The position numbers and the translations under genes are program-made. From an uncultured bacterium (GTDB taxonomy: Bacteria; Pseudomonadota; Alphaproteobacteria; Rhodospirillales; Rhodospirillaceae): a stretch of 64,000 bases of DNA. Each line of letters opens with the position of its first letter. The first letter of the stretch is position 1. The stretch is taken from assembly GCA_903888485.1 (NCBI GenBank), contig CAISTS010000045.1:62001-126000 (forward strand), read 5' to 3'. This document shows positions 1 to 64,000 of this stretch, piece by piece. The notes beneath the pieces were generated by a model. The model was not told the origin of the DNA and searched no databases. It saw only the letters and a list, made by a program, of their open reading frames with translations.

Positions 1-66
1 ATCGCGAGGCTTGATCGCGCCGGGGAAGATAACCACAATCTTGTCCGCCCACCCCAAGGACAGTCC

Positions 67-1026
67 ATGACCAATACCGCCGATCAGGGCGCGCCGTTCA
101 CCTCGCGCTTTTATACGTCGCCGGATGGCCTCAAGCTGCACTACCGCGACTATGCCGGCCCGCCCGGCGCACCCTTCACGGTTCTGTGCATCCCGGGTTT
201 GACCCGCAACGCCCGCGACTTCGAGGAGTTGGCGCCGCACCTGGCGCAGAAGTACCGCGTGCTCTGCGCCGAGCTGAGGGGGCGGGGGCTTTCCGAATAC
301 GCCAAGGATCCGGCGACCTATGTGCCCCCGGTCTACGTGCGCGACATGCAGGCGCTGCTGGACTCCGCGGGCCTCGCCCAAGTGGCGCTCATCGGCACTT
401 CCTTGGGCGGCATCATTTCCATGGTCATGGCAGGGGTCATGCCCCAGCGGCTGTTGGGTGTTGCGCTCAACGACATCGGCCCCGAGCTCGACCCGGCGGG
501 TCTTGCGCGCATTGCCAGCTACGTCGGCAAGAGCCGGCCCATCACCAGCTGGGAGGACGCGGCCGCCGCCGTCGAAACGCTCGATGGCGTCATCTTTCCG
601 GGCTACAGCAAGGAAGACTGGCTGCGCATGGCGCGCCGGCGCTTTATCCAGGACGAGACCGGCGCCTTCCGGCCGGACTACGATCTCAATATCTCCAAGC
701 CCTTCGCCGGCAACGCGGCCCAGGTCAACCTCTGGCCATTCTTCACGCGCCTTAATCAGATGCCGGCATTGGCCATCCGCGGCGAAACCTCGGATCTCTT
801 GAGCCCGCAGGTTTTTGCGCGCATGAAAGCCGAAGTGCCGCTCCTCCAGCAGGTCCTCGTGCCGCGCCACGGCCATGCCCCCCACCTCGATGAACCCGAG
901 GCCATGGCGGCGATTGACGCTTTCCTCACTGGACTGCCCCGCCGTATCGGGGTTTTGACCAAGCTGCGCCGCGGTATCGGCGCGGCGGTCTTTCTGGGCA
1001 AGCTCAAGGCCGCCGGCGTCATTTAG
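67..1026 (+). CDS. alpha/beta hydrolase fold protein
   Basis: A 319-residue alpha/beta hydrolase of the single-domain type. The oxyanion-hole region is CIPGLTRNARDFEELAP (about residues 41-57), the nucleophile elbow is GTSLGG with the likely catalytic Ser at residue 112, the acid is probably Asp243 in the SDLLSP segment, and the His is in GHAPHLDEPEA (about residue 270). The pattern is that of esterase or haloperoxidase-like hydrolases; the substrate cannot be read from sequence. There is no signal peptide, so it should be cytoplasmic. The start is preceded by AAGGACAGTCC, an acceptable ribosome binding site. A short basic tail after residue 290 extends past the usual fold. It stands alone, with a hairpin about 35 bases after its stop codon. 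Confidence 0.88.
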   Translation: MTNTADQGAPFTSRFYTSPDGLKLHYRDYAGPPGAPFTVLCIPGLTRNARDFEELAPHLAQKYRVLCAELRGRGLSEYAKDPATYVPPVYVRDMQALLDSAGLAQVALIGTSLGGIISMVMAGVMPQRLLGVALNDIGPELDPAGLARIASYVGKSRPITSWEDAAAAVETLDGVIFPGYSKEDWLRMARRRFIQDETGAFRPDYDLNISKPFAGNAAQVNLWPFFTRLNQMPALAIRGETSDLLSPQVFARMKAEVPLLQQVLVPRHGHAPHLDEPEAMAAIDAFLTGLPRRIGVLTKLRRGIGAAVFLGKLKAAGVI

Positions 1027-1060
1027 CGCCGGCTTCAAATACCATCAGCCGCAAATGGTA

Positions 1061-1092
1061 AAGCCCGCCGCGCTGTTGAGCGTGGCGGGCTT
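1061..1092. terminator. intergenic hairpin, possible bidirectional terminator
   Basis: The arms AAGCCCGCCGCGCT and AGCGTGGCGGGCTT pair over 14 bases with one G-U and a GTTG loop. It lies after the hydrolase stop codon and also downstream of the minus-strand basic peptide. The minus transcript reads into TTTACC after the stem, so the U-tract is weak; the plus side has none. Visible as a structure, inferred as a terminator. Confidence 0.55.
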
Positions 1093-1226
1093 CCCATCAC
1101 AATCGGATATCGATCCGGTACAAACTGTTCAGGGCGGAGCCCTTAAAGGCGGTAGCCTTCCGTTCGCGCCGACTCTCGTAACCGTTCTTGTGTGCTGTCC
1201 CTCAAGAAAGAAAAGTAGTGGTTAGA

Positions 1227-1298
1227 CTACTTCTTCTTGGCCTTCTTCTTGCCTTTCTTCTTAGCAACTTTCTTCTTCGCCTTTTTCTTAGCAGCCAT
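1227..1298 (-). CDS. very small lysine-rich basic peptide (histone H1-like composition)
   Basis: A 23-codon reading frame made almost only of Lys and Ala: MAAKKKAKKK, then VAKKKGKKKAKKK, then TAG. An AGGGG ribosome binding site lies eight bases before the ATG (AGGGGAATTGACC), and a hairpin at 1061-1092 could end the transcript. The KKKA/KKKV periodicity resembles the C-terminal tails of histone H1-like and other nucleoid proteins, so DNA or RNA binding is a reasonable inference, but a peptide this short has no recognisable fold. Upstream is an unusually long noncoding stretch. It might instead be a remnant of a longer histone-like gene, although start, ribosome binding site and stop are all intact. 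AAG codons dominate and AAA is used for about a quarter of the Lys residues. Confidence 0.6.
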   Translation of the reverse strand: MAAKKKAKKKVAKKKGKKKAKKK

Positions 1299-2084
1299 GG
1301 TCAATTCCCCTGTTCAGGTGAGTTGGGTTACGTCTGAGCGTTTCGTACCAAACTAAATCGAACACCACGTTCGATGTGAAACGTCCAAACGTTGACGAGA
1401 TAAACGCACTCAGTAAAATTTCACAAGAGATTTTGAAGCGGCGTTCAATTTTTTTCTTGATTTCCTTTTGGACACGACTTCGCGCCATCGCATTCGCATC
1501 GCCGCGCGCATGGTTTTCGACTCAAAAACGCGCGCGACGGCGCGCGCAGGGCGCATCGCGCGCGCATCGTTGTGCGCACCCGCGCCGCACATCCGACGAT
1601 GCCGTCACCTGCGCCATTTTTTACGCCGTCACGGATCGTTTCCGAATGCGATTTGAATCAAAAAGCGGGACGCACGCTGCTTTCAAACCGCGCAATACCG
1701 ACCGCGAGGAAATTCAATAATTTCGCGCACTGATGCGCATTTTTGTCGGCCATGACCGCACGCGCTCCGCGATGGAATTTGTAAACGTCATAGTGCTTGG
1801 CGTTGAGTGCCGTGCGCGCCGTTTTGTGCGGAGCAAAAATGCCCCATGCGCTGCCCTGCGCCGTGCTCTTTTTGATCGGAACGGAGCGCTTGAACGTCGC
1901 GTGAGAGATCGTCGTTGATGCGCGCGCGCGTGATCATCGGAGCGGCGCGCGTCATTGCCGTCGTTAAGCGGATGGTGAGGTCGCTTAACGGTGCGTAAAC
2001 GCCGGAGGAGGGGTGCCCCAACCCCGCGCCAAGGTCGAAAATGCAAAAAATGCGCGACTCGGGGGACGTATAACCCCGCCGACG
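1299..2084. other. long noncoding interval upstream of the basic peptide
   Basis: No convincing gene is seen on either strand. The part at about 1340-1480 is AT-rich and probably holds the promoter of the minus-strand basic peptide; a weak candidate on the minus strand is TTGAAC, 17 bases, TGTGAA (near 1420-1450). The part at 1490-1960 is full of alternating purine-pyrimidine CGCGCG and GCGCGC runs. Open frames here have biased Arg/Ala/His composition and look like chance frames. Confidence 0.5.
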
Positions 2085-3164
2085 TCAGTCGACGTCGCCG
2101 TGTGCCGACATCAAGACGGCGATCGGACGCGTCTTCGGGAACTGCGCGAGCACGATCATCACTATGACCATGAGCGGTACGCTGAGGATCATGCCGGTGA
2201 TGCCCCAAATGGCGCCCCAGGTCGCCAGCGACAAGATCATCACCACCGGCGAGAGGTTGAGGGACTTCCCCGTGACCTGCGGTTCGATGACGTTCTCGAC
2301 AAAGGTCTGCACGCTGACAAGGCTCGCGAGTACGAAGGCCGCAGTGAGGAAGGAATTGAACTGCAGGAGCGCCAGCACGGTCGGGAACAGCATCGCCAAG
2401 GGTGAGCCGATGTAGGGAATGAAGTTGAGCACGAACACCAAAAGCGCCCAGAAAGCCGCGAAATCAACGTCGAACAGCCGCAGGATGACATAGCTAAGCA
2501 CGCCGTTGAGCAGGCTGATCCCGGTCTTGATGAGGACGTAGGTTTCGATCTTGCTGCCCATGGCCGAGAGTGTGCCCCGCACCATCCGTTCGCGCTCCGC
2601 ATCAGGGAACATCTTCTTCATTTTACGGTCGAAGGAGCGCATCTCGAGCAGCAGGAACATGACATAGGCCACCACCTGGAAGGTGCTGGCGGCGATGGAC
2701 TGGAAGGCGCCGGCGAAGCGCTCGACCATGGCGCGCAGGTTGATGCCGGCGGCCAGGGTCGCGAGCGTCGGCGGTTCGTCGAGGCGTAAAAGGCGGGCGG
2801 CAAAGTCCATGCCCTGGCCAAACAAGGCCTGCAGGCTTTCCTGGTAGCGCGGCGCCTCAACGACGACCGCCCGGATGTTGCCGGCGGCGATCTGCACGAC
2901 GATGCCGATAACCAAGAGGATGATGACAATGGCCAGGGTCAGGCCCAGCCACGAGGGCGGTTGCCACGATTTAATTTTGATCCGTTCAATCCGGTGCCCG
3001 AGGGCGGCGATCAGGTAGGCAATGAACACCGCCAGCACGAAGGGCATCAGGATCGATTCACCTACGACCAGCAGGTAAATCGTCAGCGCGACGATGCCGA
3101 GAGAGGCGGCCGTGGTGACGGAGCCGGAGGTGAGCGAACTGGAATTTGCGGCGGGCGCGGTCAT
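2085..3164 (-). CDS. AI-2E family transporter (permease-like membrane protein)
   Basis: A 359-residue polytopic inner-membrane protein of the AI-2E transporter family (PF01594, PerM/TqsA type). Hydrophobic segments occur in pairs near the start (about residues 20-75) and again in the second half (about 150-175 and 210-330), with the conserved soluble insert rich in charged residues between them. The conserved C-terminal permease stretch IGSPLAMLFPTVLALL is present. Family members export quorum signals or act as Na+/H+ antiporters, so the substrate is open. It follows the outer-membrane barrel gene by 36 bases on the same strand and may be the last gene of that operon. Confidence 0.85.
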   Translation of the reverse strand: MTAPAANSSSLTSGSVTTAASLGIVALTIYLLVVGESILMPFVLAVFIAYLIAALGHRIERIKIKSWQPPSWLGLTLAIVIILLVIGIVVQIAAGNIRAVVVEAPRYQESLQALFGQGMDFAARLLRLDEPPTLATLAAGINLRAMVERFAGAFQSIAASTFQVVAYVMFLLLEMRSFDRKMKKMFPDAERERMVRGTLSAMGSKIETYVLIKTGISLLNGVLSYVILRLFDVDFAAFWALLVFVLNFIPYIGSPLAMLFPTVLALLQFNSFLTAAFVLASLVSVQTFVENVIEPQVTGKSLNLSPVVMILSLATWGAIWGITGMILSVPLMVIVMIVLAQFPKTRPIAVLMSAHGDVD

Positions 3165-3200
3165 GACGGCTGTTTTACCCCGGATTGCGCCGGACTGACC

Positions 3201-4538
3201 CTAGAAAAAGAACCGGTAGCTCAGCTGCGACTGGATTTCCTTGGCGCGGGCGGGCGTGCCCAGGAATACCCGTTCAGGCCGGGTGCTGGTGACGTGCATG
3301 ACCTCCAACGTGATGCGCTGGTTGGGCGCGGGCCGGAAGATGTAGGCCCCCGTGATGGCGTGGCCGCGCTCGCGGTTGTTGTCGTCGGGTGTGATGTCGC
3401 GGTCGTCCACGGCGAAGTAATCCCCGCGCAGGCTGAGGCGGTGCCGGCCCCAGTCCTTGCTGACAAGGCCATAGCCCGAACGGAAGGCGGCATAGACGAT
3501 GGGGCCCCGTGGTTTGGGAATGGTGATGGTGCTGGTGGAGCCCACCATGAACTGGCCGATGAAGGTGACCTCGCCGGGCAGCAGCACCTTGTAGCTGGCG
3601 CTCGCGAACTTGGTGCGCCAGGCCCACTGACCCTTCACCAGGTCGCGGTCGTCGGCGAGGTTATCGTAGTAGAGGAGGGCGAGGCGGCCGTAATCGACGT
3701 GGTCGGCGCTGGCGGCGACATAGAAGCCCACGTTCTCGTCGACCTCGTGGAAGGGTTTTTCGGTCGGAGCCTGCTCGTCGAGGCGTCCACCAGGACGAAT
3801 GGCGCGGATGGGCGCGAGGGCGAGACGGTCGAAGAAGCCGGTCTCGCGGTCGTTGAAACTCCAGCCGCGCCAGGCCAGCAGCGTGCCGGTGGGGTCATTG
3901 AGCATGTAGAGCGCGCCCCTGAAGTCGATCTCCAGGTCGCCGGTGCGCCGCTGGATGCCGGCCTCGGCCCCGATGGTCTTAATCTCCTCGCCCACCCAGC
4001 TGTTGATGGCCGATGAGGTGATCGTATAGGGGCTGGTCCAGGCGAAGCCGGAGTTCTCGGCCGAGATCGGCGGATAAAAGGCGCCGCCGCGCGCGCTGAT
4101 GCCCCATTCGCCCGAGGGTGCGGGCTTGTACTCAAGGAACGCTTCGTTGAGGTCGAGGGCCGTGCGCTGCTGGTCGTTGGCGGTGATGACCACCGTGCCC
4201 GTCACATCGAAACCAAATTTAGGTTTGAGAACCAGCGCGCCCTCCGGGCGCACCAGCGTGCGGCGCTCTCCGCTCGCATCGGCGCCATAGCGTACCTTGC
4301 CGAGGCTTCTATCTTCCCAGCTACGGGCCGTGCTGCCGACGATGGCGCGCATTTCCAGCATGCCGGACACGTCCAGGCTAAAGCCGCCCAGCGTCAGCAC
4401 GTCATCGAGCGCCCGCGCATCTTGTAGCGGGGCAAGGAACGTGATGAGTGCTGCGGCTGTGCTGGCTGCGAGGAGACCTACCCGTCTGCGGCGGCCGAGC
4501 CTACCTTGCGGCGTCTCGCCATGGTCCCCGAGACCCAT
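3201..4538 (-). CDS. outer-membrane beta-barrel protein (porin-like), function unknown
   Basis: A 445-residue exported protein. After a basic region (GRRRR) there is a hydrophobic signal segment ending near DARALDD. The rest is made of alternating short beta strands and turns, and the chain ends in LSYRFFF, with the terminal Phe that the BAM machinery recognises. The composition resembles DUF1302/alginate-type porins, but I do not recognise the exact family. It starts five bases after the stop of the EAL-domain sensor gene, so the two are almost certainly translated from one message. The neighbours (cupredoxin, cyclic-di-GMP phosphodiesterase) suggest an envelope function, possibly copper or electron-transfer related; that is inference. 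Confidence 0.7.
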   Translation of the reverse strand: MGLGDHGETPQGRLGRRRRVGLLAASTAAALITFLAPLQDARALDDVLTLGGFSLDVSGMLEMRAIVGSTARSWEDRSLGKVRYGADASGERRTLVRPEGALVLKPKFGFDVTGTVVITANDQQRTALDLNEAFLEYKPAPSGEWGISARGGAFYPPISAENSGFAWTSPYTITSSAINSWVGEEIKTIGAEAGIQRRTGDLEIDFRGALYMLNDPTGTLLAWRGWSFNDRETGFFDRLALAPIRAIRPGGRLDEQAPTEKPFHEVDENVGFYVAASADHVDYGRLALLYYDNLADDRDLVKGQWAWRTKFASASYKVLLPGEVTFIGQFMVGSTSTITIPKPRGPIVYAAFRSGYGLVSKDWGRHRLSLRGDYFAVDDRDITPDDNNRERGHAITGAYIFRPAPNQRITLEVMHVTSTRPERVFLGTPARAKEIQSQLSYRFFF

Positions 4539-4543
4539 GGTTA

Positions 4544-6970
4544 TTATCCTCCCGTGGCGGCCACCACTCCCGTGATGCCGCGCCCGCCAAAATGCGGCGA
4601 CCAGCGCGACGTAGTGAAGAATGTCTCGAAATCGGCAACCGACATCGGCCGGTTGATGAAGTAACCCTGACCGGTATCGGCACCGAGGTTCTGCAGGATG
4701 TCGAGCGAAGCGCGGTCCTCGATACCCTCGGCCGTGACGCGGAGGCCCAGGTTATGGCCTAGTTCAATCGTGGACTTGACCAGGATCTGATCGCCGCGAC
4801 TGTCGGCCAGCTTGAGCACGAAGGACTTGTCGATCTTGATCTCCTGCACCGGCAGGCTCTTGATGTAGGCCAGTGACGAATAGCCGATGCCGTAGTCGTC
4901 GATCGACAGCGTCAGGCCCATGCCGTTCAAGGTGCGCAGGATTTCTTGCGCCTGCGAAGGGTTCTGCATGACCGCGCTTTCGGTGATTTCCAGGATGATC
5001 CGCCCCGGGCTGACATCATAGGCCGTCAGTAGGTTGGCGATCTCGGCCGGCAGATGCCTGTTCGACAGGTCATGGGCCGACAGGTTGACGGCGATCTTCA
5101 CGTTGATGCCCTTGTCGGCCCAGGCGCGCGATTGCTTGACCGCGGCCGCCAAGGCCCACGCCGTCAGGCGCCGGATATTGCCGGTCTGCTCGGCGAGCGG
5201 GATGAACTGGTCGGTCGGCATGAACCCGCGCTCCGGGTGGATCCAGCGGATCAGCGCTTCGACGGTGGTGACGGTCTCGGTCGAGAGGTCGACCTTGGGC
5301 TGGTAGAAGAACGTGAACTGGCCTTTGTCCAGGCCCTCGCGCAGCTCGCCCATCATCGATAGGCGTTCGGGCCGGTGCGGATCGAGTTGGGGATCGTAGA
5401 GCGCGTAGAAGCGGTTGAGCTGCTTGGCTTCGTAGATCGCCGTATCGGCATGCTGCATCAGGGTGCGCGCGGTGGTGCCGTGTTCAGGGAAACGCGCTTC
5501 GCCCAGATAAGCCGTCACGTCGATGCTAAAGCCGGCGACGCTGACGGCCTTGTCGAACAGCGCCAGCACACGCTCGACCACGAGGTTCACGGCCACGGCA
5601 TCGTCGGTATCGAGCGCGAGGGCGAACATATTGCTGCCGTGGCGCGCGACGGCATTGGGCTGCGGCACGATCTGGCGCAACGTCTTGCCGATCTTGCGCA
5701 CCAACTGGTCGCCGGTATCGTGGCCCAGCGTATTGATGAGTTCCGAGAAACGCCCGATCTGGAGCAGGATCACGCTGAACACCTTTTGAGTGTTCTGGCG
5801 GGCAATGATCATGTCGGCGACGTGGCCTTCGAACGAGATGCGGTTGGGCAAGCCCGAGAGCGAGTCATGGCGCGCCTGGAAGGCGATGCGGTCCTCGCGC
5901 TCGGCGATCCCGGCCATCATCTGGTTGAAGGTTTCGGACAGCGTGCCGAGCTCATCATGCTGGGTCACCGGAATCTTTTCGCCGTAGCGTCCGGCCTGGA
6001 TGCGCCGCGCCGCGTCATCGAGCCTGCGGATCGGCGCCGTCACGCTGCGGGCGATGAACACGGCGCCGCCGAGCGAGAACACCAACGCGGCGCCGGCGAG
6101 GGTGATCAGCAAGAGAAACAGCGGACGATAGGGTTGCAGCGCGACGTCCAGCGAATACTGGAGGACGATATGCACTTTGGTCGCGTTCAGTGGCGCTGTC
6201 AGCGGCGCGGCCAGCAGCGTGACGTAGTCGCTGCTGCCCATGGTCATCAGGGCGGGGCCGGCCATGTAAGCGCCAGAATTGCGCAGTGAACCAAGCAGCA
6301 CGTCCTTGAGGGGCGCGGACAGCGTCGTCGCCGGCGCATTCCACGTGCCGTCGGGTCCTTGGAAGGCAAATGTGATTTCCACGGGCACGGTGGTGACGCG
6401 CTGCAGCTCGCCGACAAAGGCGTTGCCGCTTTCCACGCCGATCACGATCCATCCGATCGTCAGCGGCGCTTTTACCGGCACCATCACCAGCTCGTAGATG
6501 CGGTCATCGAGTACCGTCGTTGCGGTCGCGCGGCCGGTTTCTTCGGCGGTATCGATCATGTCGGCGAACTGGAACGGCCGTTCGGCGGCGGGGCCGGCAC
6601 TTTCAGCATAGGTGGTGTCGGCCACCACCTCGGCCTCGAGCGACACCAGCATGACGCGGTCGGCGCTGATCCGGCTTGCGAGATTGTGCAGCGTCGAGAG
6701 AATGGTGGCGCGGTCGTCGCTAGCGACGGCCTGGCGGAAACCGAAGTCCGAAGCCAGCAGGGCCGCGCCGCCGGCCAGCTGATCAGCGGTTTCGGCGAGG
6801 CGGCGGTTGAAGATCTCGTTGGTGGCGGAAAGCTGGACGCGCGCCTGCTCGAAGATGTTGCGCTGAATGGCGTTCTGCACGAGCAAGAACGTCACCGCGC
6901 TGACGACGACGAACAGCATCCCGAAAAACAGGATCAGCCTAGCCTGGAAGTGTCGAAAGCTGCGAAACAC
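4544..6970 (-). CDS. membrane sensor with HAMP, degenerate GGDEF and EAL domains (c-di-GMP phosphodiesterase)
   Basis: An 808-residue inner-membrane protein. TM1 is at about residues 11-31, a periplasmic sensor of about 250 residues follows (double-CACHE-like), then TM2 at about 284-308, HAMP to about 360, a GGDEF-type domain (about 368-530) and an EAL domain (about 545-795). The GGDEF active site reads HGSNMF at about 444, so diguanylate cyclase activity should be lost. The EAL domain keeps EALIRW (571), EITES, DDYGIGYSS and the AEGIED segment, so it should hydrolyse c-di-GMP. It lies between a cupredoxin-like gene (63 bases upstream) and the barrel gene (5 bases downstream). The ligand is unknown; the periplasmic cupredoxin is one candidate partner. 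Confidence 0.9.
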   Translation of the reverse strand: MFRSFRHFQARLILFFGMLFVVVSAVTFLLVQNAIQRNIFEQARVQLSATNEIFNRRLAETADQLAGGAALLASDFGFRQAVASDDRATILSTLHNLASRISADRVMLVSLEAEVVADTTYAESAGPAAERPFQFADMIDTAEETGRATATTVLDDRIYELVMVPVKAPLTIGWIVIGVESGNAFVGELQRVTTVPVEITFAFQGPDGTWNAPATTLSAPLKDVLLGSLRNSGAYMAGPALMTMGSSDYVTLLAAPLTAPLNATKVHIVLQYSLDVALQPYRPLFLLLITLAGAALVFSLGGAVFIARSVTAPIRRLDDAARRIQAGRYGEKIPVTQHDELGTLSETFNQMMAGIAEREDRIAFQARHDSLSGLPNRISFEGHVADMIIARQNTQKVFSVILLQIGRFSELINTLGHDTGDQLVRKIGKTLRQIVPQPNAVARHGSNMFALALDTDDAVAVNLVVERVLALFDKAVSVAGFSIDVTAYLGEARFPEHGTTARTLMQHADTAIYEAKQLNRFYALYDPQLDPHRPERLSMMGELREGLDKGQFTFFYQPKVDLSTETVTTVEALIRWIHPERGFMPTDQFIPLAEQTGNIRRLTAWALAAAVKQSRAWADKGINVKIAVNLSAHDLSNRHLPAEIANLLTAYDVSPGRIILEITESAVMQNPSQAQEILRTLNGMGLTLSIDDYGIGYSSLAYIKSLPVQEIKIDKSFVLKLADSRGDQILVKSTIELGHNLGLRVTAEGIEDRASLDILQNLGADTGQGYFINRPMSVADFETFFTTSRWSPHFGGRGITGVVAATGG

Positions 6971-7033
6971 GCGTCCTTGCCTCGTGAAGCTGCCTTCAGT
7001 CGTTGTCAGAACGCCGCGACTTTACGCGGTCGA

Positions 7034-7730
7034 TCAGTACTCGTTCTCGTCCACGGCCCCGGGTTTGCGCTGCCCCCGGTTACGCTTGAGTTCCATTTGC
7101 ACTGTGACGGTGGCCTCGCCGCTTGCGGCGATCTGCACCACCCCGGCCTGTCCCTGGCCGGCCTTCTGGTTCGGATGCCAGACATTGACCGTGTATCTGC
7201 CTGCGGGCAGATCGGCGATTTTATTTTCGCCGGCATCGGCGGTGACCGCGAAGTACGGCGTGCCGACCACGTAGATGTACGCCAGCATGTTGTCGTGAAT
7301 GTTGCAGCCGAGCGGCACGACGCCTTCCTTGTCGAAGGTCACGGTGCCGCTCTCGGCGCTGCCATAGAGCTTGAGCTCAAAGGTTTTGGCGGGCGAGAAC
7401 GAATACACCTGATGACGAAAGGGATCGCGGTTCGGGAATTCGACGGTCGTGCCCATCTGCACCGGCAACACGAACGGCATGAATTGTTTTGACGCTTGCA
7501 CCATGACCGCCTTGCTGCCGGGTTTGGCGACGGCGGGCGCGGCGCCCACAGGGATGGCGGTCACGACCGCCATGGCGAGCGGCTTGCCGTCAGGCGTCGA
7601 GACTTTGGCGTTCAAAGTCCCGGCTTGGCTGGCCGTGCCCACGGTTAGCGCGGTGAAAAAAAGCGGCTACACGCAGCAATTGAGCTCTCCCGGTATCCAA
7701 GCCCCGTACCCCTTCTGATTTCCTTACCAT
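7034..7730 (-). CDS. secreted cupredoxin-like (plastocyanin/methylamine-utilisation type) protein, frameshifted in the signal peptide
   Basis: The mature part is a single cupredoxin-type domain with a visible copper site: His in FRHQVYSF, then GCNIHDNM giving Cys-x2-His-x2-Met. It resembles proteins annotated as methylamine utilisation proteins. The uninterrupted frame begins only at a GTG at 7642 and lacks a complete signal peptide. A good start (ATG at 7730, preceded by GAGG at seven bases) lies in the neighbouring frame and encodes MVRKSEGVRGL and then AQLLRVAAF. The two frames meet at a run of seven T on the minus strand (7656-7662). With one T fewer they fuse to AAFFTALTVGTASQA before GTLNAK, a classic signal peptide. 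Either the run is a sequence error, a real lesion, or a slippage site. First gene of the operon with the EAL sensor and barrel. Confidence 0.72.
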
Positions 7731-7879
7731 TATTGCCTCAGACCAGCCCAAAGGCCAGCGCCGAAGGCGCCCCACAGTGCCCCGGTCGGGTAAAATTGTC
7801 CTTTTCCTATAAAGGTTTGGCCGAAAGCCGGCTTCAAACCACGGATATGTATGTGGTTGGGCTGTCCTCGCCCTCAGAG

Positions 7880-9636
7880 TCAGCCGGCGGCGCTCTTGCC
7901 GCCGATCTGTGTGTACTCCAGCGGTCCTTTGACCACTTTGGCTTTCGGCGTCCATTCCAGCTTGAACACCGCGGCTTCAACTTCGGTGCCCTTGAGCTTG
8001 CGCCGGCCGATGTCCTGGAACCGGAACGCCGGACCAACGCAGCGCGCCTTGGCCTCTTCGCTGAAGAAAATCTGCGTTTCACCGGCGGCGGCGCAGACAC
8101 CGTTCAGCATGCCGAGCGCGGGCCCGAAATATTCGCCTTCTTCGTAGCTGGCTTCGCCGGTGTGAACGCCCACGCGCAAAACCAGCGGCGCCTCCGCATT
8201 GTCCTTTGCATAAGCCGTGGCTTCCTGCTGGATTTCGATGGCGGCCCGTCCGGCCGCGGCGGCATCCGGGAACGTGAGCAGGATGCCGTCGCCCGTGTGC
8301 TTGATCTCGGTGCCGCGGAAGTTCTTCGCCGCCGCGCGCACGGCGGCGTTATGGGCGCGCACGACCCGCTGGGCGCCGGCGTTACCCACCTTGCTGGTCA
8401 GCGCGGTCGAACCGACGATGTCGGTGAGAAGGAACGTCACCTTCTTCACTTCAGCGCCGCGCACATTTGGATCGGCCCATTGTGCAATGAGATCGGGCAG
8501 GGACGGCAATGCGACTTTGCTCTCGGGATCGAGTTGCGCCGCCATGGCTTCCTTGCCGGCATCGGTAAGCTTGCGGAAGCGCGGACGCTGCAACGCGGCG
8601 TCGAGGCGCGCGGCGAAAGCCTCTGCCACGGCGGCATTGGTGCCGGTATGCTCGAGTGCCTTGCGCAGCAGGTCGGCTTTGATGGTCTCGCCGTAACTGC
8701 CGCGCTGTGTTAGTTCCGAAGCCGCGCCAGCGAGGTAAAGGTTCAGCCCGACGCGCTCGAAAGCCTGCAACTGCGAGCGCGCCGCGCTCAATGCCGCGAG
8801 CGACGTTTCGGCAAACGCATTGAGTTTCGTGCGCTCCTTCTCGAGCAGGGAGTCCATGACGGCGGCGGCGCTGTCGGCGAGGCTTTCGGGCTGCGCGGCG
8901 GCAACGGGCGTGGCCTCCGGCGCCGGTGTCTCGGTGATCTGGAACGATGTCTGCTCGCCCTGGTCGGCATTGGTTTCGCGCGTCGTGGCCGTCGCCCCCG
9001 ATTCGGCAGGCGCCGCATCGGTCGCCTCAGGCTGAGCTTCCTCCAACGTAGGCGCAGCGGGGTCTGGCGCCGCCGTCGCCGGAGGCGGTGTCCAAGCTCC
9101 CATGTCGCGGCGTGGCGCCGTATCGCGAACGCCGTGCAGGAGTGCATCGATGGCGCGGTTTTGCGATTCCCTACTTTTGCCACGCCACAGGATCCACTCG
9201 ACCGGAATGTAGATCTTCATCAGCGTCAGGCCCGCGGTCAGCAGCGAGGCCGCGAAGGTGAAAAGCAGGAGCATGTTGAACGTGCTGTGGGTGGACGGAT
9301 CGCGGAACCCGGAGAGCGCGATGGCCATACCGATCGTGAAGATCGCGGCGATACCGAATGCGTTCAGGCCGATCATGAAGATGCGCGAGCCGATGTTGCC
9401 GTCGGTGGAAGGTCCTTCGGTGCCTTCGGGCGCGATGCCGTGTTGAGCGAGGATGCGCAGGTCCAAACGTTCATGCTCGGGGTCGAGGCTTTCCTCCAGC
9501 ACTTGCGTCGGCCAGCCGTGTTCGGCTTCGAGCACGCGCGCGGCCTCGATCGCTTGCGTCTGCTCGATCGCGCTATAGCGCGCGTGCAGCGTCCGTGCTT
9601 GGCGGCATACACCTCGACGTAGGTGATCGCTTTCAT
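7880..9636 (-). CDS. adenylate/guanylate cyclase (class III) with membrane anchor; N-terminus probably frameshifted
   Basis: The C-terminal 170 residues form a class III nucleotide cyclase domain, with metal-binding Asp residues in LLTDIVGST and KHTGDG. Two hydrophobic segments (around MIGLNAFGIAAIFTIGMAIAL and MLLLFTFAASLLTAGLTL) place it in the inner membrane, and a Pro/Ala/Glu-rich linker separates them from the catalytic part. The continuous frame could start at 9733, but that leader is Arg/Gly-rich and unlike protein. A more natural start, ATG at 9636 encoding MKAITYVEVYAAKHG, lies in another frame that must join TLHARYSAIEQTQ near 9590. Duplicating the 7-mer GGACGCT there would restore the frame as KHGRWTLHARY. 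Loss of one repeat copy is therefore the simplest explanation, but it is inferred. A cyclic-nucleotide-binding protein is encoded at 12166-12735. Confidence 0.75.
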
Positions 9637-9823
9637 TCCGCCCCCGGCCGTGGTGGCCGGCCCCAACAAACTGTGTTCCTGGCCGCGCTCCGCCGCACGG
9701 CCATTTTCTTGGCAGTTTAACACCTGGCCGCACGCGCCCACGAGCGCAAACGCCCGGGTTTTCACATCCGGGTGTAAACGGCCAGTTGGAGATTAACGCC
9801 TGCTGTTCTCGCGGAGAGTGCGG

Positions 9824-10600
9824 TTAGCCCGCCGGACGCATGGCGGCGGGGTTGTTCTTCTGCAACAGGATGTCCCAGTTGTTCATCGACTGGAGCAGGA
9901 AGTAGACCGCGTGCAGGTAGCCGGTCTTGCGCCATTCCAGAACCGTGGCGTCGGGCAGGTTCTTGAATTTCTCTTCGTCGATGCGCTTGAAGCTGCCGAG
10001 CTGGGCGCGCTGGCCGGGGCTGGTTTCGACTTCGAGCGTGCAGTCGATCACGATGTCGCTCTTCTTCAGCGCCTCGGAGAAGTCGCGCGTGAACAAGAAC
10101 GCCTGATGGAACTGCGTGCACAGGTCCATGACCTGCGCGATCACTTCAGTTTCCTTGCCGTCGTCATTGAACAAAGCGCGCGCGCCTTCTTTGCTCGAGT
10201 TGGCGGCCATGTCGATGCCGAGCGTCAGCTTGTCGTCGGGGCCGCCGAGCAGGATGAACGGGTGACGGCGGATGTAAGCCGGCACGTAAACGCCCGGCTC
10301 CCACAATCCGTCGGCCTTGAGGAAGAGGTTTTGCTCAGGCTGCACGCCGAGCGCCGCGGTCGGCACCAGGTCGTCGGTCAGCAAGAGGATCGGATAGTGG
10401 CGCGCGGCGAGGGTGAACTCGGGAACCGTCAGCGGCACGGTGTTGGACTTGTTGGCAAACGCGAAATCACCCTCGGGACGGAGCTTGAAATTCTTGTGCA
10501 TCGACGTCGAGAGCGGTGCGATCTCGGCGTAATACAGCGGGGCGACCATCGGGGCCTGATTAGCGTTCTGCGGGGTGTTGATGGTGGAAGCTTCAGTCAC
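9824..10600 (-). CDS. SapC family protein
   Basis: A 258-residue protein matching the SapC family (PF07277), first named from a Campylobacter S-layer locus and common in Proteobacteria. Recognisable stretches are ARHYPILL near residue 68, YVPAYIRRHPFIL near 105-117, and the acidic central part with DLCTQF. No signal peptide or membrane segment is seen. The biochemical role is not established; in many genomes it lies near TonB receptors or tryptophan halogenases, but here it stands between a nucleotide cyclase and a DNA glycosylase. The start is ATG at 10600. Confidence 0.8.
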   Translation of the reverse strand: MTEASTINTPQNANQAPMVAPLYYAEIAPLSTSMHKNFKLRPEGDFAFANKSNTVPLTVPEFTLAARHYPILLLTDDLVPTAALGVQPEQNLFLKADGLWEPGVYVPAYIRRHPFILLGGPDDKLTLGIDMAANSSKEGARALFNDDGKETEVIAQVMDLCTQFHQAFLFTRDFSEALKKSDIVIDCTLEVETSPGQRAQLGSFKRIDEEKFKNLPDATVLEWRKTGYLHAVYFLLQSMNNWDILLQKNNPAAMRPAG

Positions 10601-10734
10601 GGGTCTTATCCTTCAAAGAATAGCTCGGGACTGGTTCAGCAATTGCACCCCCCGGCGAGGGCTGGAGAATAGGGCCCGGGCGGGCCAAAGCAAAGCCTTT
10701 TTGCCCGCCGGGAGGGCTTAAAAAACGGCGGAAT

Positions 10735-11376
10735 TCAGCCGTTTTTCTGGGCCGTGCGGGCCGCCATCGTGGCCCCATAATAACGCCAGAGCAGAAGCGA
10801 TACCGAGCTGCGGTAGGGCCGCCAGATTTCACCCAGCGCGTCGAGTTCCTTGGGCGTCGGCCGGGCCTCGCGGCCGTGCAGGAGCTGCACGGCAACTTGC
10901 AGCGCGAGGTCGCCCACGGGCCAGACGTCGTGCCGCCCCATGCCAAACATCAGGTAGATGTCCGCCGACCAGGTGCCGAGACCTTTGTAAGCCGTGAGCG
11001 TCGCGCGCACCTCGTCATCGCTCGCGCGCTCCAGCGCCTTGAGGTTCAGCTTGCGCGCCGCCACCGCTTCCGCGAGACCGAGCGCGTAGCGCGCTTTCTG
11101 GCCGGAGAAGCCGCTCGCGAGCAGACCGCTCTCGCCCATCTCGAGCAGGCGCGGCGCAGTGATGCGACCGGCGTTCCGCTTGAGCTTGGCGACGATCGCG
11201 GCGCCGGCCGCGGTGGACACTTGCTGGTTGGCGATGATGCGCATCAGAGTCGCAAAACCCGGACCGTAAGAGCGCGGATCGGGCAAGCCGGCGAACTTGA
11301 TCGCGGCGCCGATGTTCTTGTCGCGCCGGCGCAAGACACCGAGCTGCTTCTTGATCTCTTCGGGTGAGCCGACCAT
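10735..11376 (-). CDS. DNA-3-methyladenine glycosylase II (AlkA-type, HhH-GPD)
   Basis: A 213-residue HhH-GPD base-excision glycosylase that removes alkylated bases. The front part carries MRIIANQQVSTAAG, typical of the AlkA/MAG group. The helix-hairpin-helix is LTAYKGLGTWSADIYLM, followed by VWPVGDLALQ with the catalytic Asp. It lacks the N-terminal domain of E. coli AlkA, as do many short bacterial homologues, and no iron-sulfur Cys cluster is present, which argues against MutY or Nth. Its ATG overlaps the stop of the yaaA-like gene as TGATG, so the two are translationally coupled. Confidence 0.88.
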   Translation of the reverse strand: MVGSPEEIKKQLGVLRRRDKNIGAAIKFAGLPDPRSYGPGFATLMRIIANQQVSTAAGAAIVAKLKRNAGRITAPRLLEMGESGLLASGFSGQKARYALGLAEAVAARKLNLKALERASDDEVRATLTAYKGLGTWSADIYLMFGMGRHDVWPVGDLALQVAVQLLHGREARPTPKELDALGEIWRPYRSSVSLLLWRYYGATMAARTAQKNG

Positions 11377-12149
11377 CAGAGCGCCTTGCGGCTAAACACC
11401 CACACATCGTCCTTGGATGCCTTGGCGTCGAAGCGATAACCGGCAGCGTCGAATGTCTTCAGCGCCTCGGGCTGATCGATGCGATGCTGAATGATATGGC
11501 GGGCCATGAGGCCGCGCGCTTTCTTGGCGAGGAAGCTGACGATGCCAGCTTTGCCGTTCTTGATCTCCTTGAACGTCGCCTGGATCACCGGTGCTGTGAG
11601 CGCTTTCCGGTCTACCGCGCTCCAGTATTCCTCCGATGCGAGGTTAACGATGGTCGGCTGCTTCATCTGCGCGGTGACGTCGTTGAGGCGCGCCGTAAGG
11701 CTTGCGCGCCAGAAGGCATAGAGATCCTTGCCGCGTTCGTTCTTCACCGCCGAACCCATCTCGAGGCGATAGGGCTGAATGGCGTCGAGCGGGCGCAGCA
11801 GGCCGTAGAGGCCCGAGAGGATGCCGATGTGCGCTTGGGCGAATTCAATATCGTCCTTGCTCAGTGTCTTGGCGTTAAGGCCGACGTAGACGTCGCCAGC
11901 GAAGGCATAGACGGCGGGCTTGGCGCCTAGCACATTCGCCGGATCGAAGTTCTGGAAGCGCTCGAAGTTGAGTTCGGCCAACTTCGGGCTGATGTCCATC
12001 AGGCGCGCCAGCTGACCGCGCGAGAGCAGCTTGGCGCGCGCGGCCATGCGCGCGGCATGGTCCATGAGCGCGGGCTGCGTCGCTGCGGCGAAATCCGGCG
12101 CAGGCGCGAAATCGAGCTTTTTGGCGGGAGACAGAAGGGCAAACAACAT
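11376..12149 (-). CDS. yaaA: YaaA family protein (DUF328/UPF0246), peroxide stress
   Basis: A 257-residue protein of the YaaA/UPF0246 family. Typical signatures are the start LFALLSPAKKLDF, LSRGQLARLMDISPKLAELN, and the C-terminal FLAKKARGLMARHII. In E. coli YaaA limits intracellular iron and oxidative DNA damage after peroxide; a DNA-binding fold has been reported. Coupling with the AlkA-type glycosylase downstream (overlapping stop and start) fits a role in DNA damage defence, which is inference from context. Confidence 0.92.
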   Translation of the reverse strand: MLFALLSPAKKLDFAPAPDFAAATQPALMDHAARMAARAKLLSRGQLARLMDISPKLAELNFERFQNFDPANVLGAKPAVYAFAGDVYVGLNAKTLSKDDIEFAQAHIGILSGLYGLLRPLDAIQPYRLEMGSAVKNERGKDLYAFWRASLTARLNDVTAQMKQPTIVNLASEEYWSAVDRKALTAPVIQATFKEIKNGKAGIVSFLAKKARGLMARHIIQHRIDQPEALKTFDAAGYRFDAKASKDDVWVFSRKAL

Positions 12150-12165
12150 CGGGAAGATAATAGCC

Positions 12166-12735
12166 TTACGGCGCGCCGCCGTCTTTGCCCTGCGGACCAG
12201 GCGGCGTTTGACCGTCGGCCGGCGCGGGCGCCGCAGCGGCGGCCTCCTCGGCCTCAGCCTCGTCCTTGGCCTGCGCGGCCTTCAGGTCGTTGAGCAGTTT
12301 CTCGGCGACGGTGTTGGTCGTCGCATAGCGCTCGTTCACGCGGCTAAGGTTGTTGATCAGGATGTGGATCAGCGCGCGGATGAAGGGATCGCTGGCGGCG
12401 ATCTTCTGCTGGATGGTGGTCTTCGAGATGCGCACAACCACGGTCGGCTCCAGCGCGATCATGGTTGCGCTCCGCCGCTCGCCGGTGATAGCCGCCATCT
12501 CGCCGAACATCGCGCCTTTTTCCAGCACGGCCAGGCGCACGGCCTTGCCGCCGGTGGTTTTGAATACGCCGATACGGCCGGACTCGACGACGAAAGCATC
12601 TGTGCCGTCATGGCCCTCGCGGAAGATGACCTTGTCCTTCTCGAAGGGAAGGCGCTTGAGCAGCTCTCCGGGCTTGGCGCGGATATTCGCGGTATCAGAT
12701 TCCGGCGTGCCGGTGCCAAAGCCGAGCCCGCTCAT
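12166..12735 (-). CDS. cyclic nucleotide-binding domain protein (no HTH)
   Basis: A 189-residue protein with one CRP-type cyclic-nucleotide-binding domain (about residues 25-140). The phosphate-binding cassette is FGEMAAITGERRSATM, with the Glu and Arg expected for cNMP binding. After a helix (IRALIHILINNLSRVNERY) the chain ends in an Ala/Glu/Pro/Gly-rich tail instead of a helix-turn-helix, so it is not a CRP-like transcription factor. It may sense cAMP or act in a complex. A nucleotide cyclase gene lies 2.5 kb away on the same strand, which makes a signalling link plausible but unproven. The yaaA gene starts 16 bases downstream. Confidence 0.82.
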   Translation of the reverse strand: MSGLGFGTGTPESDTANIRAKPGELLKRLPFEKDKVIFREGHDGTDAFVVESGRIGVFKTTGGKAVRLAVLEKGAMFGEMAAITGERRSATMIALEPTVVVRISKTTIQQKIAASDPFIRALIHILINNLSRVNERYATTNTVAEKLLNDLKAAQAKDEAEAEEAAAAAPAPADGQTPPGPQGKDGGAP

Positions 12736-12852
12736 GCGCCCGCCCTCCGCGTCCCGCGGCCCGTTCTGATTTTGGAAAAGGTAACGCGCGCCATCCCCAG
12801 TCCCCGAAGCCCACCGTCTCGTGAATGAGGCGGGCTGGCGGCATTATAAACC

Positions 12853-12887
12853 CGCCCGCATCAGGAATTTGAGTCCTAATGCGGGCG
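12853..12887 (-). terminator. hairpin after the surface-protein gene
   Basis: Arms CGCCCGCAT plus AGGA pair with TCCT plus ATGCGGGCG, with one mismatch and a seven-base loop. On the minus strand the stem is followed by GGTTTATAA, a short U-rich tract. It lies about 35 bases after the stop of the 12922-13536 gene and is likely its terminator. Confidence 0.6.
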
Positions 12888-12921
12888 CGGAGAGGCAGAA
12901 AATCCGTAAGATTTCCGCGCG

Positions 12922-13536
12922 TTACTCCTGATTCTGGACCAGTTGCCAATCGCCGCTCGGCGTCCGGCAGGCGGTGCCGTAGGCCTCTTGAGTCTGGCCA
13001 TCGATCGCCACGTCCTGGCGGAACTCGCGGCAATAACGCGAACCGGCCCAACCGTCACGCGTCGTCTCGACGGTGCCGCGCGCGCTGCCGGCGCCCCATT
13101 CGATCGCTTCGCCGACCGGCGCCGCCATCGCCTGGCGATAGGCATCGTAGTAATAGCCGCGCGCTTCGACGTTCAGCGCGTCGCCAACGTAGGGCGGGAA
13201 GAGGCCGAGGCTGTAGATTGGCCCGCTGTAGGGCCGGTAGTAGGGGCGCGCATACACCGGACGATAGATCGGCTCGTAGGGGTGATAATAAGGGCGATAA
13301 TAAATGGGCGCGCTGAAACCGAAGCCGAAACTGTCGCGGCGAGGGCCGTAGCGACCGTGGCCGCCCCAGTAGCCGCCGCCCCAATAGCCGCCGCCGTAGT
13401 AGCCCCCACCGTAGCCGAGCGGCACACCGATCGAGAGCGAGAAGGAACTGCGCGCTTCAGCGCTGTGCGCGCCGGCGAGCCCGGCGCCCCAGAGAAGAAC
13501 GATGGCGAGAGCTCCGGAACGAATGAAATGGCGCAT
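12922..13536 (-). CDS. exported Gly/Tyr-rich protein with a 17-kDa-surface-antigen-like C-terminus
   Basis: A 204-residue secreted protein. A signal peptide (MRHFIRSGALAIVLLWGAGL, cleavage near AHSAEA) is followed by a glycine/tyrosine-rich repeat region with GGGYYGGGYWGGG and repeated Y-R-P-Y/Y-Y motifs (about residues 40-110). The last 70 residues, with GSARGTVETTRDGWAGSRYC and EAYGTACRTPSGDWQLV, resemble the C-terminal domain of rickettsial 17-kDa surface antigens (RT0821/Lpp0805 type), with two Cys residues. It is probably periplasmic or surface-exposed; function unknown. No lipobox Cys is seen at the signal cleavage site. Confidence 0.75.
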   Translation of the reverse strand: MRHFIRSGALAIVLLWGAGLAGAHSAEARSSFSLSIGVPLGYGGGYYGGGYWGGGYWGGHGRYGPRRDSFGFGFSAPIYYRPYYHPYEPIYRPVYARPYYRPYSGPIYSLGLFPPYVGDALNVEARGYYYDAYRQAMAAPVGEAIEWGAGSARGTVETTRDGWAGSRYCREFRQDVAIDGQTQEAYGTACRTPSGDWQLVQNQE

Positions 13537-13738
13537 GAAAGCCTCGGGGAAAAAGGTCGCGAATGGCGCGGATGATAAGGGAAATCCGGCGCTAAATTAT
13601 GGCGGATTGCTGTGCGTTCAAGGACGTGCGCCTGACAGCCTTGTAATCCCTTAGCAAGGCTTGGGTAACACGATCTGGCGCAACCTAAGTGCGAGCGGTC
13701 GGAACCCATCTGGGAACACCTTTATCCGCTGCGGCGTT

Positions 13739-13785
13739 TTGACTTATGAGATTTTTCATCAGTATTTCAATAGGTTCGATATAAT
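13739..13785 (+). promoter_or_regulatory. candidate promoter of the two-component operon
   Basis: In an otherwise GC-rich region there is an AT-rich tract with TTGACT at 13739-13744 and a perfect TATAAT at 13780-13785. The latter overlaps an alternative ATG (13784), so if it is the -10 box the response regulator must start downstream at 13877. TTGACT pairs better with TATTTC at 13763 (18 bases). Both assignments are by eye. Confidence 0.35.
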
Positions 13786-13876
13786 GACACCTAATCTGTC
13801 AGACGTGCGGAGTTCCGAGCAAGGAACCCCAGTAGAAATCCTCGCGCAAAAGCGTGCGCAACAGACGGACAGCGCG

Positions 13877-14554
13877 ATGCGGGTATTGGTTATCGAGGAC
13901 GATAAAGACGCCGCCGACTACTTGGTCAAAGGGCTGCGCGAGAGCGGCTACACCGTCGACCATGCTGCCGACGGCCGCGACGGCTTGTTCCTCGCTCTAT
14001 CCGAGCCCTACGACGTCATGGTCGTCGACCGCATGCTGCCGGGACCCGATGGCCTGTCCATCGTCGAATCCGTCCGCAAGTCGCAGATCACGACCCCGGT
14101 GCTGTTCCTCTCGGCCCTTGGCGAAGTCGAAGACCGCGTCGCGGGCCTGAAGGCCGGCGGCGACGATTATCTCGCCAAGCCCTTCGCTTTCTCCGAACTG
14201 CTCGCGCGCATCGAGGCCCTGCTGCGCCGCTCGGGCGCCGTACCCGAGAACACCTTCCTCAAGGTCGGCGATCTTGAAATGGATCTCTTGGCGCGCAAAG
14301 TCACCCGCCAGGGCAAGCGCGTGTACCTGCATCCGCGCGAGTTCCGCCTGCTCGAGTATCTGATGCGTCACGCCGGTCAGGTTGTCACGCGCACCATGCT
14401 GCTCGAGAACGTCTGGGAATATCACTTCGACCCCCAGACCAATGTGATCGACGTGCACATCAGCCGCCTACGCCAGAAGATCGACAAGCCCTTCGACAAG
14501 CCGATCCTGCAGACCGTGCGCGGGGCGGGCTACAAGCTCGACCCGGCGACCTAA
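13877..14554 (+). CDS. OmpR/PhoB-family response regulator
   Basis: A 225-residue regulator: receiver domain (about residues 1-115, VLVIEDDKD acidic pair, phospho-Asp in [13 protein letters not shown], Lys in YLAKPF) and a winged-helix DNA-binding domain (about 130-225, ending [12 protein letters not shown] and RGAGYKL). The start at 13877 ([16 protein letters not shown]) gives the normal length. The frame is open upstream and another ATG at 13784 would add 31 residues, but that ATG overlaps a TATAAT box. The partner kinase begins 25 bases downstream, so both are one operon. The stimulus is unknown. Confidence 0.9.
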
Positions 14555-14579
14555 ACCTTATGCGCGGGCCTCTGACCAC

Positions 14580-16049
14580 ATGAAGCGGCTCGCCGGCATC
14601 GTCGGTACCATCACGTTCAGGCTGGCGCTGATCTACACGCTGATCTTCGGCGTGTCGGTCGCGGCGCTGTTTTATTACGTCTACTACTCGACCACCAGCT
14701 TCGTCGTGCAGCAGAAGGAAGCTGCCATCGAAGCCGATGTGACGGGCTTTCAGGAGACTTTCGAGCGTTCCGGCGTTACGGGCCTGATCATCGCCCTCAA
14801 CCGTCGCACCAACCGGAGCACCAACCCCGACGGCATCTACTTGCTGGTGGATTCCGTCGGCAACACGCTGGCCGGCAACCTGCAGAGCTGGCCGCGCAAT
14901 ATGGTGGCCGACGACGTCTGGCTGAACTTCACCATCAACGATCTGCGCCGCGCCGAAGCCGAGATCGCCGACGTGCGCGCCAAGCAGTACGTCGTGCAGG
15001 GCGGCCAGCAGAACTACATGCTGCTGGTGGGCCGCGACGTGCGCGATGCACGCGAGTTCCGCAGCCGTATGCTCGATAGCATCAATGTCGGTCTCGCCAT
15101 TACGCTGGCGCTCGGCATCATCGGCGGTTTGATCTTCAGCCGCACCATTCTGCACCGCATCGGCGCCATTACCCGCACATGCCGCAGCATCATGTCGGGC
15201 GAGCTCTCGCAGCGCGTGCCGGTGCCGCGGCCCAACGACGAACTGGGCCAACTCGCGCTCAGCATCAACGCCATGCTCGACCAGATCGAGCGTCTGATGA
15301 ACGGCATGCGCCAGGTCTCGGACAACGTCGCCCACGACCTGCGCACGCCGCTCACGCGCCTGCGCGCGCGCCTCGAGGCGGCGCTGCGGCATCAGAAAGA
15401 TCCGTCCGAGCGCGAGACCATCGAAGGTGCGATCAGTGATGCCGACAGCCTGCTTGCGACCTTCGCCGCGCTTCTGCGTATCGCGCGCGCCGAGGCCGGC
15501 GCGCAACGCAACTTCACCGAGATTGATCTTAACGCGCTGGTCGAGGAAGTGGTCGACCTCTACGGCCCGCTCGCCGAAGAGAAGGGTCTGACGTTCATCA
15601 CCCAGTTGGATAAGGGGCTGCGCGCGAAGGGCGATCCCAACCTCATCGCGCAGGCTTTGGCGAACCTCATAGACAACGCCGTCAAGTACACCGAGAAGGG
15701 CACGGTCACGGTTGCGCTCACGCTGCAAGGCGGCCGTCCGGCCTTCGTGATCGCCGACACCGGTCCGGGCGTGCCCGAAGGCTATCGCGACAAGGTGCTC
15801 GAGCGTCTATTCCGCCTCGAGCAGAGCCGCACGTCGCCGGGTAGCGGCCTCGGGTTGAGTCTGGTCGCTGCCGTCGCGAAGTCGCATGGGCTTGAGCTGA
15901 AACTCGAGGACAACATGCCTGGATTACGCGTGACGCTGCGCTTCCCGGCGCATCTGTCTCTCGCTGCCGAAACCAAGGGCAGCGACGCCAAGGCCAAAGC
16001 CTTGCCCAAGCCGGCGCCCAAGTCCGCCACGGCGGCGGCGGCCGAATAA
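14580..16049 (+). CDS. sensor histidine kinase (HAMP-HisKA-HATPase)
   Basis: A 489-residue inner-membrane kinase, partner of the response regulator just upstream. TM1 is at about residues 12-36 and TM2 at about 167-188, enclosing a periplasmic sensor of about 130 residues. HAMP covers about 188-242. The H-box is [14 protein letters not shown] with phospho-accepting His252. The ATPase domain has the N-box [11 protein letters not shown]1 DTGPGVPEG and G2 GSGLGLSLV. The C-terminus is a Lys/Ala/Pro-rich tail. The family resembles kinases paired with OmpR-type regulators that respond to envelope stress or metals; the signal cannot be named. Confidence 0.92.
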
Positions 16050-16066
16050 CCGCCGCCTAGACGTTC

Positions 16067-16095
16067 GCGGCCCTCATGCATTAGCTTGAGGCCGC
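16067..16095 (+). promoter_or_regulatory. stem-loop that covers the MFS gene's ribosome binding site
   Basis: GCGGCC, a bulged C and TCA pair with TGAGGCCGC across a ten-base loop. The 3' arm contains the TGAGG that is the only Shine-Dalgarno-like sequence before the ATG at 16100. It could reduce or control translation, or be a weak terminator after the kinase gene. Structure is seen, effect is inferred. Confidence 0.4.
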
Positions 16096-16099
16096 ACTC

Positions 16100-17380
16100 A
16101 TGACCGCCGTTGACGCCTTCTCCGCCATTCGTAATCCGCTTGTCCGCGCCATAGCTCTAGCGCGCATCTCGGGCGTTATCGGCACGCAGATCATCAACGT
16201 GGCGGTCGGCTGGCAGCTTTACGAAGTCACCGGCAGCGCGCTGTCGCTGGGCCTCGTCGGGCTGTTCGAGCTGGCGCCTGTGCTGTTCCTGATGATCCCC
16301 GCAGGCAATGCCGCCGACCGCTATCCCCGGCGCAACATCGCCATGCTGGGCGGCAGTATCGCCGCCATCGCGGCTTTTGGCCTGATGACCGTGACTTACT
16401 TCGACGGGCCGGTCTCGCTGATCTACAGCATGCTCATCCTGGTGGGCGCGGCACGCGCGTTTATGGCGCCGGCCGTCGGCACCATCCTGCCGCAGCTTTT
16501 GAAGGCCGATCAATTCGTCAACGCCAACGCCTGGGTGCAGTCGGCCTTCCAGTTCGCCGCGATCTCGGGGCCGGGCATCGGCGGGTTGATCATCGCCTTC
16601 ACGGGCGGGACGGTCTGGGCTTATTTCACCGCCGGCATCGGTCAGCTCATCTTCGTCGCGGCGTTCTCGACGCTGCCAGCCATTAGGCCGCCGGAAGCGG
16701 CTGAAAAACGCTCCACCCAGGATCTCTTCGCGGGCTTCGCTTTCATCCGGCGCACGCCCTTATTCCTTGCCGCCATCACCCTCGACATGTTCGCGGTGCT
16801 GCTGGGCGGCGCGGTGGTGCTGCTGCCGATTTACGCCAAGGACATCCTGCACGTCGGCCCTGAAGGCCTCGGCTGGCTGCGCGCCGCGCCCGCGCTCGGC
16901 AGCCTCCTCATGCTCCTCCTGGTCACGCGCATGAAACCCATGCAACGCCCGGGCACCGTGCTGCTGCTTACCGTCGTCGGCTTCGGCATCGCGACCATCG
17001 GCTTTGGGTATTCCACCAACTTCGCGTTCTCGATGTTCTGCCTATTCCTCACCGGTATTTTCGATTCCGTCAGCGTCGTCATCCGCCTGACGCTCGAGCA
17101 GGTGGTCACGCCGGACCGCCTGCGCGGCCGCGTCTCGTCGATCAACTATGTCTTTATCGGTTTCTCGAACGAGCTCGGCGCTTTCCGCAGCGGCGCTTCG
17201 GCCTGGCTGTTCGGGACCGTGGGCTCCGTGGTCGGCGGCGGGGTCGGCAGCATCGTCGTGGTGGTCCTGGTGTGGCTGATCTGGCCGGCGCTCGCGCGCA
17301 TCGGCCCTTTGCACACCATCAAGCCCGAGGAAGGGCCCACGCTCGCTTCTGTCGAAGAAGCCCGTACAACGACTGTGTGA
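16100..17380 (+). CDS. MFS transporter, EntS-like exporter group
   Basis: A 426-residue major facilitator with about 12 hydrophobic segments. The NAADRYPRRNIAM loop between TM2 and TM3 is the MFS A-motif region, and a similar RLRGRVSSIN loop marks the second half. It belongs to the MFS_3/enterobactin-exporter-like group that moves siderophores, drugs or other small molecules outward. It follows the two-component system on the same strand after 50 bases and may be a target of it. The substrate is unknown. Confidence 0.87.
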   Translation: MTAVDAFSAIRNPLVRAIALARISGVIGTQIINVAVGWQLYEVTGSALSLGLVGLFELAPVLFLMIPAGNAADRYPRRNIAMLGGSIAAIAAFGLMTVTYFDGPVSLIYSMLILVGAARAFMAPAVGTILPQLLKADQFVNANAWVQSAFQFAAISGPGIGGLIIAFTGGTVWAYFTAGIGQLIFVAAFSTLPAIRPPEAAEKRSTQDLFAGFAFIRRTPLFLAAITLDMFAVLLGGAVVLLPIYAKDILHVGPEGLGWLRAAPALGSLLMLLLVTRMKPMQRPGTVLLLTVVGFGIATIGFGYSTNFAFSMFCLFLTGIFDSVSVVIRLTLEQVVTPDRLRGRVSSINYVFIGFSNELGAFRSGASAWLFGTVGSVVGGGVGSIVVVVLVWLIWPALARIGPLHTIKPEEGPTLASVEEARTTTV

Positions 17381-17473
17381 TTCCTATACTTCAGGATAGG
17401 CAACCGTCCTTCAACCCCGGCGTTGGTGCCATTGGGTAGACCGTGGGCAAAACGTCCGGGGAAGGATTGTGCT

Positions 17474-17653
17474 ATGCCGCATCTCAAGTATCTCGCGTAC
17501 GTCGCGATCATTTGTGCCGTGCTCCTCGATCTCTATAGCGGCAAGCCCGATACCGCCGCACAGGCGCGCCTTGCGCTCGACGGGATCGCGTTGTTCTTTG
17601 CCGTCGCCGGCCTCGGCGGGCTGGCCATGGGCGCCACACGCCGCTCGCGTTAG
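17474..17653 (+). CDS. small membrane protein, unknown
   Basis: A 59-residue protein with two hydrophobic segments: YLAYVAIICAVLLDLY near the start and DGIALFFAVAGLGGLAMG near the end, closed by a basic tail (ATRRSR). The ATG at 17474 is preceded by GGAAGGATTGTGCT, a strong ribosome binding site, and is preferred over the upstream in-frame ATG at 17423. No family is recognised. It lies alone between the MFS gene and the ECF sigma factor. Confidence 0.6.
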   Translation: MPHLKYLAYVAIICAVLLDLYSGKPDTAAQARLALDGIALFFAVAGLGGLAMGATRRSR

Positions 17654-17696
17654 CGCCGCGCCGTTCCGGTGTGGGCGTAAAAGCCCTCAAATTTTT

Positions 17697-17712
17697 ATGT
17701 TTTCTTTATGCG
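17697..17712 (+). repeat. 16-base direct repeat, copy 1
   Basis: ATGTTTTCTTTATGCG, identical to the copy at 17861-17876, 164 bases apart. Both are in the 304-base gap before the sigma factor gene. They are AT-rich against the GC-rich background, so they may be regulatory sites or promoter parts. Confidence 0.7.
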
Positions 17713-17775
17713 AGTATTGCGCGGACGCCGCAGCCGCGGCTCGACCGCCCCTCGGCAGGGCATCGAAATTGGCCA

Positions 17776-17791
17776 TAACATCAATATGTTA
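17776..17791. repeat. inverted repeat upstream of the sigma factor gene
   Basis: TAACAT and ATGTTA flank CAAT, a 16-base perfect inverted repeat of operator size. A second inverted repeat (TAACCCG and CGGGTTA, near 17799-17828) follows. The remainder of the gap 17654-17957 holds nothing else that I can identify. Confidence 0.4.
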
Positions 17792-17860
17792 ACGCCACTA
17801 ACCCGGCCGCTTTTCGCACGTCGGGTTACGTGTGCCCGGCAGGGGGAGTGCAACTTCCCA

Positions 17861-17876
17861 ATGTTTTCTTTATGCG
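17861..17876 (+). repeat. 16-base direct repeat, copy 2
   Basis: Second exact copy of ATGTTTTCTTTATGCG, about 80 bases before the ATG of the sigma factor gene; see copy 1 at 17697. Confidence 0.7.
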
Positions 17877-17957
17877 CCGGCCGGCAAAACCGCATCGCAT
17901 TTTTACGGGCATTGGACCGACGCTGTTCTCACACAACGAGAGACAGCGGAGGAAATC

Positions 17958-18461
17958 ATGAGTGCCTTCACGAGCGACTTGCAGACGCTTCTGCCCGATC
18001 TCAATCGGTTCGCGCGCGTGCTCACCCGCAACGAAGACGACGCTTACGATCTGGTGCAGGACTGCGTCGAACGCGCCCTGCGCAAGCAGGAGCTGTTCCA
18101 GACCGGCACCAGCCTCAAGTCGTGGCTGTTCACCCTGATGCGCAACATCTTCATCAGCCAGAAGCGCCGCGTCGCGCTCGACAAGCGCTACGTCACCGGC
18201 CTCAAGGAAGAGAGCCACACCACGCAGCGCGCCGGCCAGGTCAGCAATGTCTTCCTGAAGGAAACCCTGCGCGCCATGAACAAGCTGTCGATGGGCGAAC
18301 GCCAGGTGATCTTCGCCCTCGGCATCCACGAAGGTTCCCAGCACGACCTCGCGCGCATCACCAGCGAGCCGGTCGGCACCGTCAAGTCGCGCCTCTGCCG
18401 CGGCCGTGCGCACCTGCGCACCATCCTCGGCATGGATATGGAGCAACTCGCGGTCGCGTAA
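17958..18461 (+). CDS. ECF-type RNA polymerase sigma factor
   Basis: A 167-residue sigma-70 family protein with region 2 (LNRFARVLTRNEDDAYDLVQDCVERAL, about residues 15-41) and region 4 (about 105-155, with VGTVKSRLCRGRAHLR). Region 4.2 reads HEGSQHDLARITSEPVGTVK, slightly unusual in its first helix. The ATG at 17958 is chosen because GGAGGAAATC precedes it; an in-frame upstream start would add a poor 42-residue leader. No anti-sigma factor, NepR or PhyR gene is adjacent, so its control is unclear. Direct and inverted repeats upstream may regulate it. A strong terminator follows at 18544. Confidence 0.85.
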   Translation: MSAFTSDLQTLLPDLNRFARVLTRNEDDAYDLVQDCVERALRKQELFQTGTSLKSWLFTLMRNIFISQKRRVALDKRYVTGLKEESHTTQRAGQVSNVFLKETLRAMNKLSMGERQVIFALGIHEGSQHDLARITSEPVGTVKSRLCRGRAHLRTILGMDMEQLAVA

Positions 18462-18543
18462 TTCGACTCAACTGATTTGAGTCACCGCAATCCACTGGTT
18501 TGGCGTCTCCCATCCCCCCAACAGCCGCCAGTGGGAACTTGAA

Positions 18544-18575
18544 CCCCGCAGCGTGAAATCGCTGCGGGGTTTTTT
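18544..18575 (+). terminator. rho-independent terminator of the sigma factor gene
   Basis: CCCCGCAGC pairs with GCTGCGGGG over an eight-base loop and is followed directly by TTTTTT. It overlaps by two bases the stop codon of the convergent kdpE-like gene. Confidence 0.88.
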
Positions 18576-19290
18576 ATGACGTGACTTGGAGACGATAGCC
18601 CACACCAGGCTCAGTGATCAGCCACTGCGGCGCGGCCGGGTCGCGTTCGAGCTTCTGCCGCAGCTGGCCGATATAGACGCGTAAGTACTGGGTCTCTTCC
18701 ACATAGGCCGGTCCCCACACTTCCTGCAAAAGCTGTTGGTGCGTGATGACCTTGCCGGGATGCAGCGCGAGGATCTTGAGGAGGTCATACTCCTTGCGCG
18801 ACAGCTTCACCGGTGAGCCGCCGAGAGTGATCAGGCGCTTGCCGAGATCGATCGAGATGTCGCCGGCGGCGACGATGCTGCTGCCCGCATCGGCGCCCTC
18901 GCTGCGGCCTTGGCGCAGGGCGGCGCGCATGCGCGCGAGCAGTTCGCCCATGCTGAAGGGCTTGGTGACGTAGTCGTTTGCGCCGCGGTCCAGCGCTTCG
19001 ATCTTGTCGGTCTCGTCGGAGCGGATTGACAGCACGATGACCGGAACCCGCGACCACTCGCGGATCGTCTTGAGCACGTCGAGCCCGTCCATGTCGGGCA
19101 GGCCGAGGTCGAGGATCAGAAGGTCGGGCTTCTGCGTGGTGCAGGCGCGCACGGCTTCTTTGCCGTTCTCGGCCTCGAGCACGGTGTAGTCGTGGGACTG
19201 CAGGCTTGCGCGCAGGAAGCGGCGAATCTGGGGCTCGTCGTCGACCACCAGCACGCGGGGTCCGCTTTGGGCACCTGGGGTCATGCTCAT
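18574..19290 (-). CDS. kdpE: KdpE-type response regulator
   Basis: A 238-residue OmpR-family regulator: receiver (VLVVDDEPQIRRFLR, phospho-Asp in LLILDLGLPDMDG, Lys in YVTKPFSMGELLAR) and winged helix (KLSRKEYDLLKILALHPGK, then EETQYLRVYIGQLRQKLE). The wording is that of KdpE, which in other bacteria activates the kdpFABC potassium pump. The ATG at 19290 overlaps the kdpD stop as ATGA. No kdpFABC genes are in the window. Because the cognate kinase gene contains a stop codon, phosphorylation of this regulator may be impaired. Confidence 0.87.
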   Translation of the reverse strand: MSMTPGAQSGPRVLVVDDEPQIRRFLRASLQSHDYTVLEAENGKEAVRACTTQKPDLLILDLGLPDMDGLDVLKTIREWSRVPVIVLSIRSDETDKIEALDRGANDYVTKPFSMGELLARMRAALRQGRSEGADAGSSIVAAGDISIDLGKRLITLGGSPVKLSRKEYDLLKILALHPGKVITHQQLLQEVWGPAYVEETQYLRVYIGQLRQKLERDPAAPQWLITEPGVGYRLQVTS

Positions 19291-21302
19291 ACCTCGGCGA
19301 CCGCCGCCACATCGGGCGTTTTGATGGGCAGGCGGATGCGGATGGTCGTACCCCGGTCCATGCCCTCGCTCAAGGCTTCGATGGTGCCGCCGTGGGCCTC
19401 GACGATGCCTTTGCAAATGGCGAGGCCAAGCCCCGTGCCCGGCACGGTGCGGTCGCGGCGCTTGGTGCGGTAGAACTTGTCGAAGACCGCGCCGAGGTCC
19501 TCGGGCGCGATACCGCGGCCCTGGTCGGCCACGTCGATGATCACATCCTGGCCCAGCTTGCGGGCGGTGATCTGGATGTTGCTTTCCACCGGCGCATATT
19601 TGGCGGCGTTGTCGAGCACGTTCACCATCACGCTTTCCATCAGCACGAAGTCCACATGTACAAGTGGTAATACGTCGCCGACGTCCGCATAGATCTCATG
19701 ATTACGCAAACGCCGGTGCGCAGCATCGAGCGAGGTCGAGATTAGGTCCTCTACGTCGGCCCAATGCATGCGTGGCACCAGGGCACCCGATTCCAGCCGG
19801 GTCATCTGCATGACGTTTTTCACGAAGCGTGACAAGCGCTCGGCTTCCTCGAGGATGGTGGTCAGCAGTTCGTCGGTCACCTCGGGCGAATAGGTCTTGC
19901 CGTAGGAGAGCAGGCTGGAGGCTGAGCCGATGATCGAGGACAGAGGCGTGCCGAAATCGTGGCTAATGGCCGAGAGCAGCGCCGATCGCAGCCCTTCCGT
20001 CTGCGAGACGACGCGCGCGGTCTCGAGCTCCTGCTTGCGCAAGGTGTGCTCCACCGCCAGCGCCGCGAGGCGGCAGATGGAGCCGATGACGCGCCGAAAG
20101 CCCGCCGAGCTCACCAGTGTCGGCGCGGCATTCTTCAGCGCCAGCACGGCGACGGTCGTGTCGGCCGTCAAGAGCGGCTGGAAGGTGACGCTTAGATTTG
20201 AAAACGTGCTGAAGCCGCGGCCCGATGGCTGACGCTAGTTGTAGGTCCAGCGCGCCGCTTCGATCTCGTCCTGGGTCAGCGTGGCGTGCGGCGGATAGGC
20301 CGCCTGCAGCGCGGCGCCGCGCGTGCGCAGTGACGCATCGCTTTCGCCGCCGGTGAAGGGCGTCAGCAGAACGGTGTCGCAATCGAAGATGTCGTTACAC
20401 TGCACGACGATGGCGCGGAAGATCGCCGCGGTGTCGCCGGCGATGGCGATGTCGCGCGTGAGCTGGAACAGGGCACGTGCTTCGCGGGCCTGGCGTTGGG
20501 CGCGGCTGGCCTGTTGCCTGAGGCCCCCAGAGAGGTTGCTGGTGATGCCCGCCACCAGCAGGAACAGGATCATCAGTACCGCGGTCTCGGGGCCGACGTT
20601 GAGCTCGTAGGGAGTCGGGCTGAAGAAGTAGCTGTAGAAACCGACGCTGAGCAGCGTGGAGAAAACCGCCGCCGCCATGCCATAGGCGTTGGCGCTGTAG
20701 ACCACGGCCATCAGGAAGAGTGGGGCCAGCGCGCTCGGCGGCAAGTAGGCACCGAACCAGCGCACCATGATCGCCACCAGCGAGACGGCGAAGGCGCTGA
20801 GAATATAGTCGTGATACCACGGCCGCTGCTCGTCGAGCCGCCACGCCAAGCCAAACACGTGCGACGCGGCGCGTTCTTGGGCGGGGTCGGGAATAATTTC
20901 GATGTTCTGCGCGCGGGCCGTGCGCTCGAGCCGGTTCGCGACACCCACCGGCAATCCGGCGTTGGTGCCCCAAACACGCCGCGGTCCTAGCACCAGTCCC
21001 TCCGGCTTGCGCACCGGCCAGGTGGCCATGATCTTTTCGATATCCCCGGTGGTCCGCCAAGGCACGAGCGTGATGTTCCAGCGCTCGCAGAAGGCGATGA
21101 GGTCATCGGCAGCGGTCAGGCCCATGAGTTGTGCCCATAGGTTCGGCACGTGCCGGATGGCCAACGTCAGGTCGAGGTCGCGCTCCTGCGCCATCCACAA
21201 GGCCTCGCGCGCGAATTGATCGAGGTCGGCCGACGGGCTCGCGACCGCTAAAAGATGCGGCGCGCGCGATGCGGTCGAAGCCGGAATGGATACGGACGTC
21301 AT
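19287..21302 (-). pseudogene. kdpD: KdpD-like sensor kinase, N-terminally short and interrupted by an in-frame amber codon
   Basis: One frame of 672 codons is broken by a single TAG at 20235-20237. Before it: a universal-stress-like domain (about residues 15-165), four close transmembrane segments of the DUF4118 type (about 170-250), and a GAF-like part that stops at RWTYN. After the TAG the same frame continues RQPSGRGFSTF and then HisKA (ISHDFGTPLSSIIG) and HATPase (NVLDNAAKYAP, DQGRGIAPED, GTGLGLAICKGI). A CAG-to-TAG change would explain it. The N-terminal KdpD domain with its Walker box is absent, as in some short alphaproteobacterial relatives. It may yield two polypeptides if the internal ATG at 20171 is used. 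Overlap with kdpE is intact. Confidence 0.8.
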
Positions 21303-21385
21303 GAAAGCCGGTCGTGGAAAAGGGACGGCTTATTATGGCCGGTTCACCGGCCCGAGTAACGCGCGATATCGGGATCCGGTTGCAA

Positions 21386-22192
21386 CTAGGCGCGGCGCAG
21401 CGCGCCGCCGGCCGCGAGGCTGAGCGCGAACAGCAGCGCGGCGGCCGTGACCACCGACGGGCCCGACGGCGTGTCCCAGGCGAAAGACGCCGCGATGCCC
21501 CCGGCGACCGCCGCCATGCCGATCAGCGCGGCGCCGGCCGCCATGCCCTCGGGGCTGGTCGCGAAGCGCCGCGCAGCCGCGGCGGGGATAATGAGAAGGG
21601 CCGTGACGAGCAGGATGCCGACGATCTTCATGGCGACGGCGACGGTCAGCGCCATCAGCACCATGAAAGCGATGCGCACGCTGATGTGGCCCGCGCCTTC
21701 GGCCAGGGCCACGTCCTGATCGACCGTGAGCGCGATCAGGCGGCGCCAGATGAAAGCCAGGGTGGGCAGCACGGCAAGGCACGCGCCGGCGATCCACAAC
21801 AGGTCGTCATTCGCGACGGCCAGGATGTCGCCGAACAGATAACCCATGAGGTCGAAGCGCACCTGTTCCATGAAGCTGACGGCGATGAGGCCGAGCGCAA
21901 GCGCGCTGTGGGAAAGAATGCCGAGCAGTGTATCGGCGGGTAGGCGGCGCTGATGCTGGAGCGCGATCAACAGAAGTGCAATGACGAGGCCAGTGGCAAT
22001 AATGCCGACGGCGGGGTCGACGCCCAAGGCGAGGCCGAGCGCAACGCCGAGCAATCCTGCATGCGAGAGTGTATCGCCGAAATAGGCCATGCGGCGCCAG
22101 ACCACGAAGCAGCCCAAGGGACCGGTGACCAGAGCCACGCCGAGGCCGGCGAGAAGCGCGCGTGCGGCAAAACTGTCGAGCAGCGTTTCCAT
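21386..22192 (-). CDS. znuB: zinc ABC transporter permease ZnuB
   Basis: A 268-residue ABC-3 family permease with about eight hydrophobic segments. Family marks are WRRMAYFGDTLSHAGLLGVALG near residues 33-54 and LVTALLIIPAAAAR near 190-205. The ATG at 22192 is chosen; it begins two bases after the znuC stop and gives the normal length, while upstream frame is the shadow of znuC. It forms the membrane channel for zinc with ZnuC and ZnuA. Confidence 0.93.
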   Translation of the reverse strand: METLLDSFAARALLAGLGVALVTGPLGCFVVWRRMAYFGDTLSHAGLLGVALGLALGVDPAVGIIATGLVIALLLIALQHQRRLPADTLLGILSHSALALGLIAVSFMEQVRFDLMGYLFGDILAVANDDLLWIAGACLAVLPTLAFIWRRLIALTVDQDVALAEGAGHISVRIAFMVLMALTVAVAMKIVGILLVTALLIIPAAAARRFATSPEGMAAGAALIGMAAVAGGIAASFAWDTPSGPSVVTAAALLFALSLAAGGALRRA

Positions 22193-22194
22193 GG

Positions 22195-22983
22195 TCAATG
22201 CGGGTAATGATGGTGGTGATGATCGTGCCCAGGATGGGCATGGCCACCTTGCACACTGCCATCGGGCGCGTGGCTGTGATCGTGGCTGTGGGGATAGATC
22301 GCCAGGGTCGTGGCGGCGGCAGGGCCGAAAAGGCGTTGGAACTCGGCGTCGCGGCTGACGTCGGCGGGGTGGCCCGCGCAGCAGATATGGCTGTTGAGGC
22401 AGTAGACCTGGTCGGTCGCCGCCATCACCACATTGAGGTCGTGGGACACCATGAGCACGCCGCAACCGGTGGCCGCGCGCAGGCGCGCGATGATCTGATA
22501 AATCTCCACCGCGCCCGTCGTGTCGACGTTCTGGGTAGGCTCGTCGACCACCAGCAGATCGGGCCGGCGCAGCACGGCGCGCGCGAGTTTCACGCGCTGC
22601 CATTCGCCGCCCGAGAGCGTGTGTACGCTGGCTTCCATCAGGTGCGGCACCGCGACTTCGTTCAGCGCTTCTTTGACTTCGGCGTCGCTGGCCGCTTGGG
22701 TCAGCGTCATGAAGCGCCGCACGGACAAAGGCAGAGTGCGGTCGAGGGCGATCTTCTGCGGCTGATAGCCGATCTTGATGCCGGGCGTGCGGTGGAACGT
22801 GCCACCGTCGAGTTTCTCGAGCCCGAGCGCGACGCGCACGAGCGTGGATTTGCCTGCGCCGTTGGGACCGACGAGCGTCACGATCTCGCCCTTGTGCACG
22901 ACGACGTCGACGCGGTCGAGGATATGCCGCCCGCCGCGCACGATGCAGCCTTCGCGGATATCGACCAGGCGTTCCCGCTTCAT
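22195..22983 (-). CDS. znuC: zinc ABC transporter ATP-binding protein ZnuC
   Basis: A 262-residue ABC ATPase: Walker A GPNGAGKST, Q-loop YQPQ, signature LSGGEWQRVKLARA, Walker B LLVVDEPTQNVD and H-loop MVSHDLN. The C-terminus is a histidine-rich tail (HSHDHSHAP and later HAHPGHDHHHHHYPH), which is seen in several ZnuC proteins and may buffer or sense zinc. The ATG at 22983 overlaps the zur stop as ATGA, and this gives the standard length. Confidence 0.94.
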   Translation of the reverse strand: MKRERLVDIREGCIVRGGRHILDRVDVVVHKGEIVTLVGPNGAGKSTLVRVALGLEKLDGGTFHRTPGIKIGYQPQKIALDRTLPLSVRRFMTLTQAASDAEVKEALNEVAVPHLMEASVHTLSGGEWQRVKLARAVLRRPDLLVVDEPTQNVDTTGAVEIYQIIARLRAATGCGVLMVSHDLNVVMAATDQVYCLNSHICCAGHPADVSRDAEFQRLFGPAAATTLAIYPHSHDHSHAPDGSVQGGHAHPGHDHHHHHYPH

Positions 22984-23456
22984 GCGCAGTGCGGGCACAG
23001 GCCGCTGATCTCTACGACCTGGCTGTCCATGGTGAAGCCGCGTTCGGCGACGGCCTGGTTGAGGGCGCGTGTCAGCGGCGCATTCTCCAGTTCCGCCGCG
23101 GTGCCGCACTTCTTGCAGATCAGGAATTGTGCGGCGTGCTCATCGTCCATGTGGGCGCAGCCGATATAGGCATTCAAGCTCGCGAGACGGTGGACCAGGC
23201 CCTGTTCCATCAGGAACTCGAGCGCGCGGTAGACCGCCATCGGCGCAGTCTTTCCACCGCCCTCATTGAGTTTCGCGAGAATGTCGTAAGCGCCGATGGG
23301 CACATGGCTTTGCCAGACCAGCGACAACACCTCGCGCCGGATGTCGGTCAGGCGCACACCGCGCGCGGCGCACAGCGCCTCCGCCTTGCGCAAAGCATCG
23401 CTGCTGCAGCGGGCGTGGTTGTGGCCGGGTTTGGGGAAGGCGGCGGGCTTGGGCAT
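22980..23456 (-). CDS. zur: zinc uptake regulator Zur (Fur family)
   Basis: A 158-residue Fur-family repressor. The winged helix includes RLTDIRREVLSLVW and TAPMAVYRALEFLMEQGLVHRL. Structural zinc ligands are visible as ICKKC and CPHC at the end. The position first in zur-znuC-znuB, divergent from znuA, and the adjacent Zur box identify it as Zur, not Fur or Mur. It starts 14 bases from the Zur box, so it should repress its own operon when zinc is ample. Confidence 0.93.
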   Translation of the reverse strand: MPKPAAFPKPGHNHARCSSDALRKAEALCAARGVRLTDIRREVLSLVWQSHVPIGAYDILAKLNEGGGKTAPMAVYRALEFLMEQGLVHRLASLNAYIGCAHMDDEHAAQFLICKKCGTAAELENAPLTRALNQAVAERGFTMDSQVVEISGLCPHCA

Positions 23457-23469
23457 GGCGAGGTCTTGT

Positions 23470-23490
23470 AAATGTTATAACATAACATTA
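23470..23490. promoter_or_regulatory. Zur box between zur and znuA
   Basis: Half-sites AAATGTTAT and ATAACATTA flank a central AAC; 8 of 9 positions are symmetric. This fits the alphaproteobacterial Zur box. It lies in the 48-base gap between the zur and znuA start codons, so one bound dimer pair could block both divergent promoters. Confidence 0.85.
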
Positions 23491-23504
23491 TACCGGCACG
23501 GTGT

Positions 23505-24350
23505 ATGAGTAAAGCACTAGCACTTCTATGGGCGTGTCTCTGGACGTCGGTCGCGTGGGCCGATGTGCCGGTGGTCGCGTCCATCAAACCGCTGCATGCG
23601 CTGGCCGCGGCGGTGATGGAAGGCGCTGGGTCGCCCGAAGTGCTGGTCAAGGGCGCGGGCTCGGCGCATATCCACAGTTTAAAGCCGTCTGACGCCAAGC
23701 TGCTGAGCGAAGCAGCCGTGGTCTTCTGGATCGGGCCGACCTTCGAGACATTCCTCGTGCGCCCGTTTGGTGCTCTCGGCGGCAAGGCGCGCATCGTTGC
23801 GCTTGGCGATGCGCCGGGGACCAAACGCATCGGCACTGATGGTCACGTATGGCTCGATCCGGCCAACGCCAAGGTCATCGCTGCCGCCATGGCTGAAACA
23901 CTCGCTGGCGCCGATCCGGCGAATGCGGCGCGCTACCGCACGAACGCGCGTGAACTCGCCGCCAAGATCGATATGCTTGACGTCGAAGTGATAGCAAAAC
24001 TCGCATCTATCAAGGACAAGCCCTTCTTTGTATTTCATGACGCCTACCAATACTTTGGTGAGCACTATGGATTGGATGTGCGCGGCCATGTCACCGCTAA
24101 CCCGGAGCGCCCGGCGGGCGCGCGTCATTTGCAACACCTGAAAGCGGAAATCGCAGCGTTGCCCAGCACTTGCGTCTTCGCCGAACCGCAGTTCGAGCCC
24201 AAATTAATCGCGGCGCTCACTGTTGGCACGCGCGCGCGGAGTGGGGTGCTCGATCCCGAGGGCAGCGGCCTTGCGCCGGGCCCCGAGCTGTACTTTAATT
24301 TGATGCGCGAACTTGCGGGTAATATCGTTCGGTGTCTGACAGCGCCATGA
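23505..24350 (+). CDS. znuA: zinc-binding periplasmic protein ZnuA
   Basis: A 281-residue cluster A-I substrate-binding protein with a signal peptide ending at AWA-DVPVV. Likely zinc ligands are His in GSAHIHSLKPSD, His in DGHVWLDP, His in FVFHDAYQYF and Asp in VLDPEGS. The His-rich loop typical of many ZnuA proteins is missing; only HVWLDP-type sites remain. It delivers zinc to ZnuBC. Its stop overlaps the start of the next small gene as ATGA. Confidence 0.92.
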   Translation: MSKALALLWACLWTSVAWADVPVVASIKPLHALAAAVMEGAGSPEVLVKGAGSAHIHSLKPSDAKLLSEAAVVFWIGPTFETFLVRPFGALGGKARIVALGDAPGTKRIGTDGHVWLDPANAKVIAAAMAETLAGADPANAARYRTNARELAAKIDMLDVEVIAKLASIKDKPFFVFHDAYQYFGEHYGLDVRGHVTANPERPAGARHLQHLKAEIAALPSTCVFAEPQFEPKLIAALTVGTRARSGVLDPEGSGLAPGPELYFNLMRELAGNIVRCLTAP

Positions 24351-24655
24351 TGCTCGGGACCTTAAAACGGCTGCGCCTCTGGTCGGTCCTCGCCTCCCTC
24401 TTGATGGCGGCGCAGATCGGACTTGCGCTGCATACGGTCGAGCACAAGTTCACAAGCGCCTCCGCAGCGGTCGGCGAACATTGCACGCTCTGCAAAGTCG
24501 CGTCCGGCATGGCGGCAGCTCCGACTGCACCCGCCATCGCACCTGCCGAGTACGTGCTTGGCTTCGTCGATACCTTTGTTGTCTCGGCACCTATTTCCGC
24601 CGCGCCCGAGGTGGCGTTCCGTTCGCGCGCACCACCCATCCCCGTCTCCGCCTGA
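24347..24655 (+). CDS. small exported or membrane protein with HxxxH and CxxC, unknown
   Basis: A 102-residue protein starting at the ATG that overlaps the znuA stop (ATGA); an in-frame GTG at 24332 is the alternative. A hydrophobic segment (LWSVLASLLMAAQIGLAL) leads into HTVEHKF and then GEHCTLCKVASGM. These His and Cys pairs are possible metal ligands. The rest is Ala/Pro-rich. I do not recognise the family with certainty (it resembles DUF2946-like small proteins that accompany metal receptors). Its place between znuA and a TonB receptor suggests a zinc-related periplasmic role. Confidence 0.6.
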   Translation: MMLGTLKRLRLWSVLASLLMAAQIGLALHTVEHKFTSASAAVGEHCTLCKVASGMAAAPTAPAIAPAEYVLGFVDTFVVSAPISAAPEVAFRSRAPPIPVSA

Positions 24656-24712
24656 CACCCGAGCTCCGTCCGCGTTCTCGCGGGCGCCTTTCTCAATTTG
24701 TCGGAGACAGTC

Positions 24713-26701
24713 ATGTTCCGTTCCTATTGTCGGACGGCCGCGTTCATCGCGGCGTCCGCCGTCGCTATCAGTCACGCCGCCAGCGCAGGTGAAGCCAACA
24801 ACGAGATCATCGTCACGGCCTCGCCCTTCAGCCGCGATGCCGACAGCATCGCCACCATTGTCGGGCGGGTCGACCGGGCTGAAATCCTGCGCCACGGCGG
24901 CGCCAGCCTCGCCGACGTCCTCGACGAGGTGCCCGGCGTCACCGGCTCGGGGTTTGCCGCCGGCTCCAGCCGCCCGGTGATCCGCGGCTTCGACGCCAAC
25001 CGCGTGCGCATCCTCGAAAACGGCGTCGGCAGCTTCGACGTCTCAGATGTCGGCCCCGATCACGGCGTGCCGATTGATCCGCTGTCGGCCTTGAGCGTCG
25101 AGGTCGTGCGCGGTGCGGCGACGCTGCGCTTCGGCAGCCAGGCTATCGGCGGCGTGGTCAACGCCATCAACAATCGCATACCCCTGGAAATGCCCGCGAA
25201 GCCCGTAACCGGCGAGATCACCGGCAGTTACGGTTCGAACGGCCAGAGCAAGCTGGGCTCGGGCATGCTCGACGCCGCGCTTGGGCCGCAGTTCGCCGTC
25301 CACGCCGACGGATTCATCCGGCGCGCCGGCGATTACGACATTCCCGGCGGAACGCAAAGCAACTCTTACTTCCGGGGATTCGGCTTTTCCGGCGGCGGCT
25401 CATATTTCTTCGGCGACAGCCGTCTCGGCGCCGCCGGCGTGCGCTACGAAACCAAGTACGGCATTCCCGGCGAAGATACGTTCATCGATATGAAACAGAC
25501 CAAGGGCCTGTTCGGCTCGTCGTTTGCGCTCGACGCCGGCGCGCTGACCACGCTCACTGTCGACGGTGGCTATGCCGACTACGCCCACAGCGAGAAGGAT
25601 CCCACCGCGGGCAACGCGGTGCTGTCCACCTTCCTCGACAAGGAATGGGACAGCCGCGCCGAGGCGCTGTTTTCGGCCATGGGCCCGATCTCGGCGGCCG
25701 CCCTCGGCGCACAAGTCCAGCACAAGGAGTTCTCGGCGCTGGGCGAGGGTGGTGACTTCCTGTTCCCAGCGACGACAAAAAGCGCCGCCGGTTTCGGCTT
25801 TGCTGAAGTGCCGCTTTTGCCGAAACTTCGCCTGCAGCTCGGCGCGCGCGTCGAACGAGTCGAGGTTGATGGCACGCCGGCCTCCAACACACCCGTCGCG
25901 CGCGGTTTCACGCCGGTCAGCGGTTCGGCGGGCGTCGTGTTCGATCCATCCAAGGCGATCACGCTGGGGTTGACTGTGGCCAGCGCCGCGCGTGCGCCGG
26001 CGCAGACCGAGCTGTTCGCGCGCGGACCACACGACGGTCCGCTGACTTTCGAGACCGGCGATCCGTCACTGGACATTGAGCGCGCGAATTCCATTGAAGC
26101 AACGCTGCGTTTCCGGTCGTCGGTCGTCGAAATTGAAGGAGCAGTGTGGGGTGCACGGTTCGACAACTACATCTATGGGCGCTTGACCGGGAACACTTGC
26201 GATGAGGACGGCAACTGCGCGCCGCATAACGGCGAGGAGCTCAAGGAGCTATTCTATGAACAGCGTGACGCCGATTTCCTTGGCGCGGAGGCCAAGGCCA
26301 CGGTTTCGCTGTACCAGGCGCCGGCAGGCACCGTCGCTGCCGTAGTGCTGGCGGATTACGTCCGCGCCTCGTTCCAGTCCAATCTCAATGTGCCGCGTAT
26401 TCCGCCCTATCACGTTGGGGCGGGACTGGCCTGGGCAAGCGCGCAGGTCGATGCCGACGTCATGCTTAAATACACCGGCACGCTAAACCGCATCGGCTTC
26501 GCCGAAACGCCGACCAAAGGCTTTGCCTCGCTGGATGCGTCCCTGGCTTGGCGTCCGCTCGCGTCGCGGCCCGACATCGAGGTCTCGCTGGTGGGGCGTA
26601 ACCTCACGGATCGCCTGCAGAGAAATGCCATCGCTCTCAATAAAGACACGGTCGTGCTGCCCGGCCGCGATGTGCGCTTCATGGTCCGGTCTGCGTTCTG
26701 A
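24713..26701 (+). CDS. znuD: TonB-dependent outer-membrane receptor, ZnuD-like (zinc)
   Basis: A 662-residue receptor with signal peptide (ending near SHAASAGEA), a plug (NEIIVTASPF near the start, LADVLDEVPGV, then RPVIRGFDANRVRILENG), and a 22-strand type barrel that ends in VRFMVRSAF with terminal Phe. A Cys pair loop (NTCDEDGNCAPHNG) is present, as in ZnuD-type receptors. Its place downstream of the Zur box, in line with znuA, makes zinc the best guess for substrate. The ATG at 24713 follows GGAGACAGTC; another ATG at 24698 is possible. Confidence 0.82.
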   Translation: MFRSYCRTAAFIAASAVAISHAASAGEANNEIIVTASPFSRDADSIATIVGRVDRAEILRHGGASLADVLDEVPGVTGSGFAAGSSRPVIRGFDANRVRILENGVGSFDVSDVGPDHGVPIDPLSALSVEVVRGAATLRFGSQAIGGVVNAINNRIPLEMPAKPVTGEITGSYGSNGQSKLGSGMLDAALGPQFAVHADGFIRRAGDYDIPGGTQSNSYFRGFGFSGGGSYFFGDSRLGAAGVRYETKYGIPGEDTFIDMKQTKGLFGSSFALDAGALTTLTVDGGYADYAHSEKDPTAGNAVLSTFLDKEWDSRAEALFSAMGPISAAALGAQVQHKEFSALGEGGDFLFPATTKSAAGFGFAEVPLLPKLRLQLGARVERVEVDGTPASNTPVARGFTPVSGSAGVVFDPSKAITLGLTVASAARAPAQTELFARGPHDGPLTFETGDPSLDIERANSIEATLRFRSSVVEIEGAVWGARFDNYIYGRLTGNTCDEDGNCAPHNGEELKELFYEQRDADFLGAEAKATVSLYQAPAGTVAAVVLADYVRASFQSNLNVPRIPPYHVGAGLAWASAQVDADVMLKYTGTLNRIGFAETPTKGFASLDASLAWRPLASRPDIEVSLVGRNLTDRLQRNAIALNKDTVVLPGRDVRFMVRSAF

Positions 26702-26717
26702 ACTCGGTCCTCGCAAA

Positions 26718-26748
26718 AGCTGCGTTACATCCGTAGTGTAACGCAGCT
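26718..26748 (+). terminator. stem-loop between the two receptor genes
   Basis: AGCTGCGTTAC and GTAACGCAGCT form a perfect 11-bp stem with a nine-base loop. It is followed by CTTGTGGGG, so it lacks a U-tract. It may be a transcript end or processing site that separates expression of the two receptors, or an operator. Confidence 0.5.
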
Positions 26749-26765
26749 CTTGTGGGGAGTGGTGT

Positions 26766-28718
26766 ATGCGGGGGAGAACCTGCCGTTGGCTCGTGACAGC
26801 GGCGCTTGCCTGCGTGCCGGCGGTGGCATCCGCCCAACGTGCCAGCGATAACGCGGTCGCCGCGGCGCAGGACGCCTTCGGCACCACAGTCGGCAACGAG
26901 ACCATCGGCCTTTACACCACGGGCAACGCCCGCGGCTTCAGTCCGGTGCAGGCCGGCAACGTGCGCCTCGAAGGGCTGTTCATCTATCAGCCGGGCGTGG
27001 CCGGCAGCTTGACGGCCGTCGATACCCGGCTGTCGCGGGGCTCGACGGTGCGTGTCGGCATCGCCGCGCAGTCCTATCCGTTCGTCGCGCCCACAGGCGT
27101 GGTCGACTTCCAGCTCCGTCTGCCGGGCGAGCAGCGGGTGGTTAGCTTCGTGTCCACTTATGGTCCTTACGAGACCTATAACGGCGAACTCGATGCGCAG
27201 ATTCCCCTGGTGAAGGACAAGTTGGGGGCCGTCGTCGGCATAGGCGGCGGCTCGACCATGATGGGCGCGGGCGTCGATAGAATGGTTTTGTCGGGTGGCG
27301 CGCTGCTGCATTGGCGGCCTTCGGACAATTTCGAGCTGATTCCGTTCTACAACTACCTAATGCAGGACGATTGGGACAACTTCGCCTACATCACCACGGC
27401 TGGTCCCTATACGCCGCCCAAGGTCAAGCGCCGGGCGCATACGTGGCAGGACTGGATCCAATGGGATCACCGTGATTCGCTGACGGGTGCCATCGGCAGG
27501 CTTACCATGAGCGACTGGGTGCTGCGCGCAGGCTGGTTCCGCTCCCACAGCTGGCGCCTGCAGCGCGGCGATTACCTCCTGCAGAACATGACGCGCGAAG
27601 GTCTTGCCGACGCTTACGCCATCGTCGATCTGCCGCAGAACAACCATGCGCTTTCGGGTGAGGCGCGACTTGCGCGTTCTTACGCCGAGGGTCCGCGCCG
27701 CCATACCATCCAATTCTCGGCGCGTGGTTACGACTCACACCGCGAATACGGCGGTGGCGTGCCGACCTTCCTGGGTAAAGTGATGTGGGGCGACAACGTT
27801 CAATTCCCGATCCCGCCGCTGCAGTTCACGGCTCTCGGCAAGGACGACGGCAAGCAGGGCGCGCTCGGCGTTAACTATGCCGGCGCATGGGCCGACGTCG
27901 GGGAAGCCAGCTTCAGCTTGCAGCGCACGTTTTATGAACGCACGCTGTCGCCGCCCACGGGCGTTCAGACCACCACCCGCGACCGCCCCTGGCTCTACAA
28001 CGGCACCGTTGCAGCTTACGTGACGCGCGCGCTCAGTCTCTATGCGAGCTACGCGCGCGGCCTTGAGGACGCGCCACAAGCGCCGCCCAACGCCGCCAAC
28101 AACGGCGCGGCGGTGCCGGCCAGTCTCACCGAGCAATATGACGCCGGTTTCCGCTACGTCGTCACCCCGCGCCTGCGATTAGTTGCCGGTGTCTTCGAGC
28201 TGACCAAGCCCTTCCTCGACCGCAACGCGGCTAACATCTACACCAGTGTCGGCACAGTGTGGAACCGTGGCATCGAGTTGTCGCTCTCCGGTCAGGTCGC
28301 GGAGGGTCTTACCGTTGTCGCCGGCGCGATGTTCCTGCAGGCGCGCGTGTCTGGACCCGCCGTCGATGCCGGCGTCATCGGGCCGACCCCCACGGCCACA
28401 ACGCCGCGCCAATTCCGGCTCAATGTGCAATACACGCCGCCGGCGCTACGCCGCATCACCTTCGAAGCCGCCATGCAGCACCGCGGCGCGCAGCCCGGCA
28501 ATCGTTTGGGCACCTTCAAGAACCCGTCTAACACCACATTTGATCTGGGCGGACGCGGCACCTTCGCGGTTTTCGGCCAGCCGGCGACTTTGCGCCTGCA
28601 GGTGCTGAACGTCCTCAACACCTACTCTTTCAACATGTTCGCCGGCGCCTCGGGATTGTTCATCCAGGGCGACAACGCGCGCCGCTATCTCGCGCGCTTG
28701 TCGGTGGACGTTAGATAG
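26766..28718 (+). CDS. TonB-dependent receptor, siderophore-type
   Basis: A 650-residue outer-membrane receptor: signal peptide ending VASA-QRAS, plug residues with IGLYTTGNARGFSP and NVRLEGLFIYQPG, then a barrel with the typical tail NVLNTYSFNMF and a final LARLSVDVR. The end lacks a terminal aromatic residue, which is unusual. The plug lacks a clear TonB box that I can assign. It resembles siderophore receptors but the ligand is unknown. It may be read through from the zinc receptor gene, or have its own promoter in the 64-base gap. Its 3' end overlaps the convergent formyltransferase gene by 8 bases. Confidence 0.78.
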   Translation: MRGRTCRWLVTAALACVPAVASAQRASDNAVAAAQDAFGTTVGNETIGLYTTGNARGFSPVQAGNVRLEGLFIYQPGVAGSLTAVDTRLSRGSTVRVGIAAQSYPFVAPTGVVDFQLRLPGEQRVVSFVSTYGPYETYNGELDAQIPLVKDKLGAVVGIGGGSTMMGAGVDRMVLSGGALLHWRPSDNFELIPFYNYLMQDDWDNFAYITTAGPYTPPKVKRRAHTWQDWIQWDHRDSLTGAIGRLTMSDWVLRAGWFRSHSWRLQRGDYLLQNMTREGLADAYAIVDLPQNNHALSGEARLARSYAEGPRRHTIQFSARGYDSHREYGGGVPTFLGKVMWGDNVQFPIPPLQFTALGKDDGKQGALGVNYAGAWADVGEASFSLQRTFYERTLSPPTGVQTTTRDRPWLYNGTVAAYVTRALSLYASYARGLEDAPQAPPNAANNGAAVPASLTEQYDAGFRYVVTPRLRLVAGVFELTKPFLDRNAANIYTSVGTVWNRGIELSLSGQVAEGLTVVAGAMFLQARVSGPAVDAGVIGPTPTATTPRQFRLNVQYTPPALRRITFEAAMQHRGAQPGNRLGTFKNPSNTTFDLGGRGTFAVFGQPATLRLQVLNVLNTYSFNMFAGASGLFIQGDNARRYLARLSVDVR

Positions 28719-29394
28719 ACTTTTGCCCGCCTCTGACCACGTCGCCACCCCGCGTGGGCTGCAGCGCGAAGGTGCGCCCAAAGCGCGACACCGTGAGCGC
28801 GTGCTCGGGCCCTTCGCCGACGGCGCGGTAACGCCGTATGAATTCCTCCGCACTCGCGTCTTCAGGCAAACGGCAAAGCGCATCGAAGTCCTTGCGCGTA
28901 CGGCGCGGTGTGCCCCACGTTTCGCTTGCGTGAGCCAGCGGCGTGTTTGTGTCATTGAGATGGCCTGCGCAACGCGCGAGCAAATGGGTGAGGGCGGTGA
29001 ATGTCGCCGTGTCCAGCGCGAGCCGGTCCCATTCGGGCTTAATCGCGAAACGCTCGACCGCGACAATGGGGCCTGAATCCACCACCGCCGCCATTTCATG
29101 CAGCGTCACGCCAAAGTTCTTCTCGCCCGCGTAGAGCGCGAATACTGAAGGAAATATTCCGGGGTACTCCGGCGGGCCGGGATGAAAGTTGTAGGCGCCC
29201 AGCGACAGGCGCGCGAGCAGCGCCGCTGGCACGATGATGCCCGACCCAAACGAAATGACGCGCGCCGGCTGCGCCAGCGCTGCTTCCAACTCGGTCAGCG
29301 TCGTTGCCAAGGTCACATTGCCGCCGGCGGCTTGCAGCGTCGGGGCGACAGCCGGGGCAAACTCCCTCTGGGTCAGCAGGATCAGGCGCGCCAA
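28711..29394 (-). CDS. formyltransferase-family protein
   Basis: A 227-residue protein with the formyltransferase N-terminal fold (GART/Fmt family). The conserved catalytic Asn-x-His appears as YNFHPGPPEYPG, with Asp in VVDSGPIV. It lacks the C-terminal Fmt domain, so it is not methionyl-tRNA formyltransferase. Free-standing members act on nucleotide sugars or on hydroxyornithine in siderophore synthesis. The convergent siderophore-type receptor makes the latter tempting, but no other biosynthetic gene is near. Confidence 0.75.
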   Translation of the reverse strand: MARLILLTQREFAPAVAPTLQAAGGNVTLATTLTELEAALAQPARVISFGSGIIVPAALLARLSLGAYNFHPGPPEYPGIFPSVFALYAGEKNFGVTLHEMAAVVDSGPIVAVERFAIKPEWDRLALDTATFTALTHLLARCAGHLNDTNTPLAHASETWGTPRRTRKDFDALCRLPEDASAEEFIRRYRAVGEGPEHALTVSRFGRTFALQPTRGGDVVRGGQKSI

Positions 29395-29421
29395 ATCATT
29401 GTCCTTTCAGGCATTTGCCTC

Positions 29422-29450
29422 TTGAAAAAGGCTAGCCCACACCCTATTAC
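29422..29450 (+). promoter_or_regulatory. promoter of the suf operon
   Basis: TTGAAA (29422-29427), a 17-base spacer, and TATTAC (29445-29450). The start of transcription would be near 29457, just before the palindrome at 29467. Confidence 0.55.
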
Positions 29451-29466
29451 ACCCCGGTAAACAGGA

Positions 29467-29493
29467 CCGATTTGGTCCCAGATGGACCATCGG
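29467..29493. promoter_or_regulatory. palindromic operator of the suf operon
   Basis: CCGAT, TT, GGTCC, then CAGAT, then GGACC and ATCGG: an inverted repeat of 10-base arms with a two-base insertion on the left. It sits between the predicted transcription start and the regulator's ATG at 29503, a place where an Rrf2 protein could block the operon. It overlaps the alternative ATG at 29482. Confidence 0.5.
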
Positions 29494-29502
29494 CAGAAAA
29501 AG

Positions 29503-29964
29503 ATGTTTAAAGTCAATAAGTTGACTGACTACGCCACGGTCGTGCTGATTGAAATCGCACGCAGCAACGTCGTGCGTTCCAGCCAGCACCTGTCGGACCG
29601 TACCGGAATTCCCCTGCCGACGGTGGCCAAGTTGATGAAGGCGCTCGCCAAGGGCGGGCTGGTCACATCCCAGCGCGGCGCGGGCGGCGGCTATGCGCTC
29701 GGACGCACGCCCTCCGACATTACTGTCGCCGACGTCATCCAGGCCGTCGAAGGCCCCATCGCACTCACCGCCTGCGCCGATACTTCGGACGAGCAGTGCG
29801 GCATCGAGTCCGTCTGCCCGGTGCAAGGCAAGTGGAACAAGGTCAACACCGCCGTGCGCGCCGCGCTCGGCGAAGTGACCCTCGCCGACATGGTGGCCGA
29901 CGTCGCCGACTTCGGCGTCCCGCGCCCGCCGGTGCAGTCCGTCGTACGCGCGGAGGCCAAATAA
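29503..29964 (+). CDS. Rrf2-family Fe-S regulator of the suf operon (IscR/SufR-like)
   Basis: A 153-residue Rrf2 regulator: winged helix ([45 protein letters not shown]) followed by three Cys in [17 protein letters not shown], the expected ligands of a [2Fe-2S] cluster. The start at 29503 (MFKVNKL) gives the usual family N-terminus; the ATG at 29482 lies within the operator. It should sense Fe-S status and autoregulate the suf operon. The sufB gene follows after one base. Confidence 0.9.
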
Positions 29965-29965
29965 C

Positions 29966-31416
<1,451 letters not shown>

Positions 31417-31417
<1 letters not shown>

Positions 31418-32172
31418 TGTCTTTGCTTGAAATCAAAAACCTGCACGCGTCCGTCGCCGGCAAAGAGATTTTGAAGGGTGTCAACCTGACGCTGGAACCC
31501 GGTGAAGTACACGCCATCATGGGTCCCAACGGCACAGGCAAGAGCACGTTGTCCAACGTCATCGCCGGGCGCGAAGGTTACGAGGTGACCAAGGGCGGCG
31601 TGCTGCTCGACGGCAAGGACATCCTCGCCATGGAGCCCGACGAGCGTGCCCGCGCCGGCATCTTCCTCGCCTTCCAGTATCCGGTCGAAATTCCCGGTGT
31701 CACGACTTCAGCGTTCCTCAAGACCGCGCTCAATGCGAAGCGCCGGGCCGAGGGCAAATCCGAGATCGACGCCATGGAGTTCATGAAGCTGGTCAAGAAG
31801 AAGACCGAAGCGCTGGGCATGCCCTACGACATGATCAAGCGTGCGCTCAACGTCGGTTTTTCCGGCGGCGAGAAAAAGCGCGCCGAAGTGCTGCAGATGA
31901 CCATGCTGGAGCCGCGCGTGGCGATTTTGGACGAGACCGATTCCGGTCTCGACATCGACGCGCTGCGTGTGGTGTCCGAAGGCGTCAACTCCTTGCGCGC
32001 GCCCGACCGCGCTTTCCTGGTCATCACGCACTACCAGCGCCTGCTCGACTACATCGTACCCGACCATGTGCATGTTCTGGCCAACGGCCGCATTGCCGCC
32101 AGCGGCGGCAAGGAACTCGCCCTTGAGCTCGAAGCCGAAGGCTACGCCAAGTATTTGAATGCTGCTGCATAA
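31417..32172 (+). CDS. sufC: Fe-S assembly ATPase SufC
   Basis: A 251-residue ABC-type ATPase: Walker [10 protein letters not shown], signature [14 protein letters not shown], Walker [13 protein letters not shown] and H-loop VITHYQR. The DETDSGLD form with Asp after Glu is specific for SufC. It energises the SufBCD scaffold; it is cytosolic, not a transporter. The ATG at 31417 is fixed by overlap with the sufB stop and by the standard family N-terminus MSLLEIKNL. Confidence 0.97.
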
Positions 32173-32175
32173 CAT

Positions 32176-33381
32176 ATGAAACCGTCGCTGCTCACAGACC
32201 ATCCCTTCGGCGCGGACTACGCGAAACGCCTCGGCGTGCCAGCGTGGAACGGCGCGCTGCCCGGCCCGAAGGTCGAGGAGTGGCGCTTTACGCCGCTGCG
32301 CGCGCTGACGAAGGTTTCCTTCACGCCGGCGACAGGCGTCGGCTTCGACACGCTGCCGCGCAATATTCCGATGATTGCGGGAGCGGCCCGCCTCGTGCTG
32401 GTCAATGGCGCCTATCGCAAAACTCTGTCCACTGTCGATCTCGGTAAGGGCGTGGAAGTTACTCATGGCAAGGTCGCGGCCAAGGAAGGCTCGTCGCTGA
32501 TCGCTTTGAACGCGGCCTATGCGCCGGAGAGCTTGGTCATCCACGTCACGGCCAAGGTCAAGAAGCTGATCCACATCATTTCTATCGGTGCGTCGGGCGC
32601 GGAACCTGCGGCGCTGCATCCGCGCATCACCGTGACGGCCGAAAGCGGCGCGGAGATCACGTTGGTCGAATCCCATGTCGGCTTGCCGGGGCAAACGTAT
32701 TTCTCCAATCCCGTCACTAGCATCACGGTTGGCGCAGGCGCGACCGTGCGGCGCTATGTCAGCGTCGATGAGGACAGCGCGGCCTTCCATCTTGCCACTT
32801 CCCTGGTGAAGGTTGCGGGCGGCGGCACCTTCGAAGCATTCCACCTCGGCCTCGGCGGCGCCCTGGTACGCCAGGAGATCCGTGTCGCCCTTACCGGCGA
32901 GAACGCGAACGTGCGCCTCAACGGCGCCTATGCGCTGGACGGCACATCTCATCACGACTTCACGACGCTCATGGACCATGCCTTTCCGAATTGCACCTCG
33001 TCGCAGGTGTTCAAGGGTGTGGTCGACGGCGAATCCCACGGCGTCTACCAGGGCCGCATCCATGTCGCCCGCGATGCGCAGAAGACCGATGCACGCCAGG
33101 TCCACAAGGCGCTGTTCCTCGCGCGCGGTCCGGCCATCGACTGCAAACCCGAACTCGAGATCTACGCCGACGATGTGCAGTGCGCCCACGGCGCCGCCAC
33201 GGGCGAGATCGACGAGAATCAACTGTTCTACCTGCGTTCGCGCGGCATCGACGACGCCACGGCGCGCGGCCTGCTGATCGAAGGCTTCCTGGCCGACGCC
33301 ATGGCCGAGATCCATCACGAAGGTATGCGCGAGCTGTTCACCGCGGACGTCACGCGTTGGCTGAAGGCGCGCCGCACATGA
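32176..33381 (+). CDS. sufD: Fe-S cluster assembly protein SufD
   Basis: A 401-residue SufD, paralogue of SufB. The N-terminal part has the PKVEEWRFTPLRAL motif typical of SufD, and the beta-helix ends with the KPELEIYADDVQCAHGAATGEID signature, whose conserved Cys-Ala-His is a cluster-assembly site with SufB. It begins 4 bases after sufC and its stop overlaps the sufS start as ATGA. Confidence 0.95.
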   Translation: MKPSLLTDHPFGADYAKRLGVPAWNGALPGPKVEEWRFTPLRALTKVSFTPATGVGFDTLPRNIPMIAGAARLVLVNGAYRKTLSTVDLGKGVEVTHGKVAAKEGSSLIALNAAYAPESLVIHVTAKVKKLIHIISIGASGAEPAALHPRITVTAESGAEITLVESHVGLPGQTYFSNPVTSITVGAGATVRRYVSVDEDSAAFHLATSLVKVAGGGTFEAFHLGLGGALVRQEIRVALTGENANVRLNGAYALDGTSHHDFTTLMDHAFPNCTSSQVFKGVVDGESHGVYQGRIHVARDAQKTDARQVHKALFLARGPAIDCKPELEIYADDVQCAHGAATGEIDENQLFYLRSRGIDDATARGLLIEGFLADAMAEIHHEGMRELFTADVTRWLKARRT

Positions 33382-34622
33382 ACAAGCAGATGACCGCGCC
33401 CTTGGCCTTTGACGTACAGAAAGTCCGCGCCGACTTCCCGATCCTCGCCCGCGAGGTTCATGGCAAGCCGCTAGTTTACCTCGACAGCGCGGCCTCGGCT
33501 CAGAAGCCGCGCCAGGTGATCGACACGTTGACCCGTGTTTACAGTCACGAGTACGCCAACGTTCATCGCGGCGCCTACTACCTGAGCGAGACCGCCACGG
33601 CAGCCTATGAGGCGGCGCGCGAAAAGGTGCGCGGCTTCATCAATGCATCCTCGATCAAGGAAGTGGTGTTCACCAAGGGTGCGACCGAGGCCATTAATCT
33701 CGTAGCCGCCACCTGGGGCCGCGCGTTCCTCAAGCCCGGCGACGAAGTCGTCATCACCGCCGTCGAGCACCATTCCAACATCGTGCCCTGGCAGCTCTTG
33801 CGCGACGCCACCGGCTGCGTGCTCAAGATCGCGCCGGTCAACCCCGACGGCAGCATCGATCTGGTCTCATTTGAGCAGGCCATCGGACCGAAGACCAAGC
33901 TGGTCGCCGTCGCGCACGTCTCCAACGTGCTCGGCACCGTGTTGCCGGTGCGCGAGGTCGCCGACATCGCCCATGCTCACGGCGCGAAACTCCTGCTCGA
34001 CGGCTGCCAAGGCATCGTGCACGAGCATGTCGACGTGCAGGACCTGGGCTGCGACTTCTATGTTTTCTCCGGCCACAAGCTCTATGGCCCCACCGGCATC
34101 GGCGTGCTGTGGGCGAGCCTCGCGCTGCTGGAAGCCATGCCGCCCTACCAGGGCGGAGGCGACATGATCGACACCGTCACTTTCGCCTGCACCACCTGGG
34201 CGCCGCCGCCGGCCAAGTTCGAGGCCGGCACGCCGCCGATCGCCCAAGCCATCGGCTTGGGGGCGGCCATCGACTATCTCAATTCACTCGACCGCGTGGC
34301 GGTCGCCAAGCACGAGAACGCGCTGCTGCGCCATGCCATGAGCCGCCTCGCACAGGTGCCGGGCGTGCGGCTTATCGGCACCGCGCCGGGCAAGGCCGCA
34401 GTGCAGTCCTTTGTCATGGAAGGGGCGCACCCGCACGACCTTGCGACCATTCTCGACCGTTCGGGCGTTTGCGTTCGCGCGGGTCATCACTGCGCCCAGC
34501 CGCTTATGGAAATCCTAGGCGTCACCGCCACAACGCGTGCGTCCTTCGCGCTCTACAACACCATGGACGAGGTCGATGCGCTGATCACCGCGCTGCACCG
34601 CGCTCAGGAGGTGCTGTTGTGA
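33378..34622 (+). CDS. sufS: cysteine desulfurase SufS
   Basis: A 414-residue group II cysteine desulfurase. It takes sulfur from cysteine for cluster assembly. PLP is held by the Lys in VFSGHKLYGPTGIG (about residue 234), with the His in AVEHHSN. The persulfide Cys is in RAGHHCAQP (about residue 371). The ATG at 33378 overlaps the sufD stop; frame upstream of it is the shadow of sufD. Confidence 0.96.
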   Translation: MNKQMTAPLAFDVQKVRADFPILAREVHGKPLVYLDSAASAQKPRQVIDTLTRVYSHEYANVHRGAYYLSETATAAYEAAREKVRGFINASSIKEVVFTKGATEAINLVAATWGRAFLKPGDEVVITAVEHHSNIVPWQLLRDATGCVLKIAPVNPDGSIDLVSFEQAIGPKTKLVAVAHVSNVLGTVLPVREVADIAHAHGAKLLLDGCQGIVHEHVDVQDLGCDFYVFSGHKLYGPTGIGVLWASLALLEAMPPYQGGGDMIDTVTFACTTWAPPPAKFEAGTPPIAQAIGLGAAIDYLNSLDRVAVAKHENALLRHAMSRLAQVPGVRLIGTAPGKAAVQSFVMEGAHPHDLATILDRSGVCVRAGHHCAQPLMEILGVTATTRASFALYNTMDEVDALITALHRAQEVLL

Positions 34623-35116
34623 GGCGCTCGGAGACGCTCGCCGACGACCTGCGCTCGCTGTATCAGGAAATCATCCTCGATCACGGCAAGACGCCGCGCA
34701 ATTTCCGCGTTGTCGAGCATCATTCATGCAAGGCGCAAGGCAACAACCCCATGTGCGGCGACCGGATCACGGTCACCGCGCGCGTCGGCAACGGCACGCT
34801 GGAAGACATCGCCTTTGAGGGCAAGGGCTGTGCGATCTCGATCGCGTCCGCCTCGATGATGAGCGAGGCGCTCAAAGGCCAGCCGATCGACGCCGCGCAG
34901 CAATTGTTCTCCGCCGTGCGCGATCTTTGCACCGGCAAGGCCGACACCGATCAGGCCAAAGCCGCCGTTGCGCCGGCGCTGTCGGACTCCGTCGATAAAC
35001 TCGCTGCGCTGTCGGGGGTGCGGCAATTTCCCGTGCGCGTCAAATGCGCGACGCTCGCCTGGCACGCGCTGATTTCCTGCCTCGAAGGCAAAACCCAAAC
35101 CACGACCGAGAAGTAG
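34619..35116 (+). CDS. sufU: SufU-type sulfur acceptor / scaffold
   Basis: A 165-residue protein of the SufU (IscU-like) family. The three conserved Cys are seen in MCGDRITV, GKGCAISI and RVKCATLAWHAL. The longer spacing between the first two and the last Cys is characteristic of SufU, which in Gram-positive bacteria accepts sulfur from SufS through a zinc site. The start is GTG at 34619, whose bases overlap the sufS stop as GTGA. No SufE is in the operon, so SufU likely serves SufS here. Confidence 0.92.
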   Translation: MRRSETLADDLRSLYQEIILDHGKTPRNFRVVEHHSCKAQGNNPMCGDRITVTARVGNGTLEDIAFEGKGCAISIASASMMSEALKGQPIDAAQQLFSAVRDLCTGKADTDQAKAAVAPALSDSVDKLAALSGVRQFPVRVKCATLAWHALISCLEGKTQTTTEK

Positions 35117-35118
35117 CC

Positions 35119-35517
35119 ATGATGCCTCCCTATGAAATGTCCGCCGATGAAGGCGATCCGCCCAAAGAGGGCGATACCATCAAGTCCGGTGCACCGAAGA
35201 ACCCGGAGATCGAGACGGCCGACGAGGACGAGGTGGTCGAGGCGCTACGCACGGTCTACGACCCGGAGATCCCGGTGAACATCTACGACCTCGGCCTGAT
35301 CTACGACCTGAAGGTTGCAGACAACGGTGATGTTGCGATCCGCATGACTCTCACCGCGCCGGCCTGTCCGGTGGCGGGCTCCATGCCCAAGGAAGTCGCC
35401 GACGCCGTGGCGCGTGTCGACGGTGTGGGCGAAGTTGAAGTCACCATGACCTGGGACCCGCCATGGACCCAGGCCAACATGTCGGAAGTCGCCAAAGTGG
35501 CGCTGGATATGTTTTGA
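35119..35517 (+). CDS. sufT: SUF system DUF59 protein (SufT/MIP18 family)
   Basis: A 132-residue protein with a 30-residue acidic leader and then the MIP18/DUF59 domain (about 32-130). The hallmark DPEIPVNIYDLGLIYDL is present, with the conserved Cys in TAPACPVAGSMP. DUF59 proteins help mature Fe-S proteins. It follows sufU by two bases. Two ATG codons in tandem (35119 and 35122) are equally possible starts. Confidence 0.9.
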   Translation: MMPPYEMSADEGDPPKEGDTIKSGAPKNPEIETADEDEVVEALRTVYDPEIPVNIYDLGLIYDLKVADNGDVAIRMTLTAPACPVAGSMPKEVADAVARVDGVGEVEVTMTWDPPWTQANMSEVAKVALDMF

Positions 35518-35535
35518 CCTATATGAGGTGTTGTC

Positions 35536-35910
35536 ATGACCACCACTGAAACATCGTCCACCAAACCCCGTAAGCTACCGCCGGCGCCTATCCGAGTCTC
35601 CGACGCGGCGGCCCGGCGCATCAACGACATCATCGCCAAAGCGACGAAGCCGGTTGTGGGCGTGCGCGTGAGTGTTTCCGCCAAGGGCTGTTCGGGCAAT
35701 AAATACGTCGTCGAGTATGCCGAAGAGCAGCGCAAGTTCGAAGACGTGGTCGAGCACAACGGCGCGCGCGTCTTCGTCGACCCCAAGGCGGTCATGTACC
35801 TCCTGGGCTCGCTGCTCGACTATAAAGAAAGCAAGATGGAAGCCGGGTTTGTCTTCGAAAACCCGAACGAAAAGGGCCGCTGCGGCTGCGGGGAAAGCTT
35901 TTCAGTCTGA
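35536..35910 (+). CDS. sufA: A-type Fe-S carrier SufA/IscA
   Basis: A 124-residue HesB/IscA family protein, last in the suf operon. The three Cys of the family are in SAKGCSGNKYVV and GRCGCGESF. The N-terminal 20 residues (Thr/Ser/Pro/Lys) are a variable leader. It carries clusters from the SufBCD scaffold to target proteins. Its end lies 7 bases from the end of the convergent response-regulator gene. Confidence 0.94.
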   Translation: MTTTETSSTKPRKLPPAPIRVSDAAARRINDIIAKATKPVVGVRVSVSAKGCSGNKYVVEYAEEQRKFEDVVEHNGARVFVDPKAVMYLLGSLLDYKESKMEAGFVFENPNEKGRCGCGESFSV

Positions 35911-35917
35911 CGTAAAG

Positions 35918-36310
35918 TCAGCTCAGGGCGGCTTGCGCAAACGTCAGGCGTTTATCGACTTCCGCCAGCAACTTGACCGGATGCACGGGTTTGTACAGCA
36001 CCGCGACGCGGCCCGATTGGAACTCGCAGTCGTCTTCCAGCAGATCTTCGAGACGGTCCGGCTGACCGGTCACGAGAATGGTCTCAACCACCGGCGCCAT
36101 TTCAAGCAAGTGCTGGCGCAGCTCAAGGCCGCCCATCACCGGCATCATTACATCGACGATGGCCAGATCGACGCTCTCGCTCCGCAACACATCAAGGGCC
36201 TCGGCGCCGTCGCCGGCCGAGACCACTTCATATCCGCGATGGCGCAGAAGTTCGGTATACGACTCCCGCACCATGCTATTGTCATCAACTACTAGGATGC
36301 GCCCCAACAT
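35918..36310 (-). CDS. single-domain response regulator (receiver only)
   Basis: A 130-residue CheY-like receiver without an output domain. It has RILVVDDNSMVRESY, phospho-Asp in LAIVDVMMPVMGG, Thr in ILVTGQPDR and Lys in VLYKPVHP. The ATG at 36310 gives a normal receiver start; the frame further upstream is not protein-like. It is probably a relay in a phosphorelay or interacts with a partner protein. No kinase is adjacent. Confidence 0.85.
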   Translation of the reverse strand: MLGRILVVDDNSMVRESYTELLRHRGYEVVSAGDGAEALDVLRSESVDLAIVDVMMPVMGGLELRQHLLEMAPVVETILVTGQPDRLEDLLEDDCEFQSGRVAVLYKPVHPVKLLAEVDKRLTFAQAALS

Positions 36311-36509
36311 GAAGCCCCCAAATATTCCCCACGACCCCGACGCATCTGCAGCATAGGGTCTCGGCGAATGCGGAGCAACGGAAACGATGACGCTCATGTT
36401 ATGGAAACCCTTGGAATCGCATACATTTGCACGGTCTAAGGGAGCCGGTTGTAGGCGAACACTCAAGACGCGATGATTAACGCGCGCACTGGCTTGCGAA
36501 AGGATTGGA

Positions 36510-36722
36510 ATGGAAGCTTTTTTACAAGTGCTGCTAGGCATCACGCTGATCGCGGTGCTGATTGTGCTTTTTACGGGAATCGCCAGCTTCATCGCCGGCG
36601 GCGAATTTAACCGTAAGTATGCCAATAAGCTGATGCGCCTGCGCGTCGCGGCACAAGCGGTCGCGGTGATCTTGCTGCTGGCGCTGCTCGCGGTGCGCGG
36701 CTTCTTCCACTTCACGGAGTGA
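36510..36722 (+). CDS. twin transmembrane helix small protein (HIG1-type)
   Basis: A 70-residue protein with two helices (about residues 5-28 and 47-66) joined by GGEFNRKYANKLMRLRV. That loop is the mark of the alphaproteobacterial HIG1-domain (hypoxia-induced, RcfA-like) small membrane proteins, which may bind respiratory complexes. AGGATTGGA before the ATG is the ribosome binding site. In many relatives this gene precedes cobalamin adenosyltransferase and etfBA genes; here it is alone. Confidence 0.8.
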   Translation: MEAFLQVLLGITLIAVLIVLFTGIASFIAGGEFNRKYANKLMRLRVAAQAVAVILLLALLAVRGFFHFTE

Positions 36723-36725
36723 GGA

Positions 36726-36768
36726 GCATTTTCCGCAAAAGTGGTTCCCGGTTTTGCGCAGAGAATGC
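36726..36768. repeat. palindromic repeat, AAAAGTGG-N3-CCGGTTTT type, copy 1
   Basis: GCATT and CGCAAAA on the left pair with TTTTGCG and AATGC on the right, around AAAAGTGG TTC CCGGTTTT. It lies between two convergent genes and could end both transcripts. The core is shared with the copy at 41361-41433 and matches a repeat seen widely in Hyphomicrobiales genomes. Confidence 0.7.
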
Positions 36769-36789
36769 GACCAATAAATAAAGCTTCTT

Positions 36790-37656
36790 CTAAGCGAAGC
36801 TCGGCCGCTCCGGGCGATATGAGATCTTCGCAACTTCCTCGAAACGCTCAATGGCTTCGATGAGCTCGCGGCGGCGGTTGCGCGTCGCTTGCGCAAGTGC
36901 GGGCGTGATGTTGGTGCCGGCCAGCGCGTTCTCGGCGATCAACTCCTGCACGCGGTCCAAAAACGCCTTGTGCGTCAGCGCCTCATTGATGTCGGCGCAG
37001 AAGCTGACGAAGGCCGAAAGCCTGACGGGCTTTTGCGGCGAGGGGTGGTGCGCCGAGACACTAAACGCCCCTGTCTTGCGGTCGCGGCGTTCGAGGATGG
37101 CGGCGCGGTGATAGGCCGCACCCGGCGTGAACACCACGGCGGTCTGGCTGTCGTGCTCCACCATCAAGTCTTCGAGGGCGCCGAGCACGTTGCCCGCGGC
37201 CTCGTTGACGATGGCTTCGGTGACCTCTTCGCCGTTAGCCAGCGCCTCGACTTCGGCGATGCCCTCGCGGCCTTCGCCGCCCATGAATACGCAATTGCCG
37301 CCGATGTGCACCGACACCCACTGCTGGCGGTTATAATCGTTCTCGAACTTGGACACCTTGCGCCGCCACATGCTTTCCCAGTCGATGGCGTCGGGGTCTT
37401 TGAGGGCGTTGGCGTCGCGGCGGATTTCATCGACCACCACCGCGGCCATGCGCATGGTGCCGGGAATGTTCTGGCCGCGCACAACGCAATGCACGGATTC
37501 GGTCGCGGTTTTTATTGGGATCGTGATGCGGTTCGAGCGCATGATCAGCGCCGGAGGCGCCGCGCCGCCGCCTTCTTCCTCGTCGGCGTTGAGCTCTTCA
37601 ACCCGGTGCACCACGGACTTTTCGCGGTAAAGCGTCAGTGTGCCGATCTCAATCAT
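36790..37656 (-). CDS. conserved-looking protein of unknown function
   Basis: A 288-residue soluble protein, acidic near the start (ELNADEEEGGG) and rich in charged residues. No signal peptide, membrane segment or nucleotide-binding motif is seen. Features are VHIGGNCVFMGGEGREGIAEVEALA in the middle, and a helical C-terminus with RNRRRELIEAIERFEEVAK. Codon usage and start (ATG at 37656) look like a real gene. I do not recognise the family. Confidence 0.6.
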   Translation of the reverse strand: MIEIGTLTLYREKSVVHRVEELNADEEEGGGAAPPALIMRSNRITIPIKTATESVHCVVRGQNIPGTMRMAAVVVDEIRRDANALKDPDAIDWESMWRRKVSKFENDYNRQQWVSVHIGGNCVFMGGEGREGIAEVEALANGEEVTEAIVNEAAGNVLGALEDLMVEHDSQTAVVFTPGAAYHRAAILERRDRKTGAFSVSAHHPSPQKPVRLSAFVSFCADINEALTHKAFLDRVQELIAENALAGTNITPALAQATRNRRRELIEAIERFEEVAKISYRPERPSFA

Positions 37657-37776
37657 GTCTTACGCAAATCTCCGGAAGGGTGCCGGCGCGGGCGTCGCCC
37701 GGCGGCCGAGACAGGTCTCGCACTATATTTCAGGTATCGCAAAGCACAAACGGATTTCAACCGGCGCGCGTGGTCA

Positions 37777-38694
37777 TCACTCCGCCGAAAGTCGCTGGTA
37801 ACGTAACGCTTCGGACTCGCGCGCCGCCAAGGCGGCCAGAGCCGCGACGACGTCGGCGAGGTCTTCGCGCAGCTTTTTGAAAACCAGGCGCCGCTGCAGG
37901 GTTGTCTCATCCATATAAAGGGCGCGGTTGATCTCGATCTGGATGGCGTGCATGCCATTAGCGGGGTCACCGTAATGTTGTGTGGTAAAGCCGCCGGCGT
38001 AGGGGTTGTTGCGGGTCACGCGATAGCCGCGCGCCTCCAGAGCATCTTCCAGGCACGCCGTCACTTGGGGCGCGCAGGACATGCCGCCGCGGTCGCCGAT
38101 CACCACGTCGATGCCGCGGCCGTCGTCGGCCTCGGAAGGCAATCCCGTCGATGGCATCGAGTGGCAATCCACCAGAATGCAGAAACCGAAACTGCTCCAG
38201 GCGCGGCTGACCAACTGGCGCAGGGCGCGGTGATAGGGCTTGTAGACGCCGTTGATGCGGTGCTCGGCCTCGGCAAACGACAACTTCCCGCGGTAGATCT
38301 CGCGCCGCGAGGCGACGATGCGCGCGATGGTGCCTAGGCCCGCGGCGACGCGCGCCGACGTCGTGTTGACGAAGGCAGGCAGGGGGCCGTCGAACATCTC
38401 GGGGTCGAGCTCGTAGGCCTCGCGGTTGACGTCCAAGAAGGCGCGCGGATACAGCGCGCAGAGCAACGGCGCGCCCATGACCGGCGCCGCGGCGAACAGA
38501 TCATCGACATAGGCGTCCTCGGAGCGGCGCAGGGCGCTGAGCTCCAGCGCGGCGGCATCGACGAAATCCGGCGGGTAGTGCGCCCCCGAATGTGGCGAGG
38601 CGAACACCAGCGGCAGGGTCAGTTTGGCCGGTTCGCGCACCTCGATGGGTGCCGCCGGCGCCGCGAGAATGGGGGGCTGGAGTGAGACGACCAT
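37777..38694 (-). CDS. N-formylglutamate amidohydrolase family protein
   Basis: A 305-residue member of the N-formylglutamate amidohydrolase (HutG2/FGase) family. Signatures are LPLVFASPHSGAHYPPDF near residue 27, LDVNREAYELDPEMFDG near 88-104 and ILVDCHSMPSTG near 170. Those His, Asp and Glu residues are the expected zinc ligands. In the histidine pathway it cuts N-formylglutamate into formate and glutamate; no other hut gene is adjacent, so the substrate may differ. Confidence 0.88.
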   Translation of the reverse strand: MVVSLQPPILAAPAAPIEVREPAKLTLPLVFASPHSGAHYPPDFVDAAALELSALRRSEDAYVDDLFAAAPVMGAPLLCALYPRAFLDVNREAYELDPEMFDGPLPAFVNTTSARVAAGLGTIARIVASRREIYRGKLSFAEAEHRINGVYKPYHRALRQLVSRAWSSFGFCILVDCHSMPSTGLPSEADDGRGIDVVIGDRGGMSCAPQVTACLEDALEARGYRVTRNNPYAGGFTTQHYGDPANGMHAIQIEINRALYMDETTLQRRLVFKKLREDLADVVAALAALAARESEALRYQRLSAE

Positions 38695-38887
38695 GGACCG
38701 ATATTAAAGCCTCACCCGGTCCCCGCAACCCTCGGGTTCTCGGGCGGTTCAGGGGCGGTTCGCGGCACGGTTTTGGGCCCTAAGTCCTTGCCCCGCCTCG
38801 CGCTGCCGCACACTCTTGCCAAGGCGGGGGCAAGCCATTAAACCAAGCCTCCCCGGCGGGCCCTAACCGCCGGAGATGCGTGGAATT

Positions 38888-38962
38888 GGTCGGTTAGTTC
38901 AGCGGTAGAATGTTCCCTTGACATGGGAAAGGTCGCAGGTTCGATCCCTGCACCGACCACCA
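38888..38962 (+). tRNA. tRNA-Val (anticodon GAC)
   Basis: Cloverleaf visible by eye: acceptor GGTCGGT with ACCGACC, anticodon stem TTCCC/GGGAA with loop TTGACAT (anticodon GAC), T arm GCAGG/CCTGC with loop TTCGATC. The D arm GTTC/GAAT includes one G-U. CCA is encoded at 38960-38962. The rest of the gap 38695-39115 contains only the palindromes that follow. Confidence 0.93.
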
Positions 38963-39018
38963 TCCTTCGCTCGCAGAGCGAGTGAAGGATGCCCTCCGGA
39001 GCTTTAGCGAAGGAGGGC
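38962..39018. repeat. two palindromes directly after the tRNA
   Basis: Hairpin 1 (38962-38990): ATCCTTCGCTCGC with GCGAGTGAAGGAT, one G-U pair, three-base loop. Hairpin 2 (38991-39018): GCCCTCC with GGAGGGC around GGAGCTTTAGCGAA. They start at the last base of the tRNA's CCA. Hairpin 1 may end tRNA transcription although no U-tract follows. The GCTTTAGCGAAGGA motif resembles dispersed intergenic palindromes known from other bacteria. Confidence 0.65.
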
Positions 39019-39115
39019 TCGTTGTTTCGGGCGAGCTTCGGATGGCTTCGCCACAGCTCTTAAATCTCACAAACCCCGCCTTAACTATCCCCCGATACGC
39101 TTCGCCCTCACGTTC

Positions 39116-39977
39116 ATGCGCGGAGTTCCTTTGACCACCCCTACAGCCATCATCCTGACGGCTCTTTTTGGCAACAAGCCATATTTTGCCGGGCGCACCT
39201 TCGGTTTCCAGGGCGATTCACGCCGTCACATGTTCATGGCCTGTGCGCTCCAAGCCGCGATCCCCAAGGACCGCCCCGTGCGCATCCTCGAGGTCGGCTC
39301 GTGGGTGGGCTCCAGCGCGCTGACCTGGGCGCAGGCCATTCCGCCGCTTCTCACCGCACGGCGGCGCCATCACCTGCGTCGATGCCTGGGCGCCCTTTAT
39401 CGCCGAAGGCGATCTGGCCAAGGGCGGGGCCTATTCCGAGTTCGAGGCGCTCTGCAAAACTGAAATCCCATTCGCGCTCTTTCGCCACAACACCCAGTCG
39501 ATCACCGGCGCGGTGACGCTCGAGGTCAAGCGCGGCAATTCTGCCGAGGTCCTAAAGGACCTCGCGAAGGGCGCCTACGATCTCGTTTACATCGACGGCT
39601 CGCACTACTACGACGCGGTGATGGCCGACCTGACGTTGGGTTCAGTATTGGTGCGTGACGGCGGTATCTTCTGCGGCGACGACCTGGAAGCGCAGGTCGG
39701 CCAGGTCGACGCCGCGTTTGTGGAGCGCTCGATCAAGGAAGACTTCGTCACCGATCCCGCGACGGGCGCGAGCTTTCATCCGGGTGTCGCGCTGGCGTGC
39801 CACCGCTTCTTCGGCCGCGCCGTTCCCGCCGCGATCGGGTTTTTCTTTCTGCAGAAAGCCGGCGACGGTTACAGGGACGTTTCCCTCGCCGGCCACCTGC
39901 CGATCATCCCAGACCATTTCGACGCGCCCAACAAGGCGAGCTGCTACGCGCTGCTCGACAGCCTGCCGAAGCGCTAG
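39116..39977 (+). pseudogene. class I SAM-dependent methyltransferase with a one-base frameshift
   Basis: Frame 1 (from ATG 39116) gives the SAM-binding motif RILEVGSWVGSSALTWAQAI, and frame 2 resumes as FSPHGGAITCVDAWAPF and runs to 39977 with YDLVYIDGSHYYDAVMADL. The two join at GCCATTCCGCCGC (39335-39347): deleting one T or C gives AQAIRRFSPHGGAIT. The sum is 287 codons, normal for Methyltransf_24-type enzymes. No other lesion is seen. It could be a sequence error or a recent inactivation. The 3' end overlaps the convergent gene by four bases. Confidence 0.75.
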
Positions 39978-40984
39978 GTGTCGCGGTAGCCGAGATTGGC
40001 GGCCACAAGGCCCGCCGGCTCGCGCGGCATGTCGAGCGCCAGCAGCAGCGTGCGCAACAACGAGCGCTCCTTGATCTCTGCGCTGGTGAAGCCGTTGGGC
40101 ACGCCGGCGCCTTCCAACCCTTCGATGTCGGGCGGCAACCACGGATAGCCCACATGGATGCCGTGCGCCTTCACCGTCGGATCGGTGCGGAACGCCGGGA
40201 GGAGAGTGATCTCGATCGTCGGGCGCGGCGCCTGGCCGGCCCTGGGCGCGGCGGCGAAGTGCGGCAGCACCGAATTCTCGAAGATCGCCCACACGCCTTT
40301 GCCGCCGGTGATGCTCATGGCGCCCTTGTCTTGCAGCACCAGCGTTGTCGAACCCTGCTCCGGGCCGGCGCCCGAGGGGTAGATCATAATTTTCTTCAGC
40401 GACAGCGGCCATGCGTCGGTGTGGAGGCCGCCGTCCTTGCCCGGCTTGTGCGAGAACAAACGCACCGCGCCCGCCGCCCAATAGTGGCCCAGCACGGCCT
40501 CGATCTTCGGAGCTTGCGTCGCCAGCGCTTCATTCAGAACAGCCTCGAATGCGGGCGAGGCTTCGCGGTGGGTCATCATCTTGTCGCGGTAAGCCGGCGT
40601 CGAGATCGGGCTTTCAAACGGATCGAAGGAGTAGCCCTCGGGCCGCTCGTCGCGCCACGGCACTTCCTTGCAGGCGAGATAGGCCGCTTCCAGGCGCTCG
40701 GCGTCGGCGGGGATCAGCCCGTTCACCACGCAGCGCAAGGCGTTGAGATGCGGCGTGCCGGCCTTTGGGTTCTGCGCGCGGTAGTGCTTGATCGCCGCCG
40801 CGGCATAGAGGTCCCAGGCGTAGAACGACAGCGCCCGGCGCGCGCGGTACCACTGAACGGCCGCGGGATCGCCGACCAGGCGTGAGACGTAGCCGTCGGG
40901 CAGGGGCGCGGGCTCGCGCTCAAGCTGCCCGGCCAGCCGCGCGGCATCGCCGGCCGCATTCAGAATATCCTTCAGTTTGTCCAC
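39974..40984 (-). CDS. putative 2-oxoglutarate/Fe(II)-dioxygenase-like protein
   Basis: A 336-residue soluble protein. The second half holds GGLHTDAWP, which could be the His-x-Asp metal motif, then LPHFAAAPRAGQAPRPTIEITLLP, where a distal His and an Arg could complete the Fe(II) and 2-oxoglutarate site. The first half is helical and of unknown nature. The assignment rests on motif spacing alone. Alternatively it is a family without a named function. Start is ATG at 40984. Confidence 0.45.
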   Translation of the reverse strand: MDKLKDILNAAGDAARLAGQLEREPAPLPDGYVSRLVGDPAAVQWYRARRALSFYAWDLYAAAAIKHYRAQNPKAGTPHLNALRCVVNGLIPADAERLEAAYLACKEVPWRDERPEGYSFDPFESPISTPAYRDKMMTHREASPAFEAVLNEALATQAPKIEAVLGHYWAAGAVRLFSHKPGKDGGLHTDAWPLSLKKIMIYPSGAGPEQGSTTLVLQDKGAMSITGGKGVWAIFENSVLPHFAAAPRAGQAPRPTIEITLLPAFRTDPTVKAHGIHVGYPWLPPDIEGLEGAGVPNGFTSAEIKERSLLRTLLLALDMPREPAGLVAANLGYRDT

Positions 40985-41149
40985 ATCGCCCCCGGCACGT
41001 TTTGACGCGCCATCCTATGTTGCCGCCGGCTTCGAGGCGAGCCACCGCGGTGCCCGCGATGCGCGAGGCTGGGCCAGGATGCCCCGCAAGGCCCTGAAAA
41101 AACATGCGTAAGTAACTCCGGACTGAAACAAATGCGCGAGGTTGGTCAT

Positions 41150-41293
41150 TAGTTTCGGATGGGGGACAGGCGACCAGGCCGCTGGTCGCCCAAAACATGC
41201 TGTTCGACCACTGCGATACGCGCGACAGCGCGCAATAGTTCAACGGTAATTCGCCAACGCAAAGGGCCCTGCGAACGTGCAGGGCCCTTTTTT
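41150..41293 (+). ncRNA. candidate small RNA ending in a strong terminator
   Basis: No credible gene lies in 40985-41490, yet a strong plus-strand terminator stands at 41261-41293. Upstream are a perfect hairpin (GGCGACCAG / CTGGTCGCC, 41169-41190) and a weaker CGCGCGACAGCGCGC fold. The simplest reading is a short structured transcript of about 100-200 bases. Its 5' end is not visible and it matches no RNA family that I can recognise (not 6S, SRP, tmRNA or RNase P). Confidence 0.35.
41261..41293 (+). terminator. strong rho-independent terminator
   Basis: AAAGGGCCCTGC pairs with GCAGGGCCCTTT over a six-base loop (GAACGT), followed by more T residues (six in a row in total). It has no gene upstream on the plus strand. 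Confidence 0.85.
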
Positions 41294-41306
41294 GTGCCGG
41301 AAAAGA

Positions 41307-41339
41307 ACAGGGTCCCTGGGTGCAGGCCAGGGACCCTGT
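41307..41339. terminator. second hairpin without U-tract
   Basis: ACAGGGTCCCTGG pairs perfectly (13 bp) with CCAGGGACCCTGT across a seven-base loop. It follows the previous terminator by 13 bases. On neither strand does a U-tract follow, so it may be an operator, processing site or a decayed repeat. Confidence 0.5.
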
Positions 41340-41360
41340 GGTTACGCCACTACAAAAATG

Positions 41361-41482
41361 ATCTAGCGGCGTATGACCCGGCGCGCGACAGGGAAAAGTG
41401 GGGACCGGTTTTTCCGGTTATCGCGCGCTAGATATTTGAATCGGAGCCCAATTCACGGGTCAGATTGATTCAACCTGACCCG
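41361..41482. repeat. composite palindromic repeat, AAAAGTGG-N3-CCGGTTTT type, copy 2
   Basis: Outer arms ATCTAGCG / CGCTAGAT (41361 and 41426), inner arms GCGCGCGA / TCGCGCGC, and the core AAAAGTGG GGA CCGGTTTT. A second palindrome CGGGTCAG / CTGACCCG follows at 41456-41482. Together with copy 1 at 36726 this shows a dispersed family. It sits just after the minus-strand gene that ends at 41491 and may also terminate it. Confidence 0.75.
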
Positions 41483-41490
41483 ATCGTGCT

Positions 41491-42120
41491 CTAGGCGCGC
41501 CGGCCCTGCACGTTGCGCCGCGTCGTCAAGAACAAGGCGACCATTCCCAAGAGCAGCATCCACTCGGAGCCCGAGAGCGGCACGGGCGTCGTATGAGCCG
41601 AGGTCGTCACGGCCAAGGTAAAGGAGATGTTGTCGGTGCTCGTGCCGCTGAAGCTCAGGACGCCGGCAGTTGCATCGAAGCCGGGAGCGTGGATGAGCAC
41701 GTCTCCGGCCATGTTGATGAAGCCCGGGCGGGGTCCCATACGGCCGTAGATCGTCAACGAGTTGAGGTCGACGATGACGCCGCTCGCCAGGCTGATGAAG
41801 CTAGAAATCGGCGTGAAGCCCGAGAGATTGGGAAGGTCCTTCATGATCCCCGTCATGCCGAGGGTCGCGAAGCCGGCGAGATCCATGGAATCCGGCGCGT
41901 AAACCGAGATCGCGCCGCCGTTGCGGATATAGATGGCGTTGGTGTTGCCGAGATGCTTGCCGGCCGGCAGGCGGAAGGCGCCGGCGATACCGAACGATGT
42001 GTCGGTGATGGGCGCGGCTTCTACCGGCGCGGCCATCATCATTCCTGCCCAAAGGCCGGCAACGACGGCGACGCTTTTGAGCGCGCTGGTCAGCCGTTGG
42101 ATCGTAAACTGCTTAAACAC
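41491..42120 (-). CDS. exported protein with a CTERM-like C-terminal sorting tail
   Basis: A 209-residue protein with a signal peptide (about residues 1-36, ending APVEAAPITD) and a beta-rich middle. The C-terminus has VPLSGSE, a hydrophobic helix (WMLLLGMVALFLTT) and a basic RRNVQGRRA end, the three-part plan of PEP-CTERM/VPLPA-CTERM substrates. The motif is not the standard PEP, so assignment to a known CTERM family is open. The GTG at 42120 has GGAG eight bases upstream; an in-frame ATG at 42171 is the alternative. No exosortase or PEP-CTERM operon is in the window. Confidence 0.6.
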   Translation of the reverse strand: MFKQFTIQRLTSALKSVAVVAGLWAGMMMAAPVEAAPITDTSFGIAGAFRLPAGKHLGNTNAIYIRNGGAISVYAPDSMDLAGFATLGMTGIMKDLPNLSGFTPISSFISLASGVIVDLNSLTIYGRMGPRPGFINMAGDVLIHAPGFDATAGVLSFSGTSTDNISFTLAVTTSAHTTPVPLSGSEWMLLLGMVALFLTTRRNVQGRRA

Positions 42121-42304
42121 TGTGAAAGCTCCTGATGCTGCACGGCCCAAGATGAACCCCGCTTTGCCCATGGTTATGCAAACCCTGGGCCAGTCTAAAA
42201 AGCGCGGAAAGCGGGGGCAGATCGACGATCAGCTGTAAGGAACCTTGGATTCCGGGAGATGGGGGAGTCAGGTCTCTTTACAGAGTTGTGGCCCGCGGGG
42301 CCGG

Positions 42305-42469
42305 CTACAGCATCGTCCCGCGCGACATCTGCGCGAGCCGCTGCCACATGGACGCAAGCTTCATGAGTTCGGTTTTGGCTTTCTGGTCGCGCGCCTTGAG
42401 CGCCGCCTTGCGGAGTTCCTCGGCGCGCGCCAGCATCGCCAGCCGCCGTGTCAGAATCTTGGTTGCCAT
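42305..42469 (-). CDS. small helical protein, unknown
   Basis: A 54-residue protein, almost all helix: LARAEELRKAALKARD and KTELMKLASMWQRLAQ. The pattern recalls small alphaproteobacterial proteins with a repeated amphipathic helix, but no function is known. The ATG at 42469 is chosen because upstream sequence is Gly/Arg/Cys-rich and unlike protein. No clear ribosome binding site is seen, so confidence is moderate. Confidence 0.45.
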   Translation of the reverse strand: MATKILTRRLAMLARAEELRKAALKARDQKAKTELMKLASMWQRLAQMSRGTML

Positions 42470-42617
42470 GATGAATGGGCAACGACCCTGCGCCCCGGTC
42501 CGTTCCAAACCTCACAAGGAAGTGTGGGAAGGACAGGGTTATGCGCGCGATTGCTTGTATTTTCGGGGCGGTACCCGCGCTACTCTAGGGCCAGAGTTGA
42601 ACAGGGGGAGGCGAACT

Positions 42618-43622
42618 ATGAACTCGAAAGTTGGGCGCAATCAATTTGGCCGTGTTCTCGGGGTGCTTGCGGGGTTGTGCTTGGCCAGCGCAACGGTTCA
42701 GTCGGCATCCGCACCCGACAGCGTTGACGAGCATTTGCGCGCCGCCAAGAAGGCTGCGGGGCTCGATTTCCAGGGTGTGCTGGTGCGCACCTGCATCGCG
42801 CCCGAAGGCACGGGCGGTGGCGGTGGCGGCGGCGCCCGCGTCATCCCGGACCGCGCCACGTGGTACGCTGAGCCGGCCAAGGTGTTCGACAACCTCTACT
42901 TCCTCGGCACGAAGGAGCACTCGGCCTGGGCGCTCACCACCAGCGCGGGCATCATCCTCATCGACACGCTCTACAACTACACCATCGAGGACGAGATCAT
43001 CGGCGGCCTCAAGAAAATGGGTCTCGACCCCGCCAATGTGAAATACGTGCTGATCTCGCACGGCCACGGCGACCACGACGAGGGCGCTGCGCTCATGCAG
43101 CAGCGCTACGGCGCGCGGGTTGTCATGGGCGGACCGGACTGGGATGGCGTCGAGAAGCAGGAAAACATGCCGGGCGGCAAGCCCAAGCGCGACATCGTCG
43201 CCACCGACGGCCAAAAGATCACCCTCGGCGATGCCACTGTCACCTTGGTCAGCACGCCGGGCCACACGCCGGGTACGACGTCGTTCCTGTTCACGGTGAA
43301 AGACAACGGCGTGCCGATGACCGTGGCCTATTCCGGCGGCACCGCTCTGCAGTTGATCTACAAGGATCAACAGAAACTGACGACGTACGTCGACACGCAA
43401 GACAAGTTTGCGCGCATGGCGATGGCGGCGGGTGCCAACATCCTCATGACCAACCATACCGAGTTCGACAACGCCTCGATCCGCGCGCGCATCATGGCCG
43501 TGCGCAAACCGGGCGAGACGCATCCTTACGTGATCGGCACCGAGGGCGTGACGCGCTATCTGACGGTCATGTCCGAATGCGCCAAGGCGCAGATCGCTAG
43601 ATTGAAGACGCCGAATTCGTGA
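42618..43622 (+). CDS. exported metallo-beta-lactamase-fold hydrolase (B3-like)
   Basis: A 334-residue protein with signal peptide (ending near SATVQSASA). The MBL motif is ISHGHGDHDEG (His-x-His-x-Asp-His), followed by STPGHTPGTTSF and a third His in MTNHTEFDN. This is the B3-type zinc site. Homologues with a similar glycine-rich insert (TGGGGGGGAR) are annotated as MBL-fold hydrolases, and only some cleave beta-lactams. The ATG at 42618 follows GGGGGAGGCGAACT. An upstream in-frame ATG (42288) is not used. A periplasmic location is expected. Confidence 0.85.
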   Translation: MNSKVGRNQFGRVLGVLAGLCLASATVQSASAPDSVDEHLRAAKKAAGLDFQGVLVRTCIAPEGTGGGGGGGARVIPDRATWYAEPAKVFDNLYFLGTKEHSAWALTTSAGIILIDTLYNYTIEDEIIGGLKKMGLDPANVKYVLISHGHGDHDEGAALMQQRYGARVVMGGPDWDGVEKQENMPGGKPKRDIVATDGQKITLGDATVTLVSTPGHTPGTTSFLFTVKDNGVPMTVAYSGGTALQLIYKDQQKLTTYVDTQDKFARMAMAAGANILMTNHTEFDNASIRARIMAVRKPGETHPYVIGTEGVTRYLTVMSECAKAQIARLKTPNS

Positions 43623-43828
43623 CGGCCAATCATGTCCATCGCGGTCGTGAAGAGAACGAAACGCAATAAACCCCAGCCGCCGAAGCGGCTAAGCGGCGGC
43701 ATTGTGCTGTCCTCGCGGCCCGTGCAATCCAACTATTGTGGGGCACTCAAAGATGAACCCTGCGCTGACACGGCGACGGCGCGTCGTTGTAAGACCCGGA
43801 ATGAAGGCGCGCGAGCGGAGATGAGTGT

Positions 43829-45160
43829 GTGACCCGCGGCAGGTCGCTGTTTGCGCTTACGCTACTGGTATTGCTCGCCGAGTGCTTCATAAACGCAAAC
43901 GCATCGTCCGCGCAGGTGCTCGGCGATGCGCGGTTGTCGCCGAGTGAGCGCACGGTGCCCTATCCGTTGTTGCGGCGTGGGCTTGATCATGAGGCCGATA
44001 GATCGGACGACGTGGTCGCCAAGCTCAACGACGACCTCATCGCGGGGCGGAAAAGTCTCACCTTCGATCCGCAGAGCGGCTACCTCGCGTCGGTGCTCAA
44101 AGCGCTGGGCATAATGCCTGAGTCGCAAAGCGTGGTGTTCTCACGGACAAGCCTTCAGAAGGGGTTCATATCGCCGCAAACCCCGCGCGCGATTTACTTC
44201 AATGACGATGTGAGCATCGGATTTATCCGCACCGCCCCGCTGCTCGAAATCGCCGTCACCGGCAATGAGGGCCTGGTGTACTACACAATCGAACAGCGGG
44301 ACGCCTTACGGCCGCGATTTGAGCGCCGCGAGGAGCAGTGCCTCAATTGCCACATCGCGCACAGTAGCCTCGGTGTTCCGGGCATGCTGCTGCGGAGCGT
44401 GCCGACCGATGTCAGCGGCGCCACTATGCCGTGGCTTGGAAACGACGTCTCCGATCACACGACGCCCTTCGAGGAACGCTGGGCCGGCTGGTACGTGACG
44501 GGGCAGGCAGGGCGAGTGCGGCATAAGGGAAACCTGCGGCTCGCGGACCGCGAGGCCAAAGTGATGCCCTTAAACGCGCCCGGGAGCGCCCTTGCGAGCC
44601 TCACCTCGGAATTCGACACAAATCCGTATCCCGCCGACTCAAGCGATGTCGCCGCATTGATGGTGATGAACCGTCAAGTGCGCATGACCAATTTGCTGGT
44701 GCGCGCCGGGATCGACGCGCGGATTTTGGAGGAGCAGCCCGACAGCGCCGCCAGCGCGTCCTACAGACGGGACCTCCTCGAGAGCGACGCGCGCGCCGTC
44801 GTCGATTACATGCTCTTCGTGGGCGAAGTGGAGATTGTTGGCGAGATCAAAGGCTCCACGGCTTTCGCGACGAAGTTCGCGGCTCTGGGTCCCTTCGACA
44901 AGAAGGGCCGGAGCCTGCGGCACCTTCAGCTTAAGGCGCGGCTGCTGAAGTATCCGTGCAGCTACATGATCTATTCAAAGGCGTTCGTGAACTTACCGGC
45001 GGCGGCGAAAGAGGCGATCTACAAGCGTTTGTGGACGGTGTTGTCGGGCGGCGATGCGAACCCGCGCTATGCCAGGCTCGCGGTTGCTGATAGGCGGGCG
45101 ATTGTTGAAATACTGCGGGAAACCAAGGGCGACCTACCCAGCTACTTCCAGCGAGATTAA
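43829..45160 (+). CDS. exported protein with a c-type cytochrome heme motif
   Basis: A 443-residue exported protein. The signal peptide (LFALTLLVLLAECFINANASSA) is followed by a unique region, then RREEQCLNCHIAHSS, a CxxCH heme c site (about residue 175-180). Later stretches (YMLFVGEVEI, LKYPCSYMIYSKAF) are typical of family members found next to diheme or cytochrome genes in other bacteria. No other redox gene is adjacent. The start is GTG at 43829 with GGAGATGAGTGT before it. The role may be electron transfer or sensing; unknown. Confidence 0.7.
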   Translation: MTRGRSLFALTLLVLLAECFINANASSAQVLGDARLSPSERTVPYPLLRRGLDHEADRSDDVVAKLNDDLIAGRKSLTFDPQSGYLASVLKALGIMPESQSVVFSRTSLQKGFISPQTPRAIYFNDDVSIGFIRTAPLLEIAVTGNEGLVYYTIEQRDALRPRFERREEQCLNCHIAHSSLGVPGMLLRSVPTDVSGATMPWLGNDVSDHTTPFEERWAGWYVTGQAGRVRHKGNLRLADREAKVMPLNAPGSALASLTSEFDTNPYPADSSDVAALMVMNRQVRMTNLLVRAGIDARILEEQPDSAASASYRRDLLESDARAVVDYMLFVGEVEIVGEIKGSTAFATKFAALGPFDKKGRSLRHLQLKARLLKYPCSYMIYSKAFVNLPAAAKEAIYKRLWTVLSGGDANPRYARLAVADRRAIVEILRETKGDLPSYFQRD

Positions 45161-45170
45161 TTGTGCTTTG

Positions 45171-45200
45171 GAATTAATCGTACCCGGTACCTAATTTTCC
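45171..45200. repeat. REP-like palindrome GTACCCGGTAC (solo copy)
   Basis: GTACCCGGTAC at 45180-45190 followed by CTAATTTTCC. It shares TCGTACCyGGTACCTAATTT with the repeat at 57742 that flanks the transposase gene. It is 12 kb away from that gene and between unrelated genes. Confidence 0.7.
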
Positions 45201-45298
45201 CGAAAGAAGCTGCCGCACGCGGATTGGCGACATGGGGTAGTTCCAGCGTTGCCTGCCGAGAGGAATCTAAAAGGTTTAGAATCTCATTGCTCGAACAA

Positions 45299-45330
45299 AA
45301 ACGCCCGCCTGGTCTCCCAGGCGGGCGTTT
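45299..45330 (-). terminator. rho-independent terminator of the aldehyde dehydrogenase gene
   Basis: On the minus strand AAACGCCCGCCTGG pairs with CCAGGCGGGCGTTT over a four-base loop, followed by TTTTT. It stands about 25 bases after the stop at 45355. Confidence 0.85.
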
Positions 45331-45354
45331 GTCGTTAGGCGTGATGTCGAATTC

Positions 45355-46776
45355 TTATTTGATTTTGCCAATCACTGAGCCGAACAGCGCTTCGTCGCTC
45401 GGGATTTCCTTGGTCTTGGCCAAGGGGCGGCTGATCCAGGTTTCGTTGATCAGGTCGCGCCAGGAGATGTTGTGGTTCACGCTGTTGCCGCCCCACGAGC
45501 CGCAGCCCAGGGAGAAGGTCTGGCGCATGCCGTTCCACAGGTTGCCGCTGTTCGACGGCGCTTGCGGTTGGTTGACCATGATGCGGCTGGTCTTGGTGCC
45601 GTTGGCCAGTTTGTTGATGTTGGCATCGCTGTTCGAGTAGATGCCGCAGCTGTGGCCCTGGCCCTGGTAGGACTGGATGTTGTTGGTGATGCGGACGGCG
45701 TCGTCGATGTCCTTGGCGCGGTACAGCGCCATAACCACCGACAGCTTCTCGCCCGAGAACGGGCTGTCCGGACCCCAGCCGGTTTCCGGCACGATCAGGA
45801 ACACCTTGCCGGCGGGCAGGTTGAAGCCAGCCATTTCGGCGATCTTGGCCGCGCTCTGCGCCACCATGTTCGCGTTGAGGTGGCCTTCGCCGAACATCAG
45901 GTTCTGGAGCTTCTTCTTCTCTTCGGGGTTGAGGACGTAGCCGCCCTCGGCCTGAAGGTTGTTCAGCATCTCGTCATAGATCTTGTCGACGAGGACAACG
46001 GCGTTGTCCGCCGAGCACGAGGCGGCGTTGTCGAAGGTCTTCGAGATGCGGATCTTGGTGGCCGCGTCCTTGAGGTCGGCGGTTTCGTCGACGGTGACGA
46101 CGGCATTGCCGACGCCGACGCCGAGGGCCGGCGTGCCCGACGAGTAGGCGGCCTTCACCATCGGCGAGCCACCGGTGGCGAGGATGCGGTCGCACTGCTT
46201 CATCAGCTCGCTGGTCTTGTCCATGGACGGGGTGTCGATGGTGATGATGAGGTCAGCCGGCGCGCCGACGGCGACGAGCGCGTCGCGCATGAAGTCGCAA
46301 ACCATTTTGTTCGTGAGCTTCGAGCGCGGGTGCGGCGCGAGGATGATGGAGTTGCGGCCCTTGAGCGCGAAGATCGTCTTAATCACCGGCGTGGCTTCCG
46401 GGTTCGTCGAAGGCACGAGCGCGCCGATGACGCCGATGGGCTTGGCGATCTTTACAATGTTGCGCGCCTTGTCTTCCTCGAGGACGCCGACCGATTTGTC
46501 GTCGATGATGTCCATGAGGGCGGCGCGGGTCTTACGGAAGATCTTGAGATGCTTGCCGTCGTAGTTGCCGAGCTGAGTCTCCTCAACGGCGAACTTGGCG
46601 ATCTTCTCGGCGCGGTCGGCGCGGGCAACGGCGTACACCACGGCGCGCAGCATGTCGTCGACCTGCTGCTGGGTGTAGTTCTCAATCTGGGCCTGAGCGG
46701 CACGCGAGCGCTTGACCAGCGCTTGGACTTCCAGCGCGGCCTCGCTTATCGGACGTTCGACATGGGTGTCGGGCAT
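45355..46776 (-). CDS. CoA-acylating aldehyde dehydrogenase (sulfoacetaldehyde / acetaldehyde type)
   Basis: A 473-residue aldehyde dehydrogenase superfamily enzyme of the CoA-acylating class (EutE, AdhE N-terminal and SauS groups). The catalytic Cys is in DNAASCSADNAVV and the NAD region includes GVIGALVPSTNPEATPV and RILATGGSPMVKAAY. The tail QTFSLGCGSWGGNSVNHNISWRDLIN matches sulfoacetaldehyde or acetaldehyde dehydrogenases. The ATG at 46776 follows AGGGAGAACACCC. It stands alone, with its own terminator at 45299, so the aldehyde it serves cannot be told from context. Confidence 0.82.
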   Translation of the reverse strand: MPDTHVERPISEAALEVQALVKRSRAAQAQIENYTQQQVDDMLRAVVYAVARADRAEKIAKFAVEETQLGNYDGKHLKIFRKTRAALMDIIDDKSVGVLEEDKARNIVKIAKPIGVIGALVPSTNPEATPVIKTIFALKGRNSIILAPHPRSKLTNKMVCDFMRDALVAVGAPADLIITIDTPSMDKTSELMKQCDRILATGGSPMVKAAYSSGTPALGVGVGNAVVTVDETADLKDAATKIRISKTFDNAASCSADNAVVLVDKIYDEMLNNLQAEGGYVLNPEEKKKLQNLMFGEGHLNANMVAQSAAKIAEMAGFNLPAGKVFLIVPETGWGPDSPFSGEKLSVVMALYRAKDIDDAVRITNNIQSYQGQGHSCGIYSNSDANINKLANGTKTSRIMVNQPQAPSNSGNLWNGMRQTFSLGCGSWGGNSVNHNISWRDLINETWISRPLAKTKEIPSDEALFGSVIGKIK

Positions 46777-46986
46777 GGGTGTTCTCCCTGTTCTTGGTGC
46801 TATGCAATTTTGAGATAAAAGGTCCCGAATTTCGAGAGCATAAATACGAAAGTGGGCCCGCCAGGGCAAGGGCCGGTCCCGGTCTTAAGGTTGCAGAAAT
46901 GCTTATGCTGCAATGCGTTTTATAGGAACGTCCCGGCAACCGGCACGCCCAGCCGCCAAATAGTGCGGTTTGTCAGGGGGGGGGCG

Positions 46987-47014
46987 CCCGCGCTCACTTT
47001 GTTGTGAACGCGGG
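46987..47014. terminator. hairpin downstream of icmF
   Basis: CCCGCGCTCAC and GTGAACGCGGG pair over 11 bases including one wobble, with loop TTTGTT. It lies about 25 bases after the icmF stop on the minus strand. A run of C rather than U follows it there, so it is a weak terminator candidate. Confidence 0.45.
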
Positions 47015-47038
47015 TGTTATTGTCACAGTCCTGCCCCC

Positions 47039-50000
47039 CTACATGCTGCGCCGGTACTGCCCGCCCACTTCGTAGAGGGCGTTCGAGATTTGGCCCAGCG
47101 AGCAGCCGCGTGCGGCGTCCATCAGCACCGCGAAGATGTTGCCGTTGGTGATGACGGTCTTCTTGAGCCGGTCGAGGAGTTCCGGCGCGGTCGCCGCGTT
47201 GCGTGTATGGAAGTCGGTAAGGCGCTTCAGCTGCGACTGCTTTTCATCGTCGGTCGAACGCGCGAGTTTGATGGGGCCAAGGCCTGCGTCGCCGTGCGGG
47301 CTCAGGAACGTGTTGACGCCGATGATCGGGTAAGTGCCGTCGTGCTTCTGGCTTTCGTAATGCAGCGATTCTTCCTGGATGCGGCTGCGCTGATAGCCTG
47401 TTTCCATGGCGCCGAGAACGCCGCCGCGCCGTGAGATCGCTTCGAACTCCTTCAGCACCGCTTCTTCGACCAGATCGGTGAGTTCGTCGATGATGAACGC
47501 GCCCTGGTTCGGGTTCTCGTTCTTGGCCAAGCCCCATTCGCGGTTGATGATCAGCTGGATGGCCATGGCGCGGCGCACGGACTCTTCGGTCGGCGTCGTG
47601 ATGGCCTCGTCATAGGCGTTGGTGTGCAGCGAGTTGCAGTTGTCGTAGATGGCGATCAACGCCTGCAGCGTCGTGCGGATATCGTTGAAGGACATTTCCT
47701 GGGCGTGCAGTGAGCGGCCCGAGGTCTGCACGTGATACTTCAGCTTCTGCGAACGTTCGGAACCGCCGTACTTGCGCTTCATCGCCACCGCCCAGATGCG
47801 GCGCGCGACGCGCCCGATGACCGAGTATTCGGGATCCATGCCGTTCGAGAAGAAGAACGAGAGGTTGGGCGCGAAGTCGTCGATCTTCATGCCGCGGGCG
47901 AGGTAGGTCTCGACGAACGTGAAACCGTTCGACAGCGTGAAGGCCAACTGCGAGATCGGGTTCGCACCCGCTTCGGCGATGTGATAGCCCGAGATCGAGA
48001 CCGAATAGAAATTCCGCACGCTGTTCTGGACGAAGTATTCCTGGATATCGCCCATCATCTTGAGGGCGAACTCGGTCGAGAAAATGCAGGTGTTCTGGCC
48101 CTGGTCTTCCTTGAGGATGTCGGCCTGCACGGTGCCGCGCACCTGGGCCAGCGCATTGGCCTTCACCTTGGCGTACTCGGCGTCGTTCGGCGCCCGGCCG
48201 TTCTCCCTGGTGAATTTGTCCACCTGCTGGTCGATGGCGGTGTTGAAGAAAAAGGCGAGAATGGTCGGCGCCGGGCCGTTGATGGTCATCGACACGCTGG
48301 TGGTAGGGCTGCAGAGATCGAAGCCCGAGTACAACACCTTCATGTCGTCCAGCGTCGCGATGGAAACGCCCGAATTGCCGATCTTGCCGTAGATGTCGGG
48401 GCGCAGATCCGGGTCGCAGCCGTACAGCGTGACGGAGTCAAAGGCCGTCGACAGGCGATGGGCCGGCATGCCCTCTGAGACCTTCTTGAAGCGCGCGTTG
48501 GTGCGGAAGGCATCGCCTTCGCCGGCGAACATGCGCGTCGGGTCTTCGCCCTCGCGTTTGAAGGGAAACACGCCGGCGGTGAAGGGATAGAAGCCGGGCA
48601 GGTTTTCCTTCATCAAGAACTTCAGCGTCTCGCCGTCGTCCTCGAAGCGTGGCAGCACGACCTTCGGGATGCGCGAGCCGGAGAGGGACAGGCTTGTGAG
48701 CTGTGTGCGCATCTCCTTGTCGCGGATTTTTACGACCTGTTCGTCGCCGCTGTAGCTCTCTTTGATCTTGGGCCAATCGGCCAGCAGCCGTCGTGCATCG
48801 CTTTCAAGACTTTCGTCCGCGACCTTGATGACGTCATCGAAGTCGGCGACCGGCTTGCCGGCCGCCTGGAACGCGTCTTTGGAGATGCGGAGCGCCTGGC
48901 GGGCGCGGGCGCGTTTGCTCTGCTCGGCGGCGTGGGCGTGGTAGCCGCGCACGGTCTCGGCGATTTCGGCGAGGTAGCGCACCTTCTGCGGCGGCACGAT
49001 GGCGGTTTGGTTGGTGGACTGGCGCGTGGTGGAGGGCGGCAGCGCGTGCTCGCCCATGGGCAGGCCGAGTTCCTTCAGGCGCGCGGCAATGCGCTGATAC
49101 AGCGCGGTCACGCCGTCGTCGTTGAAGCGCGCGGCAATGGTGCCGAACACCGGCATCTTATCGGGCGGTGTGGAGAACAGGTTTTTGTTGCGCTGGACCT
49201 GCTTGGAGACATCGCGCAGCGCATCTTCGGCGCCTTTGCGGTCGAACTTGTTGATGGCGACGAAGTCGGCGAAGTCGAGCATGTCGATCTTCTCGAGCTG
49301 GCTCGCGGCGCCGAACTCCGGCGTCATGACATACAGGGAAGCATTCGAATGCTCGACAATGGCGGTGCTGCCCTGGCCAATGCCCGAGGTCTCGACGATG
49401 ACGAGGTCAAAGCCCGAAATCTTGCAGGCCGCGATGATCTCCGGCAAAGCCGCCGAGATTTCGCCGCCGCTTTCACGCGTGGCGAGCGAGCGCATAAAGA
49501 TGTTCGGGTGCTCGATGGCGTTCATACGGATGCGGTCACCCAAGAGCGCGCCGCCCGTCCTGCGCCGTGACGGGTCGATGGAGATGATGGCGATCTTGAG
49601 CTTGTCGCGCTGGTCGTAACGGAAGCGCCGCACCAGTTCGTCCACTAGCGACGATTTGCCCGATCCGCCCGTGCCGGTGATGCCGAGCACCGGTGTCAGC
49701 TTGGCCTTGCCGGCGGCGACGATCTTCTGGCGCACGTCTTCGCCCACAACGCCGTTGTCGAGCGCGGTGATGATGCGGGTCAGCTTCAGCCGATCGCCCG
49801 ACTCAAGGGCCGTCATCACGTCTTTTTCGGTTTGCGGAGCGTCCACGGCGACATCGACGTCGCAGCGTTCCACGAGTTGGTTGATCATGCCCTGCAGGCC
49901 CAGCGCCGCGCCTTCCTGCGGCGAGTAGATGTGCGCGACGCCGTACTTATGCAGATCGGCGATTTCGTCCGGCGTGATCACGCCGCCGCCGCCGCCGAAG

Positions 50001-50308
50001 ACCTTGATATCGGACCGGCCGTTTTGCTTGAGCAGATCGACGAGGTACTTGAAGAACTCGTTGTGCCCGCCTTGGTAGGAGGTGATGGCCACGCCTTGCA
50101 CGTCCTCGGAAATCGCCGCGTTGACGATCTCGCCGACGGAACGGTTGTGCCCGAGGTGGATCACCTCGGCGCCGCTGCCTTGAAGAATGCGCCGCATGAT
50201 GTTGATGGCCGCGTCGTGGCCGTCGAACAGCGCGGTGGCGCTGACAAAGCGCACGCGGTTGCGCGGGCGATAGGGCGCGGACTTGGCGGGCTGCACCATC
50301 TGGTTCAT
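47039..50308 (-). CDS. icmF: fused isobutyryl-CoA mutase IcmF (B12-dependent)
   Basis: A 1089-residue fusion. Residues about 15-150 are the cobalamin-binding domain, with [10 protein letters not shown] as the lower-axial His motif (His31). Residues about 205-450 are a MeaB-like GTPase chaperone with P-loop GTGGSGKSS (Lys218), and NKFD as G4. Residues about 530-1089 are the mutase barrel. This order is that of IcmF, which interconverts isobutyryl-CoA and n-butyryl-CoA and has its chaperone built in. The start at 50308 (MNQMVQ) is reasonable. The divergent AraC regulator and the cobalamin-binding protein gene downstream of it fit the B12 link. Confidence 0.93.
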
Positions 50309-50444
50309 GGCAGGTCCTTCAGGCTAGCTTGCAAAACGTGACAGGGTACGGGGTACGCCTCTCGGCGCAATGGCCCCAATTTAGGCCCCAGGTTTGCGCA
50401 AGTCCATTGCCGCACCTGCCCATAATCGTGCATAATACGACATC

Positions 50445-51446
50445 ATGAACCGCCATTCGCATCCCCGTGCCTCAGTCGCCGGCGGCTTCGTTGCAGGCAT
50501 GCTGGCCGCCGTACCGGACGCCAAGGCTTTGCTGCAGGCGGACAATGTCTCGCCGGCGCTGCTGAAGGACCCGGCCCTGCGCCTGCCGCTCGCCGACTAC
50601 GCGGCGCTGTACAACAACGTCGTGCGCCGTCTCGACGACGAAGGCTTCGGACTGTTCTCCCGGCCGCTGCATCTTGGCACCTTTGAGTTCCTCTGCCGCG
50701 CCATGGTCGGCCAGGGCACGTTGGCCGATGCGCTGGCGCGCGCGGCGGGCTTCTTGCGCCTGGTGCTGCCTGATCTTGTCCTTACCGTCACCGCAGGCAC
50801 GATCGAGATCAGCGAGACGGGCCGTATCACGCCGCCGCCCGCGCGTGTCTTTGCCTTCGAATGGCTGCTGCGTCTTGTTCACGGGCTGTCCTGCTGGCTG
50901 GTAGGGCGCAGCCTTGCGCTCGATTCAGTGCAGTTTCCATATGCCCGTCCGGCCCACGCGGGCGACTACGCGCTGATCTATACCGAGCACGCGACCTTCG
51001 GCGGCGACAGGTTGGTCGCGCGCCTCGCGCCCGCGCTGCTGGCGCTTCCCGTCGTGCGCGACGCCAATGACGTCCCCGGGTTTCTTGAAGGCGCGCCCGG
51101 TAAGATCGCCATGCTCTACCGCCGCGACCACGAGATGGTGCGTCAGATCCGCGAGGTTCTGCTGACACAGATCGCCGATCCGCCGAGCCTCGACGAAGTT
51201 GCGCACCGTCTGCAACTGTCGCTGCGCAGCGTGCAGCGGCGCCTGAAGCAGGAAGGTTCCAGTTATCGCGCCATCAAGGACGCCGTGCGCCGCGATCTTG
51301 CGCTCGCGCGCCTCGAACAATCGACGCGTCCCGTGGCCCAGATCGCGCTTGAATTGGGATACAGCGAACCTTCAGCTTTCTTCCGCGCCGTGGTGGGCTG
51401 GACGGGCGAGGCGCCATCGACCTATCGCAAACGCGCCCGCGCGTAA
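50445..51446 (+). CDS. AraC-family transcriptional regulator
   Basis: A 333-residue regulator with an N-terminal arabinose-binding-like domain (about residues 20-210, the OruR/GbpR type) and a C-terminal AraC helix-turn-helix pair (about 235-333, ARLEQSTRPVAQIALELGYSEPSAFFRAV). It is divergent from icmF with a 136-base intergenic space, so it probably controls icmF and/or the genes that follow it. The effector is unknown. CATAAT motifs stand just upstream of the ATG, as possible -10 elements. Confidence 0.88.
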   Translation: MNRHSHPRASVAGGFVAGMLAAVPDAKALLQADNVSPALLKDPALRLPLADYAALYNNVVRRLDDEGFGLFSRPLHLGTFEFLCRAMVGQGTLADALARAAGFLRLVLPDLVLTVTAGTIEISETGRITPPPARVFAFEWLLRLVHGLSCWLVGRSLALDSVQFPYARPAHAGDYALIYTEHATFGGDRLVARLAPALLALPVVRDANDVPGFLEGAPGKIAMLYRRDHEMVRQIREVLLTQIADPPSLDEVAHRLQLSLRSVQRRLKQEGSSYRAIKDAVRRDLALARLEQSTRPVAQIALELGYSEPSAFFRAVVGWTGEAPSTYRKRARA

Positions 51447-51481
51447 TTGACTTTTCTCGGTCGCTCATCCAGTGATGGCGC

Positions 51482-52291
51482 ATGTTCCCGCCGTCCCGCA
51501 TCGTCTGCCTGACCGAAGAGACCGTCGAGACGCTGTATCTCCTCGGCGAGCAAGCCCGCATTGTCGGAGTCTCGGGCTACGTCGTGCGCCCGCCGCAGGC
51601 GCGCAAAGAGAAACCCCGCGTCAGCGCTTTCATCTCTGCAGACGTGCCGAAGATCCTCGCGCTCGAACCCGACCTCGTGCTGACGTTCTCCGATTTGCAA
51701 GCCGCGATTGTCAGCGACCTCGTCAAGGAGGGCGTCGAAGTGCACGCCTTCAATCACCGCAGCATCAAAGGCATTCTCGATATGATCCGTCTGCTAGGCG
51801 CCATGGTCGGGGCAGGGGACAAAGCGGAGGCGCTCGCGGCAGGGTTTGAGCGGGACCTTGACGTTGCGCGCGCGGCTGCCGCGAAGCTGCCGTGCCGCCC
51901 CAAGGTCTTTTTCGAGGAATGGGACGATCCCCTGATCTCCGGCATCTCCTGGGTGTCCGAGCTTGTCACGGCCGCGGGCGGTGATGATATTTTCCCCGAG
52001 AAAAGCACCGGCAAGGCGGCGTCCGAACGCATTGTCGCGCCTGCCGATGTCGTCGCGCGCGCGCCCGACATCATTATCGGCTCGTGGTGCGGCAAGAAGT
52101 TCAACCCGGCCAAGGTGAAGGCGCGCCCCGGTTTTGCCGACGTGCCGGCCGTGCGCGCGGGGGCCTTGCACGAAATCAAGTCCTCGATAATCCTTCAGCC
52201 CGGTCCGGCGGCGCTCACCGACGGGCTGACAGCGCTTCAAAAGATCATCCACTCATGGTGCGAACAACGTGAACGAGCCGAACGTCGATAA
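51482..52291 (+). CDS. cobalamin-binding (BtuF-like) protein without signal peptide
   Basis: A 269-residue protein with a BtuF/FecB-like periplasmic binding fold (ABC substrate-binding, helical backbone). RIVCLTEETVETLYLLGEQARIVGVSGY opens it, and FFEEWDDPLISGISWVSELV is a signature in proteins annotated as cobalamin-binding. The chain starts directly with the first beta strand and has no signal peptide, so it is predicted cytoplasmic. That is odd for a binding protein. No permease or ATPase is nearby. It is 35 bases after the AraC gene, and the next gene overlaps it by 23 bases. Confidence 0.75.
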   Translation: MFPPSRIVCLTEETVETLYLLGEQARIVGVSGYVVRPPQARKEKPRVSAFISADVPKILALEPDLVLTFSDLQAAIVSDLVKEGVEVHAFNHRSIKGILDMIRLLGAMVGAGDKAEALAAGFERDLDVARAAAAKLPCRPKVFFEEWDDPLISGISWVSELVTAAGGDDIFPEKSTGKAASERIVAPADVVARAPDIIIGSWCGKKFNPAKVKARPGFADVPAVRAGALHEIKSSIILQPGPAALTDGLTALQKIIHSWCEQRERAERR

Positions 52292-53360
52292 CGACATCCT
52301 CTTTACGCGGCGCGGCGGCGCCGCTCATATACTCCTCAATCGTCCCAAGGCGCTGAACGCACTCACCAACGAGATGTGTCACGCGCTCCTGCCGCAGCTC
52401 CAGGCGTGGCAGGCCGATCCGGCGGTGAAGACGCTCGTGATCGCCGGCGCGGGTGAGAAGGCTTTCTGCTCGGGCGGCGACGTCGTCAGCCTTTATAAGG
52501 ATCGCCAAGCGGACGGCGATCTCGCGCGCATCTTCTGGCACAAGGAGTACCAGATGAATGCGCAGATCAAGCATTTCGGCAAACCCTATGTCGCGCTGCT
52601 TGATGGATATGTGATGGGCGGCGGCGTCGGCGTTTCGATCCACGGCTCGCACCGCGTCGCCACCGACCGCACCACCTTCGCCATGCCCGAGACCTTTATC
52701 GGCCTGTTCCCCGATGTCGGCGGCACCTTCTTTTTGCCGCGTCTGCCGGGCGCCGTTGGGGTTTACCTCGGCCTCTCGGGCCGGCGTCTGAAGGCCGCCG
52801 ATTGTGTCGCCCTCGGGCTGGCGCAGCACTTCGTGCCGCACGGCCGTTTGCCCGAGCTCGAAGCGGCGCTGGAAAAAGCCGTGTCCCACGACGACGTCAC
52901 GCGCGCCATCGCCGGGTTTGAAGAACCCGTTCCTGAAGCTCCGATCACCGCCCAGCGCGCCGATATCGACCAGCACTTTGGCCAAGACTCCGTCGAGGCC
53001 ATCATTGAATCATTGGCTGCCGATGGCGGGGCGTGGGCCACGGAACTGCTGGGCCAACTGCGCAAATACTCGCCGCTCGCCATGAAAGTGACGTTCAAGC
53101 AGGTGCGCGCGGGGCGGGACTTGGCTTTCGACGATTGCATGCGCCTCGAATGGCGCATCGCCAGCCGCATGGCGCGGGGCGGCGCCATGGGCCATGACTT
53201 CTATGAAGGCGTGCGTGCATTACTGGTGGATAAAGACAATGCGCCCCGGTGGGAGCCGGCCACACTGGCCGAAGTGACGGATTCAATGGTAGATGCTTAC
53301 TTCGCGCCGCTGCCGGGCGCCGAACTCGACCTGTCCGTCGTCACAAAACTGCCGGCTTAG
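52269..53360 (+). CDS. 3-hydroxyisobutyryl-CoA hydrolase (enoyl-CoA hydratase superfamily)
   Basis: A 363-residue member of the crotonase superfamily, in the HIBCH group. Signatures are GEKAFCSGGDVVSLY (about 67-81), GYVMGGGVGVSIHG (about 113-126), and MPETFIGLFPDVGGTFFLPRL (about 140-160), with the Glu and Asp typical of HIBYL-CoA hydrolase. In valine breakdown it releases 3-hydroxyisobutyrate. The start is GTG at 52269, overlapping the previous gene by 23 bases; no better start is visible. It is in a cluster with icmF, which handles isobutyryl-CoA. Confidence 0.87.
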   Translation: MNEPNVDNDILFTRRGGAAHILLNRPKALNALTNEMCHALLPQLQAWQADPAVKTLVIAGAGEKAFCSGGDVVSLYKDRQADGDLARIFWHKEYQMNAQIKHFGKPYVALLDGYVMGGGVGVSIHGSHRVATDRTTFAMPETFIGLFPDVGGTFFLPRLPGAVGVYLGLSGRRLKAADCVALGLAQHFVPHGRLPELEAALEKAVSHDDVTRAIAGFEEPVPEAPITAQRADIDQHFGQDSVEAIIESLAADGGAWATELLGQLRKYSPLAMKVTFKQVRAGRDLAFDDCMRLEWRIASRMARGGAMGHDFYEGVRALLVDKDNAPRWEPATLAEVTDSMVDAYFAPLPGAELDLSVVTKLPA

Positions 53361-53371
53361 GACTTTTTGAA

Positions 53372-53950
53372 ATGCGTGAGCGCCAGAACCCCGGCTCCTC
53401 GTCGTTCAAGCCGACCATCAAAAAGCAGAAGTCCTTGTGGCAGCTGCTGATGGATAAGTTCAACAACCGGGTGGAAGTGAAGTCGCCGCCCGAACAGTTA
53501 GCCGAGCAGCTGGAGGTCGTGCGCCGCGCCGGTGCGTCCGAGCTGGGCGGCATTCTCGCTGCCGCGCTTTACGCCAAGAAGACCCTCGACACCACGCGCC
53601 AGGTCGATATCCCGTTTCCCGATGCCGTGTTCGCGGGAGAACAGACCATCGACGAGACGGTGCGCGCGCGCCTCGTGGAATACGCCGCCGAACTCGAGGA
53701 ATTTCAGGCCGAGTGCATCGCGCACGACACGCCCATCAGTGGCGCGGTGGCGCGCGGGCTGCCGACGTGGATCGTCTCGCTGCATGCCGCCGCATCGCCG
53801 ACGCTTATGGCCCAGGGGTGCGAGATGTGGGCTAAGCTGATCACCGCTGGCGGCGAGGTCGAGGAAGGCTATAGGTTCCTGTTACGCCGCGAGCCTTCCG
53901 ACGTGGAACGCAGCTACTTCACCTACCGCCCGCGATTGTTTTTGCGGTGA
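53372..53950 (+). CDS. unknown protein in the acyl-CoA cluster
   Basis: A 192-residue protein, mostly helical and acidic, with no signal peptide. It has RRAGASELGGILAAALYAKKTLDTTRQVDIPF and an aromatic end (SYFTYRPRLFLR). It begins 11 bases after the hydrolase gene. I do not recognise the family. The ATG at 53372 is chosen; an upstream in-frame start would overlap the hydrolase with a poor leader. Confidence 0.5.
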   Translation: MRERQNPGSSSFKPTIKKQKSLWQLLMDKFNNRVEVKSPPEQLAEQLEVVRRAGASELGGILAAALYAKKTLDTTRQVDIPFPDAVFAGEQTIDETVRARLVEYAAELEEFQAECIAHDTPISGAVARGLPTWIVSLHAAASPTLMAQGCEMWAKLITAGGEVEEGYRFLLRREPSDVERSYFTYRPRLFLR

Positions 53951-53956
53951 GTCCAA

Positions 53957-53979
53957 GCTTACGTACCAGGTAAATAAGC
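53957..53979. repeat. REP-like palindrome (solo copy)
   Basis: GCTTA and TAAGC flank CGTACCAGGTAAA. The reverse complement of 53958-53972 (TACCTGGTACGTAAG) matches 57773-57787 exactly, the right flank of the transposase unit. It sits in the 31-base gap between convergent genes. Confidence 0.7.
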
Positions 53980-53981
53980 CT

Positions 53982-54350
53982 CTACTTCTGCACACTCCAA
54001 TCGCAGAATTGCGTACCCACTTCCATCGTGGCGCCGATCTTGTCGCATAGGCTGATGCGCTTCTGGCAGATCATGCCGCGCGCGTTGGAGATCACCAGCA
54101 GGCCGTCGGTGATGCGCCATTCGCGCAGGCGCTCGCAGCCCGGGATGTTGCTGGGGAACCGGTAGGTGACCTCATCGTTGGCGTCGATGTTGGCCCGGAT
54201 CAGATTCCAGGTGTACTGGCGGAAGGCGTAGTCGAAGCGCATCGCCACCGCTTCGGAGCGGTTGTTGATGATATTGATTTCCGCTTTCTCTTCCTGGGCG
54301 CCGGCCGTGCCGGCTGCCAATAGCGCCGCCGCGAGAATGATGTATCGCAT
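53982..54350 (-). CDS. small periplasmic protein, unknown
   Basis: A 122-residue protein with a signal peptide (MRYIILAAALLAAGTAGAQ, cleavage before EEKAE). The mature part has four Cys residues: PGCERLREW, GMICQKRISLCDK and GTQFCDWSV, so it may hold disulfides. No family is recognised. The ATG at 54350 makes a standard signal peptide; a longer in-frame start at 54386 would put residues before it. Confidence 0.65.
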   Translation of the reverse strand: MRYIILAAALLAAGTAGAQEEKAEINIINNRSEAVAMRFDYAFRQYTWNLIRANIDANDEVTYRFPSNIPGCERLREWRITDGLLVISNARGMICQKRISLCDKIGATMEVGTQFCDWSVQK

Positions 54351-54454
54351 AGCGCCCCTCCACCCGTGGGGGGAGAAGTCTGGCATAGCTTCGCGAGCGA
54401 TGGCTAGCGGGGGTGCGCGAATAGGTTCCTATTCGAGTTGGGTACTTAGGTGCG

Positions 54455-56494
54455 TCATATGTCCAAAGCCGCCGCGAACTTGGCGTTTTCCTGGATGAAG
54501 CGAAAGCGTTCTTCCGGTTTGCGGCCCATGAGCTGCTCGACCAGCTTGGCGGTCGCGCGCTGGGTGCTTTTCTCTTCGGGGCCGGCGAGCTTCACCTGCA
54601 AAAGTGTGCGCCGCCCGGGCTCCATAGTGGTCTCCTTGAGCTGGCTTGGGGGCATTTCGCCGAGGCCTTTGAAGCGGCTGACCTCGACCTTGCCGCGCGC
54701 GTCGAAGTCGCTTTTCATCAGCCGATCTTTGTCGGCGTCATCCATGGCGTAGATGGTCTTCCCGCGCTGGCTGAGGCGATAGAGCGGCGGCAAGGCGAGA
54801 TACAGATGCCCGTTGTCGATCATCTCGGGCATCTCGCGATAGAAGAAGGTCATCAGCAGGCTTGCGATATGCGCGCCGTCGACGTCGGCGTCGGTCATGA
54901 TGATGACCTTCTCGTAGCGCAGTTTGCTTTCGTCATACCTGTCTCGAATGCCGCAGCCGAGCGCCTCGATCAGGTCCTGGATCTCCTGATTGGCGCGCAT
55001 CTTGTCGTCGGTGGCGGACGCGACGTTGAGGATCTTGCCGCGCAGCGGAAGAACGGCCTGCGTCTCGCGGCTGCGCGCCTGTTTGGCCGAGCCGCCGGCG
55101 CTATCGCCTTCGACGATGAACAGCTCGGTGCCCTGAGGCGAGCTTCGCGTACAGTCGGTAAGCTTGCCGGGCAGGCGCAGCTTTTTGGTGGCCGACTTGC
55201 GGCTGAAGTCCTGGTCCTGCTTTTTCTTCACGCGCTCGCTGGCGCGCGCGATCACGGTTTCTAGCAGCGTGTTGGCGGTATTGACGTCGCCCGACAGCCA
55301 GTGGTCGAAGTGATCCTTGATCACGGTCTCGACCAGCTTGCTGGCCGAGACGCTCACCAGCCTGTCCTTGGTTTGACCCTGGAACTGCGGGTCCTTGATG
55401 AACACCGACAGCATGATGCAGGCGCCGCCCCAGACGTCCTCGCCGGTGACGCTGCTGATGCCTTTGGCGCCGGTGAGCTCGGCGTAGCCCTTGAGCGCCC
55501 GCAGGAGCGCGGTCTTGAAGCCTTGCTCGTGTGTGCCGCCGTCGCGCGTAGGTATGGTGTTGCAATAGGAATTGAGGAAGCCGTTCTCGTCGTCGGGCCA
55601 GCATGCCGCCCATTCGACCTTGCCGCCGATGTCGTTGTCTTTTTCGTTCAGCTCGGCCTTGCCCGAGAAGAAACCCTCGACCAGCCGCTTGCGGCCGTTG
55701 AGCACGTGGCTGAGATAGTCGCCGAGACCATTCTCGAAATGCAGTTCCTCTTCCGCCGGCGTTTTGTCGTCGCCCTTGAGCAGGCTTTTCTCGCAGGACC
55801 AGCGCACCTTCACGCCTTCGAACAGGTACGCTTTCGAGCGCACCATGCGGTAGACCTGCGCCGGGAGGAAGTGCGCCGCGGTTCCGAAGATCTGCGTGTC
55901 GGGCGTGAAGATCACAGTCGTGCCGCGCCGGTTCACCGCGCCGCCTTTGGTCAGCTTGCTCTTGGCAAGGCCGCGGCTGAAGGTTTGCGTGTAGAGCGTG
56001 CGGTCGCGCGCGACTTCGACGGTGAGTTGGCTCGACAGCGCGTTGACCACGCTGGCGCCGACGCCGTGCAGGCCGCCCGAGGTCTGATAAACTTTGCCGG
56101 AGAATTTGCCGCCCGCGTGCAGCGTGGTCATGATTACTTCCAGCGCCGACTTCTTCGGGAACTTCGGGTGCGGATCGACGGGCATGCCGCGGCCGTTGTC
56201 CTTCACCGTCACTTCGTTGTCCTCGCCGAGGTGGACTTCGATTGTCGTCGCGTGTCCAGCGACGGCTTCGTCCATGGCGTTGTCGAGAATTTCGGCGATG
56301 AGGTGGTGCATGGCGCTCTCGTCGGAGCCGCCGATGTACATGCCGGGGCGCCGGCGCACGGGCTCGAGGCCCTCGAGGACCTCGATGTCCTTGGCGGTAT
56401 AGCCGCCGCCTTTGCCGCCGGCCTCTTTGGCGGAGTCCTTGGGGGCGTTTTTGGCGGCTTTGGGTCCGCGCTTCTGATCGAACAGGTCGGCCAT
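54455..56494 (-). CDS. parE: DNA topoisomerase IV subunit B (ParE)
   Basis: A 679-residue type II topoisomerase ATPase subunit. The GHKL ATPase has EILDNAMDEAVAGHAT, DNGRGMPVD and GGLHGVGASVVNALSS. The TOPRIM domain has EGDSAGGSAKQAR and MTDADVDGAHI. ParE and GyrB are alike; the opening VLEGLEPVRRRPGMYIGG and the QFEKNAxx-like absent insert favour ParE. It relaxes and decatenates daughter chromosomes with ParC, which is not in the window. ATG at 56494 (MADLFDQKRGPK) is chosen over longer frames. Confidence 0.92.
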   Translation of the reverse strand: MADLFDQKRGPKAAKNAPKDSAKEAGGKGGGYTAKDIEVLEGLEPVRRRPGMYIGGSDESAMHHLIAEILDNAMDEAVAGHATTIEVHLGEDNEVTVKDNGRGMPVDPHPKFPKKSALEVIMTTLHAGGKFSGKVYQTSGGLHGVGASVVNALSSQLTVEVARDRTLYTQTFSRGLAKSKLTKGGAVNRRGTTVIFTPDTQIFGTAAHFLPAQVYRMVRSKAYLFEGVKVRWSCEKSLLKGDDKTPAEEELHFENGLGDYLSHVLNGRKRLVEGFFSGKAELNEKDNDIGGKVEWAACWPDDENGFLNSYCNTIPTRDGGTHEQGFKTALLRALKGYAELTGAKGISSVTGEDVWGGACIMLSVFIKDPQFQGQTKDRLVSVSASKLVETVIKDHFDHWLSGDVNTANTLLETVIARASERVKKKQDQDFSRKSATKKLRLPGKLTDCTRSSPQGTELFIVEGDSAGGSAKQARSRETQAVLPLRGKILNVASATDDKMRANQEIQDLIEALGCGIRDRYDESKLRYEKVIIMTDADVDGAHIASLLMTFFYREMPEMIDNGHLYLALPPLYRLSQRGKTIYAMDDADKDRLMKSDFDARGKVEVSRFKGLGEMPPSQLKETTMEPGRRTLLQVKLAGPEEKSTQRATAKLVEQLMGRKPEERFRFIQENAKFAAALDI

Positions 56495-56583
56495 GCGTAC
56501 AAAACACTCAAGTCTGGGTGGGAATCCGCGTAAAGTAGGGATGTTCGCGTGCGTCCACAATATATAGCGTAAGTTGCCGTCAC

Positions 56584-56985
56584 ATGCCCAAAGCCGTGCC
56601 ACACGAAAAGCCGCAAGGTGAATTATCGCTGCGTGTACTCGCCATGCCGGCGGACACCAACCCGTCCGGGCATATCTTCGGCGGCTGGGTGCTGGGGCAG
56701 ATGGACATCGCCGGCGGTATCCACGCGGCGGGGCAGGCGGGGGGCAGGGTGGCCACCGTCGCCGTCGACGCCATGGTGTTCCACAAGCCCGTGCACGTGG
56801 GCGACGAAGTCACCTGCTACACGCGCATCACCCGGATCGGGCGTACCTCGATCGCCGTGACGGTCGAGACCTGGGTGCGCCGCCAGCGCCTGGGCGAGCC
56901 TATCCACGTCACCGAAGGGCTTTTCACCTACGTCGCCATCGACACCCACGGCAACCCGCAGGAAATCCTGAACAAGACAATTTAA
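56584..56985 (+). CDS. acyl-CoA thioesterase (YciA/hot-dog family)
   Basis: A 133-residue hot-dog thioesterase. It has MPADTNPSGHIFGGWVLGQMDIAGGI, the YciA-type motif with the catalytic Asp or Asn region, and VDAMVFHKPVHVGDEV. It hydrolyses acyl-CoAs of short to medium chain; the exact substrate is open. The stop codon lies inside the left arm of the REP repeat at 56979. The gene is divergent from parE. Confidence 0.9.
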   Translation: MPKAVPHEKPQGELSLRVLAMPADTNPSGHIFGGWVLGQMDIAGGIHAAGQAGGRVATVAVDAMVFHKPVHVGDEVTCYTRITRIGRTSIAVTVETWVRRQRLGEPIHVTEGLFTYVAIDTHGNPQEILNKTI

Positions 56986-57031
56986 TTTGTACCTGGTACC
57001 TAATATTTTCGTACCGGGTACAATTTAAATT
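56979..57031. repeat. REP inverted repeat, left flank of the RAYT unit
   Basis: AATTTAATTTGTACCTGGTAC and GTACCGGGTACAATTTAAATT, both 21 bases, are inverted with 19 of 21 positions paired and loop CTAATATTTTC. Each arm also holds a GTACC-GGTAC palindrome. The stop codons of the thioesterase and of the transposase both lie inside the arms. Confidence 0.85.
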
Positions 57032-57734
57032 AGGACGCGAGTGCGTGCATCAGCCGCGGCCGGCCGCGGCGGCGGGGGCTGGAGAGGGGGCGTCCGGCGT
57101 GGCGGTCGACCAGGGCGCGGAAGGCGTCCTTGCCCAGCGCCCAGCCACCGTTGAGGGCGGCGCGGATGGCTTCAAGCGTCTCAGCGCCGAGGGCTCCATC
57201 GAACAGAGTCTTGTACGCCGCCGCGCGCGCCTCGGGGGTGGCCCCTTGCGCCGTGTAAAGCGCGTGCGGTCTGATCACCGCATCGTCCTTGGCTTCGGCG
57301 TTGTGCTTGTAGCTGGACCAGCGATAAGCGCCGGGCGTTTTGGCGAGGCCCGCGCGCACCGGATTGAGTTCGATATAGCGGCTGCAGGCGAAAAAGTAGT
57401 CTTCGGCGTTCACCACACAGGCCTTGTAGCGACCTTCCCACAGGCCGCCCGTGCGCCCTTGCGCCTGATTCACATGGCGTGTGTAGGCCCAGTTGAGATC
57501 GCGCATGGCCCGGGGCAGGGAGAACGCTGTCTCGGGGGTCAGGAGCATGTGCACGTGGTTGTTCATCAGCACGTAGGCGTGCACGGCAAGGCCGTGTTCC
57601 ACCGCGGCTTCCTTCAGCCAACCCAGGTAGCTCTCGGCGTCCTTGGAGCTAAAAAACACCTGGCCCTTGTTGTTGCCCCGCTGAACGACATGCACCGGAT
57701 GCCCGGGCACAAAAATCCTCGGTCGCCGCGCCAT
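57030..57734 (-). CDS. REP-associated tyrosine transposase (RAYT, Y1_Tnp)
   Basis: A 234-residue IS200-like transposase (Y1_Tnp). The HUH motif is in VLMNNHVHMLLTP (His-Val-His), with the preceding FSSKDAESYLGWLKEA region and NWAYTRHVNQAQGRTGGLWEGRY. The likely catalytic Tyr is within the segment that includes SRYIELNPVRAG. The C-terminus is a basic tail (PRRRGRPRLMHALAS). It should nick single-stranded REP DNA. Unlike IS200, it lacks its own transposon ends; RAYTs are instead linked to dispersed REP palindromes. The gene looks intact. Confidence 0.88.
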   Translation of the reverse strand: MARRPRIFVPGHPVHVVQRGNNKGQVFFSSKDAESYLGWLKEAAVEHGLAVHAYVLMNNHVHMLLTPETAFSLPRAMRDLNWAYTRHVNQAQGRTGGLWEGRYKACVVNAEDYFFACSRYIELNPVRAGLAKTPGAYRWSSYKHNAEAKDDAVIRPHALYTAQGATPEARAAAYKTLFDGALGAETLEAIRAALNGGWALGKDAFRALVDRHAGRPLSSPRRRGRPRLMHALAS

Positions 57735-57741
57735 GAAGCCC

Positions 57742-57788
57742 CCTTAATTCGTACCTGGTACCTAATTTAATGTACCTGGTACGTAAGG
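57742..57788. repeat. REP inverted repeat, right flank of the RAYT unit
   Basis: CCTTA, ATTC and GTACCTGGTAC on the left and GTACCTGGTAC plus GTAAGG on the right, with loop CTAATTTAAT. Both arms have the GTACCTGGTAC palindrome. It begins 8 bases before the RAYT start codon on the minus strand, so it may also hold its promoter or operator. Confidence 0.85.
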
Positions 57789-57835
57789 AATCGTCCAGCC
57801 TTGACGCCCCATCCCGGCCCAGGCAGAACCCTCTC

Positions 57836-58375
57836 ATGACCAAGCCCCCCGTTATTTCCCCCGCCTATGCCGAGATGAACCGGCAGCTGCACGAGGACAA
57901 GCCGGAGTATGGCGTCGGAGCGGCTTTCGATGCGCCCACCATCCTCGCGCTGTGCCGGCAGAACGGCTTTGCCAGCGTGCTCGACTTCGGATGCGGCAAA
58001 GGCGCGCTCAAGCAGGCCCTGGCCACTTCGGCGCCCGACATCACGGTCCTTGAGTTCGACCCCGCCGTGCCCGGCAAGGATTCGCTGCCGACCCAGCCCT
58101 TCGATCTCCTGGTCGCCCTCGACGTCATGGAGCACATCGAGCCCGACTACCTCACCGGCGCGCTCGCGACGATGCGCGACCTCGCCCCCAAGGGCGTCGT
58201 GCTCAAGATCGCGCTGATCCCGGCGAACAAGACGCTGCCCGACGGACGCAACGCCCACCTCATCGTCGAGTCCAAGGTCTGGTGGCAAGAACAACTCGCG
58301 CCGTTCTTCAAAACCGTCGGGGTGCAGGACATCCCGTCCCACTTCATTTTCATGGGAACGCCGAAGCAGGATTAG
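57836..58375 (+). CDS. class I SAM-dependent methyltransferase
   Basis: A 179-residue methyltransferase. The SAM-binding motif I is SVLDFGCGKGALKQAL (about residues 43-59), and LLVALDVMEHIEPDYL corresponds to motif III. The ATG at 57836 is chosen. A longer frame starts inside the REP repeat (57770) and is probably not used. The target is unknown. It overlaps the next convergent gene by four bases. Confidence 0.82.
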   Translation: MTKPPVISPAYAEMNRQLHEDKPEYGVGAAFDAPTILALCRQNGFASVLDFGCGKGALKQALATSAPDITVLEFDPAVPGKDSLPTQPFDLLVALDVMEHIEPDYLTGALATMRDLAPKGVVLKIALIPANKTLPDGRNAHLIVESKVWWQEQLAPFFKTVGVQDIPSHFIFMGTPKQD

Positions 58376-59547
58376 CCTTCGCGGCGGAAGGGGCCCAGAT
58401 CGATCTGTGCTTCGATGTCGGCGGCCACGGCCGCGCGCTCCTCGACCAGGAAGCGCTCGACGGCCTTGGTGAACCCGCGGTCGGCGATCCAGTGGCAAGA
58501 GTAAGTGGGCCGCGGCAGATAACCGCGCTGCAGCTTGTGACGTCCCTGTGCCCCGGCCTCGACCCAGGCGAGCTTGTGTTCGATGGCGAAATCGATGGCG
58601 CGGTAGTAGCAGACCTCAAAGTGCAGCATCGGCACGTCGACCACGGTCCCCCAGTTGCGCCCGAACAAGGTATCGTCCCCGCGTAAATTGAGCGCGCCGC
58701 ACACGGGCCGGCCGTCCTCTTCGCCCATCACCAACACCACGGCGTCGCCCATGCGCTGGCCCAGCAGTTCGAAGAATTCGCGGTTCAGGTAGGCCTGGCC
58801 CCACTTGCGGTCCGAGGTGTTCATGTAGAAGCGGAAGAAGGCGTCCCAGTGCTTGGTGGTGATCTCGGTGCCTACAAGCGTACGGATCGCGACGCCGGCG
58901 CCGTTGGCGATCTCGCGTTCCTTGCGGATCGCCTTGCGTTTGCGGGACGACAGCTCGGCGAGAAATTCATCGAAGCCCGCGTAGCCTTCATTTTTCCAAT
59001 GATATTGCTCGCCGATGCGCGACATGAATCCCAACTCGGTCATGAGGGCGCTTTCGTCTTCGGTGGGGAACGTGATGTGCAGCGACGAAACCTTGAGCCG
59101 CTTTGCCAGCTCCATCATGCCCGCCGCTAAGGCAAGACGGCCTTCACGCGCATCCACGTCTCCGCGCACCATCAGGCGCGGTCCGGTCACCGGCGTGAAC
59201 GGCACGGCGCATTGGAGTTTCGGGTAATAGCGCCCGCCGGCGCGCTGGTAAGCCTCGGCCCAGCTCCAGTCGAAGACGTACTCGCCGTAAGAATGGTTCT
59301 TGAGATAGAGCGGCGCGCACGCGAGCACACGTCCCGCCGCGTCTTCCAGCACCAGGTGCTGCGGTTGCCAGCCGGCTTCAGCGCCGACCGAACCTGAGTC
59401 CTCCAGGGCACTGAAGAAAGCGTGCCTGACAAAGGGATTCTGTGTCCCGGCGCAGGCATCCCACGCGCCCGCATCGATGCTGTTGATGCTGGGGATGACT
59501 TTCAGCGACCACTCTTGACGTGTTTCTTTCTCGTCATCCATGAGCAC
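58372..59547 (-). CDS. GNAT/FemAB-like protein (DUF482 family)
   Basis: A 391-residue protein of the FemAB-like GNAT family (PF04339). It has LVLEDAAGRVLACAPLYLKNHSYGEYVFDWSWAEAY near the start, then the GNAT-type LSSRKRKAIRKERE, RFYMNTSDRKWGQAYL and, near the end, WVEAGAQGRHKLQRGYLPRPTYS. These proteins are often called peptidogalycan biosynthesis proteins; the true acceptor is not known. It lies 21 bases downstream of the MFS transporter gene on the same strand. Confidence 0.82.
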   Translation of the reverse strand: MLMDDEKETRQEWSLKVIPSINSIDAGAWDACAGTQNPFVRHAFFSALEDSGSVGAEAGWQPQHLVLEDAAGRVLACAPLYLKNHSYGEYVFDWSWAEAYQRAGGRYYPKLQCAVPFTPVTGPRLMVRGDVDAREGRLALAAGMMELAKRLKVSSLHITFPTEDESALMTELGFMSRIGEQYHWKNEGYAGFDEFLAELSSRKRKAIRKEREIANGAGVAIRTLVGTEITTKHWDAFFRFYMNTSDRKWGQAYLNREFFELLGQRMGDAVVLVMGEEDGRPVCGALNLRGDDTLFGRNWGTVVDVPMLHFEVCYYRAIDFAIEHKLAWVEAGAQGRHKLQRGYLPRPTYSCHWIADRGFTKAVERFLVEERAAVAADIEAQIDLGPFRREG

Positions 59548-59568
59548 AGCACCGCGTTGAAGTCGGTC

Positions 59569-60822
59569 CTAGAGTTTTACGGGTCTCTCCGGGATCGCGC
59601 GATGAATCCGGTACATAAGAAAAAGTGAGATCAAGGAACTTGCCACCACCACGTAACCCAGCCGCGGGAAATGCTCTAATTCTCCGCTCGCGCTTTGTAC
59701 GACCAGGCTGCCGGCTACCACAGCAGCCACGCCGCCCGACACCTGTTGCAGAGATGCGCTGATCGCATTGAATGCGCCGCGTTTGGTGACTTCGGGAATG
59801 GCGGTCATCAGCGCCTGGGCCGGGATCATGCGCGAAAAGATGCCGACGAACAGCAGGACATTGATGACAATAACCTCGGCCAGGGGTGTCGGCCCAAGGT
59901 GCGTGTAGAACAGCACCATGGCGATGGAGATCATCGTGCCGAAGGTGAACAAAACGAATTTGCCGAAGCGGTCGCTCGCCCGCCCGACGACGGGGCCGAT
60001 GAAAATCGTGAAGATGCCGGTGACGAGATAAATCGTCGGCAGGTGTTCCATGCCGATCTTCAGGTTATTGACCGTGAAGGCGCTGCCGAAGGGCATGAGC
60101 ATATAGCCGCCCGTCGCCAGCAATGCGGTGGTGCAAAACGCGAGCAGGTGCCGCGGGTCAGTCACTGTCGCGCGCAGATGGCCAAAGGGACTGCGTTCCT
60201 GTTTCAAGCCGACGTGCCTATCCACAGGACGCATGTAGCGGGCGATGACAACGCCAACGACGGCGCCGATGACGACGATCAGCATGAAGGGCGCGTGCCA
60301 GTCCCACCAAGTGGACAGATATAACCCCGCCGGGAGCCCCAAGATCTGGCTGGCGGCGAAGGCGGTCTGCACGACCCCCATGACGCGTCCGCGTTGCTCG
60401 AGCGCGAAGAGATCGGTGGTGATGGCCAGGACCACCGATCCGATCACACCGCCGAAGATGCCAGTGACGATGCGCGCGAACAGAAGGACGTGGAAATCCT
60501 GCGCGAGGCCGCACAAGGCCGTGCCCAAAATGAAGCCGACGTAGAAAAACAGCAGAATTTTCTTGCGGTCGTAACGATCCGCAAACCCCGCCGCCAGCAC
60601 GCCGGAGGCGCCGGCGCTGAAGGCATAGGATGAAACCACCAATCCGAATTGCTGCGGCGTGATCTCAAGGGCCGGCATGACGATCGCGCCGAGCGGCGAG
60701 ATGATCATGAAATCAAGAATGATCGTGAACTGAAGGAACGCCAGCACGCCGACGACGAATTTCTGATAGCCGGTAAAGGCGGCGGCTTTCGGCGCAGGAG
60801 TGTCGGCGCGTCTGTTCATCAC
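59569..60822 (-). CDS. MFS transporter
   Basis: A 417-residue transporter with 12 hydrophobic segments. The A-motif is AAGFADRYDRKKILLF, near residues 59-74, and a second AVVGRASDRFGKFV marks the second half. It resembles AraJ/YdhP-type efflux proteins. The C-terminus is short. The substrate cannot be predicted. It is on the same strand as, and upstream of, the FemAB-like gene. Confidence 0.87.
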   Translation of the reverse strand: MMNRRADTPAPKAAAFTGYQKFVVGVLAFLQFTIILDFMIISPLGAIVMPALEITPQQFGLVVSSYAFSAGASGVLAAGFADRYDRKKILLFFYVGFILGTALCGLAQDFHVLLFARIVTGIFGGVIGSVVLAITTDLFALEQRGRVMGVVQTAFAASQILGLPAGLYLSTWWDWHAPFMLIVVIGAVVGVVIARYMRPVDRHVGLKQERSPFGHLRATVTDPRHLLAFCTTALLATGGYMLMPFGSAFTVNNLKIGMEHLPTIYLVTGIFTIFIGPVVGRASDRFGKFVLFTFGTMISIAMVLFYTHLGPTPLAEVIVINVLLFVGIFSRMIPAQALMTAIPEVTKRGAFNAISASLQQVSGGVAAVVAGSLVVQSASGELEHFPRLGYVVVASSLISLFLMYRIHRAIPERPVKL

Positions 60823-60903
60823 ACGTTTCCATCGAAGGCCGCAGCGGGGCGCGCGCTGTTCTACGTTTTATTTCATGTGCGGTCGAGAAGGGGAAATCGG
60901 GCT

Positions 60904-61371
60904 TCAGCCGACTTCGAAGACGGCTTCGACTTCGACCGAGGCGCCGCGCGGCAGCGAGGGTGCGCCCACGGCCGCGCGGGCATGACGCCCCACGTCGCCG
61001 AATACCGCGACCATCAGGTCCGAGGCGCCATTCACCACTTTTGGGTGGTCCGTGAAACCGGGCGGACAGGCGACGAAGCCCGTCAGTTTGACGACGCGCG
61101 TGACCTTGCCGAGGTCCCCGCCGCAAGCCGCTTTGGCCTGTGCGATCAGATTGAGCCCGCACAGCTTGGCTGCTTCATAGCCCGTCTCGGCGGTGACGCC
61201 ATCGCCGACCAGTCCGGTGTATTTTACCTGACCGCCTTCGAGCGGTAGTTGCCCGGCGACGAACAACAGATTGCCCGTGCGCACAAAAGGGACGTAGTTC
61301 GCCACCGGGGAAGCCGCCACCGGCAGCGTAAGGCCGAGGGCTTTGATCTCTGCTTCGGGGTTGTTGGCCAT
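60904..61371 (-). CDS. RidA/YjgF family protein (long subgroup)
   Basis: A 155-residue RidA-family protein, longer than the usual 128 residues. Key parts are FVRTGNLLFVAGQLPLEGG, TRVVKLTGFVACPPGF and the C-terminal GRHARAAVGAPSLPRGASVEVEAVF. In RidA a conserved Arg deaminates reactive enamines; here the Arg of HARAAVG is the likely equivalent. The start is ATG at 61371, divergent from serA with an 86-base gap. Confidence 0.87.
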   Translation of the reverse strand: MANNPEAEIKALGLTLPVAASPVANYVPFVRTGNLLFVAGQLPLEGGQVKYTGLVGDGVTAETGYEAAKLCGLNLIAQAKAACGGDLGKVTRVVKLTGFVACPPGFTDHPKVVNGASDLMVAVFGDVGRHARAAVGAPSLPRGASVEVEAVFEVG

Positions 61372-61457
61372 TTAGGCTCCTGATGCACTTTATATATGAG
61401 CGTCAAATATGCTACGCCCTCCCACACAAGCGCAATTACCAACCCAAAGGCAACCCG

Positions 61458-62708
61458 TTGGAAAAGCTCTCCCTGCCCAAAAACAAGATCAACGTTCTCC
61501 TCGTGGAGAACATCCACAAGAGCGCCATCGAGCTGTTCAAGCGCCAGGGCTATGGCAACGTCGAAAGCGTACGCGATGCCTTGTCCGCCGACGAGTTGAA
61601 GGTGAAGCTCAAGGACGTACACATCCTCGGCATTCGCTCGCGCACCAAGTTGACCAAGGATGTGCTCGCCGCCGGCGAGAAGTTGTTGACCATCGGCGCC
61701 TTTTGCATCGGCACCAACCAGATCGACCTGAAAGCTGCGAAGTCCCTTGGCGTGCCGGTATTCAACGCGCCGTACTCCAACACACGCTCGGTGGCCGAAC
61801 TGGTGCTGGCCGAGATCATCATGCTGTTCCGCGGCATCCCGCAGCGCAATTGGGGCGCTCACGAGGGCGGCTGGGATAAGACGGTGAAAGGCGCGCGCGA
61901 GATCCGCGGCAAGACCATCGGCATCGTCGGCTACGGCCACATCGGCACGCAGCTGTCGATCATGGCCGAGGCCATGGGCATGCAGGTGCGCTACTACGAC
62001 ATCGTCGAACAATTGGCGCTCGGCAATGCGACGCCCTGCCGCTCTCTCGATGGACTGCTCGCGGCCTCCGACGTCGTCACGCTGCACGTGCCCGAAACGC
62101 CCGAGACCAAGAACATGATGACGGCTGCCAAGTTCGCCAAAATGAAGAAGGGCAGCTTCTTCATCAACGCCTCGCGCGGCACGACGGTTGATATCCCGGC
62201 CCTGGCCGACGCGCTGAAGGACGGCCACATTGCCGGGGCGGCCATCGACGTGTTCCCCAAGGAGCCGGCGGGACCGGACGAGAAATTCAAGAGCCCGCTG
62301 CAAGGATTGCGCAATGTGATCCTCACGCCCCACATCGGCGGCTCGACCGAAGAGGCCCAGGCCAACATCGGCGGCGAAGTGGCCGAGAAGCTGGTGAAGT
62401 ATTCCGACAACGGTTCGACGCTGGGTGCGGTGAACTTCGTCGAAGTCGCCCTGCCGCCGCAGTCCAACACCACGCGCTTCATGCATATCCACCGCGACGA
62501 GCCAGGTGTGATGATGCGCATCACCGAAGTGTTCTCGCGCCGGGGCATCAACATCGCCGGCCAGTACCTGCGCACCGACGGCAATATTGGCTACGTGGTG
62601 ACCGACGTCATTGGCCGGGTCAAAGTGGGCATGGGTATCCGCAAGGAGCTGGCCGACATTCCGGGGACCGTCCGCACGCGCTTTCTCTATGAAGCGCCTC
62701 GCGGCTAA
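61458..62708 (+). CDS. serA: D-3-phosphoglycerate dehydrogenase (SerA)
   Basis: A 416-residue enzyme for the first step of serine synthesis. The Rossmann fold has GIVGYGHIGTQL; INASRGTTVD, EPAGPDE and LTPHIGGSTEEAQ carry catalytic residues. The C-terminal ACT domain (about 345-416) should bind serine for feedback control. I choose the TTG at 61458, preceded by AAAGG, since the translated start MEKLSLPKNKINVLLVE aligns with the E. coli SerA start and gives a matching length; the ATG at 61383 would add 25 poor residues. Confidence 0.92.
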   Translation: MEKLSLPKNKINVLLVENIHKSAIELFKRQGYGNVESVRDALSADELKVKLKDVHILGIRSRTKLTKDVLAAGEKLLTIGAFCIGTNQIDLKAAKSLGVPVFNAPYSNTRSVAELVLAEIIMLFRGIPQRNWGAHEGGWDKTVKGAREIRGKTIGIVGYGHIGTQLSIMAEAMGMQVRYYDIVEQLALGNATPCRSLDGLLAASDVVTLHVPETPETKNMMTAAKFAKMKKGSFFINASRGTTVDIPALADALKDGHIAGAAIDVFPKEPAGPDEKFKSPLQGLRNVILTPHIGGSTEEAQANIGGEVAEKLVKYSDNGSTLGAVNFVEVALPPQSNTTRFMHIHRDEPGVMMRITEVFSRRGINIAGQYLRTDGNIGYVVTDVIGRVKVGMGIRKELADIPGTVRTRFLYEAPRG

Positions 62709-62773
62709 AGCCGGAAATTGTAGCGGAGCCAATTACTACCGGAACTGATCCCGCTCGGGCGCGTTCGCCTGTC

Positions 62774-63719
62774 ATGCAACGCCGCCATCGCCCATTCGCC
62801 ATTGCCGGAGCCGTTGTGCTGGGGGTTCTCGCCGCGGCCTTCGTCTTCCTGCTTCTGTTTGATTTCAAGAGCTTCGCTGAACGCCGCGCGACCGCCGCGC
62901 TGGGGCGTCCGGTGACCATCGGCGTGTTGGAGGTGAAGTTCTTCCCGCTGGAGTGCGCGCTTGATGACCTCTTGGTGGCCGATGTGCCGGGCGGGCCAGC
63001 CGGTGCCCGCGAACAAGCCGCCCTTCATGAAGGCCGAATATGCAAGCTCAACCCGCTCGTGTTTGGCGTCAATCAAGGCAAGATCAGCATTGATCTCACG
63101 GTCAATTCCCGCGCACGGCCCATGAAGGCCGATGCGGTCGCCACCGTGCAGAGCTATCCCCTCAGCCGCCTCGTTGGCAAAACAGGGGGCGAGAGCACCA
63201 GCTGGGGCGCCATCGGCGGCAAGATCGAGTTGCACGGCACCGGTAATTCTCTGCATCGCATCCTTTTCGACCGCCAACGGTGACGTGGGCCTCGCGGTCG
63301 GCGGCGGGCAGATCAGCTTGTTTGTCGTCGAGCTTATGGGGATCGACGTCGCCGAGCTGCTCGGAATCCTTCTGTCAAAAGATAAGCCCACGGACATCCG
63401 CCGCATGGTCGCCGACACCAACGATACCATCTTCCGCGGCAGCGGCATCATCGACCTGGGCCGCGAAGTGCTCTACATGCGCGTGCACGCCAAGCCCAAG
63501 GACGTCTCGCCGATCACGCTGCGCTCGAAATTGCTGCTGACCGGCACCTTTGCCCATCCTTCCTTTGGGCCCGACCCGAAGAACATCTTCCTGAAGGGCG
63601 GCATCGCCGGCGCCCTCGGCGCGCTTCTTACGCCGCTCGCCAGCCTGATCGCACTGATCGACACCGGCGGTGGCAAAGACGCCAACTGCGAAGCGCTGAT
63701 CGCGTCGGCGGAGAAGTAG
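62774..63719 (+). pseudogene. AsmA-family protein, frameshifted and internally shortened
   Basis: The first frame has an N-terminal membrane anchor (FAIAGAVVLGVLAAAFVFLLLF) and a truncated AsmA body ending at GTGNSLHRIL. The second frame resumes STANGDVGLAVGGGQISLFVVELMG. They join at a run of four T (63264-63267); one T fewer restores the frame. The rest matches the AsmA C-terminus (TIFRGSG, KPKDVSPITLRSKLLLTGTFAHPSFGPDPKN). About 23 residues seem missing before TNDTIFRG and the middle of the protein is much shorter than usual. This is a decaying or truncated copy. Confidence 0.72.
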
Positions 63720-63725
63720 GAGCCG

Positions 63726-64000
63726 CTAACCCGGCACCGGGAACGCATCTCCCAGCACCTGACGCCACTCGGCGGCGGCGTCCGCGACTTTTCCAGCCTT
63801 CAAATGATGATCGGCCAGCGTCGCGCGCCAGTAGGCGGATTTGGCTTTGCCGTGCCAGTCCTCGCCGACGTCGATCTCGGTCTGGCCGCCGGGCGGTTTG
63901 ATGGTGCCGCGCGGGCGTTGGCGGGCCCAGGCCCAGAAGTCCACCAGCGCGCGTTCCAGTTCATAGGGGCGCGGCGCGCCGGCGTAGAATTCCTGCGCCA
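63726..64000 (-). CDS. partial unknown protein (C-terminal end)
   Basis: The frame runs off the right edge and at least 91 residues are visible. It has YAGAPRPYELERALVDFWAWARQRPRG and a helical end (DHHLKAGKVADAAAEWRQVLGDAFPVPG), which looks like a TPR-type helix pair. The start is beyond the window. No function can be assigned. Confidence 0.55.
   Translation of the reverse strand, partial: AQEFYAGAPRPYELERALVDFWAWARQRPRGTIKPPGGQTEIDVGEDWHGKAKSAYWRATLADHHLKAGKVADAAAEWRQVLGDAFPVPG

Follow-up and report, generated by a model that had tools for sequence, protein, structure and literature searches.

A TIRYT-type RAYT gene in a Rhodospirillaceae genus and a dispersed non-GTAG palindrome family that appears to track it

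We analyzed a 64,000-nucleotide stretch of DNA (the window) on contig C45 of an uncultured bacterium, whose genome (G000) is represented by a 3.49-Mb assembly of 89 contigs that is 90.8% complete. A gene for a REP-associated tyrosine transposase (RAYT) lies between two palindrome doublets, and two solo palindromes are found at lower coordinates in the window. The features are as follows.

45180 to 45190, unstranded: solo palindrome GTACCCGGTAC between convergent genes, with an extended match to the right doublet at 45178-45197
53958 to 53973, unstranded: degenerate solo palindrome, core GTACCAGGTAA at 53963-53973, with a 15-base exact match to the right doublet
56584 to 56985, plus strand: yciA-like acyl-CoA thioesterase gene, convergent neighbour and fixed border of the RAYT site
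56979 to 57031, unstranded: left palindrome doublet, GTACCTGGTAC at 56989-56999 and GTACCGGGTAC at 57011-57021, with a one-hairpin fold
57030 to 57734, minus strand: RAYT/TIRYT gene for a 234-aa HUH/Y1 transposase-like protein, assigned by Pfam and NCBIfam matches, orthologue alignment and a structure model
57742 to 57788, unstranded: right palindrome doublet, GTACCTGGTAC at 57751-57761 and 57772-57782, immediately 5' of the RAYT start
57770 to 58375, plus strand: methyltransferase-like gene between the right doublet and the FemAB_like gene
58372 to 59547, minus strand: FemAB_like gene (537 bits to Pfam PF04339), bordering the RAYT site on its other side

The palindrome GTACCNGGTAC occurs five times in the window (at 45180, 56989, 57011, 57751, and 57772) and not once in 100 shuffles. 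The left doublet is predicted to fold into a single DNA hairpin (-13.8 kcal/mol, z -6.0) that covers the yciA stop codon (56983-56985) and all but one base of the RAYT stop codon (57030-57032), and the right doublet is also predicted to form a DNA hairpin (-12.0 kcal/mol, z -5.4); the solo copy at 45180 folds no better than its shuffles (z 0.17). Longer sequences join the solo copies to the right doublet: TCGTACCYGGTACCTAATTT is present exactly at 45178 and 57749, and TACCTGGTACGTAAG exactly at 53958 (minus strand) and 57773 (plus strand), the 53958 copy being a palindrome with one mismatch. An earlier note on this DNA, made from the letters alone, had described a HUH/Y1 gene set between palindromic inverted repeats, the left of them overlapping the stop codons of both adjacent genes, together with solo palindromes sharing extended sequence, and all three observations hold. 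The listed ATG of the methyltransferase-like gene (57770) falls within the palindrome repeat, and a start at 57836 is likelier; this gene was unmatched in the other 17 yciA loci fetched.

The RAYT protein matches Pfam Y1_Tnp with 51.4 bits (cutoff 23) and is the sole match to this family genome-wide in G000, while its score against the NCBIfam REP-associated tyrosine transposase model (73 bits) is below that model's cutoff of 80. Its motifs are N59 H60 V61 H62, W99 E100, and Y120 I E L N P, with H60, H62, and Y120 invariant across 14 RAYT orthologues. An AlphaFold model, made with 39 sequences, has a mean pLDDT of 91, and its best fold match is 4er8, the E. coli RAYT/TnpA-REP bound to a REP hairpin (E 3.5e-9), followed by the ISDra2 and IS608 transposases. 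Judged by its motifs, the protein is a member of subclass 2.1, or group 1 (TIRYT). Subclass 2.1 is equated with Bertels group 1 and related to the TIRYTs in the relevant part of PMC6006769, which gives its motifs as NHVH, W[EQ], and Y[IV]xLNP and its length as ~238 aa, and which ranks it second in size among the TnpA-Y1 subclasses and first within class 2 (493 sequences, in 14.9% of strains).

Across the G000 genome we counted 23 exact copies of GTACCNGGTAC, of which 9 have G or C at the centre, compared with 9 for the reversed control, and 15 copies of AATTSGTACCNGGTACSAATT at up to 3 mismatches against none for its reversed control. Some extended copies, such as AATTCGTACCGGGTACGAATT, consist of perfect 10-bp arms flanking one base. 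The earlier note had raised the possibility that the palindrome is absent elsewhere in the genome. It is common elsewhere in G000, with its 23 copies set against a mean of 0.7 in the 118 surveyed genomes that belong to the order but not to the genus (86 copies in total, any in 52 of the 118, maximum 9). The order survey as a whole, with G000 and G014 included, has a match in 54 of 120 genomes. These survey counts are used here as the baseline, the reversed pattern CATGGNCCATG being a poor one that is commoner than the palindrome in most of the surveyed genomes. G087, which has 9 palindromes and is the sole genome outside the genus with more than 4 in this survey, may hold a related system.

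The copies lie mostly between genes. None of the 18 clusters in G000 is within a gene as predicted by a codon-usage gene caller, and just 1 of the 61 clusters in G002, G013, and G009 is, with 4 others having a called gene on one side only. The G000 clusters sit between convergent (11), tandem (4), or divergent (3) genes, and 10 of the 11 convergent ones are no more than 30 bp from at least one stop codon. This placement, and the predicted hairpins of several copies, are what one would expect of bidirectional terminators; that the palindromes are such terminators, or operator sites of a regulator, with the transposase there by chance, is nevertheless quite unlikely, as the palindrome is rare in the 118 genomes of the order and, as described below, absent from all four congeners with other RAYT clades, changes to a GTCCC form both at the RAYT gene and elsewhere in G010, and occurs in pairs that have a common nonpalindromic interior at unrelated loci. 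Termination may be a side effect of the palindromes.

We compared copy number with the state of the RAYT gene in a sample of 19 genomes of the genus, 18 of which have a RAYT match, belonging to several clades. The window's clade (clade A) is present in 14 genomes; the 13 proteins besides the window's share 61-72% identity with it. Perfect palindromes flank the gene with two per side at 11 of the 14 loci and one per side in G001, and are missing from the flanks in G010 and G014. The 12 genomes with perfect flanks hold 12, 18, 19, 21, 22, 22, 23, 25, 26, 27, 31, and 35 copies of GTACCNGGTAC, the 2-4 copies at the RAYT itself included, and the four genomes that have other RAYT clades only (G004, G005, G007, and G011) hold none. 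The earlier note had allowed that the repeats might be simple terminators also found in relatives that lack the transposase; the zero counts in these four congeners speak against this. One genome, G006 (89% complete, in 500 contigs), has no RAYT match and still carries 4 GTACC and 2 GTCCC palindromes, which could be relics or reflect an assembly gap.

The two clade-A genomes without perfect flanks differ from each other. G010 holds 5 copies of GTACCNGGTAC, and its RAYT is flanked by three exact copies of GTCCCTGGTAC and a fourth that reads GTCCCTGGCAC. Genome-wide it has 13 copies of GTCCCNGGTAC (reversed control 4), all T-centred. Ten of the 13 are not at the RAYT, and at least one of the ten (L298) resembles coding sequence. 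The GTCCC variant numbers 0-6 in each of the other 18 genomes; G009 has 6, mixed in their centres, and G012 carries 5 copies of GTCCCTGGTAC, all T-centred, although its RAYT flanks are GTACC. G014, which is 100% complete, has a single palindrome, and its RAYT retains the invariant catalytic residues without flanking repeats (L057, 1300-1510 and 2160-2360); the search for fresh repeats around this gene gave just one pair of 10-nt arms, 90% complementary. The comparison of these sequences supports a palindrome family that is non-GTAG, dispersed between genes, confined to the lineage, and tracks the RAYT gene.

A second RAYT clade of the genus (L060-L062 and L064-L066) has a different repeat, with a GGGTCAGA...TCTGACCC inverted repeat upstream of the gene. 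This repeat is present in 1-10 copies in 8 of the 19 genomes, namely all six with the second clade plus G001 and G011 (76% and 71% complete, with no such RAYT found), and its reversed control occurs once, in G014. The RAYT-adjacent copy shares its local subtype with the dispersed ones in G003 and G008 (GAGTCAA and mostly GAGTAAA, respectively). A RAYT clade of the genus other than clade A bears GGGGTCAGA-type repeats. The RAYT flanks at L063 and L067-L069 and at L070-L072 represent two further clades, with ATATCTGATAT-type and GGGGACA...TATAC-type repeats. An inverted-repeat scan of 80 relatives, assessed by eye, gave clear long repeats in part of them only.

Dispersed palindromes occur singly or in pairs. 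Spacings in six complete lists cluster at 19-23 bp and at 57-66 bp; 37, 45, and 52 bp were each seen once. The pairs 30-100 bp apart in G000, G002, G009, and G013 number 23, of which 22 are at 57-66 bp, and their centres read A-T in 20, C-T in 1, and T-A in 2. The element in three species consists of an A-centred palindrome, ~48 nt, and a T-centred palindrome. A set of 29 loose pairs from G002, G009, and G013, one of which (L247) looks spurious, aligns as a ~90-100 bp element with AATTAAAT-like ends; an interior around CAGACTCACCGCGTGCGG is common to many of these, and other pairs have interiors that are A+T-rich or unrelated. The interior recurs at unrelated loci, with best matches of 83% and 89% over 97-98 bp, and the L239 element is predicted to fold as a single strand with -31.3 kcal/mol (z -8.8). 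This REPIN structure, including copies at unrelated loci, is found in G002, G009, and G013. In G000 a single pair (L018, 63 bp) was found to have REPIN spacing, all its other palindromes forming doublets or standing alone, and current activity in G000 is therefore unsupported.

Many element sites are common to G002, G009, and G013 and are therefore older. The element at L203 in G002 is absent at the orthologous G009 junction (34 bp vs. 120 bp), and the G013 contig ends there; this one empty site did not suffice to place the ends of the element or to establish a target duplication. Two other orthologous places have a pair in one species and a single palindrome in another.

The layout of the RAYT locus resembles that of the paired elements. 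Read in the orientation of the gene, the palindrome closest to the start codon has A as its centre at all 13 readable loci, and the first palindrome past the stop codon is T-centred at 10 of 13, A-centred at 2, and C-centred in the window, with G001 having one repeat only past the stop. Since an A-centred start side and a mostly T-centred stop side are also what is seen at REPIN ends, the RAYT unit resembles a full-length form of the REPIN, with the gene as its interior. The possibility that the REPIN interior arose as an internal deletion of the RAYT unit was considered and rejected: four interiors compared with three RAYT loci gave no match longer than 10 bases, so the elements are not plain internal deletions.

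We infer that the REPINs were dispersed by the RAYT. It could also be that the repeats are truly mobile and the RAYT a mere passenger, another enzyme or recombination between copies having spread them. Recombination might yield an arrangement like that at L243 in G009 (1510-5720), where ~4 kb lies between two same-orientation REPINs and is missing at the matching G013 locus; part of this segment sits on other contigs in G013 and G002, and a clean insertion between the REPINs could not be shown. The copies in G006, where no RAYT was found, would also fit a passenger. We nevertheless consider this unlikely given that G000 has this one Y1 protein only, that RAYT flanks and dispersed copies change together, and that the second RAYT clade is paired with its own dispersed repeat.

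The genomic site of the gene is conserved. We found yciA in 18 of the 19 genomes of the genus, and it adjoins the RAYT in all 14 clade-A genomes. FemAB_like is present at 12 of the 14 RAYT loci, directly at 11 and behind the methyltransferase-like gene in G000; the G009 contig reaches only 70 bp past the RAYT on its upstream side, and G017 has no FemAB match in the fetched stretch. Clade-A RAYT is absent from G004, G005, and G007, where yciA and FemAB_like are direct convergent neighbours. For the four least diverged pairs, dN/dS is 0.066, 0.123, 0.092, and 0.158 for the RAYT and 0.017, 0.082, 0.074, and 0.150 for yciA, and by these ratios the RAYT, which lies beside yciA throughout the clade, has been kept under purifying selection. 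A still-active insertion sequence (an autonomous TIRtron) moving with its gene would have inverted palindromes at both ends, as here, and could leave yciA and FemAB_like adjacent without the RAYT, as in the three relatives; such activity is very unlikely, however, for a gene with one clade-A copy per genome, always beside yciA, 61-72% protein identity between species, and low dN/dS.

The RAYT and host trees conflict. The host topology is rejected for the RAYT (AU p 0.0006) and the RAYT topology for the host data (AU p 1.8e-5), and codivergence of RAYT and host is not simply supported. The best-supported host split (10 genomes vs. G002, G009, G013, and G014) is not rejected by the RAYT (AU p 0.153), and most host nodes are weak, so that the conflict comes in large part from poorly supported nodes. 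G004, G005, and G007 served as the root of the host tree, and its FemAB part comprises 36 residues for G000 and none for G017 and G009; because of this rooting, the host tree alone cannot tell RAYT gain from loss. Recombination or transfer at the yciA/RAYT locus is possible. The earlier note had suggested that the system may be domesticated in this lineage, and we likewise infer domestication of the RAYT, from its one conserved site, the single clade-A copy in each genome, and purifying selection, although the RAYT tree departs from the host tree.

Several known systems are comparable. According to part of PMC3733652, TIRYTs are RAYTs whose flanking inverted repeats are not of the GTAG type, are self-complementary in some cases, and form moderately abundant genomic families (TIRtrons); in the majority of the described cases, not all, the repeats share GGGGWSAS. 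The window's system resembles TIRYT/subclass 2.1 in protein length, in its NHVH/WE/YIELNP motifs, in its non-GTAG flanking inverted repeats, and in the moderately abundant, self-complementary, paired families. It differs in that the window's clade has GTACC or GTCCC (GTACCNGGTAC in the GTACC form) and not GGGGWSAS, and in its palindrome pairs on either side of the gene, its REPINs, the single site it occupies across the genus, and a repeat and gene that change together. The passage on subclass 2.1 in PMC6006769 reports no REP-like sequences for it. Where TIRYT/subclass 2.1 proteins have a C-terminal helix-turn-helix or DnaA-like domain, the model here shows C-terminal helices, and Pfam gave no second match at E 0.001.

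RAYTs are characterized in the relevant section of PMC8049555 as single-copy, vertically inherited, and domesticated, and REPINs are described there. The system shares with the E. coli and Pseudomonas RAYT-REP systems (subclasses 2.2 and 2.5; groups 2 and 3) the HUH/Y1 fold, one gene, cognate dispersed palindromes, inverted pairs, and diverse spacers, but its protein motifs are different and its copies number 12-35, compared with 156 on average in the E. coli strains considered in that section. A role of GTAG has been shown in RAYT groups 2 and 3, according to the part of PMC8266576 that deals with it; here, inspection of the flanks by eye revealed no GT[AG]G tetranucleotide, as found in canonical REPtrons, at the hairpin 5' foot. 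The catalytic fold is common to the IS200/IS605 elements (IS608, ISDra2) as well, unlike which the window's gene has YIELNP rather than Y---Q, shows no near-identical multiple copies, and is the one Y1 match in G000. The paired elements are like MITEs mobilised in trans in being short, with inverted ends resembling the gene-bearing unit, and unlike a plain MITE in that the interiors of the four tested elements are unmatched over more than 10 bases in the RAYT loci. Four forms of the palindrome, searched as literature text, gave no bacterial repeat among the titles of the matches listed, and no title listed by the other searches names this repeat. The earlier note had set the palindrome apart from the GTAG-type REPs, and it does belong to a non-GTAG family of its own, but the contrast with known systems was incomplete, as TIRYT/TIRtrons have non-GTAG repeats too (PMC3733652, in the part cited above). 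TIRYT-type RAYTs are known; what is new is the repeat, the conserved site, and the plain joint change of gene and repeat.

We consider it probable, at roughly 78%, that the gene encodes a domesticated subclass 2.1 single-stranded DNA transposase with its own palindrome substrate and REPIN family, a mechanism read from anatomy and distribution. The substrate would be GTACCNGGTAC in A+T-rich surroundings, usually with AATT or AAAT at a distance of one to a few bases, forming a hairpin in single-stranded DNA. The RAYT would bind such hairpins and cut and rejoin them via Y120, and would slowly have copied or moved elements into intergenic gaps, often beside stop codons. Near-perfect palindromes that stand alone, AATTCGTACCGGGTACGAATT for example, are probably REPINs without their former interior. 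Repeat and protein would have changed together while the RAYT stayed beside yciA.

More tentatively, and with somewhat less than even confidence, we suggest that a group 1/subclass 2.1 RAYT may run a full REPIN system without a GTAG guide and that the recognised palindrome may have switched from GTACC to GTCCC within the genus. G014, where the repeats are gone and the gene and its catalytic residues are kept, points under the same suggestion to a protein that serves its host in some way other than by moving repeats. The genus provides a matched set for asking what subclass 2.1 proteins recognise and why hosts keep them: it includes intact pairs of gene and repeat, one switch of repeat, one genome that has lost the repeats but not the gene, gene-less sites, and a second RAYT clade with a dispersed repeat of its own.
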